DNA of 64,000 nt, from the NCBI GenBank assembly GCA_028293765.1, contig JAQGOG010000057.1, positions 102,342 to 166,341 of the forward strand, given 5' to 3'. Source of the DNA: Gammaproteobacteria bacterium (lineage in GTDB: Bacteria; Pseudomonadota; Gammaproteobacteria; Steroidobacterales; Steroidobacteraceae). Every line of letters starts with the position of its first letter. Positions within the stretch are counted from its first letter, which is position 1. Positions 1-64,000 of the stretch are shown here, in pieces. The notes below the pieces were generated by a model, which saw only the letters and a list, made by a program, of their open reading frames with translations, did no database searches and had not been told where the DNA came from. The translations under genes and the position numbers were made by a program.

Positions 1-288
1 CCAGAATCGCCGCTCCCGATCGATGCGTGTATCGAGATCAAACGTCAGGGTGACCCCGTCGCGCAAGGCGTTCCGGATAGCCGGACTCACCGGGTACTCG
101 ACCCGCGCGTGCAGTAGGAATACGCCGTTATCGACGTTGACGTACGCAGAACGAACCTCGAGAACGCCGTCGAGCGCATCGGCGTAAGCGCAGACGCTCC
201 ACACGCCGAGAAGCGCGGCACCGATGGTCAGCACGAGCCAGCGGAGATCCCTCGAGGGCGGTTCGCATGTTGGATAGCCGCGTAGCAT
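1..288 (-). CDS. DUF4390-like secreted protein, 3' part cut by the window edge
   Basis: Partial gene running off the left edge; 96 codons are visible. After the ATG at 288 the N-terminus has a hydrophobic stretch (WLVLTIGAALLGVWSVCAYA) that looks like a signal peptide or anchor. It is followed by a segment with EVRSAYVNVDNGVFLLHARV and ALRDGVTLTFDLD, a pattern typical of DUF4390 proteins. These are secreted proteins of unknown function, often encoded between rsmB and a ntrY/ntrX two-component system in gammaproteobacteria. It lies directly downstream of rsmB on the same strand (gap 48 bases), so it is probably co-transcribed. The frame is open from the rsmB stop to this ATG, with no other ATG/GTG/TTG. 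Family call by motif memory only. Confidence 0.75.
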   Translation of the reverse strand, partial: MLRGYPTCEPPSRDLRWLVLTIGAALLGVWSVCAYADALDGVLEVRSAYVNVDNGVFLLHARVEYPVSPAIRNALRDGVTLTFDLDTRIDRERRFW

Positions 289-336
289 GAATGCAACGAG
301 AGACCGTGCGATGGTGCTTGGAGTAATGATAAACGC

Positions 337-1680
337 TCAGGTTCCAGCCGTTGTCTTTTCGAGACAAGCATAATAGAACCCGTCCGTCCCCGCCTCTGCT
401 CCGGGAATGAGCTGCACCCCGGTGCCGCGAGCCAGCGCACCGGGGGCCAGAGCGTCGCCGCGGGGAATGGCCGCCTCCCGCGCCGCCGGCTCGGTCTCGA
501 GAAAGAACTCCACCACCTCCTGGTTTTCATCTGGCAGCAGCGAGCAGGTGGAGTAGAGCAGCCGCCCCCCAGGCGCCAACATTCGAAAAGTCGCCCGAAG
601 AATCTCGAGCTGAGCCGCTGCAAGGGTTTGAATGTCGTCGCTGCGCCGCAGCAGCTTGATATCCGGATGACGGCGGATCACGCCCGTAGATGAGCACGGC
701 GCATCGAGAAGGATGCGGTCGAAGGCGCGCCCATCCCAAAAGCTCGCAGGCTGCCGGACATCCGCGACGATGAGCTTCGCCGCCCGATTGAGGCGCCGGA
801 GGTTGTCCTCGATGCGTGCCACCCTCTGCGCGTCGATATCTACGGCAACGAGCTCGGACAGCCCGGAGGTATGTTCCAGCAGGTGGCCGGTCTTGCCACC
901 GGGGGCTGCACAGGCATCCAGCACGCGCATACCGGCGCGCGCGTCGAGCAATGGGGCCGCCAGCTGGGCGCCCGCGTCTTGCACCGACACGACGCCCTCC
1001 TGGAAGCCGGGCAGGGCCGATACCGCGACAGGCTCATCGAGTCGGATGGCGGCCGGTGCCCACTCGATGGCATGAGCGCTGATTCCCGCAGCCGCAAGCT
1101 CCACGAGATACTGAGACCTGCTTTGCCTCGATAAGTCGAGGCGCAGCACCATCGGTGGATGACCGTTGTTCGCCTCGAGTATTCCGACGCAGGTTTGTTG
1201 CGGCCACGCCTCGCCGAGGCGTTTTACCAACCAATGAGGGTGAGCGGTGCGTCCCGGCAGCTTCTCATCGACACGACCGAGCAGTGCGCCGCGTTCAGTC
1301 ACGAACCGGCGCAGGACGGCATTTACCAAGCCACTCGCCCGATCCTCCTTAAGAATGCGCGCCGCGTCGACGGCGGCGTGCACGGTGGCCTGCGGAGCAT
1401 TCCGCGAGTATTCGATTTGATGCGCACTCGCGACGAGCAGCGCATGCAGCTCATTGGCTACTCCTTTTGGTCGCGTCAGCAGCATGTCGACAGCGGGCGC
1501 GAGCCTCAGGTACCAGCGCGCGCTGCCGAGCGCGATGGCACGGACAGCTGCCCGCTGGGGCGTCGCATCGAAGGGCATTAAGGCCGCATCGGACGTCCGC
1601 CCGTCGACCACGATAGAGGTAATTGCCCGCGCTGCGTCCGCCAGCGCCGGCGCCCCAGGTGCCCAAGGCGTTCTACCCAA
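337..1680 (-). CDS. rsmB: 16S rRNA (cytosine(967)-C(5))-methyltransferase RsmB
   Basis: Cytoplasmic SAM-dependent enzyme that makes m5C967 in 16S rRNA. The N-terminal NusB-like RNA-binding domain spans about residues 12-140; the Rossmann methyltransferase domain spans about 230-440. Visible motifs are the SAM loop LDACAAPGGKT (254-264), DAPCSSTG with Cys329, and YSTCS with the nucleophile Cys379. At 447 residues it is near the family length. The start is a TTG at 1680 that overlaps the fmt stop by 8 bases, as expected for translational coupling; the next in-frame candidate (GTG near residue 24) would cut into the NusB fold. It is the third gene of def-fmt-rsmB. Confidence 0.95.
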   Translation of the reverse strand: MGRTPWAPGAPALADAARAITSIVVDGRTSDAALMPFDATPQRAAVRAIALGSARWYLRLAPAVDMLLTRPKGVANELHALLVASAHQIEYSRNAPQATVHAAVDAARILKEDRASGLVNAVLRRFVTERGALLGRVDEKLPGRTAHPHWLVKRLGEAWPQQTCVGILEANNGHPPMVLRLDLSRQSRSQYLVELAAAGISAHAIEWAPAAIRLDEPVAVSALPGFQEGVVSVQDAGAQLAAPLLDARAGMRVLDACAAPGGKTGHLLEHTSGLSELVAVDIDAQRVARIEDNLRRLNRAAKLIVADVRQPASFWDGRAFDRILLDAPCSSTGVIRRHPDIKLLRRSDDIQTLAAAQLEILRATFRMLAPGGRLLYSTCSLLPDENQEVVEFFLETEPAAREAAIPRGDALAPGALARGTGVQLIPGAEAGTDGFYYACLEKTTAGT

Positions 1681-2686
1681 GGCGGCGGCCTATCAGCTGG
1701 ACTCCGTGCGCGAAGTCTCTCGCGGCTACAGACCTACGACCTGGCCGTTGTACTTGCCGCAGAGCGAGGCTCCCACGCCCACACGCTACTACCACGGCGT
1801 CATCACGAACAGTAACAATGGTTCCCGGTTCTGGGGCGATCCTGCCGCCACTGTCGGCTAATTCCCCCGATCCGGCGGACTCGATGCTGCTCCCTGGCGG
1901 TCGCTCCTGTTGTCCAGCCACATAGCCTTCCGCCACGGCTTCGAACACTCTCAATTGCTCACCTTCCAGGCGGGTTTCCGCTATGGGCCACGGGTTGAAA
2001 GCCCGCACCTGTCTCTCAATCGCGAGCGCGTCCCCATTCCAGTCGACCAGCGCCTCGCCCTTATCAATTTTCGCTGCGTAAGTGACGCCCTCGGTGGGTT
2101 GGGGCACTGCCTCGAGCGTACCGGCCGCGTGCTTCGCGACGGCTTCGATCAAGGCGGACGCACCGACCGCCGCAAGCCGGTCGTGCAGTGATCCGCCGGT
2201 GTCATTCGCCTCAATGCCCACTCGCTCCTGGAGCAGCATGGGGCCGGTGTCGAGTCCAACGTCCATGAGCATGATTGTTACGCCGGTATGAGCGTCGCCG
2301 GCCAGAATCGCACGCTGGATGGGCGCCGCACCCCGCCAACGCGGCAATAGAGAGGCATGAATGTTGATGCAACCTAACCGCGGCAGCGTGAGCGCCGCGC
2401 GCGGCAGGATCAGCCCGTAGGCGACGACGACGAGCACGTCCGGACGCCACCCAGCCAGATCAGCACGATCCGCTTCGTTCTTGAGACTGTGCGGCTGCGA
2501 GACCGGGATACCGTGGGCAAGCGCTGCGGCTTTGACGGGACCTGTGGCGATCTGGCGCCCGCGTCCTTTCGGGCGATCCGGCTGCGTCAGTACGCCCACG
2601 ACGGAATGGCCGGAAGCGATAAGAGCCTCGAGAGCCGGGACCGAGAAATTCGGCGTCCCGGCGAATGCGACGCGTAACGCGCTCAC
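1673..2686 (-). CDS. fmt: Methionyl-tRNA formyltransferase
   Basis: Transfers a formyl group from 10-formyltetrahydrofolate to initiator Met-tRNA in the cytoplasm. The N-terminus reads LRVAFAGTPNFSVPALEAL, the standard Fmt opening. The folate-site signature INIHASLLPRWRGAAPIQ contains the catalytic Asn and His, and LDTGPM contains the conserved Asp. The C-terminal OB-fold domain follows. I chose the GTG at 2686 (337 residues) because it sits four codons before the conserved LRVAFAGTP; the frame is open further upstream but that stretch is low-quality sequence lying inside def. It is 37 bases downstream of def and overlaps rsmB. Confidence 0.95.
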   Translation of the reverse strand: MSALRVAFAGTPNFSVPALEALIASGHSVVGVLTQPDRPKGRGRQIATGPVKAAALAHGIPVSQPHSLKNEADRADLAGWRPDVLVVVAYGLILPRAALTLPRLGCINIHASLLPRWRGAAPIQRAILAGDAHTGVTIMLMDVGLDTGPMLLQERVGIEANDTGGSLHDRLAAVGASALIEAVAKHAAGTLEAVPQPTEGVTYAAKIDKGEALVDWNGDALAIERQVRAFNPWPIAETRLEGEQLRVFEAVAEGYVAGQQERPPGSSIESAGSGELADSGGRIAPEPGTIVTVRDDAVVVACGRGSLALRQVQRPGRRSVAARDFAHGVQLIGRRLG

Positions 2687-2723
2687 AGCCCGTGTCGCGC
2701 GCAAACCGGCCGTTGCGACGCTA

Positions 2724-3269
2724 TCAGTTCGCGCGCCGGGCGCTGCCAGCGCCCTCGCGCGCGCGCGCTGCCCGTTCCTTACGCTCTTTTTCCAGCTTCT
2801 TGCGGATGCGCTCGCGCTTGAGGTCCGAGAGGTAGTCGACGAACAGCTTGCCGTTGAGGTGGTCCATCTCGTGCTGAATGCAGACGGCCAGAACGTCGTC
2901 GTAATCGCGTTCGAAGACCTCGCCATTGCGATCCTGCGCCCTGACACGCACTTTGGCAGCCCTCTTCACGTCGTCGAAAATATTGGGTACGGACAGGCAG
3001 CCTTCCTCAGAGCTCGCCTCGCCCTCACGCGACAGGATCTCCGGGTTGATGAAGACCAGCGGCTGGTCATGATCCTGCGAAATGTCGATGACGACGAGAC
3101 GCTTGTGAACATCCACCTGCGTGGCCGCGAGCCCGATTCCGGGCGCGGAATACATCGTCTCGAACAGGTCGTCGACGAGCCTGCCGAGCTCGGCGTCGAA
3201 CTGGGTCACGGGCTGCGCACGGGTGCGCAGACGCGGGTCGGGATATTCGAGGATGGTTCTCAGGGCCAT
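2724..3269 (-). CDS. def: Peptide deformylase
   Basis: Metalloenzyme that removes the N-formyl group from nascent proteins. All three family motifs are intact: GIGLAATQ (44-51), EGCLSVP (89-95, metal ligand Cys91) and HEMDH (133-137, two His ligands and the catalytic Glu). Length is 181 residues, slightly longer than the usual 165-175 because of a charged Lys/Arg/Ala-rich tail after about residue 150. First gene of the def-fmt-rsmB unit and divergent from the LysM gene. Confidence 0.97.
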
Positions 3270-3499
3270 GATCTGACTTTCCGCGGTTACCGGTTATTTG
3301 GACTTGAAAAGGCCGCCAATGTTCTAAAAGCGCTACAAATCGGTCGCGTCGCCAAGTCCCGACGACAACCGCCACGCCCGTGATCCAGCGCACAAAGTTG
3401 ACATTAAATCGTGTGCCGCCGGAGCCTGTGCCAGTATAACAATCCGGAAATTGCAGCGCTTAGTCGTAAGCGCCCGCCTCGCGTGATGGGGAGTGGAGC

Positions 3500-4750
3500 A
3501 TGGTCTCAAATCAATTACTTGGGGCTCGCATTGCCGCGGGCCTGGCTGTCCTGTCCGTCACCCTTTCAGGGTGCTCGTGGCTGCATTCCAGAGAGAGTGG
3601 GCCTCCGCCGTCCGCGCCGGTCACCCGTCCCATGCAGGCCCAGACGCAGATCGCGCCCTCCGCAGATGACATGACCGCTACCGAGGCGGCCATCAACGCG
3701 TCTGCCTCGACCGCCGCGCCGTCGCAGGCATCCGTTCCTGCGGACTCCGGAAACCTCATCAACCCGAGCGCGCCCAAGAGCTACTTCGTCAAGCGCGGCG
3801 ACACGCTCTGGGGTATCGCCACGCTGTTCCTGCGTGATCCCTGGTTATGGCCAGAGGTCTGGTATATCAACCCCCAAGTCGCCAATCCCCACCTCATCTA
3901 CCCCGGCGACACCCTGGCGCTCGCCTATGGCGCCGATGGCCGCCCGCAAATTCGTCTCGAACAGGGCGGAGCCGCCCGGATGGACCCGCGCCTGCGCAGC
4001 ACCGGCATCGACGGCGCGATTCCGACCATCCCGTACCAATCGATCGCCGCCTTCCTGTCGCGGCCCAGCGTGCTGACGCCTGACCAGGTAAAAAACGCCC
4101 CGTACGTACTGGCGTTTCGTGATGACCATGAGGTTGGCGGCTCGGGTCACGAAGTCTACGTGAGGAATCTGAACGCTCCGGATCGCGCGCGTTACAGCAT
4201 CGTCCATGTGGGCGACCCGCTGCGCGACCCCGACGATAACAAGGTCGTCGGCTACCAGGGCATTTACACCGCGACGGCCCTGGTCTCGAAGCCGGGTACT
4301 GTTACGAAGGCCGTTCTCATCGACGCCGCGCGTGAAACTCTGCGCGGCGACAAAGTCATGCCGTCCGACAACGATGTACCGCTTAACTTCATGCCCAGCG
4401 CGCCCCGTAGCGACGTGCATGGCCGCATCATCGCTGTGGTGGACGGAACGGATCTCATCGGCCAGTACCAGATCGTGGTCATCAACCGCGGCTTGCGCGA
4501 CGGCCTCGCTTCCGGAAACGTCCTTGCCATCGACCGGGCGGGCGAACGTGTTCGTGACACCTACGCCAACGGCGCGAGCTTCACCCGCAAAGCGCAAGAC
4601 CTGGGCACATCGTTCGCAAGGAAGGTGCAGCTACCCGATGAGCGCACCGGCACGTTGCTGGTATTCAAGCCGTTCGATCGCGTGAGCTACGGCCTCATCG
4701 TCGGCGCCTCCAACACCATCCAGGTGTATGACGTCGTCCACAATCCGTGA
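3500..4750 (+). CDS. LysM-domain lipoprotein
   Basis: Predicted envelope lipoprotein. The N-terminus has a signal sequence ending in the lipobox LSGC (Cys25), then a Pro/Ala/Gln-rich linker to about residue 90. A LysM peptidoglycan-binding module follows at about 94-142, starting YFVKRGDTLWGIA and including WYINPQVANPHLIYPGDTL. The remaining 270 residues have no motif I recognise. A LysM protein divergent from def and upstream of dprA-smg-topA is a conserved gammaproteobacterial arrangement. A strong hairpin at 4806-4836 follows it, so it is probably its own transcription unit. Confidence 0.88.
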   Translation: MVSNQLLGARIAAGLAVLSVTLSGCSWLHSRESGPPPSAPVTRPMQAQTQIAPSADDMTATEAAINASASTAAPSQASVPADSGNLINPSAPKSYFVKRGDTLWGIATLFLRDPWLWPEVWYINPQVANPHLIYPGDTLALAYGADGRPQIRLEQGGAARMDPRLRSTGIDGAIPTIPYQSIAAFLSRPSVLTPDQVKNAPYVLAFRDDHEVGGSGHEVYVRNLNAPDRARYSIVHVGDPLRDPDDNKVVGYQGIYTATALVSKPGTVTKAVLIDAARETLRGDKVMPSDNDVPLNFMPSAPRSDVHGRIIAVVDGTDLIGQYQIVVINRGLRDGLASGNVLAIDRAGERVRDTYANGASFTRKAQDLGTSFARKVQLPDERTGTLLVFKPFDRVSYGLIVGASNTIQVYDVVHNP

Positions 4751-4805
4751 AACGCCGCCCGCGCATCTTCTGACTCCGCGCTCCCGTCTAACCCAGCCTT
4801 CGTGA

Positions 4806-4836
4806 CCACCCGCAGCGCCTTGCGCGCTGCGGGTGG
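4806..4836 (+). terminator. Hairpin terminator after the LysM gene
   Basis: Perfect 13-bp stem (4806-4818 with 4824-4836) and a 5-base loop, CCACCCGCAGCGC paired with GCGCTGCGGGTGG. It is followed by a short T-containing tail (ccatttct). It sits 55 bases after the LysM stop and 58 bases before dprA. Confidence 0.7.
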
Positions 4837-4893
4837 CCATTTCTATGCATTCGCGTGAATTTCAGACCGGCGCCGCACAGCCGGCGCTGATCT

Positions 4894-6000
4894 ATGCTGA
4901 TACGGATGGATGTGACCAAAGTCCGTGCGATGTTGGCGAGGGCGCCGGGTCTGACGGCCGAACACGTGCGCGCACTGTTCGCGGCCACTGGCGGCGAGTC
5001 CGATTTTATCCGCGGATCACGCGCGCCCGAAGAAGTTGGTTTGCCCCGCGCCGCGCGGGCCTTTCTAGCTTCACCAGACGAAGCAGCGCTGCAGTGCGAT
5101 CTCCAATGGATCGAAGCAAGTGGCGCGCAGCTCATTCTGTGCACTGACCCGGCCTATCCGCCGCTTCTCGCGCAAACGGCAGGGGCACCGCCGGTGTTGT
5201 TTGTTCTGGGGTCAGTCGAAGCTCTCCACTCCCCCCAGCTGGCAATGGTGGGCTCCCGCAGTCCCACCGCCGCGGGCCGCAAGACCGCTCGCGATTTCGC
5301 CGCAGGGTTTGCGAGCGCCGGGCTCACTGTGACTAGCGGACTCGCTCTGGGCGTAGACGCGGCAAGCCACGAAGGGGCACTCCTTGTCGGCGGGCTCACT
5401 GTGGCCGTCTTCGGTACCGGCCTGGACCACGTATATCCGTCTGCAAACGCCGGCCTTGCGGCGCGCATTCGTGAGCGTGGCGCGCTCGTGTCAGAATTTC
5501 CGCCTCGCACCCGACCCTTGGGCGTCAACTTCCCGCGGCGCAACCGCATCATCAGCGGGCTTTCACGAGGCACGCTGGTGGTGGAGGCTACGCGGCGGAG
5601 TGGCTCCCTGGTCACTGCGCGGCTGGCCGGGGAACAGGGACGTGAGGTGTTCGCGATACCTGGCTCTATCCACAGTCCCGTCTCGCGCGGCTGTCACCAG
5701 CTCATCCGTGACGGTGCAACACTCGTGGAAGCGCCGGCAGAGGTCCTTTCAGAGTTGAGAATACCCTTGCCCGGACAACGACTTACGAATCGGCAGCGGT
5801 GCGGGAAGGCGCCTTCCCCATTGGACAAGGGATATGAAATGCTGTTAGATGCGCTCGGCTTTGAACCTGCAACCATCGATGTTCTCGTCGCGCGCACGGG
5901 ACTGCCGGGCGAGTCGATCGCGTCGATGTTGCTGATTCTCGAGCTCGAAGGCTGCGTGGCAGCTCTCCCGGGCGGTCGTTATGACCGTATACCTGAATGA
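4894..6000 (+). CDS. dprA: DNA-processing protein DprA (Smf)
   Basis: Loads RecA onto incoming single-stranded DNA during natural transformation. An N-terminal SAM-like helical region (about 8-60) precedes the Rossmann-like DprA domain, with MVGSR (118-122), SGLALGVDAASHEGAL (from 148), FGTGLDHVYP and NFPRRNRIISGLS. A C-terminal winged-helix domain (about 300-365) follows. 368 residues is normal for gammaproteobacterial DprA. An alternative ATG lies at 4906. Its stop overlaps the start of smg by 4 bases (ATGA). No com genes are in the window, so competence itself is not shown. Confidence 0.94.
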   Translation: MLIRMDVTKVRAMLARAPGLTAEHVRALFAATGGESDFIRGSRAPEEVGLPRAARAFLASPDEAALQCDLQWIEASGAQLILCTDPAYPPLLAQTAGAPPVLFVLGSVEALHSPQLAMVGSRSPTAAGRKTARDFAAGFASAGLTVTSGLALGVDAASHEGALLVGGLTVAVFGTGLDHVYPSANAGLAARIRERGALVSEFPPRTRPLGVNFPRRNRIISGLSRGTLVVEATRRSGSLVTARLAGEQGREVFAIPGSIHSPVSRGCHQLIRDGATLVEAPAEVLSELRIPLPGQRLTNRQRCGKAPSPLDKGYEMLLDALGFEPATIDVLVARTGLPGESIASMLLILELEGCVAALPGGRYDRIPE

Positions 6001-6491
6001 TGACCGGCAGCGTTCTCGACATTCTGATTTACGTTTTCGACCGCTACATGCTCGACGAGGTACCCGAGGTACCTGAACGCGAGCATCTCGTGCGAGACCT
6101 CGAGCGTGCCGGCTTCGGCCAGGCGAATGTCGAGCGGGCGCTCGACTGGCTTGCGGATCTGGCATGTGAGCGCGATCGTCCCCCCTTGCCTTTGTCGACG
6201 AAGGACAAAGGCAAGGGACCGACGGTGCGGATTTTTTCCGATGGCGAGCTCGTGCGACTCTCGACGGAGTGCCGAGGGTTTCTGTTTACGCTCGAGCGCC
6301 TCGGCATTCTCTCGCCGCAGCAGCGCGAGATCGTGATCGAGCGCATGCTGGCGCTCGATGCCGACGAGCTCGACACGGAACAGCTCAAGTGGGTCGTGCT
6401 CATGGTGTTGTCGAGTCAGCCGGGACAGGAGCTGGCATTCGAGCGGCTGGAGGATCTGGTATCCGATGCGCATCCCAACGTCCCGCACTGA
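5997..6491 (+). CDS. smg: Smg family protein (DUF494)
   Basis: 164-residue acidic cytoplasmic protein of the Smg/DUF494 family, whose molecular role is not established. It opens with SVLDILIYVFDRYMLDE, the conserved start of the family. It overlaps dprA by 4 bases, so the two are probably translationally coupled; the order dprA-smg-topA is conserved in many gammaproteobacteria. A hairpin with a T tract follows at 6528-6549. Confidence 0.92.
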   Translation: MMTGSVLDILIYVFDRYMLDEVPEVPEREHLVRDLERAGFGQANVERALDWLADLACERDRPPLPLSTKDKGKGPTVRIFSDGELVRLSTECRGFLFTLERLGILSPQQREIVIERMLALDADELDTEQLKWVVLMVLSSQPGQELAFERLEDLVSDAHPNVPH

Positions 6492-6527
6492 ACTGCTCGA
6501 GTCAGGGATCCGACGCCTCACAGGGGT

Positions 6528-6549
6528 CCGCGGTTCGTCCGCGGTTTTT
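6528..6549 (+). terminator. Intrinsic terminator after smg
   Basis: CCGCGG, 5-base loop TTCGT, CCGCGG, then TTTTT and a further CGTTT. A compact GC stem followed directly by a T run is a textbook rho-independent terminator. It separates smg from topA, whose ATG is 30 bases further on, so topA probably needs its own promoter or read-through. Confidence 0.75.
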
Positions 6550-6579
6550 CGTTTCTGGATGACGTGTTTTCCGTAAGCA

Positions 6580-9312
6580 ATGGCAGACAACCTGGTCATA
6601 GTCGAATCGCCTGCCAAGGCGAAGACGATCAAGAAATATCTTGGCAAGGATTTCGACGTGCTCGCCTCGTACGGGCACGTGCGCGATCTCGTGCCCAAGG
6701 AAGGCGCCGTCGATCCCGACAACGGCTACGCTATGAAGTACCAGGTGCTCGAGAAAAACGAGCGCCACGTCGACGCCATCGCCAGGACCCTGCGCAAGTC
6801 GAAATCGCTCTATCTCGCGACCGACCCCGATCGGGAGGGCGAGGCGATCGCCTGGCATCTGAAAGAGCTTCTGCAGGCGCGCGGCGATCTGGACGGCAAG
6901 CAGGTCCATCGCGTGGTGTTTTACGAGATTACCAAGAACGCCGTACGCGAAGCCGTCGCCCAGCCGCGCGGCCTCTCACTCGATCTCGTGAACGCGCAGC
7001 AGGCGCGCCGCGCACTCGATTACCTCGTCGGCTTCAATCTCTCGCCGCTGTTGTGGAAGAAAGTAAGGCAGGGTCTCTCGGCCGGGCGGGTGCAGAGTCC
7101 GGCGCTGCGCATGATCTGCGAGCGCGAAGCAGAGATCCTCGCGTTCCTCGCTCAGGAATACTGGACGATCGACGGCGAAGGCGCGCACGCATCGCCCCCC
7201 TTCCCGCTCAAGCTCCTCGAGTACCGCGGCCAGAAAGTCGAACAGTTCAGCTTCACCACCGAAACCCAGGCACGCGAAGTCGAACGCGCCATCCAGACCG
7301 CCGCGGTTGGCTCGGCCAGCAGCGAGACTCCGGGGCGCCTGAAAGTCATCGCCATCGATCGCAAACAGCGCCGCCGCAATCCCGCTCCGCCGTTTACGAC
7401 ATCGACGCTACAACAGGAAGCAGCCCGCAAGCTCGGCTTCAACGCCCGGCGAACGATGCGCCTCGCGCAACAGCTCTATGAAGGTCTAGACATCGGCGGC
7501 GACGAGGGCAGCGTCGGTCTCATCACCTATATGCGCACGGACTCGGTGTCGCTTGCGGCGGAGGCGATCCAGGAGATCCGCGAAGTCGCCACGAAGCTGT
7601 ATGGCAAGGCCGAGGTCGCCGACGAGCCGCGCCACTACAAGACGAAATCGAAGAACGCGCAGGAAGCGCACGAGGCCATCCGACCGACCTCCGCCGCGAT
7701 TACGCCGGCCAGCGTCGAAGGCAAGATCGAAGACGACCACTATCGGCTTTACTCGCTGATCTGGAAGCGTGCGGTCGCCTCCCAGATGAACCACGCGACT
7801 TTCGACACTGTTGCGGTCGACATGCTCGCGGGCCCCGACGGACCCGAGAGACATCTTCTGCGGGCGAACGGGTCGATTCTCGTCAAACCTGGTTATATCT
7901 CCGTGTACCAGGAAGGCATCGACGACGCCAAGGCCGACGACACCGACCACGTGTTGCCGCCGATGCAGGCAGGCGACACGGTCGACCTGCTCGCGCTGCA
8001 TGCCGAGCAGCACTTTACCGAGCCGCCGCCGCGCTACTCGGAAGCGTCGCTCGTGAAGGCACTCGAAGAGCACGGCATCGGCCGGCCTTCGACCTACGCG
8101 ACGATCATCTCGACGCTGCAGGATCGCGAGTATGTGGAAATGGACGCCCGGCGTTTCATCCCGACCGATATCGGCAAGATCGTCGGCCGCTTCCTTACAG
8201 AGCACTTCCACCGTTACGTGGAGTACGGCTTCACCGCGGCGATGGAAGACGAGCTCGACGCCGTCTCGCGCGGCGAAGAGGAGTGGACCACTCCCCTCGA
8301 GAAGTTCTGGAAGCCGTTCATCGACCAGGTCGAGTCGATCGAGAAAAACGTCACGCGCGAGCAGGTTGCCCAGGCGCGCGAGTTGGGCAAGGACGCGGCA
8401 ACGGGCAAGCCGATCACGGTGCGCATGGGCCGTTTCGGGCCTTTCGTGCAGATCGGCACCAAGGACGATGAGGAGAAGCCGCGTTTCGCGGGACTCAGAC
8501 CCGGACAGAAGATGGACAAGATCACCCTCGCGGAGGCGATCGATCTGTTCCAGCTGCCGCGTACTCTCGGCGCGACAGCCGAAGGTGAAGCGATCACGAC
8601 CAACGTCGGCCGCTTCGGGCCCTACGTCAAATACGGCAGCAAGTACGTCTCGCTCAAAGCGGAAGACGATCCGTACACGATCACTCTCGAGCGCGCGCTC
8701 GAAGTCATCAGGCTCAAGCAGGAAGCGGATGCCAACCGCATCATTACCGATTTCGCCGCCGACGGCATTCAGGTGTTGAATGGCCGCTACGGCCCATACG
8801 TCACGGACAAGAAGAAGAACGCGAAGATCCCGAAAGATCGCGATCCGAAGTCGCTCACGCTCGAAGAGTGCCGCGCTCTGATCGCGCAGGCACCGGAGCG
8901 CACTGGCGGCCGGTTCGGTCGGGGCAAGCGCGGCGCGCCGGCGGCTGCCAAGGCACAAGCGGCGCCTGCCGGCGACAGGGCAACAGCAGCGGCCGCCGGG
9001 ACGGCCGGCAAAAAGAAGCGACCGGCAGCTGCCTCCAAGGGAGCCGCTCAAGCTGGGTCGGGTCAACCCCCCGCCAAACCAACACGCACTGCGACACCTC
9101 ACGCAGCCGGGACGGCTGCAACGGCACCGCGCGCGGCAGCGCGCAAAGCTGCGTCAAAGTCAGGTTCGGCGACCGGTACGGCAAAAGCGGCAGGCGGGGC
9201 ACCGAAGTCCAAGGCCACGGCGACTCCGAAGGCGCCGGCTAGCGTGGCTGGCTCTTCCAAACCGGCAGCAGCCGGCAAAGGCACAGCCCACCGTCCGCGT
9301 GGTGTGAAGTAG
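6580..9312 (+). CDS. topA: DNA topoisomerase I (type IA)
   Basis: Relaxes negative supercoils by transient single-strand cleavage. The Toprim domain at the N-terminus has VIVESPAKAKTI (Glu9) and DPDREGE (82-88). The active-site tyrosine is in LITYMRTDS (Tyr317). After the core there are three C-terminal topoisomerase repeats beginning GRFGPFVQIG, GRFGPYVKYG and GRYGPYVT. The last ~130 residues are a low-complexity Ala/Lys/Pro/Thr tail; I see no Cys4 zinc ribbons like those of E. coli TopA. Length is 910 residues. The tail probably gives nonspecific DNA contact (inference). Confidence 0.97.
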   Translation: MADNLVIVESPAKAKTIKKYLGKDFDVLASYGHVRDLVPKEGAVDPDNGYAMKYQVLEKNERHVDAIARTLRKSKSLYLATDPDREGEAIAWHLKELLQARGDLDGKQVHRVVFYEITKNAVREAVAQPRGLSLDLVNAQQARRALDYLVGFNLSPLLWKKVRQGLSAGRVQSPALRMICEREAEILAFLAQEYWTIDGEGAHASPPFPLKLLEYRGQKVEQFSFTTETQAREVERAIQTAAVGSASSETPGRLKVIAIDRKQRRRNPAPPFTTSTLQQEAARKLGFNARRTMRLAQQLYEGLDIGGDEGSVGLITYMRTDSVSLAAEAIQEIREVATKLYGKAEVADEPRHYKTKSKNAQEAHEAIRPTSAAITPASVEGKIEDDHYRLYSLIWKRAVASQMNHATFDTVAVDMLAGPDGPERHLLRANGSILVKPGYISVYQEGIDDAKADDTDHVLPPMQAGDTVDLLALHAEQHFTEPPPRYSEASLVKALEEHGIGRPSTYATIISTLQDREYVEMDARRFIPTDIGKIVGRFLTEHFHRYVEYGFTAAMEDELDAVSRGEEEWTTPLEKFWKPFIDQVESIEKNVTREQVAQARELGKDAATGKPITVRMGRFGPFVQIGTKDDEEKPRFAGLRPGQKMDKITLAEAIDLFQLPRTLGATAEGEAITTNVGRFGPYVKYGSKYVSLKAEDDPYTITLERALEVIRLKQEADANRIITDFAADGIQVLNGRYGPYVTDKKKNAKIPKDRDPKSLTLEECRALIAQAPERTGGRFGRGKRGAPAAAKAQAAPAGDRATAAAAGTAGKKKRPAAASKGAAQAGSGQPPAKPTRTATPHAAGTAATAPRAAARKAASKSGSATGTAKAAGGAPKSKATATPKAPASVAGSSKPAAAGKGTAHRPRGVK

Positions 9313-9373
9313 TCACGCGGACGCGGTGCTCAGCAAAGGTGCGCTGGCGCAGCGATTTTCGGTGCGAGCACTC

Positions 9374-9400
9374 GTCGCGCCGGTGCGATGCCGGCGCGAC
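9374..9400 (+). terminator. Hairpin between topA and rlmJ
   Basis: Perfect 10-bp stem GTCGCGCCGG / CCGGCGCGAC with a 7-base loop, 62 bases after the topA stop. No T tract follows, so it may end transcription with help or act as an mRNA 3'-end stabiliser. Confidence 0.45.
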
Positions 9401-9504
9401 CGCCGCGTAAAGGTCGGTGCCCGAAGCGAATATCGTGGCGTGACCGCAGCGCCAAATGCACTATCGCTTTCTGCGCTTCGCGCCCGCAACAGACCCACAT
9501 TGCG

Positions 9505-10347
9505 ATGAAATATCGACACTCCTTCCACGTCGGCAATTTTGCGGACGTGCACAAGCACGTCACGCTGATCGCCCTGCTGGGGGCCCTGAAACGCAAGGAT
9601 AAGGGCTTCCTCTACCTCGAGACTCACTCGGGCCGGGGGGCTTACGACCTGTCGCAGGCGTCGGCAGAGGCCGAAGGCGGCATCGCCCGGTTCTCCGCTA
9701 CCGTAAACAACTCCGGGGAACTGCAGCAGTACGCCGCACGGTTAGGGGAATATCGGGTGCAACAGGGCAATCCGCGCGCCTACCCCGGCTCCCCCCTGCT
9801 CGCGGCTCAGGAGCTGCGTCCGCAGGATCGCGCAGTGTTCGTCGAGTTGGTTGCCGCCGAAGCGCGAGTGCTGGAACTGGCACTGGCGGGTAACCCGACC
9901 GTACGCGTGGAGACCGGCGACGGATTCGATCGTCTCCGCGGCTGGCTCCCGCCGCCGGAACGACGCGGCCTCACCTTCATCGACCCGCCGTACGAGGAGA
10001 CAGGTAAGGACTTCGAGCGGGTAACGGCGGCCATCGCGGAGGCGCTCCGCCGATTTCGAACCGGGGTCATCGTTGCCTGGTATCCCATCAAGGACGAGCG
10101 GGACATCACGGCCTGGCATGCCGGACTCTCCCGCACCCTCGACTGCGAGGCCCTCGCCGCCGAGCTATGGTTATATCCGCGCGACTCACGCGTCGCCCTC
10201 AACGGATCGGGACTGCTGATTGTGAACCCGCCGTATCTCCTCGCCGAGCGCATGCGGGTATGGTTACCCGAACTGCAGGCGCAGCTCGATGCGGGGCAGG
10301 CTGGCGGGACGAGCGTCCGGACGCTCACGCCGACACCGCCGACGTAA
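9505..10347 (+). CDS. rlmJ: 23S rRNA (adenine(2030)-N(6))-methyltransferase RlmJ
   Basis: SAM-dependent methyltransferase for m6A2030 of 23S rRNA. From the ATG at 9505 the protein begins MKYRHSFHVGNFADVHKHV, the invariant RlmJ opening. It then has ETHSGRGAYDL (SAM-binding area) and the catalytic FIDPPYE motif. Length is 280 residues, matching the family. The frame is open further upstream but homology clearly sets the start at 9505. A C-terminal Thr/Pro tail is unremarkable. Followed 31 bases later by aroE. Confidence 0.95.
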   Translation: MKYRHSFHVGNFADVHKHVTLIALLGALKRKDKGFLYLETHSGRGAYDLSQASAEAEGGIARFSATVNNSGELQQYAARLGEYRVQQGNPRAYPGSPLLAAQELRPQDRAVFVELVAAEARVLELALAGNPTVRVETGDGFDRLRGWLPPPERRGLTFIDPPYEETGKDFERVTAAIAEALRRFRTGVIVAWYPIKDERDITAWHAGLSRTLDCEALAAELWLYPRDSRVALNGSGLLIVNPPYLLAERMRVWLPELQAQLDAGQAGGTSVRTLTPTPPT

Positions 10348-10378
10348 CGTTCCGGCGCATCCAACGGACAATTGTCAA

Positions 10379-11245
10379 ATGAGCGCAAGCGCAACTGAAA
10401 CGACGGATCAATATGGCGTGGTGGGCCATCCGGTCGCCCACAGCTGGTCGCCATTCATTCATGGATTATTCGGCCGCGAAACGGGCCAGGCGATGAGCTA
10501 CCGGCTCTACGACTTCACGCCCGAAGAGTTTCACGAGCGTGTGCGCGAGTTCTTCAAAGAGGGTGGCCGGGGACTCAACATTACCCTGCCACACAAGATC
10601 GCAGCTGTCGACGTCGCTGACGACCTCACGGCGCGGGCCGCGCATGCCGCCGCCGTCAACACCTTCGCCGTCCGCGGCGACGGCACGATCCTCGGCGACA
10701 ACACCGACGGCGCGGGCCTCGTCCGCGACCTCTGCGACAACCTTGGGATAGTCATCACGCGACGCCGGATTCTCATCATCGGCGCGGGTGGCGCGGCAAG
10801 AGGAGTGCTCGCGCCGCTGCTGGCGCTTTCGCCCACAGAAATCGTCATTGCCAATCGAACGTCTGAGCGAGCTGAAAACCTTGCCAAGGCGTTCGGCAAG
10901 CTGGGCACGATCCAGGGTACCGGTTTTCGCTACATCTCAGGCGGCGCTTTCGATCTCATCGTCAACGCTACGTCGGCCAGTCTGAGTGGCGACATTCCGG
11001 CCGTTCCGGCGACGGTCATCGGGCCACAGACCGTCTGTTACGACATGGCCTATGGAAAAATCGACACTCCTTTCGTGCGTTGGGCGCTCAAACTCGGGTG
11101 CACGCGCGCGCTGCAGGGATGGGGCATGCTCGTCGAGCAGGCGGCGGAGTCATTCCGCGTCTGGCGCGGCGTCCGCCCATCCACCGCGCCCGTGCTCGCC
11201 GCATTGAAGGAGCGCGCCACTCTTCCCAGTATTACCGCATCGTAA
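10379..11245 (+). CDS. aroE: Shikimate dehydrogenase (NADP+)
   Basis: Reduces 3-dehydroshikimate to shikimate in aromatic amino acid synthesis. From the ATG at 10379 the protein has [17 protein letters not shown] (substrate Ser pair), NITLPHK with catalytic Lys73, NTDG with Asp110, and the NADP-binding GAGGAARG. 288 residues is slightly longer than typical. An upstream in-frame start is possible but would lie inside rlmJ. Its 3' end overlaps the convergent gor gene by 14 bases. Confidence 0.95.
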
Positions 11246-12590
11246 CGAGCTCTTCTGCACTAGTCGGGTGGATGGCCACGGTGTCATCGAAGTCCTGCTT
11301 CGTGGCGCCCATACGCACCGCGATCGCAAAACCCTGCAGCATCTCGTCCGCGCCGGGTCCGACGATATGGACGCCGACGACGCGCTGCTCCGCACCCACG
11401 GTGACGAGCTTCATGTCACATCGCGGCTTGATCTTCGTCATTGCGTAATACATCGGCACGAAGCTCGATTTGTATACAGTCACGGCCTCATCGCCGAATT
11501 CATCCCGCGCCGCCTGTTCCGTCAGACCGACGGTCCCGATCGGCGGATGGCCGAACACCACGGTCGGAATATTGGCGTAATCGAGAAAGCGCTCGGGCAT
11601 GGCGCCGAACAGGCGATCGCTCAGACGCCGTCCCGCGGCAATCGCGACCGGCGTGAGCTGCGATCGCCCTGTTATGTCACCGATGGCGTAGATGCCCGCG
11701 GCGCTGGTGGTCTGGAACTTGTCGGTGGCGATGAAACTGTAGGCGTCGAGCTTGACTCCCGCGCGCTCGAGGTCGAGCTCCTCCACCGCGGGTGTGCGCC
11801 CTATCGCCCACAACACGCTGTCGAAGGGCTCCAGGCGCCGCCCGTCGCGCACCTCGAGCTCGAGAGCGCCGGCGGCATTGCGCTCGAGCGATTGCGGCCA
11901 GGCATTCGTGACGACCTCCACCCCTTGGTCGCCAAGAACCTTCAACGTCGCCTGCCCTATCATCGAATCGAACTCCTTCAGAGCGCTCTCGCCGCGCAGC
12001 ACGAGCGTCGTCTTCGATCCGAGCGCGGCGAAGATGCCGGTGAGCTCGATGGCGATATAGCCGCTGCCGACGACAGCGACCCGTTCCGGCCGCTCCGGGA
12101 GCTCGAAGAAGCTATCGGACGTGATGCCCAACTCGGCGCCCGCAATATCAGGCAACAGCGGCCGGCCGCCCGTCGCGATGATGATGTGGCGAGCGGTGAG
12201 GTTGCGGTCCGCCGCCCTTGCCGTATGCGCATCCACGAAGTGAGCCCGACCGCGCACGAGCTCCACTTTGCGCCGGGCGAGATTGTTCTCGTAGATGCCA
12301 TTCAGCCGCAGCACGAACTCGTCGCGCTTGGCCTTCAACAGCGGCCAGTCGAATCCGTCCGGGGTCTGCCGAAAGCCGTAATCCACGGCATCGTGCAGCC
12401 CCCCGGCGATCTCGGCCGCGTTCCACATTATTTTCTTGGGTACGCAGCCCACATTGACGCAGGCGCCGCCGAGCCGCCCCGACTCGATCAGGACCACCCT
12501 CGCACCATATTCCGCGGCGCGCTGGGCGGCCGCCAGACCGCCGCTGCCGCCACCGATCACAATCAAGTCGAATTCGTCGGACATACGCAC
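11232..12590 (-). CDS. gor: Glutathione-disulfide reductase
   Basis: FAD- and NADPH-dependent flavoenzyme that regenerates reduced glutathione. It has the FAD-binding IGGGSGGLA (12-20), redox disulfide CVNVGC (Cys44, Cys49), a second nucleotide-binding motif GSGYIAIEL, and the C-terminal HPTSAEE with the catalytic His-Glu pair of the partner subunit. 452 residues is the normal length. Convergent with aroE, with tail overlap, and divergent from prlC. Confidence 0.94.
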
Positions 12591-12834
12591 CTTCGCCGGT
12601 TCCGTTCGGAACGTCGCGCCATGTTACATGGGGATGCCGGGCCGAAATCCATACCCCGTTCGGACGGTGCCTGGCAGGCGAAGCGCCTTGCGCCGGAACC
12701 CATACGCGACCCTCGCCCGAGGCGGGCCGGTCTACGCGGCTCTGCCTACACGGGTCTGGCTGCGCGGGGCGCGGCCCTACGCGGCCCGCCCAATAGGCAA
12801 TAGAATAGGTTCCTCCTACGGGACTGAGACATCC

Positions 12835-14886
12835 ATGGAAAACCCTCTGCTGGGCCACGAGCCGCTGCCCCCGTTCGCGCGAATCCGCCCCGAACATGTC
12901 GAGCCCGGAGTCCGGGAGCTGCTTGCGCGCGGGCGCGCTCGCATCGAGCAGCTGGCGGCGCTCGAGAAGCCCACCTTCGCCACCGTCATCGAGCCGCTCG
13001 AAGAGCTGCAGCATCAGATTTCGCGCACCTGGTCACCAGTCAGCCATCTGAACGCCGTGCTGAATTCCGAGGCGCTGCGCGCAGGCTACAATGCCTGCCT
13101 CCCCCTATTGTCGGCATACCAGACGGACCTCGCTCAAAGTGAACCGCTCTACCGCGCGTATCGCACCATCGCGGCAGAGGAAGGCGCAGCGCTTGCTCCC
13201 GTGCAGCGCCAGGTCATCGAGCACGCGCTGCGCGATTTCCGGCTCGCCGGCGTCGGTCTGCCGGCGGAGCGCAAGGAACGCTTCAAGACGGTGATGCTCG
13301 AACTCACCCAGCTGCAGGCAAAGTTCGAAGAGAACGTGCTCGATGCGACGAACGGGTGGACGTATCACGTCGCGGATCTCGCCGAGCTGCGTGGCCTGAA
13401 TGAGATGCTGGTCGAGCAGGCGCGGCGCCGCGCCCAAGAGAAGCACGCCGACGGCTGGGTGCTCACTCTCGACCAGCCAACCTACGTAGCGGTAGTGACC
13501 GACGCGGAGTCCGCAACACTGCGCCGCGCGTTCTACGAAGCATGGACGACACGCGCGTCGGATCAGGGCCCGAACGCGGGCCGGTGGGACAACTCCACGG
13601 CCATGGAGGACATCTTGCGCCTCCGGCACGAGGCCGCCCGGCTTCTCGATTTCCGCAGCTATGCGGAGTACGCGCTGTCGACGCGGATGGCGCACAGCGT
13701 GGAGGAAGTCCTGCAGTTTCTGCATGAGCTCGCGCGCTCCGCGCGCTCGGCCGCAAGGCAGGAGTTCGCGGAACTCGAAGCCTTTGCAGGGCATACGCTG
13801 TCTCCCTGGGACGTGGGCTTTTACGCCGAGCGGCTCCAACGCAGCCGCTATGACGTTTCGCAGGAAGAGCTGCGCCCCTATTTTCCACTGCCGCGAGTCC
13901 TGAGCGGCCTGTTCGAAATGGCCGAGCGTCTCTTCGGCGTACGCATCCAGGAACGACAAAACGCACCGCTTTGGCATCCTGACGTGCGTTTCTTCGAAAT
14001 CGAAAGCGTCGCCGGACAACCCGTCGGGAGCTTCTATCTCGATGCTTACGCTCGCCCCAACAAACGCAGCGGGGCGTGGATGGACGAATGTGTCGGGCGC
14101 AAACAGCTGAACTCCGGCTCGGCCCTGCCTGTCGCGTACCTGGTCTGCAATTTCCTGCCTCCCAGCACCAGCCGGCCGGCGCTGCTGACGCACGACGACG
14201 TGCTGACCCTGTTTCATGAATTTGGCCACGGCCTGCATCACATGCTGACCCGGGTCGACTATCCGAGCATCGCCGGCATCAATGGCGTGGCGTGGGACGC
14301 GGTGGAGCTGCCGAGTCAATTCCTCGAAAACTATGCGTGGCATCCCGATGTGCTACAGCGGATATCGGGCCACTTTCAGACGGATGCCCCGCTGCCGCCG
14401 GCGACCCTGTCGCGACTCATCGCGACGCGCAGCTTTCACGCCGGCCTGCAGACGATGCGGCAACTCGAATTCGCCCTGTTCGATTTCCGCATGCACGCGG
14501 AATATTCGCCGGACCGTGGCGGACGCATCATGGACATACTGAACGAGGTCCGGCGCGAGGTCGCCGTCGTGCCCGTCCCGGAGTGGAACCGCTTTCCCAA
14601 CAGCTTCGGGCACATCTTCGCCGGCGGCTATGCCGCGGGCTACTACAGCTATAAGTGGGCGGAGGTGCTGGCCGCCGACGCGTTCTCCGCGTTTGAGGAG
14701 AATGGTGTATTCGACCGCGCGACAGCGCAACGTTTTCTGGACACCATCCTCACACGGGGCGGCAGCCGCGATGCCCTGGAAGCTTTCATCGAATTTCGCG
14801 GCCGCCGGCCGGACGTGCGCGCGTTGTTGAAGCAGCACGGCATCGACGGCACTGCCCAAGTCGCGCCCGGCGAGGTTGCCGGATGA
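12835..14886 (+). CDS. prlC: Oligopeptidase A (M3 metallopeptidase)
   Basis: Cytosolic zinc peptidase that degrades oligopeptides, including cleaved signal peptides. From the ATG at 12835 it opens MENPLLGHEPLPPFARIRPE, as oligopeptidase A does. It carries the zinc motif HEFGH (461-465), with the third ligand Glu in the following AVELPSQFLEN segment, and the C-terminal GGYAAGYYSYKWAEVLAAD. Length is 683 residues, matching the family. The frame continues upstream, but that stretch is unconserved intergenic sequence. Overlaps the next gene by ATGA. Confidence 0.95.
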   Translation: MENPLLGHEPLPPFARIRPEHVEPGVRELLARGRARIEQLAALEKPTFATVIEPLEELQHQISRTWSPVSHLNAVLNSEALRAGYNACLPLLSAYQTDLAQSEPLYRAYRTIAAEEGAALAPVQRQVIEHALRDFRLAGVGLPAERKERFKTVMLELTQLQAKFEENVLDATNGWTYHVADLAELRGLNEMLVEQARRRAQEKHADGWVLTLDQPTYVAVVTDAESATLRRAFYEAWTTRASDQGPNAGRWDNSTAMEDILRLRHEAARLLDFRSYAEYALSTRMAHSVEEVLQFLHELARSARSAARQEFAELEAFAGHTLSPWDVGFYAERLQRSRYDVSQEELRPYFPLPRVLSGLFEMAERLFGVRIQERQNAPLWHPDVRFFEIESVAGQPVGSFYLDAYARPNKRSGAWMDECVGRKQLNSGSALPVAYLVCNFLPPSTSRPALLTHDDVLTLFHEFGHGLHHMLTRVDYPSIAGINGVAWDAVELPSQFLENYAWHPDVLQRISGHFQTDAPLPPATLSRLIATRSFHAGLQTMRQLEFALFDFRMHAEYSPDRGGRIMDILNEVRREVAVVPVPEWNRFPNSFGHIFAGGYAAGYYSYKWAEVLAADAFSAFEENGVFDRATAQRFLDTILTRGGSRDALEAFIEFRGRRPDVRALLKQHGIDGTAQVAPGEVAG

Positions 14887-15542
14887 ACGGGCGCGCGGCG
14901 CCTGTTTTTCCGATTCTCCTGCTGGCCGTCGGTGCGCCGGCCAGCCACGCCGAGACGCTGTACGTGATCGAGCAACTCGTAGTAAGTGTCTCCAGCGCAC
15001 CCGATACCAGCGGCGAGCGGGTCGCCTCGATTCATAGCGGCGATCACGTAGACGTCCTCGACAGGCAGGGCGATGAGGTCCACGTGCAGCTGGCAAACGG
15101 TACGGCGGGATGGATCAAGGCGTCTTACCTGTCGTCCGACCCGCCGTTGAAGCTTCGTCTGGCGGAACGCTCGGCGGAAGTTGAAAAGCTCAAACAGGAT
15201 GTCGGCCGACTCGAAGCGGACCTCGCCAGCGCGCGAGTGGCGTCCAGAGCTAAGCCGAACGGCGCGCCGGCCAACACCAGCGCCGCTCCTCTACCCTCGA
15301 CGCCAGCTCCCGCCGCGGCAACGAGCACGGAATCTCCACCGGCGGCCATTGAATCCCCGCCAGCAGACACGGCCACACGCGACCCCGCTTTCTTCATGAC
15401 TCCGCCGGAGCAACCTCCCCGTCCCATCTGGCATTGGGTACTCGGCTCGTCCAGCGTCACGCTCGGATTGGGATTCGCGCTGGGCTGGCAGATGCTCGAC
15501 CGGCGCATACGGCGCAAGTACGGCGGCCTGCGAATCTATTGA
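14883..15542 (+). CDS. SH3 domain membrane protein, TIGR04211/YgiM type
   Basis: 219 residues. A signal peptide probably ends at SHA-E (23/24). A bacterial SH3-like domain spans about 24-90 (ETLYVIEQLVVSVSS through GTAGWIKASYLS). A short heptad-rich segment follows (92-120), then a Pro/Ala-rich linker, and a C-terminal membrane helix near 184-205 followed by basic residues. This architecture is the YgiM/TIGR04211 family, envelope proteins of poorly defined role. Its start overlaps the prlC stop by 4 bases. Confidence 0.85.
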   Translation: MNGRAAPVFPILLLAVGAPASHAETLYVIEQLVVSVSSAPDTSGERVASIHSGDHVDVLDRQGDEVHVQLANGTAGWIKASYLSSDPPLKLRLAERSAEVEKLKQDVGRLEADLASARVASRAKPNGAPANTSAAPLPSTPAPAAATSTESPPAAIESPPADTATRDPAFFMTPPEQPPRPIWHWVLGSSSVTLGLGFALGWQMLDRRIRRKYGGLRIY

Positions 15543-15868
15543 TTTGGCTGAAAGTCGCCCGGGGCGCGCAGCCGGCGAAAAGCGGGACAGTTGTGGCGGT
15601 AGGGCGTTTCGCTGCTAGCGATTTGACGCATCCGGCACGAGCAGCATCGCGCTCGATACTTACCTGTTCGCCCATCACCGCGATCCTCAACGTAGCGGTT
15701 TGACATAACTGCGCGCCGGCATCGCACCCGCAGCATCCCCCGGCCGGGCCACCGCACACCACTCAAAGTGTGCGCCGCTTCGCTGCTGGCACCTGTCATT
15801 ACTGCCTAGACTGCCCCGGATCGAACTTCGACCCAGGGGACGGCTGTCGAGCCGCACCAGCAGCCATA
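15543..15868. other. 326-base intergenic region before the HD gene
   Basis: No convincing coding frame. A GTG at 15770 would extend the HD protein by 33 residues, but that extension is Cys/Gly/Arg-rich and unlike a domain. I see no clear promoter hexamers, no strong hairpin and no repeats. Presumably it holds the HD gene's promoter. Confidence 0.4.
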
Positions 15869-16906
15869 ATGAAAAGCGTCCGGCGTAGCGATTTCGACGT
15901 GACCAACACCGTCCAGGTGAGCTCACCCAAGGCGGTCGCGAGCGCGGTCGAAGCTCTCTATCGGCCGACGTGGCCCAAACTATCGCTCGAGCCACTGGCC
16001 CGGGCGTTCGAACACTTCGAACGGCTGTTCGCGGGCGAAGTCCCCGGTTATTTCGGCGTGGATACCGTCTACCACGACCGCCAGCACACATTAGACATAA
16101 CGCTCGCGCTCGCGCGTCTCATCGTGGGGCACGATCGCATGCAACCGGAGGCGGCTCGCCTGGGCGGGGAGCGCGCAGTCATCGGACTCATCACGGGGCT
16201 ATTTCATGACGTCGGCTACCTACGCCGCACGGACGACGTCGAATCGCGAAACGGCGCGGAGTTCACGCGCACCCACGTTTCGCGGGGCGCCCGCTTCCTG
16301 CAGGAATACCTGCCGGTGCTGGGCTTCGATGCGTGGGTTCCGGTCGCAACGCAGATCATCCACTTCACCGGCTACGAGATGCCGTTCCCACAGATCGAGG
16401 CGAAGGTGCCCGACCGCCGCGACGTGATGCTGGGGCACCTCCTCGGCACCGCGGACATGATCGCGCAAATCGCCGACCGCTGTTATCTGGAGAAATGCCG
16501 CGACCGGCTCTATGCCGAGTTCGTACTCGGCGGCGTCGCCCTCCCCGTTGCCGCCAACGGCGGCAGACAGGTCAAATACGCTTCCGGCCTCGATCTTTTG
16601 CGCCAGACACCCGACTTCGTCGCGGAGGTCCGCGCGAAGCGTCTCGACGGCCAGTTCAACTCGGCGTATCGCTATCTCGAAGCGCTCTATGCCGGCCGCA
16701 ACCCATACATCGAAGCGATCGACCGCAACATGGAATACCTGCGCCAGATCCTGCGCAGCGAGAACTGGCGCCTGCTGCGGCGCACTCCGCCAATCTTTGC
16801 CGCTACGGCCGATCCGATGTCCACGATGCGTGGCCTCATGCTCGGTTATATCAAGCGGGTGTGGTCGGGGCAGGTCCCCGAAGCGGAGGCGGCGAAGGGA
16901 AAGTGA
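15869..16906 (+). CDS. HD-domain phosphohydrolase
   Basis: 345-residue soluble protein with metal-binding HD-superfamily residues: HDRQHTLD (His69 and His73) and GLFHDVGYLR (His113-Asp114). A downstream helical region includes HFTGYEMPFPQ and GTADMIAQIADR. HD hydrolases cleave phosphate esters or cyclic nucleotides; the substrate here is unknown. The next gene encodes a GGDEF-EAL protein, which makes a nucleotide signalling role plausible but unproven. It lacks the HD-GYP signature GYP, so it is not a standard c-di-GMP HD-GYP enzyme. Confidence 0.8.
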   Translation: MKSVRRSDFDVTNTVQVSSPKAVASAVEALYRPTWPKLSLEPLARAFEHFERLFAGEVPGYFGVDTVYHDRQHTLDITLALARLIVGHDRMQPEAARLGGERAVIGLITGLFHDVGYLRRTDDVESRNGAEFTRTHVSRGARFLQEYLPVLGFDAWVPVATQIIHFTGYEMPFPQIEAKVPDRRDVMLGHLLGTADMIAQIADRCYLEKCRDRLYAEFVLGGVALPVAANGGRQVKYASGLDLLRQTPDFVAEVRAKRLDGQFNSAYRYLEALYAGRNPYIEAIDRNMEYLRQILRSENWRLLRRTPPIFAATADPMSTMRGLMLGYIKRVWSGQVPEAEAAKGK

Positions 16907-17058
16907 TCGCGGCGGGCGAAATAGCGCATTCCCGTCCGATCGGGCCGCTTTTGTCGCAAATTGGCACCCCATTCAGGTAGCGTTCCCGGCCGGGCGGCGG
17001 GTAATATCGTCCCCGAATATTGTGGGGATACGGCCGCGAGAAGGCGGACCGAAAAGAT

Positions 17059-19548
17059 GTGACTGCTGTCAGCCTCAAGTTGAAGTACGCGAGCGCGGCC
17101 TTTCTGGTCGTGATGCTCGCCATGGCTGCCGTTACCGCGCTCCTCGTCTGGCAGCACGACACCGATACGCGACATCTTGGTGCACTGGCGGAAGATAGTG
17201 CCCGCCAGAGGGTGGACGTCGAGCTTCGCGCGCGTGCCGCCAGCACCGCGGCCCACGCCGCAGACTCGATCACGAATTCAATTCGCACGCGGGATACGGT
17301 GACGGTAGCCCGCAGGCTGCTGCCGTTCATCGAAGACGCGACGGTCGCCGGGATCACCGTCACAGACCGTGGCGGAGCCATCGTCTACAGCTGGCACAGA
17401 GGCACGCAGCCGCGGGTAGGGATCCTGCAGGCGGAAGCGACCGAGCCCGTCCGGACCATGGTGGAGAACATCCCAGGCGCGGCGACCCCCGAGACATTTG
17501 GAACGGTCAAGGTACTGCTGGAGCAGGCGGCCCCAGCTCCTGGGACGAGCCTTACGGGTCGGCTGGTAGCCGCAAGTGCCTCACAGTCCCACCTTGCGCT
17601 GCTGCTCGCGGGTGCCCTTGCCCTTCTGGTGGGCCTTGCCGGCGCGGCATTCGCGTGGCGGGCAGCCCATAGGATCGAGAGACCCATCGATGCGCTCATC
17701 AAGAGCGCCGAGCGTATCGGCCAGGGTGACTACACCCGGCCGCTGGAGGTCCGGCGACGCGATGTGTTGGGTGAGCTGCAGCAGGCGCTCGAACGCATGC
17801 GCGCGCGCCTACGGCAGTACACGATAAATAAGAGCTACCTGCACAGCGTTCTGAACAGCATGACGGACGCGGTGTTCGTGACCTCGCCGGACGGCGTGGT
17901 CAAGCTCGCGAATTCCGCCGCGTGCAAGCTACTTGCCTTCAGCGAGGAGGAGATTCTCGGTCGTGGCATAGTCGCCGTGCTCGATGAGCGTGAGCGCGAA
18001 GGCTTCGATCTTGTCCAAGCCGCGCAGGAAACCCGCGAGACCGTCGTCCGCACGCGCAGCGGCCAGACGATCCCTGTCTCACTCACCGGATCGCGCATCG
18101 AGAGCGACGACCCACAGTTCCAGGGCAACATCTTCGTCGCGCGCAACATCACGGACCGAAAGCGCGCCGAGCGCCGCATCCGTTACCTCGCCCGGTACGA
18201 CGCGCTCACCAAGATCCCAAACCGGATGCAGTTTCACCACCTGCTGCAGCAGACGATCGCACGCGGGCTGCGTAGCGGCCAGGTCGTGGCGCTGCTGTAC
18301 CTCGATATGGATCGATTCAAAGAGGTCAACGACACGTTCGGGCACGGTTCCGGCGATCGCGTTCTCGAAGTGCTCGCGGAACGTCTCACCCGCTCTCTGC
18401 CGAAGGACACCGTCGTCGGGCGTCTCGCCGGGGACGAATTCGCGCTGTTCGTCGACGGACTTCCCGCCGATTCGGACAATCGAGGACCGATAGCTCACCT
18501 GGCGCGCTCCATTCTCACGGAGGTGAGTCGCGCCTTCCAGTTGAACCAACACGAAGTCTTTTTGACCGCCAGCATCGGCGTAGCGTTGTGCCCGCGAGAC
18601 GCGGAGAACGTCATTGACCTCATTCGTAACGCGGATGCGGCGATGTACTACTCGAAGCAGAACGGGGGCAACACCTTCGCGTTCTACTCGCCCGAGATGA
18701 ATGCCGCCGCCGTCGAACGGCTCATGTTGAAGAGCAAGCTACGCCGCGCACTGGAGCGCGACGAGCTGGTCATCAAGTACCAGCCGAAGGTCGACCTGCG
18801 CACGGGGCGCATCATCGGCGCCGAAGCTCTGTTGCGCTGGCGGCTGCCGGGGCACGGCGACATCCCGCCCTCGCAGTTCATTCCGCTCGCGGAGGAAACC
18901 AACCTCATCCTCGAGATCGGCGAGTGGGTGTTGAATCGTGTCTGCATGGACTACCGCCACATGCAGAGCGAGGGCGGCGATCCGGGCCGCGTCTCGCTGA
19001 ATCTGTCGCTCAAGCAACTGCGCCAGGCGAGCTTCATCCTGCGCTGCCGTTCGGTCTTCCGCCGCCATGGCGTCTCGCCGACGGCGTTCGAGCTCGAGAT
19101 CACGGAAACCACGCTGATGGCCGACGCCAAGCGCACGGTGCGCCTGCTGGACGAGCTGTATGCGATGGGCCTGCACCTCTCGATAGACGACTTCGGCACC
19201 GGCTACTCGTCGCTCTCGGCCCTGCAGCAGTTTCCCATCGGCACCCTCAAGATCGACCAGTCGTTCGTGCGCGATGTGAGCGAAGACGCCGGGGACGCGA
19301 CGATCGTGAAAACGATCATCGAGATGGGCCGTAGCCTCGGCATGGAAGTGATCGCGGAGGGCGTCGAGTCGCTCCGCCAGCTCGACTTCCTGCGCAGGAA
19401 CTCGTGCCATTTTGCTCAGGGCAAGCTGTTCGGCGAACCCTGCGCCGCGGTGGACCTGCTCGCCCTTCTGACGCGGCAGGCAGCCGGAACCGCACCATTC
19501 GGACACCTGCTGCAGCACGCCGACGACTCCGCGAGTCGCTCGGCGTAA
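17059..19548 (+). CDS. HAMP-PAS-GGDEF-EAL cyclic-di-GMP signalling protein
   Basis: Membrane sensor of 829 residues. TM helices lie at about 8-30 and 178-200, enclosing a ~145-residue periplasmic sensor. A HAMP linker (200-255), a PAS domain (260-370), GGDEF (375-545) and EAL (555-805) follow. The GGDEF signature is AGDEF (457-461), a variant seen in active diguanylate cyclases. The phosphodiesterase signature EALLRW (Glu589) and later DDFGTGYSSL are intact. Either or both activities are possible. Start: a GTG at 17059 is preferred; a TTG at 17020 is an alternative. Both have weak ribosome sites. Confidence 0.9.
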   Translation: MTAVSLKLKYASAAFLVVMLAMAAVTALLVWQHDTDTRHLGALAEDSARQRVDVELRARAASTAAHAADSITNSIRTRDTVTVARRLLPFIEDATVAGITVTDRGGAIVYSWHRGTQPRVGILQAEATEPVRTMVENIPGAATPETFGTVKVLLEQAAPAPGTSLTGRLVAASASQSHLALLLAGALALLVGLAGAAFAWRAAHRIERPIDALIKSAERIGQGDYTRPLEVRRRDVLGELQQALERMRARLRQYTINKSYLHSVLNSMTDAVFVTSPDGVVKLANSAACKLLAFSEEEILGRGIVAVLDEREREGFDLVQAAQETRETVVRTRSGQTIPVSLTGSRIESDDPQFQGNIFVARNITDRKRAERRIRYLARYDALTKIPNRMQFHHLLQQTIARGLRSGQVVALLYLDMDRFKEVNDTFGHGSGDRVLEVLAERLTRSLPKDTVVGRLAGDEFALFVDGLPADSDNRGPIAHLARSILTEVSRAFQLNQHEVFLTASIGVALCPRDAENVIDLIRNADAAMYYSKQNGGNTFAFYSPEMNAAAVERLMLKSKLRRALERDELVIKYQPKVDLRTGRIIGAEALLRWRLPGHGDIPPSQFIPLAEETNLILEIGEWVLNRVCMDYRHMQSEGGDPGRVSLNLSLKQLRQASFILRCRSVFRRHGVSPTAFELEITETTLMADAKRTVRLLDELYAMGLHLSIDDFGTGYSSLSALQQFPIGTLKIDQSFVRDVSEDAGDATIVKTIIEMGRSLGMEVIAEGVESLRQLDFLRRNSCHFAQGKLFGEPCAAVDLLALLTRQAAGTAPFGHLLQHADDSASRSA

Positions 19549-19649
19549 TCCAACTTCGACGGCCAGGTCCGCAACCGGACTCGAGACGTACCGCCCGCGT
19601 ACCTTGCACTTGGACCCTCGCGGCGCTATCCGGGCATACTTGCTCCCAC

Positions 19650-21545
19650 ATGCTCACACTGTCGAACGTCCGCCTCCGCCGCGGTCCACAAGTCCTCATC
19701 GATGCAGCCAGTGTCGGAATTTTCCGCGGGGAGAAGGTCGGCATCGTCGGGCGCAACGGCAGCGGCAAATCCACCCTGCTGGCGTTGATTCGTGGGGAGT
19801 TGGTTCCCGACGCCGGAGAATACTCGGCGCCGCCGAATCTCGCGCTGGCGGCCGTCGCGCAGGAGTTGCCGGAGTCCGACGCACCGCTGGTGCAATACAT
19901 TCTGGACGGCGACCTGGAATTGCGCGCCGTGGAGGCCCAGCTGGCGCAGGCGGAGCACGGCGCGGACGGTACCCGCATCGGCGCCCTGCACGCCGAATAC
20001 GAGCGCCTGGCGGGTTATGCCGCGAGGAGTCGGGCCGCGGAGCTCGCGGCGGGCTTAGGGTTCGCGCCCGAGGAGATCGAGCGCCCGGTGCGACAGTTCT
20101 CGGGCGGCCTGAAGATGCGCGCAAACCTCGCCCGCGCGCTCATGCGCCGCTCGGACGTGCTGCTCCTCGATGAGCCGACCAACCACCTCGATCTGGACGC
20201 CGTGCTCTGGCTCGAACAGTGGCTGCGAGGCTATCCTGGCACGTTGCTGCTCGTCTCTCATGACCGTGAGTTTCTCGACGGAGTGGTCGGCCGCATCCTG
20301 CTCATCGAAGGCGGCCGCCTGAGCGCTTACGCGGGTACGTACAGCTCGTTCGAAATACAACATGCGGCGGAAGGTGAGCGCACCAGGGCGCTCATCGCCC
20401 GCCAGCAGCGCGAGACGGCGCGTGTCGAGAGCTTCATCGTGCGTTTCCGCGCCCAGGCGAGCAAGGCCCGCCAGGTCCAGAGCCGCATCAAGGCTCTGGC
20501 GCGTCTCGGGGAAATCTCCGCCGTGCAGCCCGAGTCGGGCTTCGAGTGGGAGTTTGCAACGCCGGCCAAGCTGCCACGGCCGCTGCTGACTCTCGAGCAC
20601 CTGGCCGCGGGCTACGGCACGCGCCGCGTCATCGAGAATGTATCCTTATCCGTCAACCCGGGCGACCGGATCGGCATTCTCGGACGCAATGGCGCGGGCA
20701 AATCCACGCTGATGCGCGTGCTGGCCGGGCAGCTTGCCGCGCTCGCCGGAACTCTCGATACAGCGCCCGACGTTGTGACCGGATTCTTCGCTCAGATCGA
20801 GCTCGAACACCTCGATGCGAGCGGTACGGCCCTCGGCGAGCTCGTAAGGCGCGGCGGCTCCGATGTGACACTGTGGACGGAGCAGCAACGGCGCGATCAC
20901 CTCGGCCGCTTCGGATTCCGCGGCGAGCGGGTCTTCGAGCCGACCGGGCAGTTTTCCGGGGGCGAGCGGGCGCGGCTGGCGCTGGCCATCCTCGTCGCCC
21001 GCAAACCCAACCTGCTGCTGCTCGATGAGCCGACCAATCATCTCGATCTCGAGATGCGCCACGTACTGCTGCTGGCTCTGCAGGAGTTTGCGGGCGCTGT
21101 CGTAGTGGTTTCGCACGATCGCACCCTCCTGCGCAGCGCCTGCGACAGCTTCCTGTTGGTTGCCAACGGGGCGGTGGCGCCCTTCGACGGTGATCTCGAC
21201 GACTACGCCGCGTGGCTCGGGAAGAGCGGCAAGGCGCGGGCCGCGCCGGATTCCGCCGCCGCGGTCGCTTCCCGGCAGGAGCAGCGGCGACTCGACGCCG
21301 AAGCGCGCAACCGGCTGACACCCCTGCGGAACGAGCAACGCCGGATCGAGGGGCAGCTTGAAAAGCTGACCGGGGAACGCCAGCGGCTCGAGGAGGAGCT
21401 GGCGGACCCGGCGACGTATACGACAAAACCTCCCGCCGAAGGCAAACGCCTGACGCTGCGGCACGCGGAGCTGGTGCGGGAGATAGAGACTCTGGAGGAA
21501 CGCTGGCTCGAAGTGATGTCGGAACTGGAACAGCGTTCGGCATAA
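19650..21545 (+). CDS. yheS: ABC-F family ATPase, YheS type
   Basis: Soluble tandem ATPase of the ABC-F class, which acts on ribosomes rather than in membrane transport. Two nucleotide-binding domains are visible, with Walker A GRNGSGKST and GRNGAGKST, signatures QFSGGLKMR and QFSGGERAR, and LLLDEPTNHLD in both. The interdomain linker has FRAQASKARQVQSRIKAL, and a charged C-terminal coiled-coil region lies at about 550-630. The start at 19650 gives LTLSNVRLRRGPQVL, aligning with YheS. Length is 631 residues (E. coli YheS 637). Upstream frame extension overlaps the preceding gene and is rejected. Confidence 0.9.
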   Translation: MLTLSNVRLRRGPQVLIDAASVGIFRGEKVGIVGRNGSGKSTLLALIRGELVPDAGEYSAPPNLALAAVAQELPESDAPLVQYILDGDLELRAVEAQLAQAEHGADGTRIGALHAEYERLAGYAARSRAAELAAGLGFAPEEIERPVRQFSGGLKMRANLARALMRRSDVLLLDEPTNHLDLDAVLWLEQWLRGYPGTLLLVSHDREFLDGVVGRILLIEGGRLSAYAGTYSSFEIQHAAEGERTRALIARQQRETARVESFIVRFRAQASKARQVQSRIKALARLGEISAVQPESGFEWEFATPAKLPRPLLTLEHLAAGYGTRRVIENVSLSVNPGDRIGILGRNGAGKSTLMRVLAGQLAALAGTLDTAPDVVTGFFAQIELEHLDASGTALGELVRRGGSDVTLWTEQQRRDHLGRFGFRGERVFEPTGQFSGGERARLALAILVARKPNLLLLDEPTNHLDLEMRHVLLLALQEFAGAVVVVSHDRTLLRSACDSFLLVANGAVAPFDGDLDDYAAWLGKSGKARAAPDSAAAVASRQEQRRLDAEARNRLTPLRNEQRRIEGQLEKLTGERQRLEEELADPATYTTKPPAEGKRLTLRHAELVREIETLEERWLEVMSELEQRSA

Positions 21546-21574
21546 AGGAGCCTGAAACAGCTAGAATCCCCGGC

Positions 21575-23128
21575 ATGCCGTTCAGCTCGAGGATGTCGAC
21601 CGCGCATTCCACGCGGCGACCTCGCATTCGGCGGGCGATCTTCCTGGGAATCGTGGGGATCTGGCTCGCCACTGCGTGCTGGGAAGCGAATAAGCCGCTG
21701 CCACCCGGCGTGCACACCACCTCTGCCTGGCACTCCGTGGCCGCGAAGGACCTGAGCTTCATCGCCGACATCACCTCCGCCGACGCCTACGGGCGGGCGG
21801 TTTCGAGCCAGGCCATTTTCGACGAGGTACTGAAAGTAGTGCGCTCGGCCCATGAGTTCCTGGTACTCGACTACTATATGTTTAACAGCCGGCGAGGCGA
21901 GCTCGACGCCACTTCAGCGCTCCTGAGGCCGCTGTCCGCCGAACTGCGCGACGCGCTGATCGAGCGCCGGCGCGCGCTACCCGGCCTGAAGGTGCTGTTC
22001 ATCACCGATCCCGTCAATGAGCTCTACGGCGCCGCCCCTTCGGCCGACCTGCGCCTGTTACGGGCGGCGGGGGTGGATGTCGTCACGACGGATCTCGACC
22101 GGCTGCGCGATTCCAACCCGCTCTACTCGAGCGCCTGGCGGCTTGCGATCGGATGGTGGAGTCCAAACCCGCGTGGCGAGGGATGGCTGCCCAGCCCCCT
22201 CGATGATACGACCGATCCTCTGACGCTCGGCGCCTGGGCGCAGCTCGCCAACTTCAAGGCAAACCAGCGCAAAGTGGTGATCGGGGACGACGGCCGGGGT
22301 GGCCTGGTCGGTATCGTGGGATCCGCCAATCCGCACGACGCCGGCGGCGCCGATTCGAACGTCGCAGCCCGGGTCACGGGTCCCGTGCTGGGGCCGTTGC
22401 TCGAGAGCGAGCTTGCCGTGGCCCGCTTCTCGGGGTGGCAGGGCGGTATCGAGCCACCGCCAAAGCCGGCCCCGGTGGCGCAGTCCCTATCCGAAGCCAA
22501 CACGGACGACGACTTCGCTGCAGGAAAGTCGGCAAGAGTCGGCGTGTTGACGGAGGGTGCGATCCACGAAGCTCTGCTCGAGCGCGTGAATACGGCCGTC
22601 AAAGGCGAGTCCGTCGACATCGCCATGTTCTATGTGGCGGATCGAGGTATCGTCGAATCGCTGCTCGCCGCGAGCCGGCGCGGCGTCAGCGTGCGGCTGA
22701 TTCTCGATCCCAACAAGGATGCTTTCGGCCGCGCTACATCGGGCCTCCCGAACCAGCCGGCCGCCAGTGAGCTCGTCTCCGAGAGCAAAGGCGCGATTCA
22801 CGTGCGGTGGTATCGCACGCACGGAGAGCGGTTCCACACGAAGCTCGTAATGATCTACGGACCCGAACGACTCTGGCTCACGCTGGGCTCCGCGAATCTC
22901 ACACGGCGCAGTGTCGGGGACTACAACCTCGAGGCGAACCTCGCTATTGAAGTCGCGCGCGCGGCGCCGTTGGCCTTGCAAACGCTCGAATACTTCGAAA
23001 CGCTCTGGAGCAACCGCGCCTCGCTCGGGATCGAATACACGGCGGACTTCGCGGCCTACGCGGACCCCGCGCAGTCGCATTACTGGCTGTATCGCTTCAT
23101 GGAAGGCACCGGCATGTCTGACTTCTAG
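21575..23128 (+). CDS. Phospholipase-D-fold envelope protein with altered HKD motifs
   Basis: 517 residues. The N-terminus has a hydrophobic segment followed by LATAC, an imperfect lipobox, so it is a probable lipoprotein or anchored protein. Two PLD-type halves are recognisable. The first has NQRKVVIGDD with GSANPHDAG; the second has HTKLVMIYG with GSANLTRRS. In a standard HxKx4D motif the first His is Gln here and the second Asp is Tyr. PLD-fold enzymes hydrolyse or transfer phosphodiesters, such as cardiolipin synthesis; with these changes catalysis is uncertain. It lies 29 bases after the ABC-F gene and is convergent with the lipid-transport operon. Confidence 0.82.
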   Translation: MPFSSRMSTAHSTRRPRIRRAIFLGIVGIWLATACWEANKPLPPGVHTTSAWHSVAAKDLSFIADITSADAYGRAVSSQAIFDEVLKVVRSAHEFLVLDYYMFNSRRGELDATSALLRPLSAELRDALIERRRALPGLKVLFITDPVNELYGAAPSADLRLLRAAGVDVVTTDLDRLRDSNPLYSSAWRLAIGWWSPNPRGEGWLPSPLDDTTDPLTLGAWAQLANFKANQRKVVIGDDGRGGLVGIVGSANPHDAGGADSNVAARVTGPVLGPLLESELAVARFSGWQGGIEPPPKPAPVAQSLSEANTDDDFAAGKSARVGVLTEGAIHEALLERVNTAVKGESVDIAMFYVADRGIVESLLAASRRGVSVRLILDPNKDAFGRATSGLPNQPAASELVSESKGAIHVRWYRTHGERFHTKLVMIYGPERLWLTLGSANLTRRSVGDYNLEANLAIEVARAAPLALQTLEYFETLWSNRASLGIEYTADFAAYADPAQSHYWLYRFMEGTGMSDF

Positions 23129-23165
23129 CGTTCGGGAATTGCTGCCCAGACACTGCCTACGGTCG

Positions 23166-23852
23166 TCAGTGCCTCTCGCTCGTGCGCTCCAAAGCGACAC
23201 GCACGGCGCCGCGAGCCTGTTCCGACAACGAGCCGAGAGCACTGTTCGCCGCCGTCTCGAACGCCGCGGTGACAGCGCTGAGCTTGTTGCCGGCAGCCAC
23301 TGAAGAGCCCTCTGCCACGAAGCTCGCCACGACATCACGGCCCTCGCGTCTGCCGATGAGACAGTCGAGTACCACATGAACCTCAGGTGCACCGCCCCCG
23401 TCATTGTACTCGGCCTCGAAGCGGCGCACGCTAATCTGCAACAGGTAGTCGGACGGAAACGGGCTCGCCGAATTCTCCACCGAGGTCCACGATCCCGATG
23501 CCCGTAACGTCTCGATCGCAAGCGTTTCGACCATGTCCGGCACGGCGGTGGGCCAGCGGCTCGCGGAGAAAAAGCTCATGCGGTGGCCCGCCTGCACCAA
23601 CACGATCTGCGGTGAGTCCAGGCCGGAAGTGGCCACGGGACGGCCAACCCTTACCGACGCGCCGACGACAACCCGCCCCGCTTCGCTCACGGGAGCGGCC
23701 TCCGCGCGAAGGTAATAGACCTGCTCCGGCCGTGCATCGCTATGGAAAAGGCCATTGCATCCGGCCAGGGAGGTGAGCACCAGGAGCGGCAGGAAAGCCT
23801 TCACGCATCGCGCGCGGCGCCGACCGGTATCGCGGAAGACCGAAAATATCAC
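23166..23852 (-). CDS. PqiC/DUF330-type ABC transport auxiliary lipoprotein
   Basis: Outer-membrane-type lipoprotein of an MCE transport system. The signal ends in the lipobox LAGC. The mature part has QVYYLRAEAAPVS, VRVGRPVATSGLDSPQIVL and ASRWPTAVPDMV, the DUF330/PqiC pattern. The GTG at 23852 overlaps the end of the MCE gene by 4 bases; a GTG at 23804 would give a more ordinary signal peptide (VKAFLPLLVLTSLAGC). It probably docks the MCE protein at the outer membrane. Last gene of the four-gene operon. Confidence 0.85.
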   Translation of the reverse strand: MIFSVFRDTGRRRARCVKAFLPLLVLTSLAGCNGLFHSDARPEQVYYLRAEAAPVSEAGRVVVGASVRVGRPVATSGLDSPQIVLVQAGHRMSFFSASRWPTAVPDMVETLAIETLRASGSWTSVENSASPFPSDYLLQISVRRFEAEYNDGGGAPEVHVVLDCLIGRREGRDVVASFVAEGSSVAAGNKLSAVTAAFETAANSALGSLSEQARGAVRVALERTSERH

Positions 23853-24784
23853 CGCGGGATCTCCACGCCTTTCTGCGGCGGTTGATACAGAAGCTGCGAC
23901 GGGTTTTCGCGCAGACTGTTCATGAGCGCACGAATGTCCTGAGCCGCTGCCCTGCCCTCGTTGACGAAGCGTTCTATCTCAGGCAGCCCGTCCCTCGTGA
24001 AGGAACGCACGTCCTGGCGGTTGTCGTCGATGATTTTGTCGAGCAAGTCTGTCGCGTTCGCGAGGTTGTCGGCCACGACGCGCAGACGTTGCACGGTAGC
24101 CGTCACTTCCGGCCCGGCGGAGTCGATGACAGACCGAGTGCTCCGCGCGGACGCCGCGACCTCGGCGGTGGCGCCGCGCAAGTCGACGACCAAGGCGTTG
24201 AGATCGCGCAGGGTCTGTGGCAGACCGACGCTTGCCGTGCTCAAGTTTCCCAGAGCCTTGGAGAACGCCACGAGATTACCATCGCTCAGCAGGCGGTCGG
24301 CGCGCTGCACAACATCGCCCGCGGCCGCAACGAAGTCGGGGAGGCTCGTCAGGAAAGCGTCGAAACGCGACGGGGTGGAGCGGATGACGGGATACTTGAG
24401 ACTGGGCACTAGCGGCAATGCCGGCCGATTGTTACGGGACTGCAGCAGATCGATATACAGAAGCCCCGTCACCCCTTGCAGCGACAGCTCAGCGACGGTC
24501 TTGTCGGAAATGGGGGTGGTGGAGTCGATGTCCACGATGACCTGCACGCGGCTGGCGTCGCGCGGATCAATGTTCATGTCCACGACGCGCCCGACACGCA
24601 CTCCGAGGTAGCGGACGGCGGCGCCGCGCTCCAGACCACTCACGGTGCCCTCGAAATAGACTTCATAGCGGTCGTAGTTGCGACGCTCGCGGGCATCGGA
24701 GTACCAATAGATAAAGAGTGCCCCGACCAGCGCGATGAGCAGCACGAACGCGCCGACGGCCGCATAGTTCGCGTTACGCTCCAT
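23849..24784 (-). CDS. MlaD family MCE-domain lipid transport protein
   Basis: 311 residues. One N-terminal TM helix (about 8-28) is followed by an MCE domain (about 38-120), with YEVYFEGTVSGLERGAAVRY, LGVRVGRV and LSLQGVTGLLYIDL. A long amphipathic helical tail with short Ala/Asp repeats follows. MCE proteins form hexameric rings or tubes in the periplasm that carry phospholipids or other hydrophobic molecules. The start overlaps the ATPase gene by 11 bases. Confidence 0.92.
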   Translation of the reverse strand: MERNANYAAVGAFVLLIALVGALFIYWYSDARERRNYDRYEVYFEGTVSGLERGAAVRYLGVRVGRVVDMNIDPRDASRVQVIVDIDSTTPISDKTVAELSLQGVTGLLYIDLLQSRNNRPALPLVPSLKYPVIRSTPSRFDAFLTSLPDFVAAAGDVVQRADRLLSDGNLVAFSKALGNLSTASVGLPQTLRDLNALVVDLRGATAEVAASARSTRSVIDSAGPEVTATVQRLRVVADNLANATDLLDKIIDDNRQDVRSFTRDGLPEIERFVNEGRAAAQDIRALMNSLRENPSQLLYQPPQKGVEIPR

Positions 24785-25541
24785 GCCGCTCCGCTCGCGC
24801 CCGCGCGCGCTCGCCGTGGAAATAGGCTTGTATCCACGGGTTCGGGTGGTCGACGATGCGTTCGAGCGTATCGACTTCCATATGGCGGTCTACGATCACC
24901 CCGACACGATTGCAGGTACGGAAGATCGTGTCCAGATCGTGGGTGATCATGACTATGGTCAGCCGCAGTTGTTTCTGTAGATAGAGTATCAACTCATCGA
25001 ACTCCGCGGCGCTGATCGGGTCGAGCCCCGACGTGGGTTCGTCAAGAAACAGTAGTTTCGGATCGAGCGCCAGCGCCCGGGCCAGGGCGGCGCGCTTGAT
25101 CATGCCGCCCGACAGCTGCGAAGGGTATTTTTGCGCGGCATCCGCGGGGAGGCCCGCGAGCCGGATCTTGAGCATTGCGAGCTCGTCGCGGGCGGCGGGC
25201 GGCATGTCCACGTGCTCGATCATCGGGAGCTGCACGTTCTGCAGGACCGTGAGCGAGGAGTACAGCGCACCCTGCTGGAACGTAACACCGTAGTGGGCTT
25301 TGACGGAGTGCAGCTGGTCCACCGTCATCTGGGTGATCTCGCGGCCTGCGATGCGGATGACACCCGCCTGGGCGCGCTGAAGCCCGAGAATGCTCCGCAA
25401 CAGCACGGACTTTCCCGTGCCCGAGCCGCCTACGATCCCGAATACCTCGTCCTCGCGCACGTCCATGTTGAGGCCGTCGTGGACGAGCTGGGTGCCGAAC
25501 CGGTTCACGAGCCCGATCACCTCGACGACCGGGTAAATCAA
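24774..25541 (-). CDS. MlaF-like ABC transporter ATP-binding protein
   Basis: Cytoplasmic ATPase energising the MCE lipid transporter. Walker A GGSGTGKSV, signature LSGGMIKRAALARAL and Walker B LLFLDEPTSGLDP are present; the GGSGTGKS/GGM forms are typical of MlaF. The start is a TTG at 25541 overlapping the permease stop by 3 bases, giving IYPVVEVIGLVNRFGTQ, which aligns with MlaF openings. A GTG at 25520 is an alternative. The 255-residue length fits; the frame extends further upstream only through the permease gene. Confidence 0.92.
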   Translation of the reverse strand: MIYPVVEVIGLVNRFGTQLVHDGLNMDVREDEVFGIVGGSGTGKSVLLRSILGLQRAQAGVIRIAGREITQMTVDQLHSVKAHYGVTFQQGALYSSLTVLQNVQLPMIEHVDMPPAARDELAMLKIRLAGLPADAAQKYPSQLSGGMIKRAALARALALDPKLLFLDEPTSGLDPISAAEFDELILYLQKQLRLTIVMITHDLDTIFRTCNRVGVIVDRHMEVDTLERIVDHPNPWIQAYFHGERARARAERHGA

Positions 25542-26701
25542 ACGTCCAACTCCATGAACAGGACCGCGAACAGCGCGTCGGCGAAGATCACGAGAAAGAT
25601 CGCCTGCACTACCGCAACCGTCGTCAGGCGGCCCAGCTCGCGTGAGGAGTCCCGCACCTGCATACCGCGATAGCAGCCGGCCATGGCGATGAGAATAGCG
25701 AACACCGGAGCCTTCATCAGTCCCACCCAGAACGTGGTGGGCGAAATCGCCTCGTTGACCCGGTTCACGTACTGCGTCAGCGGCATATCCAGGAGGTAGC
25801 GGCACAACAGGGCGCCGCCCGTGAGACCGACGAGGTCGGCAATGATCGTCAGTAGCGGAAGTGCGATCACGAGGCCGAGCACGCGCGGCAGCACCAGCGC
25901 TTCAAATGGATTCACGCCGGTCGCGTACAGCGCGTCGACTTCCTCATTCAGCTTCATGGAGCCGAGTTCCGCAGCGAATGCGCTTCCCGAGCGCCCCGCG
26001 ACGATGATGGACGTCAGCAGCACCGCCAACTCGCGCAGTACCCCGATGGTCACGAGGTCGACGACAAAGATCTCCGCCCCGAAGCTGCGCAGTTGCTGCG
26101 CACTCATGTAGGCAACAATGACGCTGATCAGGAATGCGATCAGCGCCACGATCGGAATCGCCGTGACGCCCGTGTCATACACATGTCGGGCAATCGAGAT
26201 CGGCCGCAGGCGCTTGAGGCTCGTGAGCGCACTTAAGGCGGTGACACTCACACGGCCGAGGAAAGAGAGGTCGCGGGCCACGTCCCTGCCGTACACCACG
26301 GCATGACGTCCCACAAATTCCAGTGAACGGATGGCCGCCTCTTCCTCCCAAGCCGCCTGGCTTGCGACGACGGAGGGGCTGCATTCCCTCTTCAGGGTCT
26401 CGTCGACGAGCCGCAGCTGATCCGGCGGTGTGCCACGAAAGGAGACCTCCGCGCCGGCGGCCCGCGTGCGCTTGATGAACTCCCGCAGGCGCCAGGCGCC
26501 AGACAGGTCAAGCGCTTCCAGGCGCTCCGTGGAGATCTCGACGCGGCGCGCGCCTTTGAGATCGAGCCCCGCGAGTGCCGCATCGATCTGCGTGAACGCC
26601 AGGGTGCGCCATTGTCCAGTCAGATCGAGTTCGAGGCCCTGATCGGTGCGCCGGGCCTCGAGCAGGCCGTTGCCGGCCGCCTGCCGCTGGGCGCGCACCA
26701 T
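25538..26701 (-). CDS. MlaE-like permease with N-terminal STAS domain
   Basis: 387 residues. An N-terminal STAS-like domain (about 10-110, with LELDLTGQWRTLAFTQIDA and LDLSGAWRLREFI) is fused to an MlaE permease domain (about 150-385). The permease has IPIVALIAFLISVIVAY, IIVAGRSGSAFAAELGSMK and NEEVDALYATGVNPFEALV. In E. coli the STAS part is the separate MlaB. Five to six TM helices sit in the inner membrane. First gene of the leftward operon; no MlaC-like gene is present, a PqiC-like lipoprotein closes the operon instead. Confidence 0.93.
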   Translation of the reverse strand: MVRAQRQAAGNGLLEARRTDQGLELDLTGQWRTLAFTQIDAALAGLDLKGARRVEISTERLEALDLSGAWRLREFIKRTRAAGAEVSFRGTPPDQLRLVDETLKRECSPSVVASQAAWEEEAAIRSLEFVGRHAVVYGRDVARDLSFLGRVSVTALSALTSLKRLRPISIARHVYDTGVTAIPIVALIAFLISVIVAYMSAQQLRSFGAEIFVVDLVTIGVLRELAVLLTSIIVAGRSGSAFAAELGSMKLNEEVDALYATGVNPFEALVLPRVLGLVIALPLLTIIADLVGLTGGALLCRYLLDMPLTQYVNRVNEAISPTTFWVGLMKAPVFAILIAMAGCYRGMQVRDSSRELGRLTTVAVVQAIFLVIFADALFAVLFMELDV

Positions 26702-26774
26702 TTCAGTGCTTGGAGGATGAGATGGGCACCCGCGGGATGATAAACGCGAACTAACGCGAGGGGCGCGGGAATTC

Positions 26775-27746
26775 TCAACTATCGTCGCGGTAGCGGCGCA
26801 GACGCGCGGCGGCGAATGCGAAGAGGCCCGTCACGATGAGGCCGAGCCAGAGGTCGATGTTGGTGAACGCCGGACCGATGTTGATGTGCTCCAAAAGACG
26901 CGGCAACGACACTATCTCGCTCTGTCCCACTCGCGTCATCGAGCCCAGCACGGCGGCCTCCACATGCAGGCTTTCCCAGATACCGAACGTCCGGTATGCG
27001 ATGAGTCCGCTGACGTAACGGGTGCCGAAGGCGATCTTTTCGACGATGACCGCGACCAACGGCACCAACGTGACCCACAGCAGTACGTTACGCCGCGCCC
27101 AAGCGGACGCGAGCAGGAGAGAGGCGACCAGCGGTGCGTACCACAGGATCGACACGATGAGCCCGAGCAACATCAGGGTCTCGACCTTCAGCAAGGCCAC
27201 CGTGTCCCAGAGAACCAGGTCCGGGGAGTGTCCGAAGATGGCGCGCAGGTTCCAGATGGCGGTGAACAGCAGGTTCGTGATGAGGGCGATGGCGAATGTG
27301 CCCACCGGGACGACGATGAGGCCCACGAAGAGCTTGGAGGCGACAGTGGCGCCATCGGAGACCGGTAGCGACTTCCAGAACAGGATGCTGCGGTCCTTGC
27401 GCTCGGCGTACAGGCAATCGAGCAAGTAGAAGTTGAGCACGATGATCATCACCAGGTAGTGCGGGACGGAGAGTCCCCACTGCGCCAGCGCGAACAGGAT
27501 CGCCTTGTGCTGCGGATCGAGCAACTGCACGCCGTCGTCGACGTTGATCTGAAACGCCCCATGGGTGGGCAGAGCGCAGATGAGCAGGAGGCCGGCGACC
27601 GCCAGAGGAGTCATCCACAACGAGCGATGCTCCCAGAACTCGCGCCGCACGAGGGTCATGAACATGCTGAGGCGCAGGCGGCTCACGCTGCCTGCGCGCG
27701 GGACCGACACGCCTTCGTCGGGAGAAACTGCTGTTGGAGTGCTCAT
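26775..27746 (-). CDS. ABC-2 type transporter permease
   Basis: 323-residue inner-membrane protein. It starts with a cytoplasmic segment (RLRLSMFMTLVRREFWEHRS), then about six TM helices. The conserved-looking loop CLYAERKDRSILFWKSLPVS is typical of ABC-2 permeases paired with YtrB-like ATPases. The start overlaps the ATPase stop by 4 bases. Regulator, ATPase and permease are together, suggesting an efflux or stress-response exporter. Substrate unknown. Confidence 0.87.
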   Translation of the reverse strand: MSTPTAVSPDEGVSVPRAGSVSRLRLSMFMTLVRREFWEHRSLWMTPLAVAGLLLICALPTHGAFQINVDDGVQLLDPQHKAILFALAQWGLSVPHYLVMIIVLNFYLLDCLYAERKDRSILFWKSLPVSDGATVASKLFVGLIVVPVGTFAIALITNLLFTAIWNLRAIFGHSPDLVLWDTVALLKVETLMLLGLIVSILWYAPLVASLLLASAWARRNVLLWVTLVPLVAVIVEKIAFGTRYVSGLIAYRTFGIWESLHVEAAVLGSMTRVGQSEIVSLPRLLEHINIGPAFTNIDLWLGLIVTGLFAFAAARLRRYRDDS

Positions 27747-28600
27747 GCTGGGGCTCCCTGCATCTTCGCGACGAACAGGTCCGCGATGGAGGGGGTGCGA
27801 ATCTCGCCCAGGGAGGCGAGCTCGCTCGCGGCGCGTCCCTCGAAAATCATCGCAACACGCCCGAAGACTTCGCGCTCGTGGAACGGCCGCAGTTCGCGAG
27901 CGCGTGCGGCCTGCTCCGGCTTTACGATCAGCTGCACGAAGCGTCCGGCGAGCCCTTCTACGGTGCTTTCCAGCACTACCCGCCCGCGGTTGATGAACAA
28001 GACATCGGTGAACAGATTCTCGATCTCTTCGACCTGGTGCGTCGTTACGAGAATCGTGCGCTGCTTGTCGAAGTAGTCGTTGAGCAGGGTGTCGTAGAAC
28101 TGCCGCCGATACAGCAGATCGAGGCCGAGCGTGGGCTCATCCAGCACCAGCAGTCGCGCATCGATGGCCAGGATCAGCGCCAGGTGCAACTGGGTGACCA
28201 TGCCCTTCGAGAGCTCACGGACACGGCTCTTCATGCGGATGTCAGTCTTGCGCAGAAAGTCCTCCGCGCGCGAGCGATCGAAGCGCGGATGCACACCGGC
28301 GACGAAATCGAGCGCCTGACTCACCCGCAGCCACCTGGGCAGCACCGCCACGTCGGCAATGAAACACACGTCGTGCATCAGGTCATCGCGTTGCGACCGC
28401 GGGTCCAGCCCGAACACCCGCAGCTCGCCTTCGAAGCGCGTCAGGCCGAGGATGGCCTTGAGGACCGTCGTCTTGCCGGCGCCGTTCGGCCCGATGAGGC
28501 CGACGATGCGGCCCGGCTCCACGGTGAAGCTCACGTCTTCCAGCGCATGGGTCGAGCGGTACGACTTCTTCAGGCCGCGCGCTTCAATTACTTGCGTCAT
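27743..28600 (-). CDS. ABC transporter ATP-binding protein (YtrB/CcmA type)
   Basis: 285 residues. Begins MTQVIEARGLKKSYRSTHAL; Walker A is GPNGAGKTT, signature is LSKGMVTQLHLALIL and Walker B is LLVLDEPTLGLD. Signature LSKGM rather than LSGGQ is common in YtrB-like ATPases. The ATG at 28600 lies inside the 3' end of the GntR gene (17-base overlap), indicating coupled expression. The frame is open further upstream, but that stretch reads as the regulator's Pro-rich tail in another frame. Confidence 0.92.
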   Translation of the reverse strand: MTQVIEARGLKKSYRSTHALEDVSFTVEPGRIVGLIGPNGAGKTTVLKAILGLTRFEGELRVFGLDPRSQRDDLMHDVCFIADVAVLPRWLRVSQALDFVAGVHPRFDRSRAEDFLRKTDIRMKSRVRELSKGMVTQLHLALILAIDARLLVLDEPTLGLDLLYRRQFYDTLLNDYFDKQRTILVTTHQVEEIENLFTDVLFINRGRVVLESTVEGLAGRFVQLIVKPEQAARARELRPFHEREVFGRVAMIFEGRAASELASLGEIRTPSIADLFVAKMQGAPA

Positions 28601-29012
28601 CGTCTTTCTGCCCTGGCGTCGAAGGCCCCGGTGTCGAAGGATAGGGTGCCGTAGGGGCGGCCGCACCGTTTCGCAGCAGGTCCGAGGGAGACAGCCCCAG
28701 GCGCTGGATGGTCGCGTACACCTTCGGCCACTCTTCCTCGAGGAAACGCTGCCGCTCGTCCTTCATCAGGGCCTTGCTCGCGCCGGCGCTGACGAACATC
28801 CCCAATCCCCGCCGCTTCTCCACGAGCTGCTCGTCAACGAGCTGCTGGTAACCCTTCAGGACGGTCAACGGGTTCAGCCTGAATTCCGCCGCCACGTTGC
28901 GGACCGAGGGCAGCGGGTCGCCTTCCTTGAGCACCCCTTCCAGGATCATCGCGACGACCCGATCCCGCAGTTGCCGGTAAATTGGCAGGCTGTCGTCCCA
29001 CTGCGGATCCAT
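28584..29012 (-). CDS. GntR-family (YtrA type) transcriptional regulator
   Basis: 142 residues. A winged helix (about 8-75) has the GntR pattern PIYRQLRDRVVAMILEG, GDPLPSVRNVAAEFRLNPLT and LVEKRRGLGMFV. It has only a short helical C-terminal part and no effector domain, which defines the YtrA subgroup that autoregulates ABC transporter operons. A Pro/Thr tail overlaps the ATPase gene. Probable operator: the inverted repeat at 29313-29338. Confidence 0.92.
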   Translation of the reverse strand: MDPQWDDSLPIYRQLRDRVVAMILEGVLKEGDPLPSVRNVAAEFRLNPLTVLKGYQQLVDEQLVEKRRGLGMFVSAGASKALMKDERQRFLEEEWPKVYATIQRLGLSPSDLLRNGAAAPTAPYPSTPGPSTPGQKDDDASN

Positions 29013-29048
29013 TTCGTCGATGCGGCTCTGTGGCGGAAGATTAGCGGA

Positions 29049-29261
29049 CTAATCTACCAAAACAGCCGGCTGAGGCTGGCCGAACCAGGTGTGGCCGGGC
29101 TGGACCGAGAGCTTTGCAAGCCGGGCCGGGGTGCCGGTCAACGCGCCGTTGTGCACCACCGCCGTGGACTGCACGAACGTCGCGCTCATCATCACCGTGA
29201 TCGCCAGCGCAGCCGTGCCGCAGGCCAGGGCCTTCAAGCCATTGTTCAGTATCGTGTTCAT
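29049..29261 (-). CDS. Small secreted-type protein at the head of the GntR-ABC operon
   Basis: 70 residues. MNTILNNGLKALACGTAALA followed by a hydrophobic stretch looks like a signal peptide or single membrane anchor (about 9-30). The rest, AVVHNGALTGTPARLAKLSV and a Trp/Pro/Gln-rich end, is unrecognised. Upstream of the ATG the minus strand reads AAGGAGATGCGAC, a strong ribosome-binding site. It lies between the promoter at 29321-29350 and the GntR gene, with a gap of 36 bases. Possibly a peptide sensed or exported by the transporter (inference). Confidence 0.65.
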   Translation of the reverse strand: MNTILNNGLKALACGTAALAITVMMSATFVQSTAVVHNGALTGTPARLAKLSVQPGHTWFGQPQPAVLVD

Positions 29262-29312
29262 GTCGCATCTCCTTCAGTGCGGCTCCCTGCACCATGCAGT
29301 TCGCCCTCGTCA

Positions 29313-29338
29313 TAGTGTTATATATAACTACAACACTA
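29313..29338 (-). promoter_or_regulatory. Candidate GntR operator (inverted repeat)
   Basis: TAGTGTT (29313-29319) and AACACTA (29332-29338) form a perfect 7-bp inverted repeat with a 12-base AT-rich spacer. It covers the -10 and part of the spacer of the promoter read leftward. Symmetry, position and the adjacent YtrA-type regulator make it the natural autoregulatory site. Confidence 0.6.
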
Positions 29339-29350
29339 GATGAGTGTCAA
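29321..29350 (-). promoter_or_regulatory. Promoter of the small peptide-gntR-ABC operon
   Basis: On the minus strand TTGACA (29350-29345) and TATATA (29326-29321) are separated by 18 bases. A perfect -35 with a near-consensus -10 about 60 bases before the first ATG supports a sigma-70 type promoter. It overlaps the inverted-repeat operator. Confidence 0.6.
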
Positions 29351-29684
29351 GCCAGCTCACTAAAAATAATTCAGGGGCGCCCAGCGCTGGCGGGGACCGG
29401 GAGCCCGGAAGCAGGCGTTCGGGGGGCCGACCACCTCACCAGCCTCAGATGCTGGGAGGGACGGAGGGGTTTGACACCGACCCACGCCGGGGCAGACGAG
29501 GGGTGCAAGCGCGGCACGGGGGCGGGGCGGCGGAGAGTGCGAGCATCGGCGAGCCCGGGCTCCAGGACCGCCGTGGCTGCAAGCATCGGCAAGGGCGCGG
29601 CGCGAGGCGGCGAAGGCAGCAGGGAACAGCATGGGCGGGGTGGGGAGATGCAGCGCGCAGGCAGTGCGCGTACAGTCTAAGTCG
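29351..29684. other. G-rich leader between divergent operons
   Basis: About 330 bases with no protein I can support. The plus strand carries many G runs (for example near 29434, 29457-29469, 29519-29530 and 29632-29647) and long open frames that look like composition artefacts. It is the 5' region of the sigma factor gene. I see no clear -10/-35 pair for that gene and no terminator. Confidence 0.4.
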
Positions 29685-30347
29685 ATGGTTGCCGAGGACG
29701 ACGGCGAGCTGATGCTGCGTTATGCGCGCGGCGACTTGCGTGCCTTTGAAACGCTTTACCAGCGCCACCGCGGTGGCCTTTACCGCTATCTCGCGCGTCA
29801 CACGCGCAACCCGGAATCCGCGAACGATCTATTCCAGGAGGTGTGGAGCAAGGTGATCGCCAGCCGCGAGCGCTATGAGGCGCGCGCGAAATTCCAGACG
29901 TTTTTGTATCGTATCGCGCACAACTGCTTCATCGACTATTGCCGGCGCGCGACGGTTCGCGCCGAGATCAGCGGCGACGCGCAGGAAGACTGGCAAGGCT
30001 CCCTGCACGCGCCTGAAGACGACAGACCGGATACACGCGCGGAGCAGGCGCAGACCATCGCGCGCTATAAAGCCGCGCTCGGAGAGCTACCCGCTGAACA
30101 GCGTGATGTTTTCCTGTTGTACGAGGAGTCCGGTCTCACGCTCGAGGAGATAGCAACCATCACCGCGGTAGGAGCAGAGACGGCGAAGAGTCGGCTGCGC
30201 TATGCCGTGATGAAACTGCGTCATGCTATGAGCGCTGCGTCTGAGCAAAGCTCTGCATCCGAGCAGCAGAGAGCCGCCTCTGCAATTGGCACCGCCACCG
30301 AGCACGCGGTCGTGGCTAGCAGCGCGATCGGGGAGCACGGCTTGTGA
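29685..30347 (+). CDS. RNA polymerase sigma factor (ECF, sigma-70 family)
   Basis: 220 residues from the ATG at 29685 (MVAEDDGELMLRYARGDLRA). Region 2 includes FETLYQRHRGGLYRYLARHT, DLFQEVWSKVI and FQTFLYRIAHNCFIDYCRR. Region 4 includes LGELPAEQRDVFLLYEESGL and the helix-turn-helix LEEIATITAVGAETAKSRLR. A Ser/Ala-rich tail of about 40 residues follows. The next gene overlaps by 4 bases and encodes a single-TM protein, the usual anti-sigma arrangement. An ATG at 29631 would add 18 unconserved residues. Confidence 0.92.
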   Translation: MVAEDDGELMLRYARGDLRAFETLYQRHRGGLYRYLARHTRNPESANDLFQEVWSKVIASRERYEARAKFQTFLYRIAHNCFIDYCRRATVRAEISGDAQEDWQGSLHAPEDDRPDTRAEQAQTIARYKAALGELPAEQRDVFLLYEESGLTLEEIATITAVGAETAKSRLRYAVMKLRHAMSAASEQSSASEQQRAASAIGTATEHAVVASSAIGEHGL

Positions 30348-31213
30348 CCGGCCCAGAACACGAGGACGAGTTCGAGGCGTACCTAACGCGGCGCCACCCC
30401 ATCCATCAGCGTCTGTCCGCGTTGGAGCGCCTCGAGCCGCCGCAGGAGCTCGATCGCCTCATCATTACCGAGGCACGCCAGGCCATCCAGGGCCCGTCAC
30501 CCGTGCGCATCTTTCGGGCACCAAAGTGGGCGTTGCCGGTGGGGCTCGCCGCGACCATCGTCATCTCGTTCACCATCCTGCTCAACCTGGGGGCGCATTC
30601 GGTCAAGCGTCGGGAGCAGCCCGTGTTGATGACGGACATCACACCGAACCCACCGTCGGTACTTGCGGCACCGATGCCACAGGCGCCGGGGAGAGCTATC
30701 GCTCCGATGCAATCGTCAGCCGCAAAACGGGCAACCGGCGTGCCGGGCTCGTTGGTCCCCGAAAAGGGCAGGGACAACGCCGCACGCTCTGAGCGAGCCA
30801 GGGCGCCGCGCCAAATCGACGAAGCGGCGCCAGCCGCCGATATGCCCGTGCAGACCCAGTCGACTGCCATTGCCGATACTTTTAACCGGCCTCCACCCGG
30901 CCCGAGCGCCAATTCCGCGATTAGCGCCGAGACCCCGCCGCCGGTCGCAGAGCCGCAGGAGCCCGCGGCGCAGAGGCAGGCCATACCCTCGGAGACGCAG
31001 TCGACCGCGGCTGCCGATAGCACCAATCAGCACGTGCCCGCCCCTTCGCCGCCGCCTCTGCCTGATGCTGGGAGCTGGTTCAAGCGAATCGAAAAGTTGC
31101 GCGCCGCAGGCAAGACCACCGAGGCGGAACAGGAATTCAGGCGCTTCCGTGACGCCTATCCCGACTACGAGCCGCCGGCGCAGCCACCTGCGGCTGACGG
31201 CCCGACGAAATAG
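30344..31213 (+). CDS. Probable membrane anti-sigma partner, Pro/Ala-rich
   Basis: 289 residues starting at a GTG that overlaps the sigma factor stop (GTGA). An acidic N-terminal cytoplasmic part (1-60) includes [19 protein letters not shown]. One TM helix is at about 66-84 ([20 protein letters not shown]). A long Pro/Ala/Gln-rich periplasmic stretch follows, and a C-terminal helical motif [20 protein letters not shown] then FRDAYPDYE. Position and layout suggest an anti-sigma factor; no zinc-binding HxxxCxxC motif is visible, so it is not a classical ZAS protein. Function inferred. Confidence 0.75.
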
Positions 31214-31248
31214 CCGATAGAATTCCCAACCCTTTTTCCCCGAAAGAA

Positions 31249-32238
31249 ATGCACGCCATGAAGCCCGCCTTGAACGTCGCAATCACCGGCGCCGCCGGCC
31301 AGATCGGCTATGCCCTCGCCTTCCGTGTCGCCTCCGGTCAGATGCTGGGTCCAGACCAGCCGGTCAATCTGCATCTGCTGGAAATCACCCCCGCTCTGCA
31401 GGCCCTGCAGGGCGTCGTGATGGAGCTCAATGACTGCGCCTTCCCGACGCTGCACAAAGTCGTCGCCACCGACGACGCCAAGGTCGCGTTTCGCGATTGC
31501 AACGTTGCCCTCCTCGTCGGCGCCCGTCCCCGTGGGCCCGGCATGGAGCGTAAGGATCTGTTGCTCGCCAACGCACAGATCTTCTCCGCGCAGGGCAAGG
31601 CCCTCAACGAAGTCGCCCATCGCCAGGTGAAAGTGCTCGTCGTCGGTAATCCGGCGAACACGAATTCACTCATCGCGCGAGCGAACGCGAAAGACCTTAA
31701 TCCGCGCAACTTCACCGCGATGACACGGCTGGATCACAACCGCGCACTCTCGCAGCTTGCCGACAAAACGGGAGCGCACACCACGGCGATCCGCCGCATG
31801 ACCATCTGGGGAAATCATTCCGCGACCCAATACCCGGATATCAGCCACGCGCTCGTCGATGGCAAGCCGGCAAAGTCGCTGGTCGATCAGCAATGGATCG
31901 AAGAGACGTTCATTCCAGTCGTGCAGCAGCGTGGTGCGGCCATCATCAAGGCGCGCGGGGCATCGTCGGCCGCTTCGGCCGCCTCCGCCGCGATCGACCA
32001 CGTTCACACCTGGGTGCACGGCACTGCCGCCGGCGATTGGATCAGCATGGCCGTCCCGTCGGACGGCAGCTATGGAATCAAGGAAGGCGTGATCTACTCG
32101 TACCCCGTCACGATCAAGGACGGCGAATACCAGATCGTGCAGGGCCTGTCCGTCGACGAGTTCAGCCGCAAGCGCATGGACGCGACGGACACCGAGTTGC
32201 GCGAAGAGCGCGACGGAGTGAAGCCGTTGCTCGGGTAA
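31249..32238 (+). CDS. mdh: Malate dehydrogenase
   Basis: NAD-dependent oxidation of malate to oxaloacetate in the TCA cycle. It has the dinucleotide motif [12 protein letters not shown], substrate Arg in [15 protein letters not shown], the TRLDHNRA segment, and catalytic His in [11 protein letters not shown]. 329 residues, the length of the non-enterobacterial (cytosolic-type) bacterial group. Start is ATG 31249, with ATG 31258 an equally good alternative by homology ([10 protein letters not shown]). A cluster of three hairpins follows at 32253-32329. Confidence 0.95.
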
Positions 32239-32252
32239 GGTAGGTGTTGAAC

Positions 32253-32277
32253 GGGCGCCCCCCGGCTGGGGGCGCCC
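32253..32277 (+). terminator. Terminator hairpin after mdh
   Basis: Perfect 10-bp stem GGGCGCCCCC / GGGGGCGCCC with loop CGGCT, 14 bases after the mdh stop. Very strong stem but no T tract. First of three consecutive inverted repeats. Confidence 0.6.
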
Positions 32278-32287
32278 AACCTAAAGG

Positions 32288-32329
32288 GTGCGACGCATGC
32301 GTCGCACGGGCGTCCTGCGAGGGACGCCC
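32288..32329. repeat. Two further inverted repeats in the mdh-fadE gap
   Basis: A perfect 20-base palindrome at 32288-32307 (GTGCGACGCATGCGTCGCAC) is followed at once by GGGCGTCC / GGACGCCC (32308-32315 with 32322-32329). Together with the hairpin at 32253-32277 they give three dyads in 77 bases. Could be REP-like elements or a composite terminator. Confidence 0.6.
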
Positions 32330-32373
32330 TGGATCGACGTGAGCGGGCGCACGCCTGCGCAACAGGAGAACAC

Positions 32374-34920
32374 ATGCTCGGCGCGATCATCAGTCTCGTT
32401 CTCATCGCCGCCGCGGCCTACGCCGTCACGCAGATTGGCGGCGTCATCACGCTGCTGTTCATCGCGGCGGTGCTGTTCCTCGCCTACAAACGACTCTCGC
32501 TGCTCGCCTTTACGGCGACTTTCACCGTACTTCTGGTCGCCTACACCGTGTTGGGCGCCCAGAGCGCGCCCGCGGGCGTCTGGAAGGGCTTTCTGTGGGT
32601 GTTGCTGGCGTCCTTCTGGTTGCTCAATGTACGCCCGCTACGTAAAGCCCTCATCACGCGCCCGTTCATGAAGGCGTACCTGAAACTCCTGCCGTCGATG
32701 TCACAGACCGAGCGCGAAGCGCTGGAGGCCGGCACCGTGTGGTGGGACGGCGAGTTGTTCACCGGCGCACCGAAGTGGTCGAAACTCCTCTCCGCCAAAC
32801 CACCGCAACTATCCCCCGAGGAGCAGGCGTTCGTCGACGGCCCGTGCGAAGAGTTGTGTCGCATGCTCGACGACTGGAACATCACTCACGAGCGCGGCGA
32901 CCTTCCGCCGCAGGTGTGGGATTTCCTCAAGTCGCAGGGCTTCTTCGCGATGATCATCCCGAAGCGGTACGGAGGCCTCGAATTCTCCGCGTACGCGCAC
33001 TCCTGCGTTCTCGCGAAAATCGCGAGCCGCAGCGCGACCGCCTCCTCGACGGTCGCGGTACCCAACTCACTCGGCCCGGCCGAGCTGCTGAACCATTACG
33101 GCACCGAAGAGCAGAAGAACTACTATCTGCCACGGCTCGCCCGCGGCGAGGAAGTCCCGTGCTTCGCGTTGACCGGCCCGCGTGCGGGCTCCGACGCGGC
33201 CTCCATTCCCGACACGGGAATCGTCTGTCGCGGGACCTGGCTGGGCCGCGAAGTCATCGGCCTCAGGCTCAACTTCTCGAAGCGCTACATCACCCTTGCT
33301 CCGATCGCGACGGTCATCGGGCTCGCCTTCCGGATGTTCGACCCGGACAAGCTGTTGGGCGACAAGGCGGACATCGGCATCACCTGCGCGCTGATTCCCC
33401 GCAACACCCCGGGAGTGACCATCGGACGCCGTCACTTCCCCATCAACGTGCCGTTCCAGAACGGGCCGGTGCAGGGAAAGGACGTGTTCGTGCCGCTCGA
33501 TGCCATCATCGGCGGGACGAAAATGGCCGGTTCCGGCTGGCGCATGTTGGTTGAGCAGCTGTCCGTCGGCCGCTGCATATCGCTGCCTTCCAACGCCACG
33601 GGAGGTGCGAAGGCCGGCACTTGGGCCACGGGTGCCTACGCCCGCATCCGGCGCCAGTTCAACACTCCGGTAGGGAAATTTGAAGGCGTCGAGGCCGTGA
33701 TCGCCCGCATGGTCGGGCTCACATACACCATGGATGCCGCCAGATCGGTGACGGCGGGGGCCATCGACGGGGGGGAAAAGCCTTCGGTTCCGTCGGCGAT
33801 GCTCAAGTATCACGTCACCGAGATGGGCCGCCAGGTCGCGAATGACGCGATGGACGTGCACGGCGGCAAGGGTATCTGCCTCGGGCCAAAGAACTATCTG
33901 GCGCGCAGCTACGAAGCCGTGCCCGTCGCCATCACGGTCGAAGGCGCGAACCTCCTCACACGCAGCCTGATCATCTTCGGCCAGGGCGCGGTGCGTTGCC
34001 ATCCATTCGTACTGCGAGAGATGACCGCCGCGCGCAATCCGGACCGAACGAAGGGCGTCGACGATTTCGATCACGCCTTGTTCGGCCACATCGGGTTTAC
34101 GATATCCAACGCCGTGCGCTCGCTCATCATGGCGCTCACGCATGCGCGTTTTACGCAGAAGCCGGTACAAGGTCCGACCGGACGCTACTACCAGCACATC
34201 GTCCGTTTCAGTGCCGCGTTCGCGTTCGCGGTCGACGTCGCTATGCTCACGCTCGGCGGCTACCTCAAGAAGAAAGAAAATCTCTCGGCCCGGCTGGGGG
34301 ACGTCCTCTCGTGCATGTATCTGGCGTCGATGGTGCTCAAACACCATGAGAACCAGGGGCGCCAGGAGGAAGACCTGCCCATCGTCGAGTGGGCCTGCCG
34401 CAATCTCCTCTATCACGCGCAGGAGCAGCTGTACGGCTTCCTGCGCAATTTTCCGAACCGGCTGCTGGCCGGCGCGATGATGCTGTTGATTCTCCCTCGC
34501 GGCCGGGCCTACTCCGCGCCAGGTGACCGGCTGGGCCGCAAAGTGGCCGATCTCGTGATGAGTCCCACCGACGCGCGCGAGCGGTTGTGTCAGTACATCT
34601 ACTGGACTCTCGAGCCGACGAACCCCCTCGGCCTGCTGCAGGAGGCGCTGCTACTGGCGCAAGACGTCGAGCCGCTCGAGAAGCGCATCCGGGTGGAGGG
34701 AGTCAAGACCGGTCGGATCGCGGCTCTCGACTTCCCGAGCCAGATCCAACAGGCGTTGGCGGCGGGCATCATCTCCGACACGGAAGCGGCCACTCTGCGC
34801 GAGTACGATCGCAAGGTGATGGACATCATCAACGTCGACGACTTCGCGCCGCACGAGCTCGGCACGCAGGCAGAGCCCGTACCGCAGCCCGCGGCGCGCC
34901 CGAGCGTGCACATCGCCTGA
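32374..34920 (+). CDS. fadE: Acyl-CoA dehydrogenase FadE
   Basis: First oxidation step of fatty acid beta-oxidation, FAD-dependent and membrane-associated. 848 residues, in the FadE class (E. coli about 814). The N-terminus has about three TM helices in the first 90 residues (for example ISLVLIAAAAYAVTQIGG). The catalytic domain includes FFAMIIPKRYGGLEFSAYAH, CFALTGPRAGSDAASIPDTG, the MLKYHVTEMGRQVANDAMDV helix and HGGKGICLGPKNYL. A DUF1974-like C-terminal part follows. No other beta-oxidation genes are adjacent. Confidence 0.96.
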   Translation: MLGAIISLVLIAAAAYAVTQIGGVITLLFIAAVLFLAYKRLSLLAFTATFTVLLVAYTVLGAQSAPAGVWKGFLWVLLASFWLLNVRPLRKALITRPFMKAYLKLLPSMSQTEREALEAGTVWWDGELFTGAPKWSKLLSAKPPQLSPEEQAFVDGPCEELCRMLDDWNITHERGDLPPQVWDFLKSQGFFAMIIPKRYGGLEFSAYAHSCVLAKIASRSATASSTVAVPNSLGPAELLNHYGTEEQKNYYLPRLARGEEVPCFALTGPRAGSDAASIPDTGIVCRGTWLGREVIGLRLNFSKRYITLAPIATVIGLAFRMFDPDKLLGDKADIGITCALIPRNTPGVTIGRRHFPINVPFQNGPVQGKDVFVPLDAIIGGTKMAGSGWRMLVEQLSVGRCISLPSNATGGAKAGTWATGAYARIRRQFNTPVGKFEGVEAVIARMVGLTYTMDAARSVTAGAIDGGEKPSVPSAMLKYHVTEMGRQVANDAMDVHGGKGICLGPKNYLARSYEAVPVAITVEGANLLTRSLIIFGQGAVRCHPFVLREMTAARNPDRTKGVDDFDHALFGHIGFTISNAVRSLIMALTHARFTQKPVQGPTGRYYQHIVRFSAAFAFAVDVAMLTLGGYLKKKENLSARLGDVLSCMYLASMVLKHHENQGRQEEDLPIVEWACRNLLYHAQEQLYGFLRNFPNRLLAGAMMLLILPRGRAYSAPGDRLGRKVADLVMSPTDARERLCQYIYWTLEPTNPLGLLQEALLLAQDVEPLEKRIRVEGVKTGRIAALDFPSQIQQALAAGIISDTEAATLREYDRKVMDIINVDDFAPHELGTQAEPVPQPAARPSVHIA

Positions 34921-35059
34921 ATTGCCACGAACCTCCATGGCGTGCTAGTAGCAGGAGTGTCGCCAAAAGCCGAACATTTGTTCGCGCCGGTCCGAACCGA
35001 CTAAGCTGCGCACCGCGGCGCGTGCTGGCCGCCCAACTCATTGTATGGAGAGTGTCCTC

Positions 35060-35479
35060 ATGCGTATCTTTGCAATCGCTGCACTGGTCCTCGCGGCTAC
35101 GGTCGCGGGAGCCCAGGAGCGCACGCCGTCGCCGGCAGGCGCCGAGGTCTACATCATCAGCCCGAAAGACGGTGCGAAGGTCAGCGGGCCGGTCGTAGTG
35201 AGATTCGGCCTCCGCGGCATGGGCATCGCGCCGGCGGGCATTAAGTTCGAAAACACGGGGCATCACCATCTGCTGATCGACACCGACGCGCCGGCGGACA
35301 TGAGCCAGCCGCTGCCGGCGTCCGACAAGGTCGTGCACTTCGGCAAAGGCCAGACCGAAACGACACTGACACTGCCGCCGGGTAAGCACACCCTGCAATT
35401 GCTGCTCGCCGATCAGAATCACGTTCCCCATAACCCTCCCGTGATCTCGAAGAAGATCACCATCACCGTCACGCAATAA
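35060..35479 (+). CDS. DUF4399 periplasmic protein
   Basis: 139 residues. Signal peptide MRIFAIAALVLAATVAGAQ; mature part has VYIISPKDGAKVSGPVVVRF, FENTGHHHLLIDTD and GKHTLQLLLADQNHVPHNPP, the His-rich DUF4399 pattern. The conserved His clusters could bind metal (inference). The ATG at 35060 is preferred because GGAGAG lies 7 bases upstream and it begins a clean signal peptide; an ATG at 35045 would place that site inside the gene. Confidence 0.88.
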   Translation: MRIFAIAALVLAATVAGAQERTPSPAGAEVYIISPKDGAKVSGPVVVRFGLRGMGIAPAGIKFENTGHHHLLIDTDAPADMSQPLPASDKVVHFGKGQTETTLTLPPGKHTLQLLLADQNHVPHNPPVISKKITITVTQ

Positions 35480-35499
35480 CCACTCGCTACGCGCGTCCC

Positions 35500-35529
35500 A
35501 CGGGGGTTCGCCAAGAGGCGAACCCCCGT
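35500..35529 (+). terminator. Strong hairpin between the DUF4399 gene and dinB
   Basis: Perfect 13-bp stem (35500-35512 with 35517-35529), ACGGGGGTTCGCC / GGCGAACCCCCGT, 4-base loop AAGA. It begins 20 bases after the DUF4399 stop. No T tract. Confidence 0.6.
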
Positions 35530-35666
35530 CCGTTCAGCGACGCGAAAGCGCGCCGGAGCGCGGCAACGACGCCTGACTAGCTCAGGATCGATCCCCAATC
35601 GCGGGCCAGGCGCGCGACGCACCGCACCGTGGTAGCGTCTCCTGATCGAATTCAGGGGCCCTTTTA

Positions 35667-36821
35667 ATGCTCCGCGCCGTTCTACACGTTGACATGGATG
35701 CGTTCTACGCATCGGTGGAGCAGCACGACGATCCGTCGCTCGCTGGTAAGCCGCTCATCGTCGGCGGAACGGAAGGCCGGGGCGTAGTCGCGGCCGCCAG
35801 CTATGAGGTGCGCAAATACGGAGTGCACTCGGCCATGCCGATGAGTACCGCGTTACGGTTGTGTCCCCATGCGGCCTGCGTTCGGCCCCGGATGCAGCGC
35901 TACAAGGACGTCTCGGCACAGGTGTTCAGCGTGTTCCACGAGATCACCCCCCTGGTCCAGGGCCTGTCCCTCGATGAGGCGTTCCTGGACGTCACCGCCA
36001 GCCGGGATCTCCTCGGGGATGCGGTCACCATTGCACGCCGGATCAAGAGCCGTATCCATGAGCTCACCGGGCTTACAGCTTCGGTTGGGGTGGCGACCAA
36101 TAAGCTGGTCGCGAAAATCGCCTCCGACCTGGCGAAGCCCGATGGGCTCACCATCGTCCCCGAAGAGCGGATTCGGGAGGTGCTCGACCCCCTGTCCGTG
36201 CGTCGCCTGCCAGGCCTTGGCCGTAAAACCGGCGCCAGGGTAGAGGCAGCCGGCATTCATACTCTGGCCGAGCTGCGCAGCGCCCCTGACCAGGTGCTGC
36301 GACCGTTGTTCGGACGATACACTCAACGCGTGAGGGAGCGGGCAGCCGGCCTCGACGACCGGCCAGTCGTCCCCGATCGGGAAGAAAAATCCCTGAGCGC
36401 CGAGGATACGTTCGAGCGCGACATCGGCGATAGCCGCGTCGCACAGGCGGAACTGACGCGGATCGCCGGGCTGGCCTGCGAGCGCTTGCGCCACAAGCAG
36501 CTCATGGCCGGCTGCATCGGGGTGAAGATCCGACGCGGCGACTTCGTGACTTTCACACGCCAGCGAGCGGTCGCGCCGCCGACACACGATGGGCGTACCA
36601 TCGCCAGCGTGGCCAGAGAACTGCTGGGCCGCTGGCTCACCGAGCATCCTGGTGCGAAACTTCGGCTCCTGGGGGTGGTCTTGACTGACCTGAGCCCGGC
36701 GTCACAACTCGGCCTTTTCGAAGACACGCCACCGCACACAACGCGCCTCGACGCGGCGCTGGATGAAGCCCGCGCGCGCTTCGGCAGCGGGGCCCTGCGG
36801 CGCGGTAACACGTTCAAGTAG
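35667..36821 (+). CDS. dinB: DNA polymerase IV (Y family)
   Basis: Translesion polymerase. Metal-binding motifs HVDMDAFYASVEQ near the N-terminus and SLDEAFLDVT are intact, as are the finger motif VVAAASYEVRKYGVHSAMP and the helix-hairpin-helix RRLPGLGRKTGARVEAAGI. The C-terminal little-finger domain ends with LGLFEDTP; no QLxLF-type beta-clamp motif in strict form is visible, though ASQLGLFED is very close. 384 residues, slightly longer than E. coli DinB (351). No LexA box recognised upstream. Confidence 0.95.
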   Translation: MLRAVLHVDMDAFYASVEQHDDPSLAGKPLIVGGTEGRGVVAAASYEVRKYGVHSAMPMSTALRLCPHAACVRPRMQRYKDVSAQVFSVFHEITPLVQGLSLDEAFLDVTASRDLLGDAVTIARRIKSRIHELTGLTASVGVATNKLVAKIASDLAKPDGLTIVPEERIREVLDPLSVRRLPGLGRKTGARVEAAGIHTLAELRSAPDQVLRPLFGRYTQRVRERAAGLDDRPVVPDREEKSLSAEDTFERDIGDSRVAQAELTRIAGLACERLRHKQLMAGCIGVKIRRGDFVTFTRQRAVAPPTHDGRTIASVARELLGRWLTEHPGAKLRLLGVVLTDLSPASQLGLFEDTPPHTTRLDAALDEARARFGSGALRRGNTFK

Positions 36822-36830
36822 CATCGATCC

Positions 36831-38537
36831 ATGTATCTTTCGTTCTTCGGGCTCAACGAAAAGCCATTCGCGATCACTCCGGATCCGCGCTATCTCTATT
36901 TGAGCGAGCGCCACGCCGAAGCTCTGGCTCACCTCCTCTACGGTATCAACGAGGCGGGGGGCTTCGTGCAGCTCACCGGCGAGGTGGGCACGGGCAAGAC
37001 CACGATCGTGCGCTCGCTGCTTGCCCAGACTCCGAAGAACGCCGAGATCGCTCTCATCCTCAATCCACGGATGACAGCGCCCGAGTTCCTGTTGACCATC
37101 TGCGAGGAGATCGGGATAGGCGTGCCCGACTCGTCGATGGAGAGTCTGAAGGATCTCGTCGACATCCTCAGCCACTATCTGCTGCGTGCCCATGCCGGCG
37201 GCCGACGTGTCGTGCTCGTGGTGGACGAGGCGCAGAATCTCGCCCCGTCGGTGCTCGAGCAGGTCCGGCTGCTCACCAACCTGGAAACGAACACGCAGAA
37301 GCTGCTGCAGATCATCCTGATCGGCCAACCCGAGCTGCGCGAACTGCTGGGGCGCAACGAGCTGCGCCAACTCGCCCAACGCATTACCGGCCGTTATCAC
37401 CTGCATCCGTTGTCACGTGACGAAACTGCCGCGTATGTCAGGCACCGGTTACGTGTGGCGGGGGCGACCAGTGACATTTTCAGCGGACCTGCGCTCAGCG
37501 AGATATACCGCCTGTCGGTCGGCGTGCCCAGGGTCATCAACGTCATCTGCGACCGTGCCTTGTTGGGCTCGTACTCAATGGATAGACATCGCGTCACAGG
37601 CACGCTCGTGCGCCATGCCGCTTCGGAGGTGTTTGGCAAGCGCTTCGCACCGAACTGGCTGCCTTGGGCCGCCATTGCGGGCACGGCAGTAGTACTGACG
37701 TTTGCGACAGTTGCATTGTGGAATCTGCGACCGTGGACCTCAACGTCCCACGATGCTCTAGCGGCCACGCCACAACACTCCCCTACGGCGCCCAGCACGC
37801 GCGGCCCTGACAGCGAGCTGACCCCCACGTCCACCGCTGTACGGACTTCGACATCGGCAGGGGCTACGCCTCCCCCTGCCAAAACATCTGCAACACCTGT
37901 GCAACCGTTGTCGGATCTCCTCACCAAGCACGTGAGTGAGACGGATACTGACGGTGCGTTCACCAAGCTCTTCGGATTGTGGGGAATCAAGTACGTCCCC
38001 GGCGGGACCGACCCGTGCACGCAGGCCTCGCAGCAGGGGTTGGATTGCCTTACGCAGCGGGGCTCGTTTGCGCAACTGCGGCTCTACAATCGCCCGGCGA
38101 TCCTGCTTCTCAATGACGAGGGCGGCAGCTCGCACCAGGTCGTGCTCACGCGCCTCGACGACGAGCATGGGCGCCTCGATCTCGGCGGCACGCGCCACGA
38201 CATCGGCATAGGCGAGCTGGCGCACTACTGGTTCGGTGACTTCGTGATGCTGTGGCGGCCTGGCACCAGCCAGGTGAAATCGCTGCTACCGGGGATGCAC
38301 GGTCCTGACGTACGCTGGCTGCGGCAGAGTCTGCAGCATGCCCAGGGCCAGCGCGGCGATGAGCCGGTCAGCGACGTATTCGACGCTGAGCTGACGAACC
38401 TCGTTCGAGACTTTCAGCGCCAACACCGGCTGACGGTGGACGGTATCGCAGGGGTTCAGACCCAGATCGCGCTCGCGAGCGCCGTCAGCGGGCCCGATGC
38501 GCCCCTTCTCTACGTTGCCGACACTCACGGCGGGTGA
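36831..38537 (+). CDS. exeA: ExeA/GspA-type AAA+ ATPase with peptidoglycan-binding domain
   Basis: Inner-membrane ATPase that with GspB/ExeB helps insert the type II secretin through peptidoglycan. It starts MYLSFFGLNEKPFAITPDPR, the ExeA signature. Walker A is GEVGTGKTT (50-58) and Walker B is VVLVVDEAQNL (127-137). A TM helix lies at about 282-303. The periplasmic part has a C39-peptidase-like segment (CTQASQQGLDCLTQRGSFAQ, then HDIGIGELAHYWFGDFVMLW) and a C-terminal PG_binding_1 domain (LLPGMHGPDVRWLRQSL, FQRQHRLTVDGIAGVQTQIA). 568 residues. Three bases separate it from gspB. Confidence 0.93.
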   Translation: MYLSFFGLNEKPFAITPDPRYLYLSERHAEALAHLLYGINEAGGFVQLTGEVGTGKTTIVRSLLAQTPKNAEIALILNPRMTAPEFLLTICEEIGIGVPDSSMESLKDLVDILSHYLLRAHAGGRRVVLVVDEAQNLAPSVLEQVRLLTNLETNTQKLLQIILIGQPELRELLGRNELRQLAQRITGRYHLHPLSRDETAAYVRHRLRVAGATSDIFSGPALSEIYRLSVGVPRVINVICDRALLGSYSMDRHRVTGTLVRHAASEVFGKRFAPNWLPWAAIAGTAVVLTFATVALWNLRPWTSTSHDALAATPQHSPTAPSTRGPDSELTPTSTAVRTSTSAGATPPPAKTSATPVQPLSDLLTKHVSETDTDGAFTKLFGLWGIKYVPGGTDPCTQASQQGLDCLTQRGSFAQLRLYNRPAILLLNDEGGSSHQVVLTRLDDEHGRLDLGGTRHDIGIGELAHYWFGDFVMLWRPGTSQVKSLLPGMHGPDVRWLRQSLQHAQGQRGDEPVSDVFDAELTNLVRDFQRQHRLTVDGIAGVQTQIALASAVSGPDAPLLYVADTHGG

Positions 38538-38540
38538 CCG

Positions 38541-39356
38541 ATGTCGTTCATTCTCGATGCACTGAAAAAGTCCGAAACCGACCGCCAGCGGCAGAACGGC
38601 GCGGCGCTCTTCGAAGTGAAGGTCGCGCCTCCCAGGACGGGCTTGCCGCTGTGGGCGGTGGCGCTCGCGGTGCTCCTGGCCGTGAATCTCGTGATCGTAG
38701 CTTGGGTACTGCTGCGTCGTCCTTCCTCTCCAGCCGAGGCAGCGGCGGCTCCAGCGGTGGCGCCAGGATCGAACTTGGGGGTCACGGCGACCGCGCCGCC
38801 CGGCGGTTCCAGACCTGCGACCTCAGGTGCGGCGCAGGGACAGTCGGCACCCCAGGGGCCGGTCAGCAACGCCGTACCGGTTGTCGGAAGCGCTCCGGCG
38901 ACCTCCGTTGGCCAGACCGCGGGCATCACTCAACCCGCCCCGGCGGACACTCCGGCAAAGGCCTCAGGAGCACCGCAGGCTGCCAATGCCAACCCCAACG
39001 CCGCGAGTCCTCCCGCGCAGGGCGATCTGACGACCGACAGGGCGAACCCCGACGACTACGCACCCGCGGCGGAGCCCGGGATTGTTCCCGGCTTTGGCAA
39101 CCACGTCTCTCACGGCACGGAGAGCGGCTTACCGTTGTATCAGGACGCGGCGCTCGCCCAGGGCGCTCATATCCCGGAACTGCGCCTCGATCTGCACGTG
39201 TTTGCGGCCAGAGCTCAGGACCGTTTCGTCATGATCAACATGAAAAAGCTGCATGAAGGCGATTCTTTGCCTCAAGGCGTGCGGGTCGAGAGCATTACAC
39301 CCGACGGCGCGGTGTTGTCCCATAACGGTGCGAGGTTTTTGTTACCGCGTGACTGA
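38541..39356 (+). CDS. gspB: General secretion pathway protein B
   Basis: 271-residue bitopic inner-membrane partner of ExeA. It starts MSFILDALKKSETDRQRQ, typical of GspB. A TM helix is at about 36-58, then a long Pro/Ala/Gly-rich periplasmic linker. The C-terminal GspB domain includes LRLDLHVFAARAQDRFVMIN and SITPDGAVLSHNGARFLLPR. Coupled to exeA by a 3-base gap. No gspC-N operon is in the window, so the secretin partner must be elsewhere. Confidence 0.93.
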   Translation: MSFILDALKKSETDRQRQNGAALFEVKVAPPRTGLPLWAVALAVLLAVNLVIVAWVLLRRPSSPAEAAAAPAVAPGSNLGVTATAPPGGSRPATSGAAQGQSAPQGPVSNAVPVVGSAPATSVGQTAGITQPAPADTPAKASGAPQAANANPNAASPPAQGDLTTDRANPDDYAPAAEPGIVPGFGNHVSHGTESGLPLYQDAALAQGAHIPELRLDLHVFAARAQDRFVMINMKKLHEGDSLPQGVRVESITPDGAVLSHNGARFLLPRD

Positions 39357-39681
39357 CCCCGGTCATTGACACCCGCTACCTGCGCGCACGCGCGCAAGCG
39401 GTGTGACAGACCCACGCAGCGCACCATATGCGTCCTTCGCCTGACTCGTTATGACAGATCGAGTCCGGCGCCCAGCTGCCCAACTCGAGGTTGCGATTCA
39501 CTCTATTGATTGCCACCATGCGCAACGCTGCGCGCAGCACCGTCCGCAGGGAATGGCGACAAGATGACGAGTTTCACAGAATCAGTCTGCCACTGACGAC
39601 AATGTCCCATGCCTGCGGCATCGTCGGGAGACGACTTCCGGGCGGCCCTGTGGCCCCCGCGGGCGGGCTTGGGAATTTAAG
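39357..39681. other. 325-base gap between gspB and the receiver-TonB gene
   Basis: Holds the hairpin at 39369-39404 and otherwise nothing I can call coding. No convincing -35/-10 pair was found, though a promoter for the downstream two-gene unit is expected here. A GC-rich stretch (about 39640-39672) precedes the next start. Confidence 0.4.
39369..39404 (+). terminator. Imperfect hairpin after gspB
   Basis: CCGCT (39373-39377) pairs with AGCGG (39397-39401), enclosing GCGCGC repeats; the outer ACA/TGT extends it with a one-base bulge. Begins 13 bases after the gspB stop, with no T tract. Confidence 0.35.
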
Positions 39682-41700
39682 ATGGCCGGCAGCTCCCCAC
39701 TTCATCATTTTCAAGGTATTGCGACCTTGAGCGCCTCGCCGCAGCAAACGGTACAGGTGGGCGAGGGGCTTGTCGTGTTGACCCAGGACGACGCGCTGGT
39801 CGATACCCTGCAGGTCATCGGTTCCGGGCACGATGTCTTCACGGTGAGCGCCGAATCCGACCTTGCCGCACACCTGCTGACCGAACATACAGGGGTCGCC
39901 ATCCTCGACGCCGGCGCCATCGCCAGCCCGATAGAACGCCTGACCGAGCGACTGAAGGCGCAATTCCCCGACCTGGTGCTCATCGTTGCCGGTGGCGTCG
40001 ACGATCAGAGCGCGCTCGCGACGCAGATCACGAACGGCACGGTGTATCGCTTCCTCCACAAGCCGGTCTCCGAGCAGCGGGTGAAGCTCTTTGTAGATGC
40101 CGCCTGGCGCCGGCACGACGAAGCTCACGCGGGCGACACCGTGTTCGCCAACACGCCGCGCGGCGGGGAGCGGCTGGGACTGGGGAGCAACATGCTCCTG
40201 TTGGGCGGCGCAGGCATCGCTGCAATCGTTCTGCTCGGCTCGTGGCTATTGCTGCGCAAACCCGAGACTCAACCCGTCCAGGCGCCGGCGACCGGCAGCA
40301 CCGAAGTGGCAGTCCCGGCGGCCGCGCACGACGCCGTCCTCGAAGGTCTGCTGGACAGCGCGGATCGGGCGTTGGAGAGCGGCGCTCTCGTCGCTCCCCC
40401 TGGAAAGAATGCGGCCGATCTGTACCGCCAGGCCATGCAGCGCGATGCGCACGACCCGCGCGGCGGCAATGGCCTGGAAAAGGTCATCGACCGGCTGCTG
40501 TCGGGCGCCGAGGCGCAGTTGCTCGCCGAACATCTCGACGAGGCCCGGAAGCTGACGGAGCAGGCCCGGCAGATCAAGCCGGATCACGTGCGCGTTGCCT
40601 TTCTGATGGCGCAGATAGGCAAGGAGCGGGAGCGCGCGGTGCTGGCGCAGGCGCGTCAGGCCGCCTCGAGCGGCAACATCGAACAGGCGCTCACGGTCCT
40701 CGATGGCGCGGCACTGGACGGCCACCGCTCGACCCTCGTATCCGAAGCCCGGCAGGAGCTCGAGCAGAAGAAATCCGACGAGCGGGTGCGGGATTACGTC
40801 AGCCGTGCCAACGATCGCATGCGCCGCGGCCTGTTGCTCGAGCCGACGCAGGACAACGCCAGGTTCTTCATTGAATCAGCCCGGGCGCTGGCACCCAATG
40901 ACAGCGAAGTGCGGCAGGCGCAGCGGCAGTTTCTCGACCGCCTGGCCACGGAGGCCCGCAAGGCATTGGCAGCGGGCAATGCCGACCAGGGCGAGCGTTG
41001 GATTCAGGCTGCGGCCGATGCGGGCGCGGACCGGGATGACATTACGGCGCTGACACGGGAAGAGCAGCGCGTACGGACCGCCGCCAAGACGGATGCACTG
41101 GCGCGGCTGGCGCTGCTCTTCAACCAGCGCCTTACGCAGGGCAAGCTGCTGGAGCCCGCTTCCGACAACGCGAAATTCTATCTTACGCAACTCGTGCAGG
41201 CCGACCCGACCCACCCTTCCACGGAGCTTGCCGGTCAGGCATTCGCCGCGCGGTCGCTCGAAGAGGCGAGGAACGCCGTGCGCCGCCAGGACTACGCGGG
41301 TGCGCAACGTTGGCTCACCGAAGCGCATGACTCCGGCGCCGATCAGACGAGCATCAATGCCGTCAACAGCGATATCAGAACGGCGCAGGACACGACGAAG
41401 CGCGCCACTGAGTTCGCGACGGCAAGCTCGCTCGAGCTGACGCACTACGTGCCACCTGATTTTCCGTCCGTCGCCCGGCAACGAGCCATCAGCGGCTGGG
41501 TCGACGTGCAGTTCGTAATCAGAACCGACGGCTCCGTAACCGACATCGCCGTGACAGGGGCGGAGCCGGTCGGCCTGTTTGAACAGGCGGCCACTGACGC
41601 CGTCCACAAGTGGCACTATCGCCCTGTGATGCGCGATGGCCAATCAGTCAATCAACGCGCGCGCCTGCGCGTACGCTTCGCGCTCCAACATGACCGCTAA
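39682..41700 (+). CDS. Receiver-TM-repeat-TonB fusion protein
   Basis: 672 residues with an unusual order. A receiver-like domain (about 29-143) retains the acceptor-position Asp76 in VAILDAG and Lys127 in FLHKPV. A single TM helix is at about 170-191. A ~390-residue helical repeat region follows, with two recurring blocks LLLEPTQDNARFFIESARAL and KLLEPASDNAKFYLTQLVQA. A C-terminal TonB domain (about 585-668) includes YVPPDFPSVARQRAISGWVD and WHYRPVMRDG. TonB domains transmit proton-motive energy to outer-membrane receptors; here no N-terminal ExbB-interacting helix precedes it in the usual way. The stop overlaps the kinase start by 11 bases. Confidence 0.85.
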   Translation: MAGSSPLHHFQGIATLSASPQQTVQVGEGLVVLTQDDALVDTLQVIGSGHDVFTVSAESDLAAHLLTEHTGVAILDAGAIASPIERLTERLKAQFPDLVLIVAGGVDDQSALATQITNGTVYRFLHKPVSEQRVKLFVDAAWRRHDEAHAGDTVFANTPRGGERLGLGSNMLLLGGAGIAAIVLLGSWLLLRKPETQPVQAPATGSTEVAVPAAAHDAVLEGLLDSADRALESGALVAPPGKNAADLYRQAMQRDAHDPRGGNGLEKVIDRLLSGAEAQLLAEHLDEARKLTEQARQIKPDHVRVAFLMAQIGKERERAVLAQARQAASSGNIEQALTVLDGAALDGHRSTLVSEARQELEQKKSDERVRDYVSRANDRMRRGLLLEPTQDNARFFIESARALAPNDSEVRQAQRQFLDRLATEARKALAAGNADQGERWIQAAADAGADRDDITALTREEQRVRTAAKTDALARLALLFNQRLTQGKLLEPASDNAKFYLTQLVQADPTHPSTELAGQAFAARSLEEARNAVRRQDYAGAQRWLTEAHDSGADQTSINAVNSDIRTAQDTTKRATEFATASSLELTHYVPPDFPSVARQRAISGWVDVQFVIRTDGSVTDIAVTGAEPVGLFEQAATDAVHKWHYRPVMRDGQSVNQRARLRVRFALQHDR

Positions 41701-43168
41701 ACGCATAACCACGCCGCCTCGATTGCTGGTCGTCGACAACGACGCCCGTTATGGAGAGTGGCTCAGTCATCACCTGGGAGTGTTCTGTCCGGATTCCAGC
41801 GTGAGCGTGCTCGATCGCAACGAATTCGAGCGCTGGTGCCAGACGCTCTCGGGCCGGGATTGTGACGTGTTGCTGCTCACGGCTTCGTTCGGCTCGAGCC
41901 CGGAAGATCCCCAGGCGCTCGGGCTGGAGCTTCTGCGCCAACTGCGCGGGCGACCCGTCTTTCCAGCAGTCATTGCCTTGGCGGAGGACGGCAATGAGTT
42001 GACGGCAGTCAGAGCTTTGCAACTCGGCGCCGTCGATTACCTGCCGAAGCGCCTGCTCACTCCCGAGCGCCTGAATACATCGGTACGCCTTGCGCTCAGA
42101 CGCATCGAAAAGCGAGTAGCGCGCAGGCTTGCGACCCTCACGCACGTGACGGAATCGCCTGTCCCCGAAACGGATGCGGATGCACATAGCCCGCTTGCGA
42201 TGGGGACTGCGGCCATAAGCGTGGCGTCGAAAGAGGCGCCCACGCACGCGGCCGCCAGACCCGGCGGTGAGGCACGGGACGGCCCGCCACCGAATGCCCG
42301 GTCGCCCGACCCGGCTACGGTGGCCATTTCACCGGCCAAGGCTGGCGCGGAATTCATTCCCGGCTACATCATCCGGTTGAAGATCGGCGAATCCGAGAAA
42401 GCCGTGGTGTATCTCGCCAGCAGCATTTCTCTAGGTCACAACGTCGCACTCAAGGTGAGCAAGACCTTGCGCGACGACGCGGCCGGACGCCAGTTCCTCG
42501 AGCGCGAGTACACGGCAATCATTGCGATACGTGATCCGCTCGTCGTCCAGATCTACGACTACGGCGTGCACGCGGGATTCGAGTACCTCGCCATGGAGTA
42601 CCTGCTTCGCGGTGATCTGAAAGCACGCCTGCAACTCGGAGTCACTGAGATGGAGGCTTTGCGGTATGTAGAGCAGATTGCGTATGCCCTGCGGGTCGTC
42701 CACCACGCGGGACTTCTACATCGCGATCTGAAACCGCCGAATGTGATGTTGCGTGACAACGATGACGTCGCCCTCATTGACTTCGGCCTCGCGCGCGCGC
42801 TCGACGGCAGTACACCGAGCACGCGCACCGGTGTATTGCGCGGCTCGCCGTATTACATGAGCCCCGAGCAGGCACTGGGCGAGGTACTCGACGCCCGCTC
42901 CGACTTCTACAGTCTCGGCATCATGTTCTATGAGATGTTGACCGGGCGAAAGCCCTACACCGGCGGCACGGCCATGGAAGTCCTGCAGCAGCATGTGAAC
43001 TCGCCGCTGCCGCCGCTACCGCACTCCTTCAGACGCTATCAGCCGTTTCTCACCCAGCTCGTCGCGAAGGCTCGCAGCGAGCGCTTCGCGAAAGCGGAGG
43101 ACATCATCGCGGCCATCGGAGAACTCCGGACCGCGATGACTCTCAGCGTCGAATCGACCGCGGCCTGA
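41690..43168 (+). CDS. Receiver-like Ser/Thr protein kinase
   Basis: 492 residues. A degenerate receiver domain (about 10-140) has VVDND and Lys120, but the phospho-acceptor position is Thr64 (DVLLLTASFG). After a Pro/Ala linker comes a Hanks-type kinase (about 224-485). Lys255 (VALKVSK), HRDLKPPNVM (344-353), DFG (364-366) and SPE are present, so catalysis is likely. The glycine loop IGESEKAVVY keeps only the first Gly. No membrane helix or PASTA domains. The start at 41690 overlaps the TonB gene; an ATG at 41636 lies deeper inside it and is rejected. Confidence 0.9.
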   Translation: MTAKRITTPPRLLVVDNDARYGEWLSHHLGVFCPDSSVSVLDRNEFERWCQTLSGRDCDVLLLTASFGSSPEDPQALGLELLRQLRGRPVFPAVIALAEDGNELTAVRALQLGAVDYLPKRLLTPERLNTSVRLALRRIEKRVARRLATLTHVTESPVPETDADAHSPLAMGTAAISVASKEAPTHAAARPGGEARDGPPPNARSPDPATVAISPAKAGAEFIPGYIIRLKIGESEKAVVYLASSISLGHNVALKVSKTLRDDAAGRQFLEREYTAIIAIRDPLVVQIYDYGVHAGFEYLAMEYLLRGDLKARLQLGVTEMEALRYVEQIAYALRVVHHAGLLHRDLKPPNVMLRDNDDVALIDFGLARALDGSTPSTRTGVLRGSPYYMSPEQALGEVLDARSDFYSLGIMFYEMLTGRKPYTGGTAMEVLQQHVNSPLPPLPHSFRRYQPFLTQLVAKARSERFAKAEDIIAAIGELRTAMTLSVESTAA

Positions 43169-43189
43169 AGGCCAGGCGACAGCACTCCT

Positions 43190-44551
43190 TCAGCCGTGCC
43201 CTCGCAGCGGGGCCGGCGCCGCTTCGCCCGTGCCCTCGGAGGCCACGCGAGCGCGCTCCTGAGCCTTACCGAGGTTGAACGACAGGACCAGCCAGATCGC
43301 TGAGATAGCTGCGCCGAACCAACCTACGCCGGATGGGCCCAGGCCCATTCCTCCCGTAAGCGCCTTGTACACCGAGGCACTCAACGCGTCGCCGCCGCGA
43401 TATACGAATGTATCGATGAGACTCTTCGCTTTATATTTTTCCTCGCGCGTCACTACGGTGAAGAGCGAGTCCCGGCAGGGTCGCGTAATCGCGTACTCGC
43501 CGATCCGGCGCACAGCCAACACTGCCACCAGAACCGAGAATACCGGGACGATCGCAAACAGCGCATAGCCGAACGTCATGAGCAGCGGTATCGACACCAG
43601 CATCACCCGCAGCCCGACCCACTTGAAGAGACGGCCGAAGATGAACAACTGCGAGATCAGCGAAAGACACTGCACCCAGAAGTCGACTTCGGAGAAAAAG
43701 CGTGTTCGCTCGTCGCGCGTGGTGAAGATCTTCGCGACGTACGCCTGCTGCTCCAGGTACAGAAACGTCGAAACCCAGGTCACGAGGAAAACGAACATCG
43801 CGATGCCCAGCAGATACGGCGACCGGACCACCTGTCCGAATGCAGCCCATATGCCGCCGCCGAGCGCCTTGTCGGTATCGACACCCTTCACTATCGTCCC
43901 GTGGACGCGGTGCCAATTGATTACACGCGTCATGAATACGAGCGATAAGGCCAACAGCGCCGCGGAAATCGGCAGCAGGTTGATCGTTCCCAGCGGCACG
44001 GCAAGCCATCCGGAAATCAGCGGTCCTATGAGGCCACCAGTGCTCGCGCCCGCCGCAATGAAGCCGAACATGCGGCCCGCCTGCTCGCGGGTGAACACGT
44101 CGGCCATCAGGCTCCAGAACACCGCGACGACAAACAGGTTGAATACGCTCACCCAGATGTAATAGCTGCGTGCTATCCAGGTGTGATCTTCCTGCACACT
44201 GAACCAGACGTAGAACGCCAGCAGGTTTGCCGTGAAAAAACCATAGACCCAGGGGAGGAACACGGTGCGTCGAAAGCGTGAAGTGAGCCAGCCATATATG
44301 GGCTGTACCAGAAGCATCGCAGCAAACGTTCCCCAGAAGAGGTAGGGGATGTTTTCCACGCCCGACGTGATGCCCATCGTGTCGCGGACCGGGCGCAACA
44401 TCGTATAGGCCGCGAACATGCAGAACAGTGTGGCGAATGACGCGAGCAGTGCGGGCATTTCGCCGGGCTGCAAAACGACCAGTCGCTGTACCGTCGTGGC
44501 GAAATGCGACTGTGCGGGTTCCTGGGGAGGAACTCCAGAGGGCGTGCTCAT
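43190..44551 (-). CDS. MFS-type transporter, resembling the Npt/ATP-ADP translocase group
   Basis: 453 residues with about 12 hydrophobic segments. The N-terminal segment AAYTMLRPVRDTMGITSGVE resembles the LRPxRD motif of COG3202 nucleotide carriers, and FVVAVFWSLMADVFTREQAG the MFS motif. Substrate cannot be stated; bacterial members of this group outside intracellular parasites are uncharacterised in my knowledge. Upstream of the ATG, AGGAGAG gives a good ribosome site. Convergent with the kinase gene, 21 bases apart. Confidence 0.8.
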   Translation of the reverse strand: MSTPSGVPPQEPAQSHFATTVQRLVVLQPGEMPALLASFATLFCMFAAYTMLRPVRDTMGITSGVENIPYLFWGTFAAMLLVQPIYGWLTSRFRRTVFLPWVYGFFTANLLAFYVWFSVQEDHTWIARSYYIWVSVFNLFVVAVFWSLMADVFTREQAGRMFGFIAAGASTGGLIGPLISGWLAVPLGTINLLPISAALLALSLVFMTRVINWHRVHGTIVKGVDTDKALGGGIWAAFGQVVRSPYLLGIAMFVFLVTWVSTFLYLEQQAYVAKIFTTRDERTRFFSEVDFWVQCLSLISQLFIFGRLFKWVGLRVMLVSIPLLMTFGYALFAIVPVFSVLVAVLAVRRIGEYAITRPCRDSLFTVVTREEKYKAKSLIDTFVYRGGDALSASVYKALTGGMGLGPSGVGWFGAAISAIWLVLSFNLGKAQERARVASEGTGEAAPAPLRGHG

Positions 44552-44746
44552 GTACTCTCCTGGGGGCCTTGGGCGGCGCGCGCATTGTCACGCAAGGTAG
44601 TGCTTCGTGACACCGCGTTGACGCCTATTTTATTTTGAAACTGTCCACTTGCCGGATGTCCGGTGCGGCTATCGGCTGTCGGCTATAGCTAACTTTGGAT
44701 TAGCGGCCGAAGCGCCGTTGCCCGCCGTGGCAGGACTGCAGCCAGA

Positions 44747-44916
44747 TTACGCGGGCTCGCGGCAAACCACCTCGATATTGTGACCGTCGGGGTCGAGTAC
44801 GAAAGCGCCGTAATAGTTGGCGTGATAATGCGGCCGCACACCAGGGGCGCCGTTCGAGCGACCGCCTGCTGCGAGCGCAGCAGGTCGCTGGCGGCGACGC
44901 CGCTGTGGTCGATCAT
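44747..44916 (-). pseudogene. VOC-family (glyoxalase-like) gene remnant with internal deletion
   Basis: Starting at ATG 44916 (overlapping the GNAT stop by ATGA) the sequence reads MIDHSGVAASDLLRS, a typical VOC-family N-terminus. A shift of frame then gives AALAAGGRSNGAPGVRPHYH and NYYGAFVLDPDGHNIEVVCR, a typical VOC C-terminus, ending with a stop at 44747-44749. The middle of the protein, about 75-80 residues including the usual metal-site strands, is missing. So this is a deletion-plus-frameshift relic. Neither frame alone gives a plausible protein. Confidence 0.8.
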
Positions 44917-45452
44917 TTCGGAATTTCCTTGAGCATCGGAACGAACTCGATGCTGACCCCGGCACCTACGTCGTAACGCACGTGCCCCGTTGGAACGTAA
45001 CCGCGCGCGGCATAGAGGCGAACGCCCGGCAGTGTACTCATGAGCTCCAGCCGCGAGAATCCCCGTAGCCGGGCTTCCGTTTCACAGCGCTCGAGCAGCC
45101 GGGAACCGATTCCCTTGCGCGCGTGGTCGGGATCCACGAAGAACGCCCTGATCTTGGCGGAATCGGCCTCCGGATCGAGCATGGCGCTGTCACGCTGCGC
45201 CCGGTTGTCGCCGCCGAAGAGCGTGCGGCGGTAGCTCCATCCGCCGCAGCCGACTATCTTTCCGTCGCCGGCGACGACGAAGTAGGTCTCGTCCGCGATG
45301 AGTTGAGTATCCACGCCAAACGCGCCGCGCAGTGCGCCTTCGACCTGCTCCGGCTCGTAGTCGTTCGCGCTCAGCTCACGTGCGGAACGGGCTATCAGCA
45401 ACTCCAGCGCCGGCCGATCGTCGAGAGTTGCCTGACGAAGTACGTATTCCAT
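44913..45452 (-). CDS. GNAT-family N-acetyltransferase
   Basis: 179 residues. The acetyl-CoA-binding motif A is DPDHARKGIGSRLLERCE, preceded by KIRAFFVDP, and the C-terminal GVRLYAARGYVPTG is typical. The acceptor is unknown. It begins MEYVLRQATLDDRPALELLI. Coupled by ATGA overlap to the VOC remnant downstream, so the two once formed an operon. Confidence 0.88.
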   Translation of the reverse strand: MEYVLRQATLDDRPALELLIARSARELSANDYEPEQVEGALRGAFGVDTQLIADETYFVVAGDGKIVGCGGWSYRRTLFGGDNRAQRDSAMLDPEADSAKIRAFFVDPDHARKGIGSRLLERCETEARLRGFSRLELMSTLPGVRLYAARGYVPTGHVRYDVGAGVSIEFVPMLKEIPK

Positions 45453-45620
45453 GCTCGGATGCGTGCGATGACCTGCGGCCCTTCGGACCTATTCGCTTCA
45501 GAACCCGTTTCATCCCGGTGGCCGGTGCCCGACCGAATGCTCGTCCTACTTCTTGCCCCAATGACGCATCCAAAGCAAGCTGCCCAATACACCTTTTCCG
45601 CCGGGAACTCGAGCCGCGCC

Positions 45621-46121
45621 ATGACCATCCCCCGCTCCCAGCAACCTGCGCGCAGGCAGGCGCGAATCCATCGCGTGTTCGAAGTCGGCCTGGGCCTGAA
45701 GGCCGTGCACAGCCTCCTCGAGATCGTCGGCGGCATTCTGCTGCTGGCGGTGAGCCAGCAGCGCATGTTGCACATTGCGAACCTGCTGACGCAGGAGGAA
45801 TTGCTTCGGGATCCGAACGACCGGATCGCTCACTACGTCATCAAGGTGGCGCACGATCTGTCGACGAGCGCGAAGACATTCGCCGCCTTTTACCTGCTGA
45901 GCCATGGGGTCATCAAGCTGGTGCTGATCGTCGAGATCCTGCGAAAACGGCACTGGGCCTATCCGGCATTCATCATCGCGCTCGCAGCCCTGATCACGTA
46001 CCAGAGCTACAAGCTGCTGCACGGCCTGTCTATCGGACTCGCGGCCTTGACGGTGATCGATGCCGCGGTGCTCGTGCTCACGTGGCATGAGTACCGTGTC
46101 GTGCGCGCGACACCGTCTTGA
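45621..46121 (+). CDS. DUF2127 membrane protein
   Basis: 166 residues with about four TM segments; conserved-looking features include VFEVGLGLKAVHSLLEIVGG, FAAFYLLSHGVIKLVLIVEI and AYPAFIIALAALITYQSYKL, the DUF2127 pattern. Function unknown. The ATG at 45621 is preferred, because the long upstream open frame runs antisense to the GNAT gene. Confidence 0.85.
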   Translation: MTIPRSQQPARRQARIHRVFEVGLGLKAVHSLLEIVGGILLLAVSQQRMLHIANLLTQEELLRDPNDRIAHYVIKVAHDLSTSAKTFAAFYLLSHGVIKLVLIVEILRKRHWAYPAFIIALAALITYQSYKLLHGLSIGLAALTVIDAAVLVLTWHEYRVVRATPS

Positions 46122-46207
46122 CACTGCCTCACCAGAAAGGTGCAATGCAGGCCCGGAGCTTGCTGGTAGGGTCGCAAGACATCTGGCCGGCCGGTCGCGT
46201 GAAATCT

Positions 46208-47359
46208 ATGCATCTCGTCGATACGACCCTGTTTTATTCGCCTACGAGTGGGGGCGTTAAGCGGTACCTGTCGGCCAAGCACGCCTGGCTCCGTGCCCAT
46301 ACGTCGTGGGAACACACGATCATCGTGCCGGGCGAGGAAGATCACATAGAGCGTGGCGAGGTCTGCACACTCTCGGGCTACCCGGTTCCCGGCACGTTCA
46401 ATTACCGCCTGCCGCTCAACCCGCGTCGCTGGACCCGGCTCATAAGCGCGCTCGAGCCGACCCTCATCGAGGCTGGCGATGCTTTCCATCCCGCATGGGC
46501 GTCGTGGCACGTGGCGCGCCGTCTCGGCATCCCGGTTGTGGGCTTCTACCATTCGAACCTCCCACAAATCCTCGGTCGCCGCTTCGGCGGCGGCTTGACC
46601 GAGCGCACCATCAGCCGCTATGTCCGTTGGCTGTATGAGCGGTTCGACGTTGTATTCGCCCCCAGCCGGCTGATGTGCGAATTCCTGAACAGCATCGGGG
46701 TGCAGCACACGATGCACCAACCGTTGGGCGTGGATGCTGAGGTTTTTCACCCGAAACGCCGTACGCTCGGATTAAGGGACAAACTCGGGCTTGCGGCGGA
46801 TGCGCGCGTGCTCGTGTATGCGGGCCGCTTCGCCGGAGAGAAGAACCTTCCGGTGCTTCTGCAGGCATTCGCGCGTCTCGGATCTCCGTATCATCTGCTC
46901 ATGATAGGCGGTGAGCGCGAGGCGCGACCTACTTCCAACGTAACGATGCTGCCATACCGGCGCGATAGCCTCGAGCTCGCCGGGTGGATCGCGTCGGCCG
47001 ATGCACTCGTGCATGCGGGGACGAAAGAGACGTTCGGCCTGGTGCTCCTCGAGGCCATGGCCTGCGGCCGTCCGGTCGTCGCGGCGCGCGCGAGCGCAAT
47101 ACCGGAATTCGTGGACGAGAGCGTCGGAATGCTCGCCGAGCCCTGCAACGCCGACAGCATGGCGGAGGCAATCGCGGCTTTGTATGAGCGCGACATCGAA
47201 GCCATCGGTGCGACCGGCCGTGCCCGAGTGTTGCGCCAGTTCACCTGGAATAAGGCATTCCAGGCACAGACAAGCGCCTACGCGTCGCTCGTCGGCGTTC
47301 GACGAGTCAGCGTGCCAGAGGAGCGGCAAGTCATTGAGCTCCGCTCTCCGATGTCGTAG
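46208..47359 (+). CDS. GT4-family glycosyltransferase
   Basis: 383 residues with the GT-B fold. The N-terminus HLVDTTLFYSPTSGGVKRYL is an acceptor-side motif; VYAGRFAGEKNLPVLLQAF opens the donor domain, and GTKETFGLVLLEAMACGRPV contains the EX7E motif. It transfers a sugar from an NDP-sugar; acceptor unknown and no polysaccharide cluster surrounds it. The ATG at 46208 fits homologues best; ATG 46145 is better placed for a ribosome site (AGAAAGG) and would add 21 residues. Confidence 0.88.
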   Translation: MHLVDTTLFYSPTSGGVKRYLSAKHAWLRAHTSWEHTIIVPGEEDHIERGEVCTLSGYPVPGTFNYRLPLNPRRWTRLISALEPTLIEAGDAFHPAWASWHVARRLGIPVVGFYHSNLPQILGRRFGGGLTERTISRYVRWLYERFDVVFAPSRLMCEFLNSIGVQHTMHQPLGVDAEVFHPKRRTLGLRDKLGLAADARVLVYAGRFAGEKNLPVLLQAFARLGSPYHLLMIGGEREARPTSNVTMLPYRRDSLELAGWIASADALVHAGTKETFGLVLLEAMACGRPVVAARASAIPEFVDESVGMLAEPCNADSMAEAIAALYERDIEAIGATGRARVLRQFTWNKAFQAQTSAYASLVGVRRVSVPEERQVIELRSPMS

Positions 47360-47395
47360 CGGCATTCAGCGCACGATCAGCACGACACCGGAAAG

Positions 47396-47854
47396 TCAGC
47401 GGCGACGAAGAGACAGCAGCACGCGCTTGCCCAAATGGCTGGCAGCTAATGCAAGCACGAGCCGCCAAAACAGGCGTTTGTTCCAAGGTGTCGCGCGCGG
47501 CGGGATTGCACGATAAAACGCCGTGGCGATCTGTCGATGCAAATGGACAGCGGTCGCGTTGACGATCCATTCTCGCGGGGGACTGGAAATCCGATACAGC
47601 CCGACGCCGATCCGGTCCACTGTCGGATCCTCGAGTACGCCCGGCAAATTGTCGGGCGCGGCGCCGCTAAAGGCGAGCGACACCTTCTCTTCCGGGTAAT
47701 CCGTAGTCCAGCCGATCAGAGTGAGGCCGAGCGGGCTGAGAGGATCGCGACGGCAGCTCACTCCACGGTGGAATGTGGCGATCCGCTGCGGTTCGGCGCT
47801 CGTAGGCCCGCCGCGTGGTGGAAGTTGGTTTTCTGGTATCACCGTAAGCGGCAC
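47396..47854 (-). CDS. Hypothetical protein
   Basis: 152 residues, not recognised. Reads like a real protein: LGLTLIGWTTDYPEEKVSLA, DRIGVGLYRISSPPREWIVN and a basic, hydrophobic C-terminus (RLFWRLVLALAASHLGKRVL). No signal peptide. It follows the OsmC gene by 39 bases on the same strand, so it may be in its operon. Convergent with the GT4 gene. Confidence 0.6.
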   Translation of the reverse strand: MPLTVIPENQLPPRGGPTSAEPQRIATFHRGVSCRRDPLSPLGLTLIGWTTDYPEEKVSLAFSGAAPDNLPGVLEDPTVDRIGVGLYRISSPPREWIVNATAVHLHRQIATAFYRAIPPRATPWNKRLFWRLVLALAASHLGKRVLLSLRRR

Positions 47855-47893
47855 CGTCAGGACTGTTCTGCCACGCGCGTGAGCGCGCTTGTC

Positions 47894-48370
47894 TCAAGTA
47901 TCGTACAGGGGCTCGCAGCGGATGTCCGTCGTCACCGAGTTCGCGATGAAGCACTCCTCATGCGCTTTGTGATGCAGCTCGGCGAGTTGCCCGCGCGAGG
48001 GCTGCTTCTCTCCCGAAAAGGTCACACGCGGACGCAACGTCACGCGGGTTACAGCCGTCTTGCCGGCTGCGTTCTTACCCATGACGCCATCCGCCTCGTC
48101 CGCGTATCGATCGACGCGGAAGCCGCCTGCCGCGGCAACCGACAGGAACCAGAGCATGTGGCAGCTCGCGATCGAAGCGACGAAAGCCTCTTCCGGGTCC
48201 ACGGCGGCTTCCTGAGAAAGCGGCACTCGCACGACATGCGGGGATGATGACGCGGGAACCTCGATGCCGCCGTCAAAGTGCCACGAGTGGGCGCGGCTGT
48301 AACGATTATCGGTGAAGGCCGCGTCGCCGCGATCCCAACGGATTTGAACCTTGTATGCGTGCCCGGACAT
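47894..48370 (-). CDS. OsmC-family peroxiredoxin-like protein
   Basis: 158 residues. It opens SGHAYKVQIRWDRG and has VDPEEAFVASIASCHMLWFL with the OsmC-type reactive Cys, and HHKAHEECFIANSVTTDI with the second Cys. OsmC/Ohr-type proteins reduce organic hydroperoxides. The ATG at 48370 is preceded by GGGGGAGG, a strong ribosome site; an earlier in-frame start would add an unconserved 28 residues. Divergent from the permease gene. Confidence 0.9.
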   Translation of the reverse strand: MSGHAYKVQIRWDRGDAAFTDNRYSRAHSWHFDGGIEVPASSSPHVVRVPLSQEAAVDPEEAFVASIASCHMLWFLSVAAAGGFRVDRYADEADGVMGKNAAGKTAVTRVTLRPRVTFSGEKQPSRGQLAELHHKAHEECFIANSVTTDIRCEPLYDT

Positions 48371-48593
48371 GTGCCTCCCCCAAAGGCGCGCGACGGATCG
48401 CGTGCCAGCGCTCGATAGCCGTGATTGTACGGCCGGAAGCGCCTCAAGTAACAACTTGTCACCTCGAGACCCTCGGCTGTGGGGTCAACGTGCCAATCAG
48501 TGTCCATTTACGTTACGCTCTCGGTCCTGAGCGTCTTTGACCTGACTTTCGCGGTTTTTGCCTTGCCCCCTCATTGCGTGCGGATGGATTTGC

Positions 48594-50000
48594 ATGGGCT
48601 CATTCGATACACAACCGCGCCGCGACCTGACGCTGCTGCACGCCACCTCGCTCGTCGTGGGCATCACGATCGGCACGGGCATCTTCCTGAAGTCGGCGGT
48701 GATGGCGCAGGCCGTCGGAACGCCCATGCTCGTCCTGGCGGCGTGGGTCGTGGCCGGGATCGTTGCCATGCTCGGAGCTTTGAGCTTCGCGGAATTAGGC
48801 GCGCTGCTGCCCGATGCCGGCGGCGAGTATGTCTATCTGCGCGCGGCCTTCGGCGAGGTGCCGGGCTTTCTGTACGTCTTCAACAGCTTTCTCGTCGGCG
48901 GCGCCAGCATCTCCGCGTACGGCGCCGCTGTGGCGATATTCCTGTCTGACATCTACTCCTTCGGCAATGTGTGGTTCGAGCGGACCGTGCACGTCTTCGG
49001 TGCGAGCTACACCCTGCAGCTGGGCGTGCGGCAGCTCATTGCGGTGGGCGTCATCGCGCTGTTTGCGCTGATCAACTGCGCCGGCGTCATCCTCGGCGGA
49101 CGCGTACAGACCATTCTTACCGCTGCGAAGGTGCTCTCCATTCTCGGCGTTGCTGCCGGCGTATTTTTCTTCAGCGGGACGCACGACTGGTCGAACATTG
49201 CGGCACCTGCCGGCGCAGCGAGTGGCGGCTTGAGCGGCTTCGGTGCCGCGATGTTCGCGGCCTTGTGGGCCTATAGCGGCTGGCAGTTTCTGCCGATGGC
49301 GGCGAGCGAAGTACAACAGCCGGAGCGGAATCTGCCGCGGGCCATCATCGGTGGGACACTGCTGGTGCTGGCGATCTATATGTTGATCAACGTCGCCTAT
49401 CTGTACGCGCTGCCGCTGTGGCAGGTTGCCAGTTCCAACTCGACAGCCTACCCCGACGCGCCCTCCGTCGCTGCTCGAGCGGTGCAAACCTTTCTCGGCT
49501 CGAAAGCCGCTCCGATTGCGGCACTCATATTCCTCGTGTCCTCGATTGGCGCTCTCAATGGGACGATTCTCGCGCGCGCCCGGGTTCCATATGCGGCCGC
49601 GCGCGATGGTTTGTTTTTCGCGAGCTTTGGCCGCCTCAGCCCTCGTTCGAGGGTGCCTGTAACCTCGATCGTACTAGTGAGCATCTGGGCTGCGCTGCTC
49701 GCCGCCTCCGGCACGTTCGACCAGCTCACCAACATGGCCGTGTTGTCGTATGCGATCTTCTGGATTCCGGTCGTGCTGTCGGTCATCGTCCTGAGACGCA
49801 AACTTCCTGACGCGCCGCGGCCCTACCGCGTGCGGGGCTATCCGTACGTACCTCTCGTGTTCGTGCTCGTCATGGGGGGTATCGTCGTCAACGCGTTCAT
49901 CACGAGCCCGATCGAATCGGTCGCTACGCTGGTCCTGATCCTGATCGGCTTGCCGCTGTATCCCCTGTTCCGTGGCAGGGCCAGCCAGGAGCCCGCCTGA
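48594..50000 (+). CDS. APC-superfamily amino acid permease
   Basis: 468 residues with about 12 TM helices. TM1 contains LVVGITIGTGIFLKS, the unwound substrate-binding segment of APC carriers; WAYSGWQFLPMAASEVQQPE in the middle is typical of the LAT-like branch. Substrate is probably an amino acid. The ATG at 48594 is preferred; a TTG at 48558 would add 12 residues of low plausibility. Confidence 0.9.
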   Translation: MGSFDTQPRRDLTLLHATSLVVGITIGTGIFLKSAVMAQAVGTPMLVLAAWVVAGIVAMLGALSFAELGALLPDAGGEYVYLRAAFGEVPGFLYVFNSFLVGGASISAYGAAVAIFLSDIYSFGNVWFERTVHVFGASYTLQLGVRQLIAVGVIALFALINCAGVILGGRVQTILTAAKVLSILGVAAGVFFFSGTHDWSNIAAPAGAASGGLSGFGAAMFAALWAYSGWQFLPMAASEVQQPERNLPRAIIGGTLLVLAIYMLINVAYLYALPLWQVASSNSTAYPDAPSVAARAVQTFLGSKAAPIAALIFLVSSIGALNGTILARARVPYAAARDGLFFASFGRLSPRSRVPVTSIVLVSIWAALLAASGTFDQLTNMAVLSYAIFWIPVVLSVIVLRRKLPDAPRPYRVRGYPYVPLVFVLVMGGIVVNAFITSPIESVATLVLILIGLPLYPLFRGRASQEPA

Positions 50001-50020
50001 CCCAGGCAGGCTCGGCACGC

Positions 50021-50599
50021 TCAGACCGACTCGAGCTCCCAGATCGTGAAGGGCGCGTCTTTCTTTAGCCAGAAGCCGGCGCCCGCTTCGCAAAAATCAC
50101 GCCGCAGCCGCGTTCTATACCAGTCGCCGGTCCGCAGGTGTACGTTGGCATCCGTGCGCGTGGTGTCGCAGTTGAACTCCCAGTCGAGCCTGGTGAGCGC
50201 ACTGAAGTACAGCACCCCCCGGCAGAGCTTGCCGAAATTGGCGATCGCCCGACTGGCCTTCTTCGCGTCCAGGTATTGCAGCACGTCGTAACAGATCACG
50301 AGATCGAAAGGCGTCGAGGCGCGGTACTCCTCGAGCAGACCGTGCTCCCATCCGTACCGCTTGCAGAGGTACTCGCTCGTCTCGAGCCCGGTGTACTGCG
50401 CGCGCGGCAGCGACCGCAGCAGCGATGCGCGCAGCATCCCCGTGCCGCAGCCGGCATCGAGGATGCGACGGACCGGCAGACCGGTGTGCTCGGTAAAGGC
50501 GGCGATGAGCCGCGCCCTGGCCCGCATCTCCTTTCGGGTCGTCACGGCGGTCTGTGGGTCGAAGTAGAAGCGCTTGTAGTACTCGCGATCGAAAGGCAT
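50021..50599 (-). CDS. Class I SAM-dependent methyltransferase
   Basis: 192 residues. SAM motif I is ILDAGCGTGMLRASLL, motif II-like FDLVICYDVLQYL. N-terminal PFDREYYKRFYFDPQTAVTT. Acceptor unknown. The ATG at 50599 is preferred over an upstream start that lies among unconserved sequence. Convergent with the permease gene (gap 20 bases). Confidence 0.88.
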   Translation of the reverse strand: MPFDREYYKRFYFDPQTAVTTRKEMRARARLIAAFTEHTGLPVRRILDAGCGTGMLRASLLRSLPRAQYTGLETSEYLCKRYGWEHGLLEEYRASTPFDLVICYDVLQYLDAKKASRAIANFGKLCRGVLYFSALTRLDWEFNCDTTRTDANVHLRTGDWYRTRLRRDFCEAGAGFWLKKDAPFTIWELESV

Positions 50600-50684
50600 C
50601 GTTGAACGACGCTCCGTTTGACTGTCTGCCTTCGGACAGTATCGTACTTTCGAGGCGGCACGCTGTATCTGCCGCGCGGGCTCC

Positions 50685-51278
50685 CTACCCCGTGCCGTCC
50701 TTCTGAGCCGTGAGTCCCAGCTCGAGCAGCAGGCGCTCGGAATCGAGCGGCTTGGGCAGGCAGGCGTCGGCACCTGCCGCCAGGATCCGATCGACGTTCT
50801 CCGGGCTCGGAAAGCCGGTTACCGCCACTATCCGAATGTGATTGAGCGTCGGGCGCGCCCGCAAACGCCGGCAGACCTCGAACCCGTCCATGCCGGGCAT
50901 CATCAGATCCAGCACGAGAGCGTGAGGACGGAACGACTCCACCTTCACGCCAGCCTCGAAACCATCGTTGGCGATTTCCGTTTCGACCCGCGCGTCACGT
51001 TCCTGGATGAGGCCGGCTATGAGACGGCTGACGTTCGGGTCGTCGTCCACGATCAGGATGCGGTCAGGCCGGCCGGACTTGCGTGCGACCGGTGTTGCTC
51101 CCCGGCTGCGGGCAAACTCTTCGACGTCACTGAGGAGAAAGCGCCGGTGGCCGCCCGGAGTCGTCAGGGACCGGAGCAGACCGCGCGCCGCCCACTGCCG
51201 TACCGTCACCGGGTTCACCATCAGCAATTCCGCGACCTCGTTGGGAGTCAGGTGGGTCTTCTGCCTTGATTTTTTCAT
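50685..51278 (-). CDS. MerR/excisionase-type HTH fused to a receiver domain
   Basis: 197 residues. The DNA-binding part (about 8-60) has LTPNEVAELLMVNPVTVRQW and PGGHRRFLLSDVEEFARSRG. A receiver domain (about 72-190) follows with ILIVDDD, the phospho-acceptor Asp in LVLDLMMPGMDG, and Lys in CLPKPLD, all intact. So a response regulator with the DNA-binding domain first, the reverse of the usual order. No histidine kinase is adjacent. Confidence 0.9.
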   Translation of the reverse strand: MKKSRQKTHLTPNEVAELLMVNPVTVRQWAARGLLRSLTTPGGHRRFLLSDVEEFARSRGATPVARKSGRPDRILIVDDDPNVSRLIAGLIQERDARVETEIANDGFEAGVKVESFRPHALVLDLMMPGMDGFEVCRRLRARPTLNHIRIVAVTGFPSPENVDRILAAGADACLPKPLDSERLLLELGLTAQKDGTG

Positions 51279-51399
51279 GTTCCTGTTTTTCCGTGTCCCG
51301 GTCCGACACCGTCGGCACCGGACTCCTCTCCTGTCTGCATCGTCGCGCGATCCGCGAATCGCGCCCCCTTCAATTCGGCGGCAGGCAATGAGTCAATCG

Positions 51400-51429
51400 T
51401 TTATATCGATTTTGTCGATTCGAACTCAA
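51400..51429 (-). promoter_or_regulatory. Possible promoter of the HTH-receiver gene
   Basis: On the minus strand TTGAGT (51429-51424) and TATAAA (51405-51400) are spaced by 18 bases in an AT-rich stretch, about 120 bases before the ATG. Nearby repeated ATCG/CGAT units could be operator half-sites. Tentative. Confidence 0.4.
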
Positions 51430-51563
51430 AAAGATGAACAGAATCAGACGATTCCGATTTGACAGAATATCAGGAGAGACGGACGTTGCGCCGCCCCACA
51501 TGCTCTCAAAGCCACAAGATCTTCGACCTGTGGCGGTTTCCGGGGTCCAACCCCACCCAACTC

Positions 51564-53204
51564 CTAAGCGCGGAAGACGCGGTCGATGAGAGCCCCCAAA
51601 TCCAGCCCCCGCGGCAGAGTGCCGAAGGCGGCAGGCGGACCGGCGGAAAGACGCGAAGCCAGGAACGCCTGCGCGGATGCCTCCGGTCCGTACCCGAGAA
51701 GCACGGCCGCTTGCACGGCAAGCGCGATTCTTTGCGTGAGATCACGCGCGCGCAACTCGCCGTCAGTCGGGTCGCCCAACTCCATCAGCAAGTCATCGAC
51801 AAAACGATCGTAGCGCGCATCACGACCCTTGCTGCCCGACAGCACTGAGCCGAGTGCCTCTCGCGCGCGCGGCTCCCGCGAGAGAGCGCGCAGCACGTCG
51901 AGACACATGATGTTGCCCGAGCCTTCCCAGATCGAGTTCAACGGTGCCTCGCGATAGCGACGCGCTATTGGACCTTCCTCGATGTAGCCGTTACCCCCAA
52001 GCACCTCCATCGCTTCGGCACTCACCATCGGCGCGCGCTTGCAGACCCAATACTTCGCCACAGGAGTCAACACCCGACGCAGGAGGGACTCAGCTTCGTC
52101 CTCTTGGGCATCGAAGGCTCGCGCGAGTCGCATGACGAGCGCGATGTGCGCCTCGCACTCGAGCGCAACATCGGCGAGAACATTGCGCATCAGGGGCTGA
52201 TCGATGAGAAGGCGCCCAAATGCGGTGCGTTCTCGTGCGTGGTGAATTGCCTGCGTGGCACAGTGCCGCATGAGGCCTGCGGAGCTCACTGCATTGTCAA
52301 AGCGTGTGTAGACACCCATCTCGAGAATCGTCTGAATGCCGCGACCTTCCTCCCCTACGAGCAGGCCGTAAGAGGCTTTGAATTCCACTTCGCTCGAGGC
52401 ATTGGAATGATTCCCGAGCTTGGCCTTCAGCCGCTGCAAATACAGTGTGTTGACGCTCCGATCCGGCAGAAAGCGCGGCACGAAGCAACACGACAGCCCG
52501 CCGGGAGCTTGCGCGAGAACGAGAAACGCATCGCACATCGGTGCGGAGAAGAACCACTTTTGCCCGGTGAGACGATATTCACGCCCCGGCCCGCGCGCCT
52601 GCACGGGAACCGCAAGTGTTGTATTGGTACGCACGTCGGAGCCGCCCTGCCGCTCAGTCATGCCCATGCCCATCAATGCGCCCCGCTTGTCCACGGCCGG
52701 TGCGAATCGCGAGTCGTACTCGCGTGACAGCAAAAGCGGCAACCACTGGCCGAAATCCTCCGGCTGCCGCGCCAGTGTTGGAACCGCACCGTACGTCATC
52801 GTCGCGGGACACTGCGTACCATTCTCGACTTCGGCCCAAAGCATGTAGCCGGCCGCCCGCGCGACATGCGCGGCCGATGCGGGCTCGGACCAGGGGCCCG
52901 TATGCAGCCCTTCCGCGACGAGACGCCGCATGAGCTCGTGCCACGCGGGATGAAACTCGACCTCGTCGCGGCGGGCGCCGAACCGATCGAACAACTTCAG
53001 GACGGGCGGATTGCGATTCGCGGCATCGCCAAGTGAGAACATCTCAGCGGTGCCGAGCCGCTCGCCGAGCCCCATGATCCGGTCGTGATCGGCTGCGGAG
53101 CCCTCGCGGGCGAGCGCGTCGATTAGCGCGGGATTCGTGCGGAACAGGTTGTAATCGACCAGCTCGCTCGACTGGTTCGCTACGTCGGGTGTTGGAGTAT
53201 CCAC
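51564..53204 (-). CDS. aidB: AidB-like acyl-CoA dehydrogenase family protein
   Basis: 546 residues (E. coli AidB 541). Close sequence parallels to AidB include GERLGTAEMFSLGDAANRNP, LMGMGMTERQGGSDVRTNTT, CCFVPRFLPD, KLGNHSNASSEVEF, AMEVLGGNGYIEEG and NSIWEGSGNIMCLDVLRALS. AidB is a flavoprotein that binds DNA and is induced by alkylation. The GTG at 53204 is chosen: CGAGGG lies 9 bases upstream and the length fits; the frame continues upstream through unconserved residues. No ada or alkB gene nearby. Confidence 0.9.
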   Translation of the reverse strand: MDTPTPDVANQSSELVDYNLFRTNPALIDALAREGSAADHDRIMGLGERLGTAEMFSLGDAANRNPPVLKLFDRFGARRDEVEFHPAWHELMRRLVAEGLHTGPWSEPASAAHVARAAGYMLWAEVENGTQCPATMTYGAVPTLARQPEDFGQWLPLLLSREYDSRFAPAVDKRGALMGMGMTERQGGSDVRTNTTLAVPVQARGPGREYRLTGQKWFFSAPMCDAFLVLAQAPGGLSCCFVPRFLPDRSVNTLYLQRLKAKLGNHSNASSEVEFKASYGLLVGEEGRGIQTILEMGVYTRFDNAVSSAGLMRHCATQAIHHARERTAFGRLLIDQPLMRNVLADVALECEAHIALVMRLARAFDAQEDEAESLLRRVLTPVAKYWVCKRAPMVSAEAMEVLGGNGYIEEGPIARRYREAPLNSIWEGSGNIMCLDVLRALSREPRAREALGSVLSGSKGRDARYDRFVDDLLMELGDPTDGELRARDLTQRIALAVQAAVLLGYGPEASAQAFLASRLSAGPPAAFGTLPRGLDLGALIDRVFRA

Positions 53205-53457
53205 GGCTGTGAACCCTCGCGGCAGAGCGGCGACTGAGGCCCTTTCACGGCAGGATAGCGCTAAAGCGAGGTGCGGGCGCGTAAGTTCCCGCGTCGGTGG
53301 GCTCGCACGGTGGCAGATTTTCGGGGGAACCGGGGAACGCTGCGTCCGTTTTAAGTAACCGCCCACAGGGCTCGCGGGCGAGCGGTGCAACCCTGCGTTC
53401 AGACATGGCATCATTGGCTATTGCGTTGATGCGTTATCAGCAGTCGGAAGGTGAACG

Positions 53458-54069
53458 ATGCGGCGTACAAAGTGGAGCGCGGGCGTGTGGCTCGTTACGG
53501 CAGCCCTGATGGGGGCGACTCTGGCAGTGGCAGCGGATCCGCCGGCGGCGAAGAAGTCGGCCGCGGGAACGACGGCGGCCGCGAAATTCAAGCTGGTCAG
53601 CCCCGACATCGGCCAGGGCAAGACGATCGCCGCGGACCAGGTATTCAATGGCTTCGGCTGCAAGGGCAAGAACCTCTCGCCGGCGCTGTTCTGGAGCGGC
53701 GCTCCGGCGGGCACGAAGAGCTTTGCGCTGTCCGTGTACGACCCTGATGCGCCGACGGGCAGCGGCTTCTGGCACTGGGTCGTCTATAACATTCCGGCCG
53801 GCACCGAGTCGCTGCCGGCCGAAGCGGGCGATGTGAAGAAGAAGGGCATGCCGGTGGGCAGCGTTCAGGGGCGCACGGATTTCGGCACGTTCGGGTACGG
53901 CGGCCCCTGCCCGCCTCCCGGTAAGCCGCACCACTATTACTTTCGGCTGTTTGCGCTGAAAGTCGAGAAGCTGGATGTGCCCTCGGATGCGACCGCGGCG
54001 CTCATTGGCTTCAACATCAACGCGAACACGCTCGCGAAAGCCGAGCTGATGGGACTGTACGGGCGCTAG
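53458..54069 (+). CDS. YbhB/YbcL family (PEBP/Raf kinase inhibitor-like) protein
   Basis: 203 residues. A signal peptide at 1-25 (TAALMGATLAVAA), then a PEBP fold with LVSPDIGQGKTIAADQVFNG, NLSPALFWSGAPAGTKSFAL, VYDPDAPTGSGFWHWVVYNI and YGGPCPPPGKPHHYYFRLFA, the ligand-site motifs DPDAP and GP(C)PP. Periplasmic; bacterial function uncertain. It ends just before the phosphodiesterase reading frame. Confidence 0.92.
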   Translation: MRRTKWSAGVWLVTAALMGATLAVAADPPAAKKSAAGTTAAAKFKLVSPDIGQGKTIAADQVFNGFGCKGKNLSPALFWSGAPAGTKSFALSVYDPDAPTGSGFWHWVVYNIPAGTESLPAEAGDVKKKGMPVGSVQGRTDFGTFGYGGPCPPPGKPHHYYFRLFALKVEKLDVPSDATAALIGFNINANTLAKAELMGLYGR

Positions 54070-54070
54070 A

Positions 54071-54526
54071 GTCAAAATCGGCCTCATCTCGGATACGCAT
54101 GGACTGCTTCGCCCGGAAGCGCTTTGGGCGTTAGCCGGCGTGCAGCACATCATTCACGCCGGCGATATCGGCGGACCGGAGGTCATCGAGGCGCTTCGCC
54201 AGATTGCCCCCGTCGATGCCATACGCGGAAACAACGACAAGGACGCCTGGGCGGCGCAATTTCCGCACTCGCTGGCCCTCGAGTTCGAGGGTGTCCACAT
54301 TCACGTTCTGCACGATTTGAAAGAGCTCGAGGTGGAGCCCGCGGCGGCGGGGTTCCGCGTGGTTATCGCCGGACATTCACACAAACCGGCGGTCGTCGAG
54401 CGCGACGGCGTCCTTTTTGTGAACCCTGGCAGCGCCGGCCCGAGACGCTTCAGCCTGCCCGTGACGATCGGTTACCTGACAGTCGCGGCGGGGGACGCTA
54501 GTGCTGAGATCAAGCAGCTTTTGTGA
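54071..54526 (+). CDS. YfcE-type metallophosphoesterase lacking a canonical start codon
   Basis: The frame encodes KIGLISDTHGLLRPEA, HAGDIGGPE, GNNDKD and GHSHKP, all metal-site motifs of the YfcE/MJ0936 phosphodiesterase family, and ends at a TGA at 54524-54526. Upstream, an in-frame TGA lies at 54047-54049. Between it and the DTH motif there is no ATG, GTG or TTG. At 54071, where homologues start, the codon is GTC, one base from GTG. The first standard start is a GTG at 54140, after the first metal motif. So the gene is start-mutated, or initiates at a rare codon coupled to the TAG at 54067. 151 residues if counted from the GTC. Confidence 0.7.
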   Translation, partial: VKIGLISDTHGLLRPEALWALAGVQHIIHAGDIGGPEVIEALRQIAPVDAIRGNNDKDAWAAQFPHSLALEFEGVHIHVLHDLKELEVEPAAAGFRVVIAGHSHKPAVVERDGVLFVNPGSAGPRRFSLPVTIGYLTVAAGDASAEIKQLL

Positions 54527-54625
54527 GGCGCCCTGCGGTCTCGGCACGTGCGCTGCGAGCGCTATTGCCGGCGGCTGGGGTCGAGGGTAGGCTTCGACGC
54601 CGTGGTTGCACACTCTTCGGAAACG

Positions 54626-54796
54626 ATGATGTCTACTTCGCACGACGCCAGCGAGCGCCGTCCCGCGATTTGGCCTTGGCTGCTGATGCCACTGGTCGTG
54701 CTCATGATGTTTTTCATGCTGAAGCGCTTCCACACGATAAGCGCCTCGGGCGATGCGGAAGCCCGCGCATCCACGAGCGTGACCGCGGAACAGTAA
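54626..54796 (+). CDS. Small single-TM membrane protein
   Basis: 56 residues: a short polar start, then a membrane helix (WPWLLMPLVVLMMFFMLKRF) and a polar Ser/Ala-rich tail. Not recognised. Two ATGs, 54626 and 54629, are possible; a longer form from 54548 would add Cys/Arg-rich residues of low plausibility. It lies between the phosphodiesterase and rimO genes. Confidence 0.5.
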   Translation: MMSTSHDASERRPAIWPWLLMPLVVLMMFFMLKRFHTISASGDAEARASTSVTAEQ

Positions 54797-55104
54797 GCAC
54801 GCCCGTAGGTAGCCGGCCCCTGCGCTACGCACTTAGCCGCGCCAGCTCGCAATGGCACGGTCTTGTCGCTTGGCGGCCGCGCCTCTAATCATCTCGCACC
54901 GCAGGCGACCAGCGGGCTCCCCGCGCTTGTCCCAATTGACCGTATTGGCCATGCTCCCCGCGCGATAATCGTCCACGGCCGGGTTTCCCGGGTAGTGGTA
55001 GGATAGCGCCCCCTTTTTCGGACACCGCCTCTCTGCCGGCCGGCGGCGCGCGATCCAGCCGCGCGGCCCTTTCCGGCACTCGAGACCGCCTCCCACGCCA
55101 GATC
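54797..55104. other. 308-base gap upstream of rimO
   Basis: No coding frame supported. A TTGACC at 54936 and a GATAAT at 54964 are 22 bases apart, too far for a normal sigma-70 promoter; TAGGAT at 54999 has no matching -35. CCCCCTTTTT occurs at 55009-55018. No stable hairpin recognised. Confidence 0.35.
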
Positions 55105-56499
55105 ATGACTCGCGCCGCCACCAAAATACGCTCTACCCCGAAATCCCGCTCCGCGCCGCAATCCGCGCCAGTGACTCCAAAACGCGCCCCAAAGGTCGGC
55201 TTCGTCAGCCTGGGCTGTCCCAAGGCGCTCGTCGACTCCGAGCGGATCCTCACGCACCTGCGCGCCGAAGGATACGAAGTCGCTCCGACTTACGAGGCCG
55301 CCGACGTAGTGATAGTGAACACCTGCGGCTTCATCGACGCGGCGGTCGATGAATCGCTCGATGCTATCGGAGAGGCTCTCGAGCAGAACGGACGCGTGAT
55401 CGTTACCGGGTGCCTCGGCGCGAAGCCGGAGCGCATTCTCGAACGCCATCCCCGCGTGCTCAAAGTGACCGGACCGCACGCCTACGAGGACGTATTGAAC
55501 GCCGTCCACGAACACTTGCCGCCGCAACACGATCCGTTCTTCGATCTGCTGCCGCCCCAGGGCGTGCGGCTGACTCCCCGCCACTACGCTTATCTCAAGA
55601 TCTCAGAAGGCTGCAACAACAAGTGCAGCTTCTGCATCATCCCGGACATGCGCGGGAAGCTCGCGAGCCGGCGCATCGACGACGTGTTGCGCGAAGGCGA
55701 GAGACTCGTGAAAGCCGGCGTCAAAGAGTTGCTCGTGATCTCGCAGGATACGAGCGCGTACGGAGCTGACATCCGCTACGCGACCGGCACCTGGCGCGAC
55801 GAGACCTATCAAACCCGCTTCATCGACCTTGCCCGCGGCCTGGGTTCGCTGGGTGCGTGGGTGCGGATGCACTACGTCTATCCGTATCCGCACGTCGATG
55901 AAGTCATTCCACTCATGGCGGAGCGACGCATCCTTCCTTATCTCGATATCCCGTTTCAGCATGGCAGCCCGAGCGTACTCAAGCGGATGCGCCGTCCGGC
56001 ACATTCAGTAAACACGCTCGCGCGCATCCGCGCCTGGCGGAAAGGATGTCCGGATCTCGTGATCCGCAGTACCTTCATTGTCGGATTTCCCGGCGAGACG
56101 GAGACTGAGTTCGAAGAGTTGCTCGCCTGGATGGACGAGGCACAGCTCGATCGCGTCGGCTGCTTCAAATACTCGCCCGTGGACGGCGCGACCGCCAACG
56201 CGCTTCCCGATCACGTTCCGCCGGCAGTACAGGAAGAGCGCCGGATACGTTTTATGGAACGCGCAGCGACCATAAGCGCCGGGCGGCTCGCCGCTCGCGT
56301 GGGTCGCCGCATGCGAGTGCTTGTGGATTCCGTTGAAAAGAACGTCGCGATCGCCCGGAGCGAAGCCGACGCGCCAGAGATCGATGGCGTGGTCCGGATC
56401 AAGGGCGGCAAGACTCTCAAGCCCGGCGATTGGGCGGACGTGGAGATTACTTCGGCCGACGCGTACGACCTGCACGCCCGGCAGGTTTCGGCGCCGTAA
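55105..56499 (+). CDS. rimO: Ribosomal protein S12 methylthiotransferase RimO
   Basis: Radical-SAM enzyme that methylthiolates Asp89 of ribosomal protein S12. The N-terminal UPF0004 domain binds a [4Fe-4S] cluster with Cys38, Cys74 and Cys103 ([26 protein letters not shown]). The radical-SAM cluster motif is CNNKCSFC (170-177), and the C-terminal TRAM domain is about 395-460. 464 residues, longer than usual (about 440) because of a basic Ser/Pro-rich N-terminal extension of about 25 residues. Confidence 0.96.
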
Positions 56500-56536
56500 C
56501 ACAGGCCTGCAGCATTACGTCCGGGGCCTCGCTGTC

Positions 56537-57376
56537 ATGAGTGAAACCATCGACATTGATGCCTATCTGCGGCGGATTGGTTACACCGGGCCGCGGGCGG
56601 CGACGCTCGAGACACTGTGCGCCATCCATCTGCGTCACCCGCTGGCGATTCCATTCGAGAACCTCGATCCGCTGCTGAAGCGGCCCATGCATCTAGATCC
56701 GCCGGCTCTCGAACGCAAGATGCTGCACGAGGGGCGCGGTGGCTGGTGTTACGAGCAGAATCTCCTGCTGAGCCATGCACTGCGGTCTCTCGGTTTTTGC
56801 GTAACCGGCCACGCCGCACGGGTCATGTACGGCGCTCCTGAAGGCGTGATCAGACCGCGCACTCACATGCTCCTGCGCATCGATCTGGCCGAAGTGGCGT
56901 ACGTCGCTGACGTCGGTTTTGGCGGCCTGACTTTGACGACACCCTTGCGGCTGATCCCCGACATCGAACAAACGACGGCTCACGAGACGTTCCGCCTCTT
57001 GAAATCAGACGGCGATTTCGTCCTGCAGGCGCATGTACAGAACACGTGGAAACCCCTGTACAGCTTCGACCTGCAACCGCAGTACCTCCCCGACTACGAA
57101 CTGTCGAACTGGTATCTCGCGAACCACCCCGAATCGCCGTTCGTGAACGACCTCATGGCCGCCCGGGTAGCGCCCGACCGGCGCTATGGCTTGTTCAACA
57201 ACAAGCTGTCCATACACTACCTGCATGGCAACTCAGAGCAACGCACTCTCGCCAGCGTCGCGGAGTTGCGGGACACGCTTTTGAATACGTTCACTATCCG
57301 GGTACCCGATGATCCGGGACTGGATGCGGCGCTGGCTCGCCTGATCCGCGAGCGCCCGGCACTGCGGCTCACATGA
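56537..57376 (+). CDS. Arylamine N-acetyltransferase
   Basis: 279 residues. The catalytic triad is visible: Cys71 in RGGWCYEQN, His110 in RTHMLLR and Asp125 in VADVGFGG. N-terminal IPFENLD also matches. It acetylates aromatic amines from acetyl-CoA; natural role unknown. The ATG at 56537 is chosen because homologues start just before DIDAYLRRIGYTG; an upstream start would lie in rimO. Confidence 0.94.
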   Translation: MSETIDIDAYLRRIGYTGPRAATLETLCAIHLRHPLAIPFENLDPLLKRPMHLDPPALERKMLHEGRGGWCYEQNLLLSHALRSLGFCVTGHAARVMYGAPEGVIRPRTHMLLRIDLAEVAYVADVGFGGLTLTTPLRLIPDIEQTTAHETFRLLKSDGDFVLQAHVQNTWKPLYSFDLQPQYLPDYELSNWYLANHPESPFVNDLMAARVAPDRRYGLFNNKLSIHYLHGNSEQRTLASVAELRDTLLNTFTIRVPDDPGLDAALARLIRERPALRLT

Positions 57377-57469
57377 ATGACCGGGTTGACTGCCATCGCT
57401 CGGTCGCAATGGGAATCGATCTCCACGGTGTGCCCAATTTCGCTGGCTGCGAATGAATTCGACCCCAGG

Positions 57470-58234
57470 TCAGCGGCAGGAACTGCTATTCAACAACGAA
57501 GTAACTGTTAGTCTCCATTGGCTGGCATCGTTGCCGTTAAAGAGGCTTCCATCGATATCAGCCGCATGCAGGACATTGCCAGAATAAATCACGATCCTGT
57601 TGAATGCGGAATCAACCGAGTGCGTCCGTTCAAATAAAGCATTGCTGCCGTTTGTATATTCTTGCGCGGGCGGGCCAAGATTCTTCATGTTGCGATTCAG
57701 GGAAGTTTTGTAATTGTTTTCATTAGCGTCGTTTATCTTTTCATAGCCGGTCGTTCTATGCCGATAGAACGAAGTTCCGCAATGGGCGCGATCGAAAAGA
57801 TAAATGACGGCAGCGAATACTCCCGGATCGCTGGAATCGTAGTGCGGAATTCGTTGCAGAGGCAGTAAATTCGCGCGGCTTTTGTTGACAATGGAAAAGA
57901 AGCTGACGTCATCGTATATATGGCAGCTTTCTTCCAACACGCCTGTACGGTGAAGCGTCCGGGTGAGCCATGCGTGCAAGGGCTGTGAGAATTCTGCTGG
58001 CACTCGAGCGCGTACACCGGGATATAGATTGCCGTCGTCTGCGCCGAATTCAAGACCGAGTCCGAATTCAGCCAACCGCTGTGGGCGCAGGAGCACGTTA
58101 TCCGCCACGGTCACTGCGATAGGGCACTCTCCAACACGAGCCGAGCTGACACTCGCGTTCGGATTGAACGCGAACATGCCTTCATCGTGTTCGCTGCCGC
58201 TCATGAATTCAGTATTCCAGACAGCAACTCTCAT
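57470..58234 (-). CDS. DUF6445-like protein with a 2-oxoglutarate/iron-oxygenase residue pattern
   Basis: 254 residues. I see HxD (His131, Asp133 in RIPHYDSSDPG), a later His (His223 in NVLHAADID) and Arg241 (QWRLTV), the order and spacing expected of non-haem Fe(II)/2-oxoglutarate oxygenases. GTSFYRHRTTGYE between them is also typical of this family. Proteins of this kind are often found with TonB receptors and halogenases. Enzymatic activity is inferred. The start overlaps the SapC stop by 4 bases. The region is lower in GC than most of the window. Confidence 0.75.
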   Translation of the reverse strand: MRVAVWNTEFMSGSEHDEGMFAFNPNASVSSARVGECPIAVTVADNVLLRPQRLAEFGLGLEFGADDGNLYPGVRARVPAEFSQPLHAWLTRTLHRTGVLEESCHIYDDVSFFSIVNKSRANLLPLQRIPHYDSSDPGVFAAVIYLFDRAHCGTSFYRHRTTGYEKINDANENNYKTSLNRNMKNLGPPAQEYTNGSNALFERTHSVDSAFNRIVIYSGNVLHAADIDGSLFNGNDASQWRLTVTSLLNSSSCR

Positions 58235-58974
58235 TTCTCATTGTTGCGCCAGGCGCGATTGAGCGATTCCCTCTCATTCCTGAGACGGATGAGGTTGTAT
58301 ATCTGACCGGTGGAAATAATTACAGAATAAACCAAATCCATGAGCCCTTCATCCCATAACATTCCAACCTTGTCCTTGTCGAGGGATCTGAAGCGATTTT
58401 CATCTATGCTATACAACCCCTCGACATACAACGATTTTCCATCTTCAAGCACAATATCCAGCACAATCGGACTGAGAAGATCCAGAGATAAAACCGTATC
58501 GATGAGGCTACTGGTCCGTTTTTGACCGTCAACCAGCTCACCAACGATAGCTAATATTTCTCTTAAATATTGTGAATCGCTCCCGTCGGCGTCAACTATG
58601 GATTTTTGACCAGCAGCGGTGAGGCACGGACTTTCAATATCTATGCACAGAACATTGTCGTTCGCGCCGCTCGCAGGATCGGCCGTTCCGACAAAGAATG
58701 GCCGACGCCGTATGTTCAACGGAAGATAGGCAACATCCATTTTCGTTCCGGACCAGAACAGGTTTTCTTCTGGTTCCAGGCCATTCAGAACAAAACAGGC
58801 GAAGCGGCCCGTCTCGGGGTTTTTTGCGAAGACGAGCGGATATTGCGTCGCCGCTTTGCGAAATTCGCTCGCCACGACGGGTATCAGATGCTGCCTGGCG
58901 GCGGACGCCTCGGCCAGGGCGGGATTTATCTTCAGTCCGGAATGTTCCGCGCGCGATAGCTCGACCAGGTGCAT
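58231..58974 (-). CDS. SapC-family protein
   Basis: 247 residues of the SapC type (PF07277 by memory): HLVELSRAEHSGLKINPALA, HLIPVVASEFRKAATQYPLV, VYEL-like segments are absent but FFVGTADPASGANDNVLCID and LLSPIVLDIVLEDGKSLYVE match. The name comes from S-layer studies, but homologues in TonB-receptor loci are of unknown function. The ATG at 58974 follows AGAGGA by 9 bases. Between the halogenase (22 bases upstream) and the DUF6445-like gene. Confidence 0.82.
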   Translation of the reverse strand: MHLVELSRAEHSGLKINPALAEASAARQHLIPVVASEFRKAATQYPLVFAKNPETGRFACFVLNGLEPEENLFWSGTKMDVAYLPLNIRRRPFFVGTADPASGANDNVLCIDIESPCLTAAGQKSIVDADGSDSQYLREILAIVGELVDGQKRTSSLIDTVLSLDLLSPIVLDIVLEDGKSLYVEGLYSIDENRFRSLDKDKVGMLWDEGLMDLVYSVIISTGQIYNLIRLRNERESLNRAWRNNEK

Positions 58975-58996
58975 GTCAATAAATCCTCTGAATGTT

Positions 58997-60550
58997 TTAG
59001 ATCCTTTGCAAGCCAAACTCTCTTATCTTGCTGATGAGATGGCGATTATTCGGCAGCGTTTTCGTCCATTTGGCCTTCAGGCTCTCATTGCGCGCAAACG
59101 CCTGCTCGACGGCGCGCGCATGACGATTCGGCTCCCGCTCCGACGTATCCATTCTGAAGCCCATGCCAAACAGGACATATTGATAACTCGCGGCGGGAAA
59201 CATTTCGTTGTTGCTCGTAAAATCCTGATCGCCGGGCGCTCGGTAGCGCCAGAGCTCGATCTGCTCTTTCAGGCTGTCAGGAATGCTCGCGGGAGCGCGG
59301 TTATCGATCCAGAACCGCGAGTCCTCGCGCTTGCTGAGGATATAGTGAAGCTTGAGAAAATCGATGATCCGATCCCAGCGATATTGCGTCGTCTCGTTGA
59401 AACGTTTAGCGATAATGTCCATCGTCTCGCGCGTGGCCGGCATCATTGCGCCGATCATTTCTGCAGAAAGCTCGATCAGCACCAGCGCGGACGCCTCGAG
59501 CGGCTCCAGGAAGCCGCCAGCGAGACCGACGGCCACACAATTGCCCTGCCAGAATGTCCGGCGGTGCCCGGCATGGATCTTGATTTCCCTGGGTTGCAGC
59601 GCTCGGTGTTTCTCGCCGACATACGCTTGCAGTTCGTCGAGCGCGGCATCGGCGGTAGTATGACTACTCGAAAATACATAGCCCACGCCCCGGCGGCTCT
59701 GTAGCCCGATGTCCCAGATCCAACCGTGTTTCTGCGCGGTCGATACCGTATGCGGAACGATATCGCTGTCCTCGGCGTCGTAGGGCACTTGTACGGCCAA
59801 GGCGCGATCGATGAACAGCACGTCGCTGCAATCGACGAAGGGGACACCCATCGTTTCGCCCAGCAGCAGCGACCTGAACCCAGAGCAGTCGATGAAGAGG
59901 TCGCCATCGAGTTGGCCCGACTTGCTCGTCTCCAGATAGGCGATGTCACCCGTCTCGCTTCTGATCACCCTTGTCACGTCGTCTACGACATGATCGACGC
60001 CGAGCCGGTTGACGCAATGATCGCGAATGAACGAAACGAAGCGCCCGGCGTCCAGATGATAGGCGTAGTTGGCGATCCCGGCATATTCGGGAGAGGTGAT
60101 GAGCTTAGGCGCGAGTCCGAGCTCGCATAGTGCTTCCTGGTAACTGACCGCATTGGAGAAGGAAGGAGCGCCCTGGCGCTGTTCCGAATATTCCATCCAG
60201 GCCGATGCCAGATCCAGACTCGGAAAACCTTCGGGCAGCACCAGTGGATGATAATAGAAGTCCGCTGGGTCGCCGGTTACCCAGCGCGCAAACTTGGCCC
60301 CTTGCTTGAATGAGGTATTGCATTCGCGGAAAAAATCGGTTTCCGAAATGCCCATTCTTTTCAGTGTCGTACGCATCGTCGGCCAGGTACCTTCGCCGAC
60401 GCCTATCGTGCCGATCGTATCGCTCTCGATCAGCTTGATGCGGATGCCGTGCCCGTCTTCCGAGCGGTGGCGCGCGGCGATGATCCCGGCTGTGAGCCAT
60501 CCTGCGGTGCCGCCGCCCACGATGCATATCGATCGAATCACATGCGCCAT
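58997..60550 (-). CDS. Flavin-dependent (tryptophan-type) halogenase
   Basis: 517 residues. FAD motif GGGTAGWLTAG (12-22), the conserved Lys82 in CNTSFKQGAKF, and the Glu of FLEPLEAS (Glu352), where PrnA has its catalytic Glu. The canonical WxWxIP reads WIWDIG (277-282), a form I associate with the branch linked to TonB receptors. Expected chemistry is FADH2-dependent chlorination or bromination through HOX; substrate unknown and no flavin reductase is adjacent. The ATG at 60550 has GGGGA 9 bases upstream; a TTG at 60571 is an alternative. Confidence 0.9.
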   Translation of the reverse strand: MAHVIRSICIVGGGTAGWLTAGIIAARHRSEDGHGIRIKLIESDTIGTIGVGEGTWPTMRTTLKRMGISETDFFRECNTSFKQGAKFARWVTGDPADFYYHPLVLPEGFPSLDLASAWMEYSEQRQGAPSFSNAVSYQEALCELGLAPKLITSPEYAGIANYAYHLDAGRFVSFIRDHCVNRLGVDHVVDDVTRVIRSETGDIAYLETSKSGQLDGDLFIDCSGFRSLLLGETMGVPFVDCSDVLFIDRALAVQVPYDAEDSDIVPHTVSTAQKHGWIWDIGLQSRRGVGYVFSSSHTTADAALDELQAYVGEKHRALQPREIKIHAGHRRTFWQGNCVAVGLAGGFLEPLEASALVLIELSAEMIGAMMPATRETMDIIAKRFNETTQYRWDRIIDFLKLHYILSKREDSRFWIDNRAPASIPDSLKEQIELWRYRAPGDQDFTSNNEMFPAASYQYVLFGMGFRMDTSEREPNRHARAVEQAFARNESLKAKWTKTLPNNRHLISKIREFGLQRI

Positions 60551-60656
60551 AGCCAATTTCCCCGCGGACAATTCGTTGCCAGCCTCGATTCGTCAATCTT
60601 AGGTAGCGGCCCGACGCGGAGATCGTAGCGCCAATAGCGCGGCAAGGAGAATCGAA

Positions 60657-60688
60657 TTGCCGGGGACAATGACTTGCGTCCCCGGCAA
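60657..60688 (-). terminator. Hairpin between the TonB receptor and halogenase genes
   Basis: Perfect 11-bp stem TTGCCGGGGAC / GTCCCCGGCAA with a 10-base loop, just after the receptor stop and 107 bases before the halogenase start. Could terminate or attenuate read-through so the receptor is made in excess, or stabilise the receptor mRNA. Confidence 0.6.
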
Positions 60689-60701
60689 CCCACGCAGCAG
60701 T

Positions 60702-63587
60702 TCAGAAGCCGGCGCGAAAACCCAACTTGATTCTAAGCCCGCTATCCTCGGCATAGAGAAACTGGTTCTGATAATAGGCGTATTTCAGTACCGGGGTATT
60801 CGTCAGGTTGGCGCCTTCGGCGAAGACCGCGAAATTTTTGCTGATGTGATAAGTCGCGCTCGCATCCAGCTGGTAACGCGACCGGACCTGGGTCACCGCC
60901 TGTCCGGCGCCGTTGAGCGGCGGCGGCGAGAGGTACTGCAGGAAGGTATCGCGCCAGTTTACCGCCGCCCGAGCCTCAAACGAGTGCTTATCGTAGAACA
61001 CCACGGCGTTGGCCGAGTTGGATAGGCCGGTAAGCGCGAACTTGTTGCTGAGATCGGCCGGGTTCAGCTTTTTGTCGCTGGTCGCCAGCGTACCGTTGAG
61101 TTGGACACCAAAGCCGGTCTCTCCAAACGAATGCTGAATCGCGGCTTCCTCCCCGGTTACGACCGCACTTGGCCCATTCTGGGGAGCCGTAACGGTGAAT
61201 TGCGCCGGCAGTCCCGTGCCAGGATCGATCAGCGGCGCCTTGGAGGCATTGTTGACCGGCCCGGTTGTTTGATTCAAGACAATGAAATTACTGACGTTTT
61301 TGTAGAAAAAGCCGAGTGAGACGTAGTTTGATTGGCCGTAGTAATATTCCAACGAGAGATCCAGATTGTTGGATCTGAAAGGCTTCAGGTCAGGATTTCC
61401 GCTGGCAGCGGCGAAATTTCCCGGCCGCAACGTCACCAGAGTGGTCACCGGGGAAAGCTGCTCGAGCGTCGGACGCGTCATCGTCTCCGAAGCGGCAAAT
61501 CGCGCGATGAAAGCATCGGTCAAATCCCACCTGAACGACATCGTCGGCAGAATGTCCGTGTAGTGGGTCGAGCCCGAGACCGTGGTCGTACCAGAAGTTG
61601 ACACCCCATATTGCGTAGCGTCGTTGGCCAGCTTCGTCAGCGCAACGAACTGCGTGGCCAAGCCGCTGATGTCCGCTACCGTATTCTCGACGCGCACGCC
61701 GACCACGCTGGTGAAACGCTTTCCGGCAAGACTGCCGGCGAACTCCGCGTCCAAATAGCCGCCAAAGACTCGTTCGATGACGACCGAATTGTTGACTCTG
61801 GGCGGCGCGAAGGTGAACCCCGGGGTGGTTACGCCCTGTTCATTGGTGATTGCATTGAATAATTGCTGGCCGTTGAATGTGAGCCATTGCGTCGTCAGGC
61901 GATTCGAGCCACTTACGCCGGAGAGGAAATCGCTGCCGGCGTTGAACACGCCAATCGGAACACTCGAGGGCGCCGGATTATTGTAGCCGCAGGTCGCGCA
62001 GCCCGTCCCGCCATCGTTCGAATACAGCGACGTGTCCTTCTTGTCTCGCGAAAAGAAGCCGCCCCAGCGAAGATTGGCCAGGCCCTCGGTCGGGCTGTCG
62101 CCTTTGTAGGTGAAGTCGGCGTGCAGCTGACCCACCTTATCCTCGACACCGTAGCCTCGATAAAGCATGACATGTTCGAAAAGCGGATGCGTACCACCCG
62201 CCACACCGGCATTCGGGCCGCTTGCGGGAACGACAAAGCCGCTCGTGTAGGGCAGAATCGAACCGTCCGACTGATAGCGAATCGTCTGCCCGCTATAGCC
62301 GAGCAAGGCGAGTTCGCTCTCTGCGCCACCGTTCGGGTCTTCCTTGGCGCTGGAGTAACTGCCGTCGAGACTAAGGTTCACGCGATCCGATATGTTCCAG
62401 TTCGCGTTGAGACCGGAAGCGACCAGGTCCGTCTTCTTGTCGAATTTCTTGTCGTGGAAGTCGGATGCCATGCCGACCCCCTGCGTCAAATCGGTTGCGG
62501 TCCCATTGGCGTCGGTGACGACGTTACTCAGGTTGGATGGGGTAAACCAGTGCCCGAACGACCGCGCGTCGGTCGTGTTCGTGAACCTGGAATACAGCGT
62601 GTCGGACGTTAGCGTCAGGTTGTCGCTGGGCCTGTATTGCAGGACCAAGGTACCGCCAATACGCTCGCGATCCTCGAACGTCACCTTGTTGTCGAAATTC
62701 TGAGGAACGAACAGATTACCCTGCGGATTGCTCGCGGTTTTCGCCACCCCGGCGCCACCGTTGATCGCCGAAGCCGGAGTGCCGCCGTTGACGATCCAGC
62801 CATCGGTCTGCGCCTGATTGAGCCTGTCTTTGCGTCGTTGATAACTGCCCGAAAGCAGCGCGCCGAATTGCCCGTCGGCGAACGTGTCGCTGACGAGGAA
62901 CGAGGCCTCGGGCGCAGACTTGCTCGAATTTTTTTCGTAGTTCTCATCGACCGAACCGGAGAACTTGAAGCCGGGGTAATCGAAGGGTCGAGCCGTCTTG
63001 ATGTTGACAGTCGAACCGACCCCCCCGGACTGCAGGCGTGCCGTCGATGACTTATAAACCTCTACTCCGGAAACGAGTTCGGATGCGAGGGTGTCGAACG
63101 AGAAAGCTCGCCCGCTGGCCTGGCTGGGGTCGGTAGGTGTGGCGATTTGCCGGCCGTTGACCAATACCGTATTAAATTCCGGCCCGAATCCGCGAACCGT
63201 GATAAATGCGCCTTCCCCGCCCGAGCGGTCAATGGAAACGCCAGTGATGCGCTGCAGCGACTCCGCCAGATTCGTGTCGGGCAACTTGCCGATATCCTCA
63301 GGCGCGATCGCATCGACGATCCCCAGCGAATTACGTTTGATCGCGCGTGCGGTGGTTATGCTGGAGCGAATGCCACTGACAACGACTTCGGCCAGTGAGT
63401 CGCCGTTCTGCGCATCCGTTGTGGGCGTCTTGTTCTGCGCCGCGGCGGCTGATGGCTCAGAGTTTGCCGCACCGGTGCCATCCTGCGCCACCGCGCCGGT
63501 CGCTGCCATCATGGCCCAACAGGAAGCCGAACCATAGCCCAGCGCCGCCCTGATTGCCGCCCGGATCGCCGCCCTCGTGGTCGTCAT
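60702..63587 (-). CDS. TonB-dependent outer-membrane receptor
   Basis: 961 residues. A signal peptide ending AVA (about 1-34); TonB box-like LAEVVVSG; plug domain with EDIGKLPDTNLAESLQRITG, SIDRSGGEGAFITVRGFGPE and NTVLVNGRQIATP, the Xanthomonas/Caulobacter-type receptor pattern; a 22-strand type barrel ending LRIKLGFRAGF with a terminal Phe. The ATG at 63587 has a run of G 7 bases upstream and is preferred over the ATG at 63593. It probably imports a scarce large substrate. Divergent from the lacI-type gene. Confidence 0.93.
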   Translation of the reverse strand: MTTTRAAIRAAIRAALGYGSASCWAMMAATGAVAQDGTGAANSEPSAAAAQNKTPTTDAQNGDSLAEVVVSGIRSSITTARAIKRNSLGIVDAIAPEDIGKLPDTNLAESLQRITGVSIDRSGGEGAFITVRGFGPEFNTVLVNGRQIATPTDPSQASGRAFSFDTLASELVSGVEVYKSSTARLQSGGVGSTVNIKTARPFDYPGFKFSGSVDENYEKNSSKSAPEASFLVSDTFADGQFGALLSGSYQRRKDRLNQAQTDGWIVNGGTPASAINGGAGVAKTASNPQGNLFVPQNFDNKVTFEDRERIGGTLVLQYRPSDNLTLTSDTLYSRFTNTTDARSFGHWFTPSNLSNVVTDANGTATDLTQGVGMASDFHDKKFDKKTDLVASGLNANWNISDRVNLSLDGSYSSAKEDPNGGAESELALLGYSGQTIRYQSDGSILPYTSGFVVPASGPNAGVAGGTHPLFEHVMLYRGYGVEDKVGQLHADFTYKGDSPTEGLANLRWGGFFSRDKKDTSLYSNDGGTGCATCGYNNPAPSSVPIGVFNAGSDFLSGVSGSNRLTTQWLTFNGQQLFNAITNEQGVTTPGFTFAPPRVNNSVVIERVFGGYLDAEFAGSLAGKRFTSVVGVRVENTVADISGLATQFVALTKLANDATQYGVSTSGTTTVSGSTHYTDILPTMSFRWDLTDAFIARFAASETMTRPTLEQLSPVTTLVTLRPGNFAAASGNPDLKPFRSNNLDLSLEYYYGQSNYVSLGFFYKNVSNFIVLNQTTGPVNNASKAPLIDPGTGLPAQFTVTAPQNGPSAVVTGEEAAIQHSFGETGFGVQLNGTLATSDKKLNPADLSNKFALTGLSNSANAVVFYDKHSFEARAAVNWRDTFLQYLSPPPLNGAGQAVTQVRSRYQLDASATYHISKNFAVFAEGANLTNTPVLKYAYYQNQFLYAEDSGLRIKLGFRAGF

Positions 63588-63885
63588 TGTCATTCCCCCC
63601 CCATGCAAGCTGCGCCTGACGGCGCGGCAATTGTACCGAAACGCGCACGACACAAACGAAGCACGGTCAGGACCGCGAACCGGACGAACGGGGGAAGTCT
63701 TTGAGCGTCACATCAGCGACGATTTCATAACGTCGCCGGCGCCGCTCGGCGGCCGTCCCTCTCCATCTTCGGTCGCCTAGGCAGGCCTGGCGGCTTCTGT
63801 GTGGGAATTGTTGCGGATCGGATTTAAGATAACAATCACAAATTTTTTCATTTTGCTACTCTCGGCGCTACAGAGGGAGGAAAGT
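63588..63885. promoter_or_regulatory. Divergent control region of receptor and LacI-type genes
   Basis: 298 bases between the two starts. The AT-rich part (63800-63860) should contain the regulator's promoter. ATTGTT (63807-63812) and AACAAT (63831-63836) form a weak 6-bp inverted repeat, not a convincing LacI operator. GAGGGAGGAAAG just before 63886 is the regulator's ribosome site. Confidence 0.5.
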
Positions 63886-64000
63886 ATGGCGAAGCGGACT
63901 ATCTCCAAACTGGAAGAACTCGCCTCATTGACGGGATTTTCCCTCGCGACAGTTTCTCGTGCGCTGAGCGATCATCCGTCGGTGAAAGAACAGACGAAGC
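63886..64000 (+). CDS. LacI-family transcriptional regulator, 5' part cut by the window edge
   Basis: Only 38 codons are visible. AKRTISKLEELASLTGFSLA followed by TVSRALSDHPSVKEQTK is the LacI headpiece helix-turn-helix and hinge start. A strong ribosome site (GGGAGG) precedes the ATG. LacI proteins usually sense sugars; divergent from the receptor-halogenase array, it probably controls it. Confidence 0.9.
   Translation, partial: MAKRTISKLEELASLTGFSLATVSRALSDHPSVKEQTK

Follow-up and report, generated by a model that had tools for sequence, protein, structure and literature searches.

A TonB receptor, halogenase-family, SapC and oxygenase gene cassette of Proteobacteria whose enzymes may act on the receptor

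The window analysed here (a stretch of DNA of 64,000 nucleotides) holds four leftward genes in array, for a TonB-dependent receptor, a halogenase-family protein, a SapC family protein and a predicted oxygenase. Receptors encoded directly upstream of such a halogenase carry a Trp-Phe pair that is fixed inside a hypervariable stretch, and the residue that follows the pair varies with the type of oxygenase in the locus. From these sequence patterns we propose, with a confidence that falls a little short of an even chance, that the cassette enzymes modify the adjoining receptor before export rather than its imported cargo; we go no higher because the independent evolutionary events are few and because a shared ligand could give the same covariation.

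Layout of the locus

The features of the locus are as follows (positions are those of the window):
60702..63593, minus strand: TonB-dependent receptor with Plug and barrel domains, class TIGR01782 (Xanth-Caul), 963 aa counted from MTMTTT
58997..60550, minus strand: flavin-dependent halogenase family protein, clade A, 517 aa (PF04820)
58231..58974, minus strand: SapC family protein (PF07277)
57470..58234, minus strand: DUF6445, predicted 2-oxoglutarate/Fe(II) oxygenase (PF20043)
63886..64000, plus strand: LacI-family headpiece, 38 codons, truncated by the contig end (PF00356)
60653..60692, minus strand: 16-pair terminator-like hairpin between the receptor and halogenase genes
62541..62549, minus strand: codons for W349-F350-T351 of the receptor, where modification is proposed

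The four leftward genes, the 22 bases between halogenase and SapC, the 4-base overlap of SapC and DUF6445, and the divergent LacI headpiece are all as an earlier note on this DNA had described them, and the receptor and halogenase genes are separated by 151 bases. The gene identities given there also hold: the receptor (Plug 65.8 bits, TonB barrel 86.5 bits, and TIGR01782 631.7 bits with a cut-off of 310), the halogenase family (PF04820, 419.9 bits, cut-off 21) and SapC (PF07277, 183.8 bits, cut-off 28.9) score well above their cut-offs, and the LacI headpiece (PF00356) reaches 29 bits with a cut-off of 27. The longest receptor ORF begins at a GTG at 63653. The contig (C145, 166,341 bases) ends together with the window, and the LacI reading frame stops there. 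SapC and DUF6445 have one match each in the 6.6-Mb assembly, both at this locus; PF04820 matches at several places in the same genome. The left neighbour of the cassette is an N-acetyltransferase gene (PF00797). An ORF that looks RimO-like by eye (55105-56499, plus strand) also flanks the window quartet, and another lies a few kb from the quartet of a Sphingomonadales genome (L104:1-465, plus strand), possibly by chance.

The core stem of the hairpin (60653-60692) recurs, with a changed loop, in a genus-mate of the window genome (G278). Since the hairpin stands between receptor and halogenase, a single even transcript across the four genes is not a given, and the hairpin suggests more receptor than enzyme.

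Conservation and genomic setting of the cassette

Relatives of the window halogenase are encoded at no fewer than 588 genomic places, confirmed in a scan of species genomes with the halogenase alignment; we used the best 80 of these, which by record title come from Gamma- and Alphaproteobacteria. Within these best 80 of at least 588 places, i) a receptor gene lies directly upstream of a clade-A-type halogenase (the clades are described below) in 74; ii) SapC lies directly downstream of the halogenase in 49; iii) SapC is divergent and the locus includes a cupin_8 gene in 27; and iv) halogenase, SapC and DUF6445 are consecutive in 22, one of which (L118) has no recognised upstream receptor. Because the array recurs in related loci, the arrangement is beyond chance. 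The earlier note had held that similar sets recur in TonB-receptor loci and had proposed a neighborhood analysis across Proteobacteria, and these counts bear it out, the adjacency of halogenase and receptor being kept in relatives.

In eight genomes taken together, a TIGR01782 receptor lies no further than 8 kb from 38 of the 46 halogenases, and a halogenase stands directly downstream of 20 of the 62 TIGR01782 receptors (the two weakest TIGR01782 rows, 14 weak window-genome rows and three weak window-genome PF04820 pieces were dropped from this count); three of ten genomes gave neither a TIGR01782 receptor (at E 1e-60) nor a PF04820 match (at E 1e-20). The genome of Caulobacter vibrioides has matches to TIGR01782, SapC and PF04820. 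The genus-mate G278 has the same four genes in the same order, 81-92% identical, in different surroundings, and it alone of the 36 other genomes of the genus, many of them incomplete, has a DUF6445 match; judged from these sequences, the distribution of the cassette within the genus looks patchy. Our search of the open-access literature found neither a cassette of this make-up, nor a paper on DUF6445 or one joining a tryptophan halogenase with SapC, nor a receptor as halogenase substrate.

The LacI gene, which had previously been counted as part of the unit, is not supported as a member of it. LacI-type ORFs (at least 80 residues) occur in 10 of the 155 loci scanned, and none was found in the sequence surrounding the G278 copy of the cassette; since LacI is so scarce across related loci, the link is a local trait, and the window LacI is probably a local regulator outside the conserved cassette. 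The gene linked to the quartets is instead that for the anti-sigma protein FecR, in 16 of 22 (it lies elsewhere in the locus in four and was unseen in two). The window receptor has no match to the STN signalling domain, and LacI stands there in place of FecR; an STN domain was seen in the L106 receptor, one of three quartet receptors scanned (quartet loci L102-L164).

Sugar-porter MFS genes are present in 9 of the 22 quartet loci, and among the 25 commonest families listed for the 129 ORFs flanking these loci (at least 230 residues, FecI/FecR clusters excluded) sugar porters and TonB receptors are the commonest. Clade-A modules in annotated plasmid records adjoin xylan, agar, galactoside and GH95 (fucoside-type) sets, the glycans being deduced from enzyme names; some annotated stretches, which hold DUF6445 or other halogenase types and not clade A, were left aside. 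The carbohydrate setting suspected for this locus is thereby upheld for its relatives, and the differences among the glycan gene sets beside clade-A halogenases argue against one specific glycan as the common denominator. The constant partner is the receptor class, not the glycan.

The Trp-Phe pair

When receptors with and without these neighbors were first aligned, the column that separated them best was a tryptophan within a variable stretch. The final set comprises 188 receptors. A clade-A halogenase follows directly downstream of 93 of them, which fall into 69 clusters at 80% identity; all 93 have Trp-Phe at the place of W349-F350 of the window receptor, compared with 3 of 49 receptors without a module within 6 kb, one of the three (L124_19219) having cut context. 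When any halogenase within 6 kb is counted, the pair is found in 106 of 127 receptors, and in 2 of 54 with no halogenase seen, where "within 6 kb" means within the sequence at hand and 4 of the 54 have less than 5 kb downstream. Replaced short loci, and receptors without a module that have less than 1 kb downstream, were dropped from the sets behind the count of 93 and the tests of Trp alone and of the pair.

Ten clade-A receptors fetched after the pattern had been noticed all have Trp-Phe (L277 is identical to an earlier receptor, L293 is 88% identical, and the remaining eight are 46-72% identical). None of 14 module-less receptors fetched later has the pair; eight of these align Trp with a different next residue, and several halogenase-less relatives retain a Trp at the site. 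Among 59 columns conserved at 97% or more in the 93 receptors, Trp349 and Phe350 are the least kept (4/10 each) in ten near halogenase-less receptors, which were hand-picked at identities of 0.36-0.54 and include six from the discovery set. On the tree, Trp-Phe and clade-A halogenase give 6 pairs, of which 4.6 speak for the link and 0 against it (p about 0.06), and Trp-Phe and any halogenase give 12 pairs, 3.9 for and 0 against; eight and seven rows with cut context, respectively, were left out of these two analyses.

We rejected Trp alone as a mark, since its tree test is not significant and its occurrence in module-free receptors depends on the alignment (5/35 versus 20/49); at the level of sequence, the stable mark is the Trp-Phe pair. 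No rule is offered for clade-B receptors, in which W occupies the site in 2/10 or 7/10 depending on alignment and class definition. A further receptor of G278 (L231) reads Tyr-Phe at the site, and the stretch seen around it contains no halogenase; the window genome has a fragment 91% identical to this receptor over 427 residues (C178:14613-15893), which lies where a contig ends and does not show the site.

The AlphaFold model of the window receptor has a pLDDT of 82.1, and its best solved matches are TonB receptors. W349 ends a predicted strand (326-349) in a block of pLDDT 91; since the start of this strand follows a two-residue turn, W349 should face outward at loop 3, its side being judged by the way in which short turns alternate with long loops, and the W349-F350 site is predicted to lie on extracellular loop 3.

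Residue 351 and the type of oxygenase

Residue 351 was compared with the oxygenase in 83 receptors that have a clade-A halogenase and sufficient context. Where DUF6445 is present it is always Thr (22 of 22); where cupin_8 is present it is Asn (36 of 44) or Ser (5 of 44) in nearly all; and where neither occurs it is Asp or Glu in 16 of 17 cases. Nine receptors from short loci were dropped from this analysis and from the oxygenase tree analyses. The information of residue 351 on oxygenase type is 1.38 bits, matched by none of 792 aligned columns; with the inclusion of L267, whose contig ends inside SapC, it is 1.337 bits and is beaten by one of the 792 (1.358); and after thinning to 63 receptors of less than 80% identity it is 1.35 bits, equalled by none of 786 columns. 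Other columns are also informative on oxygenase type, up to 1.35-1.36 bits. On the tree, the link between DUF6445 and Thr is a single evolutionary event, and cupin and Asn give 5 pairs, 3 for and 1 against. Cupin_8 proteins include asparaginyl hydroxylases, which fits Asn at residue 351; we know of no precedent for Thr at this residue as a target. In two loci no cupin_8 was seen and the loops are otherwise of the cupin type, with Asn (L143) or Asp (L172) at residue 351. An agarase locus of Catenovulum (L184), excluded from all counts, pairs the clade-A motif with a receptor that reads Trp-Phe-Asp.

The cassette enzymes

The window halogenase has an FAD-binding GxGxxG-type start (GGGTAGW, residues 12-18), and its K82 and E352 align with the Lys of TYK and the Glu of EPLES in 6nsd and 5lv9, which we take to be catalytic from their roles in tryptophan halogenases. 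A hallmark of flavin-dependent halogenases is WxWxIP. The window protein has WIWDIGL in its place (with GVGEGTW and EPLEAS), and clade A has WDIG, WDIA, WDVG or WDIC; as WxWxIP is absent, we term the enzyme halogenase-family. The tree of 146 such proteins has a clade A, which includes the window protein, with GVGEGTW, WxWDIG-like and EPLE[AS] motifs (mostly EPLEA[ST] where others have EPLEST); a clade B with GVGEATIP-like, WxWRIP-like and EPLEST motifs; a smaller clade C; and a few motif-less members. Three proteins without GxGE, WxWxI and EPLE (L010:7975-9534 in the window genome, L261:4911-6419 and L263:3644-5239) each lie by intact paralogues; such motif-less members look like enzyme-dead partners, perhaps a second subunit. 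The Trp4 substrate motif of free-tryptophan halogenases, as described in PMC8269204, is absent, YYHGLPPYS of 6nsd being aligned with the FPAASYQY region of clade A.

DUF6445 (204.9 bits, well above its cut-off) has no sequence match among solved structures. H131-x-D133, H223 and R241, corresponding to an HxD...H iron triad and a 2-oxoglutarate-binding Arg, are invariant in 28 of 28 aligned sequences, and the predicted fold is a double-stranded beta-helix. Residues and fold together agree with the earlier reading of the fourth gene as a putative oxygenase, and DUF6445 is predicted to be a 2-oxoglutarate/Fe(II) oxygenase with a fold near those of protein hydroxylases; many of its top fold matches are protein hydroxylases, although the fold by itself is not proof of a protein substrate.

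SapC has two matches among solved structures, to a flagellin hook IN motif (5.5e-4) and at 0.96, both of them weak and taken as chance. Forty loci have SapC without a halogenase, often near other exported proteins: in 31 of the 40 a same-strand neighbor lies no more than 300 bases upstream, an ORF of more than 900 residues in 9 of the 31, and Pfam assigns 6 of the 31 to FecR, 4 to ShlB/FhaC-type exporters, 3 to PPIC isomerases, 2 to Omp85 and 2 to malic enzyme. These neighbors would fit a helper of surface proteins. Stand-alone SapC lies directly downstream of ORFs of 934 to more than 3,200 residues, several of them running off the edge of their locus, in L057, L059, L060, L065, L067, L068, L071, L077 and L078, and the large ORFs resemble secreted or surface proteins.

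Possible modification of the receptor

If the receptor is the substrate, we predict that the target of the halogenase-family protein is Trp349, the first residue of the Trp-Phe pair, and the oxygenase would work on residue 351 or a position beside it. Both reactions would take place in the cytoplasm, on the unfolded receptor and ahead of export; the enzymes have no signal peptides visible by eye, so that with action before export they would meet the receptor unfolded. The expected chemistry is indole halogenation, with hydroxylation possible since clade A lacks the usual IP of WxWxIP. SapC may present or guard (escort) the unfolded receptor, and the altered aromatic patch may tune ligand capture.

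Descent alone might produce the same pattern: the Trp-Phe pair and residue 351 would be marks of a receptor clade, for example ligand contacts, and the enzymes would act on another molecule or surface protein. We consider this unlikely, though not remote. The independent changes are few, the receptors with a clade-A halogenase are 53% identical among themselves (25 sampled rows) and 28% identical to others, and the other columns informative on oxygenase come close to residue 351, all of which fits such an account; it does less well with a pair that stays fixed where its surroundings are hypervariable and yet is the least kept of the 59 fixed columns once the halogenase is missing, and with a residue 351 that outranks or nearly outranks all aligned columns.

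The earlier note had itself suggested import followed by halogenation: the receptor would import an aromatic or aromatic-bearing glycoside that is halogenated and hydroxylated in the cytoplasm, and loop and enzymes would both follow the ligand. TonB receptors do import, LacI adjoins the window copy, sugar porters occur in some quartet loci, covariation at a predicted outer loop suits ligand contact, and xylan-type loci could yield feruloyl groups, which xylan breakdown can release. The same clade also stands beside agarase, galactosidase and GH95 genes, however, whose glycans have no aromatic ring; the MFS gene, in fewer than half of the quartet loci, is no constant inner-membrane transporter; and Trp-Phe is kept across the differing glycan settings. 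Import followed by halogenation explains poorly a fixed receptor class with changing glycans and a tripeptide that tracks the enzymes present, and we rate it as rather unlikely. There is finally the case of a halogenase-like protein that does act on the receptor, but by hydroxylating its Trp or oxidising it in some other way rather than by halogenation. The WxWDIG-like and EPLEA[ST] motifs of clade A would be in keeping with it, as the WxWxIP and EPLEST residues lie near the halide and flavin sites of known enzymes, but both catalytic positions still have their Lys and Glu, and the solved members 2pyx, 9ltb and 9lu2 were deposited, in name only, as tryptophan halogenases; we think it very improbable.

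Returning to modification of the receptor by the cassette enzymes, it is a fair question, to which we incline to answer no by a small measure, whether Proteobacteria at large carry receptor-tailoring cassettes, with a halogenated Trp and a hydroxylated neighbor in W-F-(T/N/D) at the receptor mouth and SapC as escort. Such cassettes, pairing a flavin halogenase with a 2-oxoglutarate or cupin_8 oxygenase, could conceivably be the first instance of post-translational tailoring dedicated to TonB receptors, and might, with similar reserve, explain the natural role of the orphan "tryptophan halogenases" found in marine and plant-associated bacteria. We wish to stress what would follow in either case. 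The proposal offers a concrete substrate candidate, down to the residue, for halogenases whose relatives BrvH and Xcc4156 lack a known native one. If it is true, bacteria that degrade carbohydrates use dedicated enzymes to tune their nutrient receptors chemically. That would be an outer-membrane protein modification of a new kind, with a new role for enzymes of this sort, which could then serve as site-specific tools for Trp tagging; if the proposal is false, the rule of coevolution between receptor loop and oxygenase still stands, and points to the ligand.

Comparison with known systems

Halogenases with peptide substrates are already known, and so are sugar loci that contain TonB receptors. 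DUF6445 has its predicted fold and its iron- and 2-oxoglutarate-binding residues in common with OGFOD1/Tpa1, LH3, P4H and PHD2, at about 10-16% identity, and small-molecule 2-oxoglutarate enzymes match it equally. The nearest solved relatives of the window halogenase, 2PYX (presumably a Shewanella protein), 9LTB and 9LU2 (539.5, 463.5 and 443.0 bits), resemble it in being of the GVGEG / WxWDI / EPLEA type; "tryptophan halogenase" is their depositors' name for them, and to our knowledge no function is on record for relatives of the 2PYX type.

The CUT loci of Xanthomonas (sucrose, xylan, pectin, maltodextrin) have TonB receptors in sugar loci with regulators adjoining, a LacI-type regulator in one starch locus among them (PMC1790865, PMC10714752). 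As set out in PMC1790865, a CUT locus has a degradative enzyme, an inner-membrane transporter and a sugar regulator beside the receptor; of these polysaccharide-locus features the window has the receptor and the LacI fragment, and its right flank stops at the contig end. Halogenase and SapC are mentioned zero times in the main texts of the two CUT papers (PMC10714752, PMC1790865).

BrvH and Xcc4156 belong to the family of the window enzyme and accept indole but refuse free Trp; their native substrates are stated to be unknown, the authors, who describe them as open enough for it, suggest peptides or larger substrates, and TonB is mentioned zero times in either text (PMC5945002, PMC7336383). 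By its motif (ATIPTI) BrvH is of the clade-B type, whereas the window enzyme is of clade A. The closest precedents in chemistry are MibH, which halogenates Trp inside a ribosomal peptide (PMC5945002), and a RiPP brominase that modifies Trp in a ribosomal peptide (PMC10858898). MibH (5uao) scores just 171 bits against the window halogenase, and the substrates of these enzymes are small precursor peptides, whereas the substrate proposed here is a 963-aa outer-membrane receptor.
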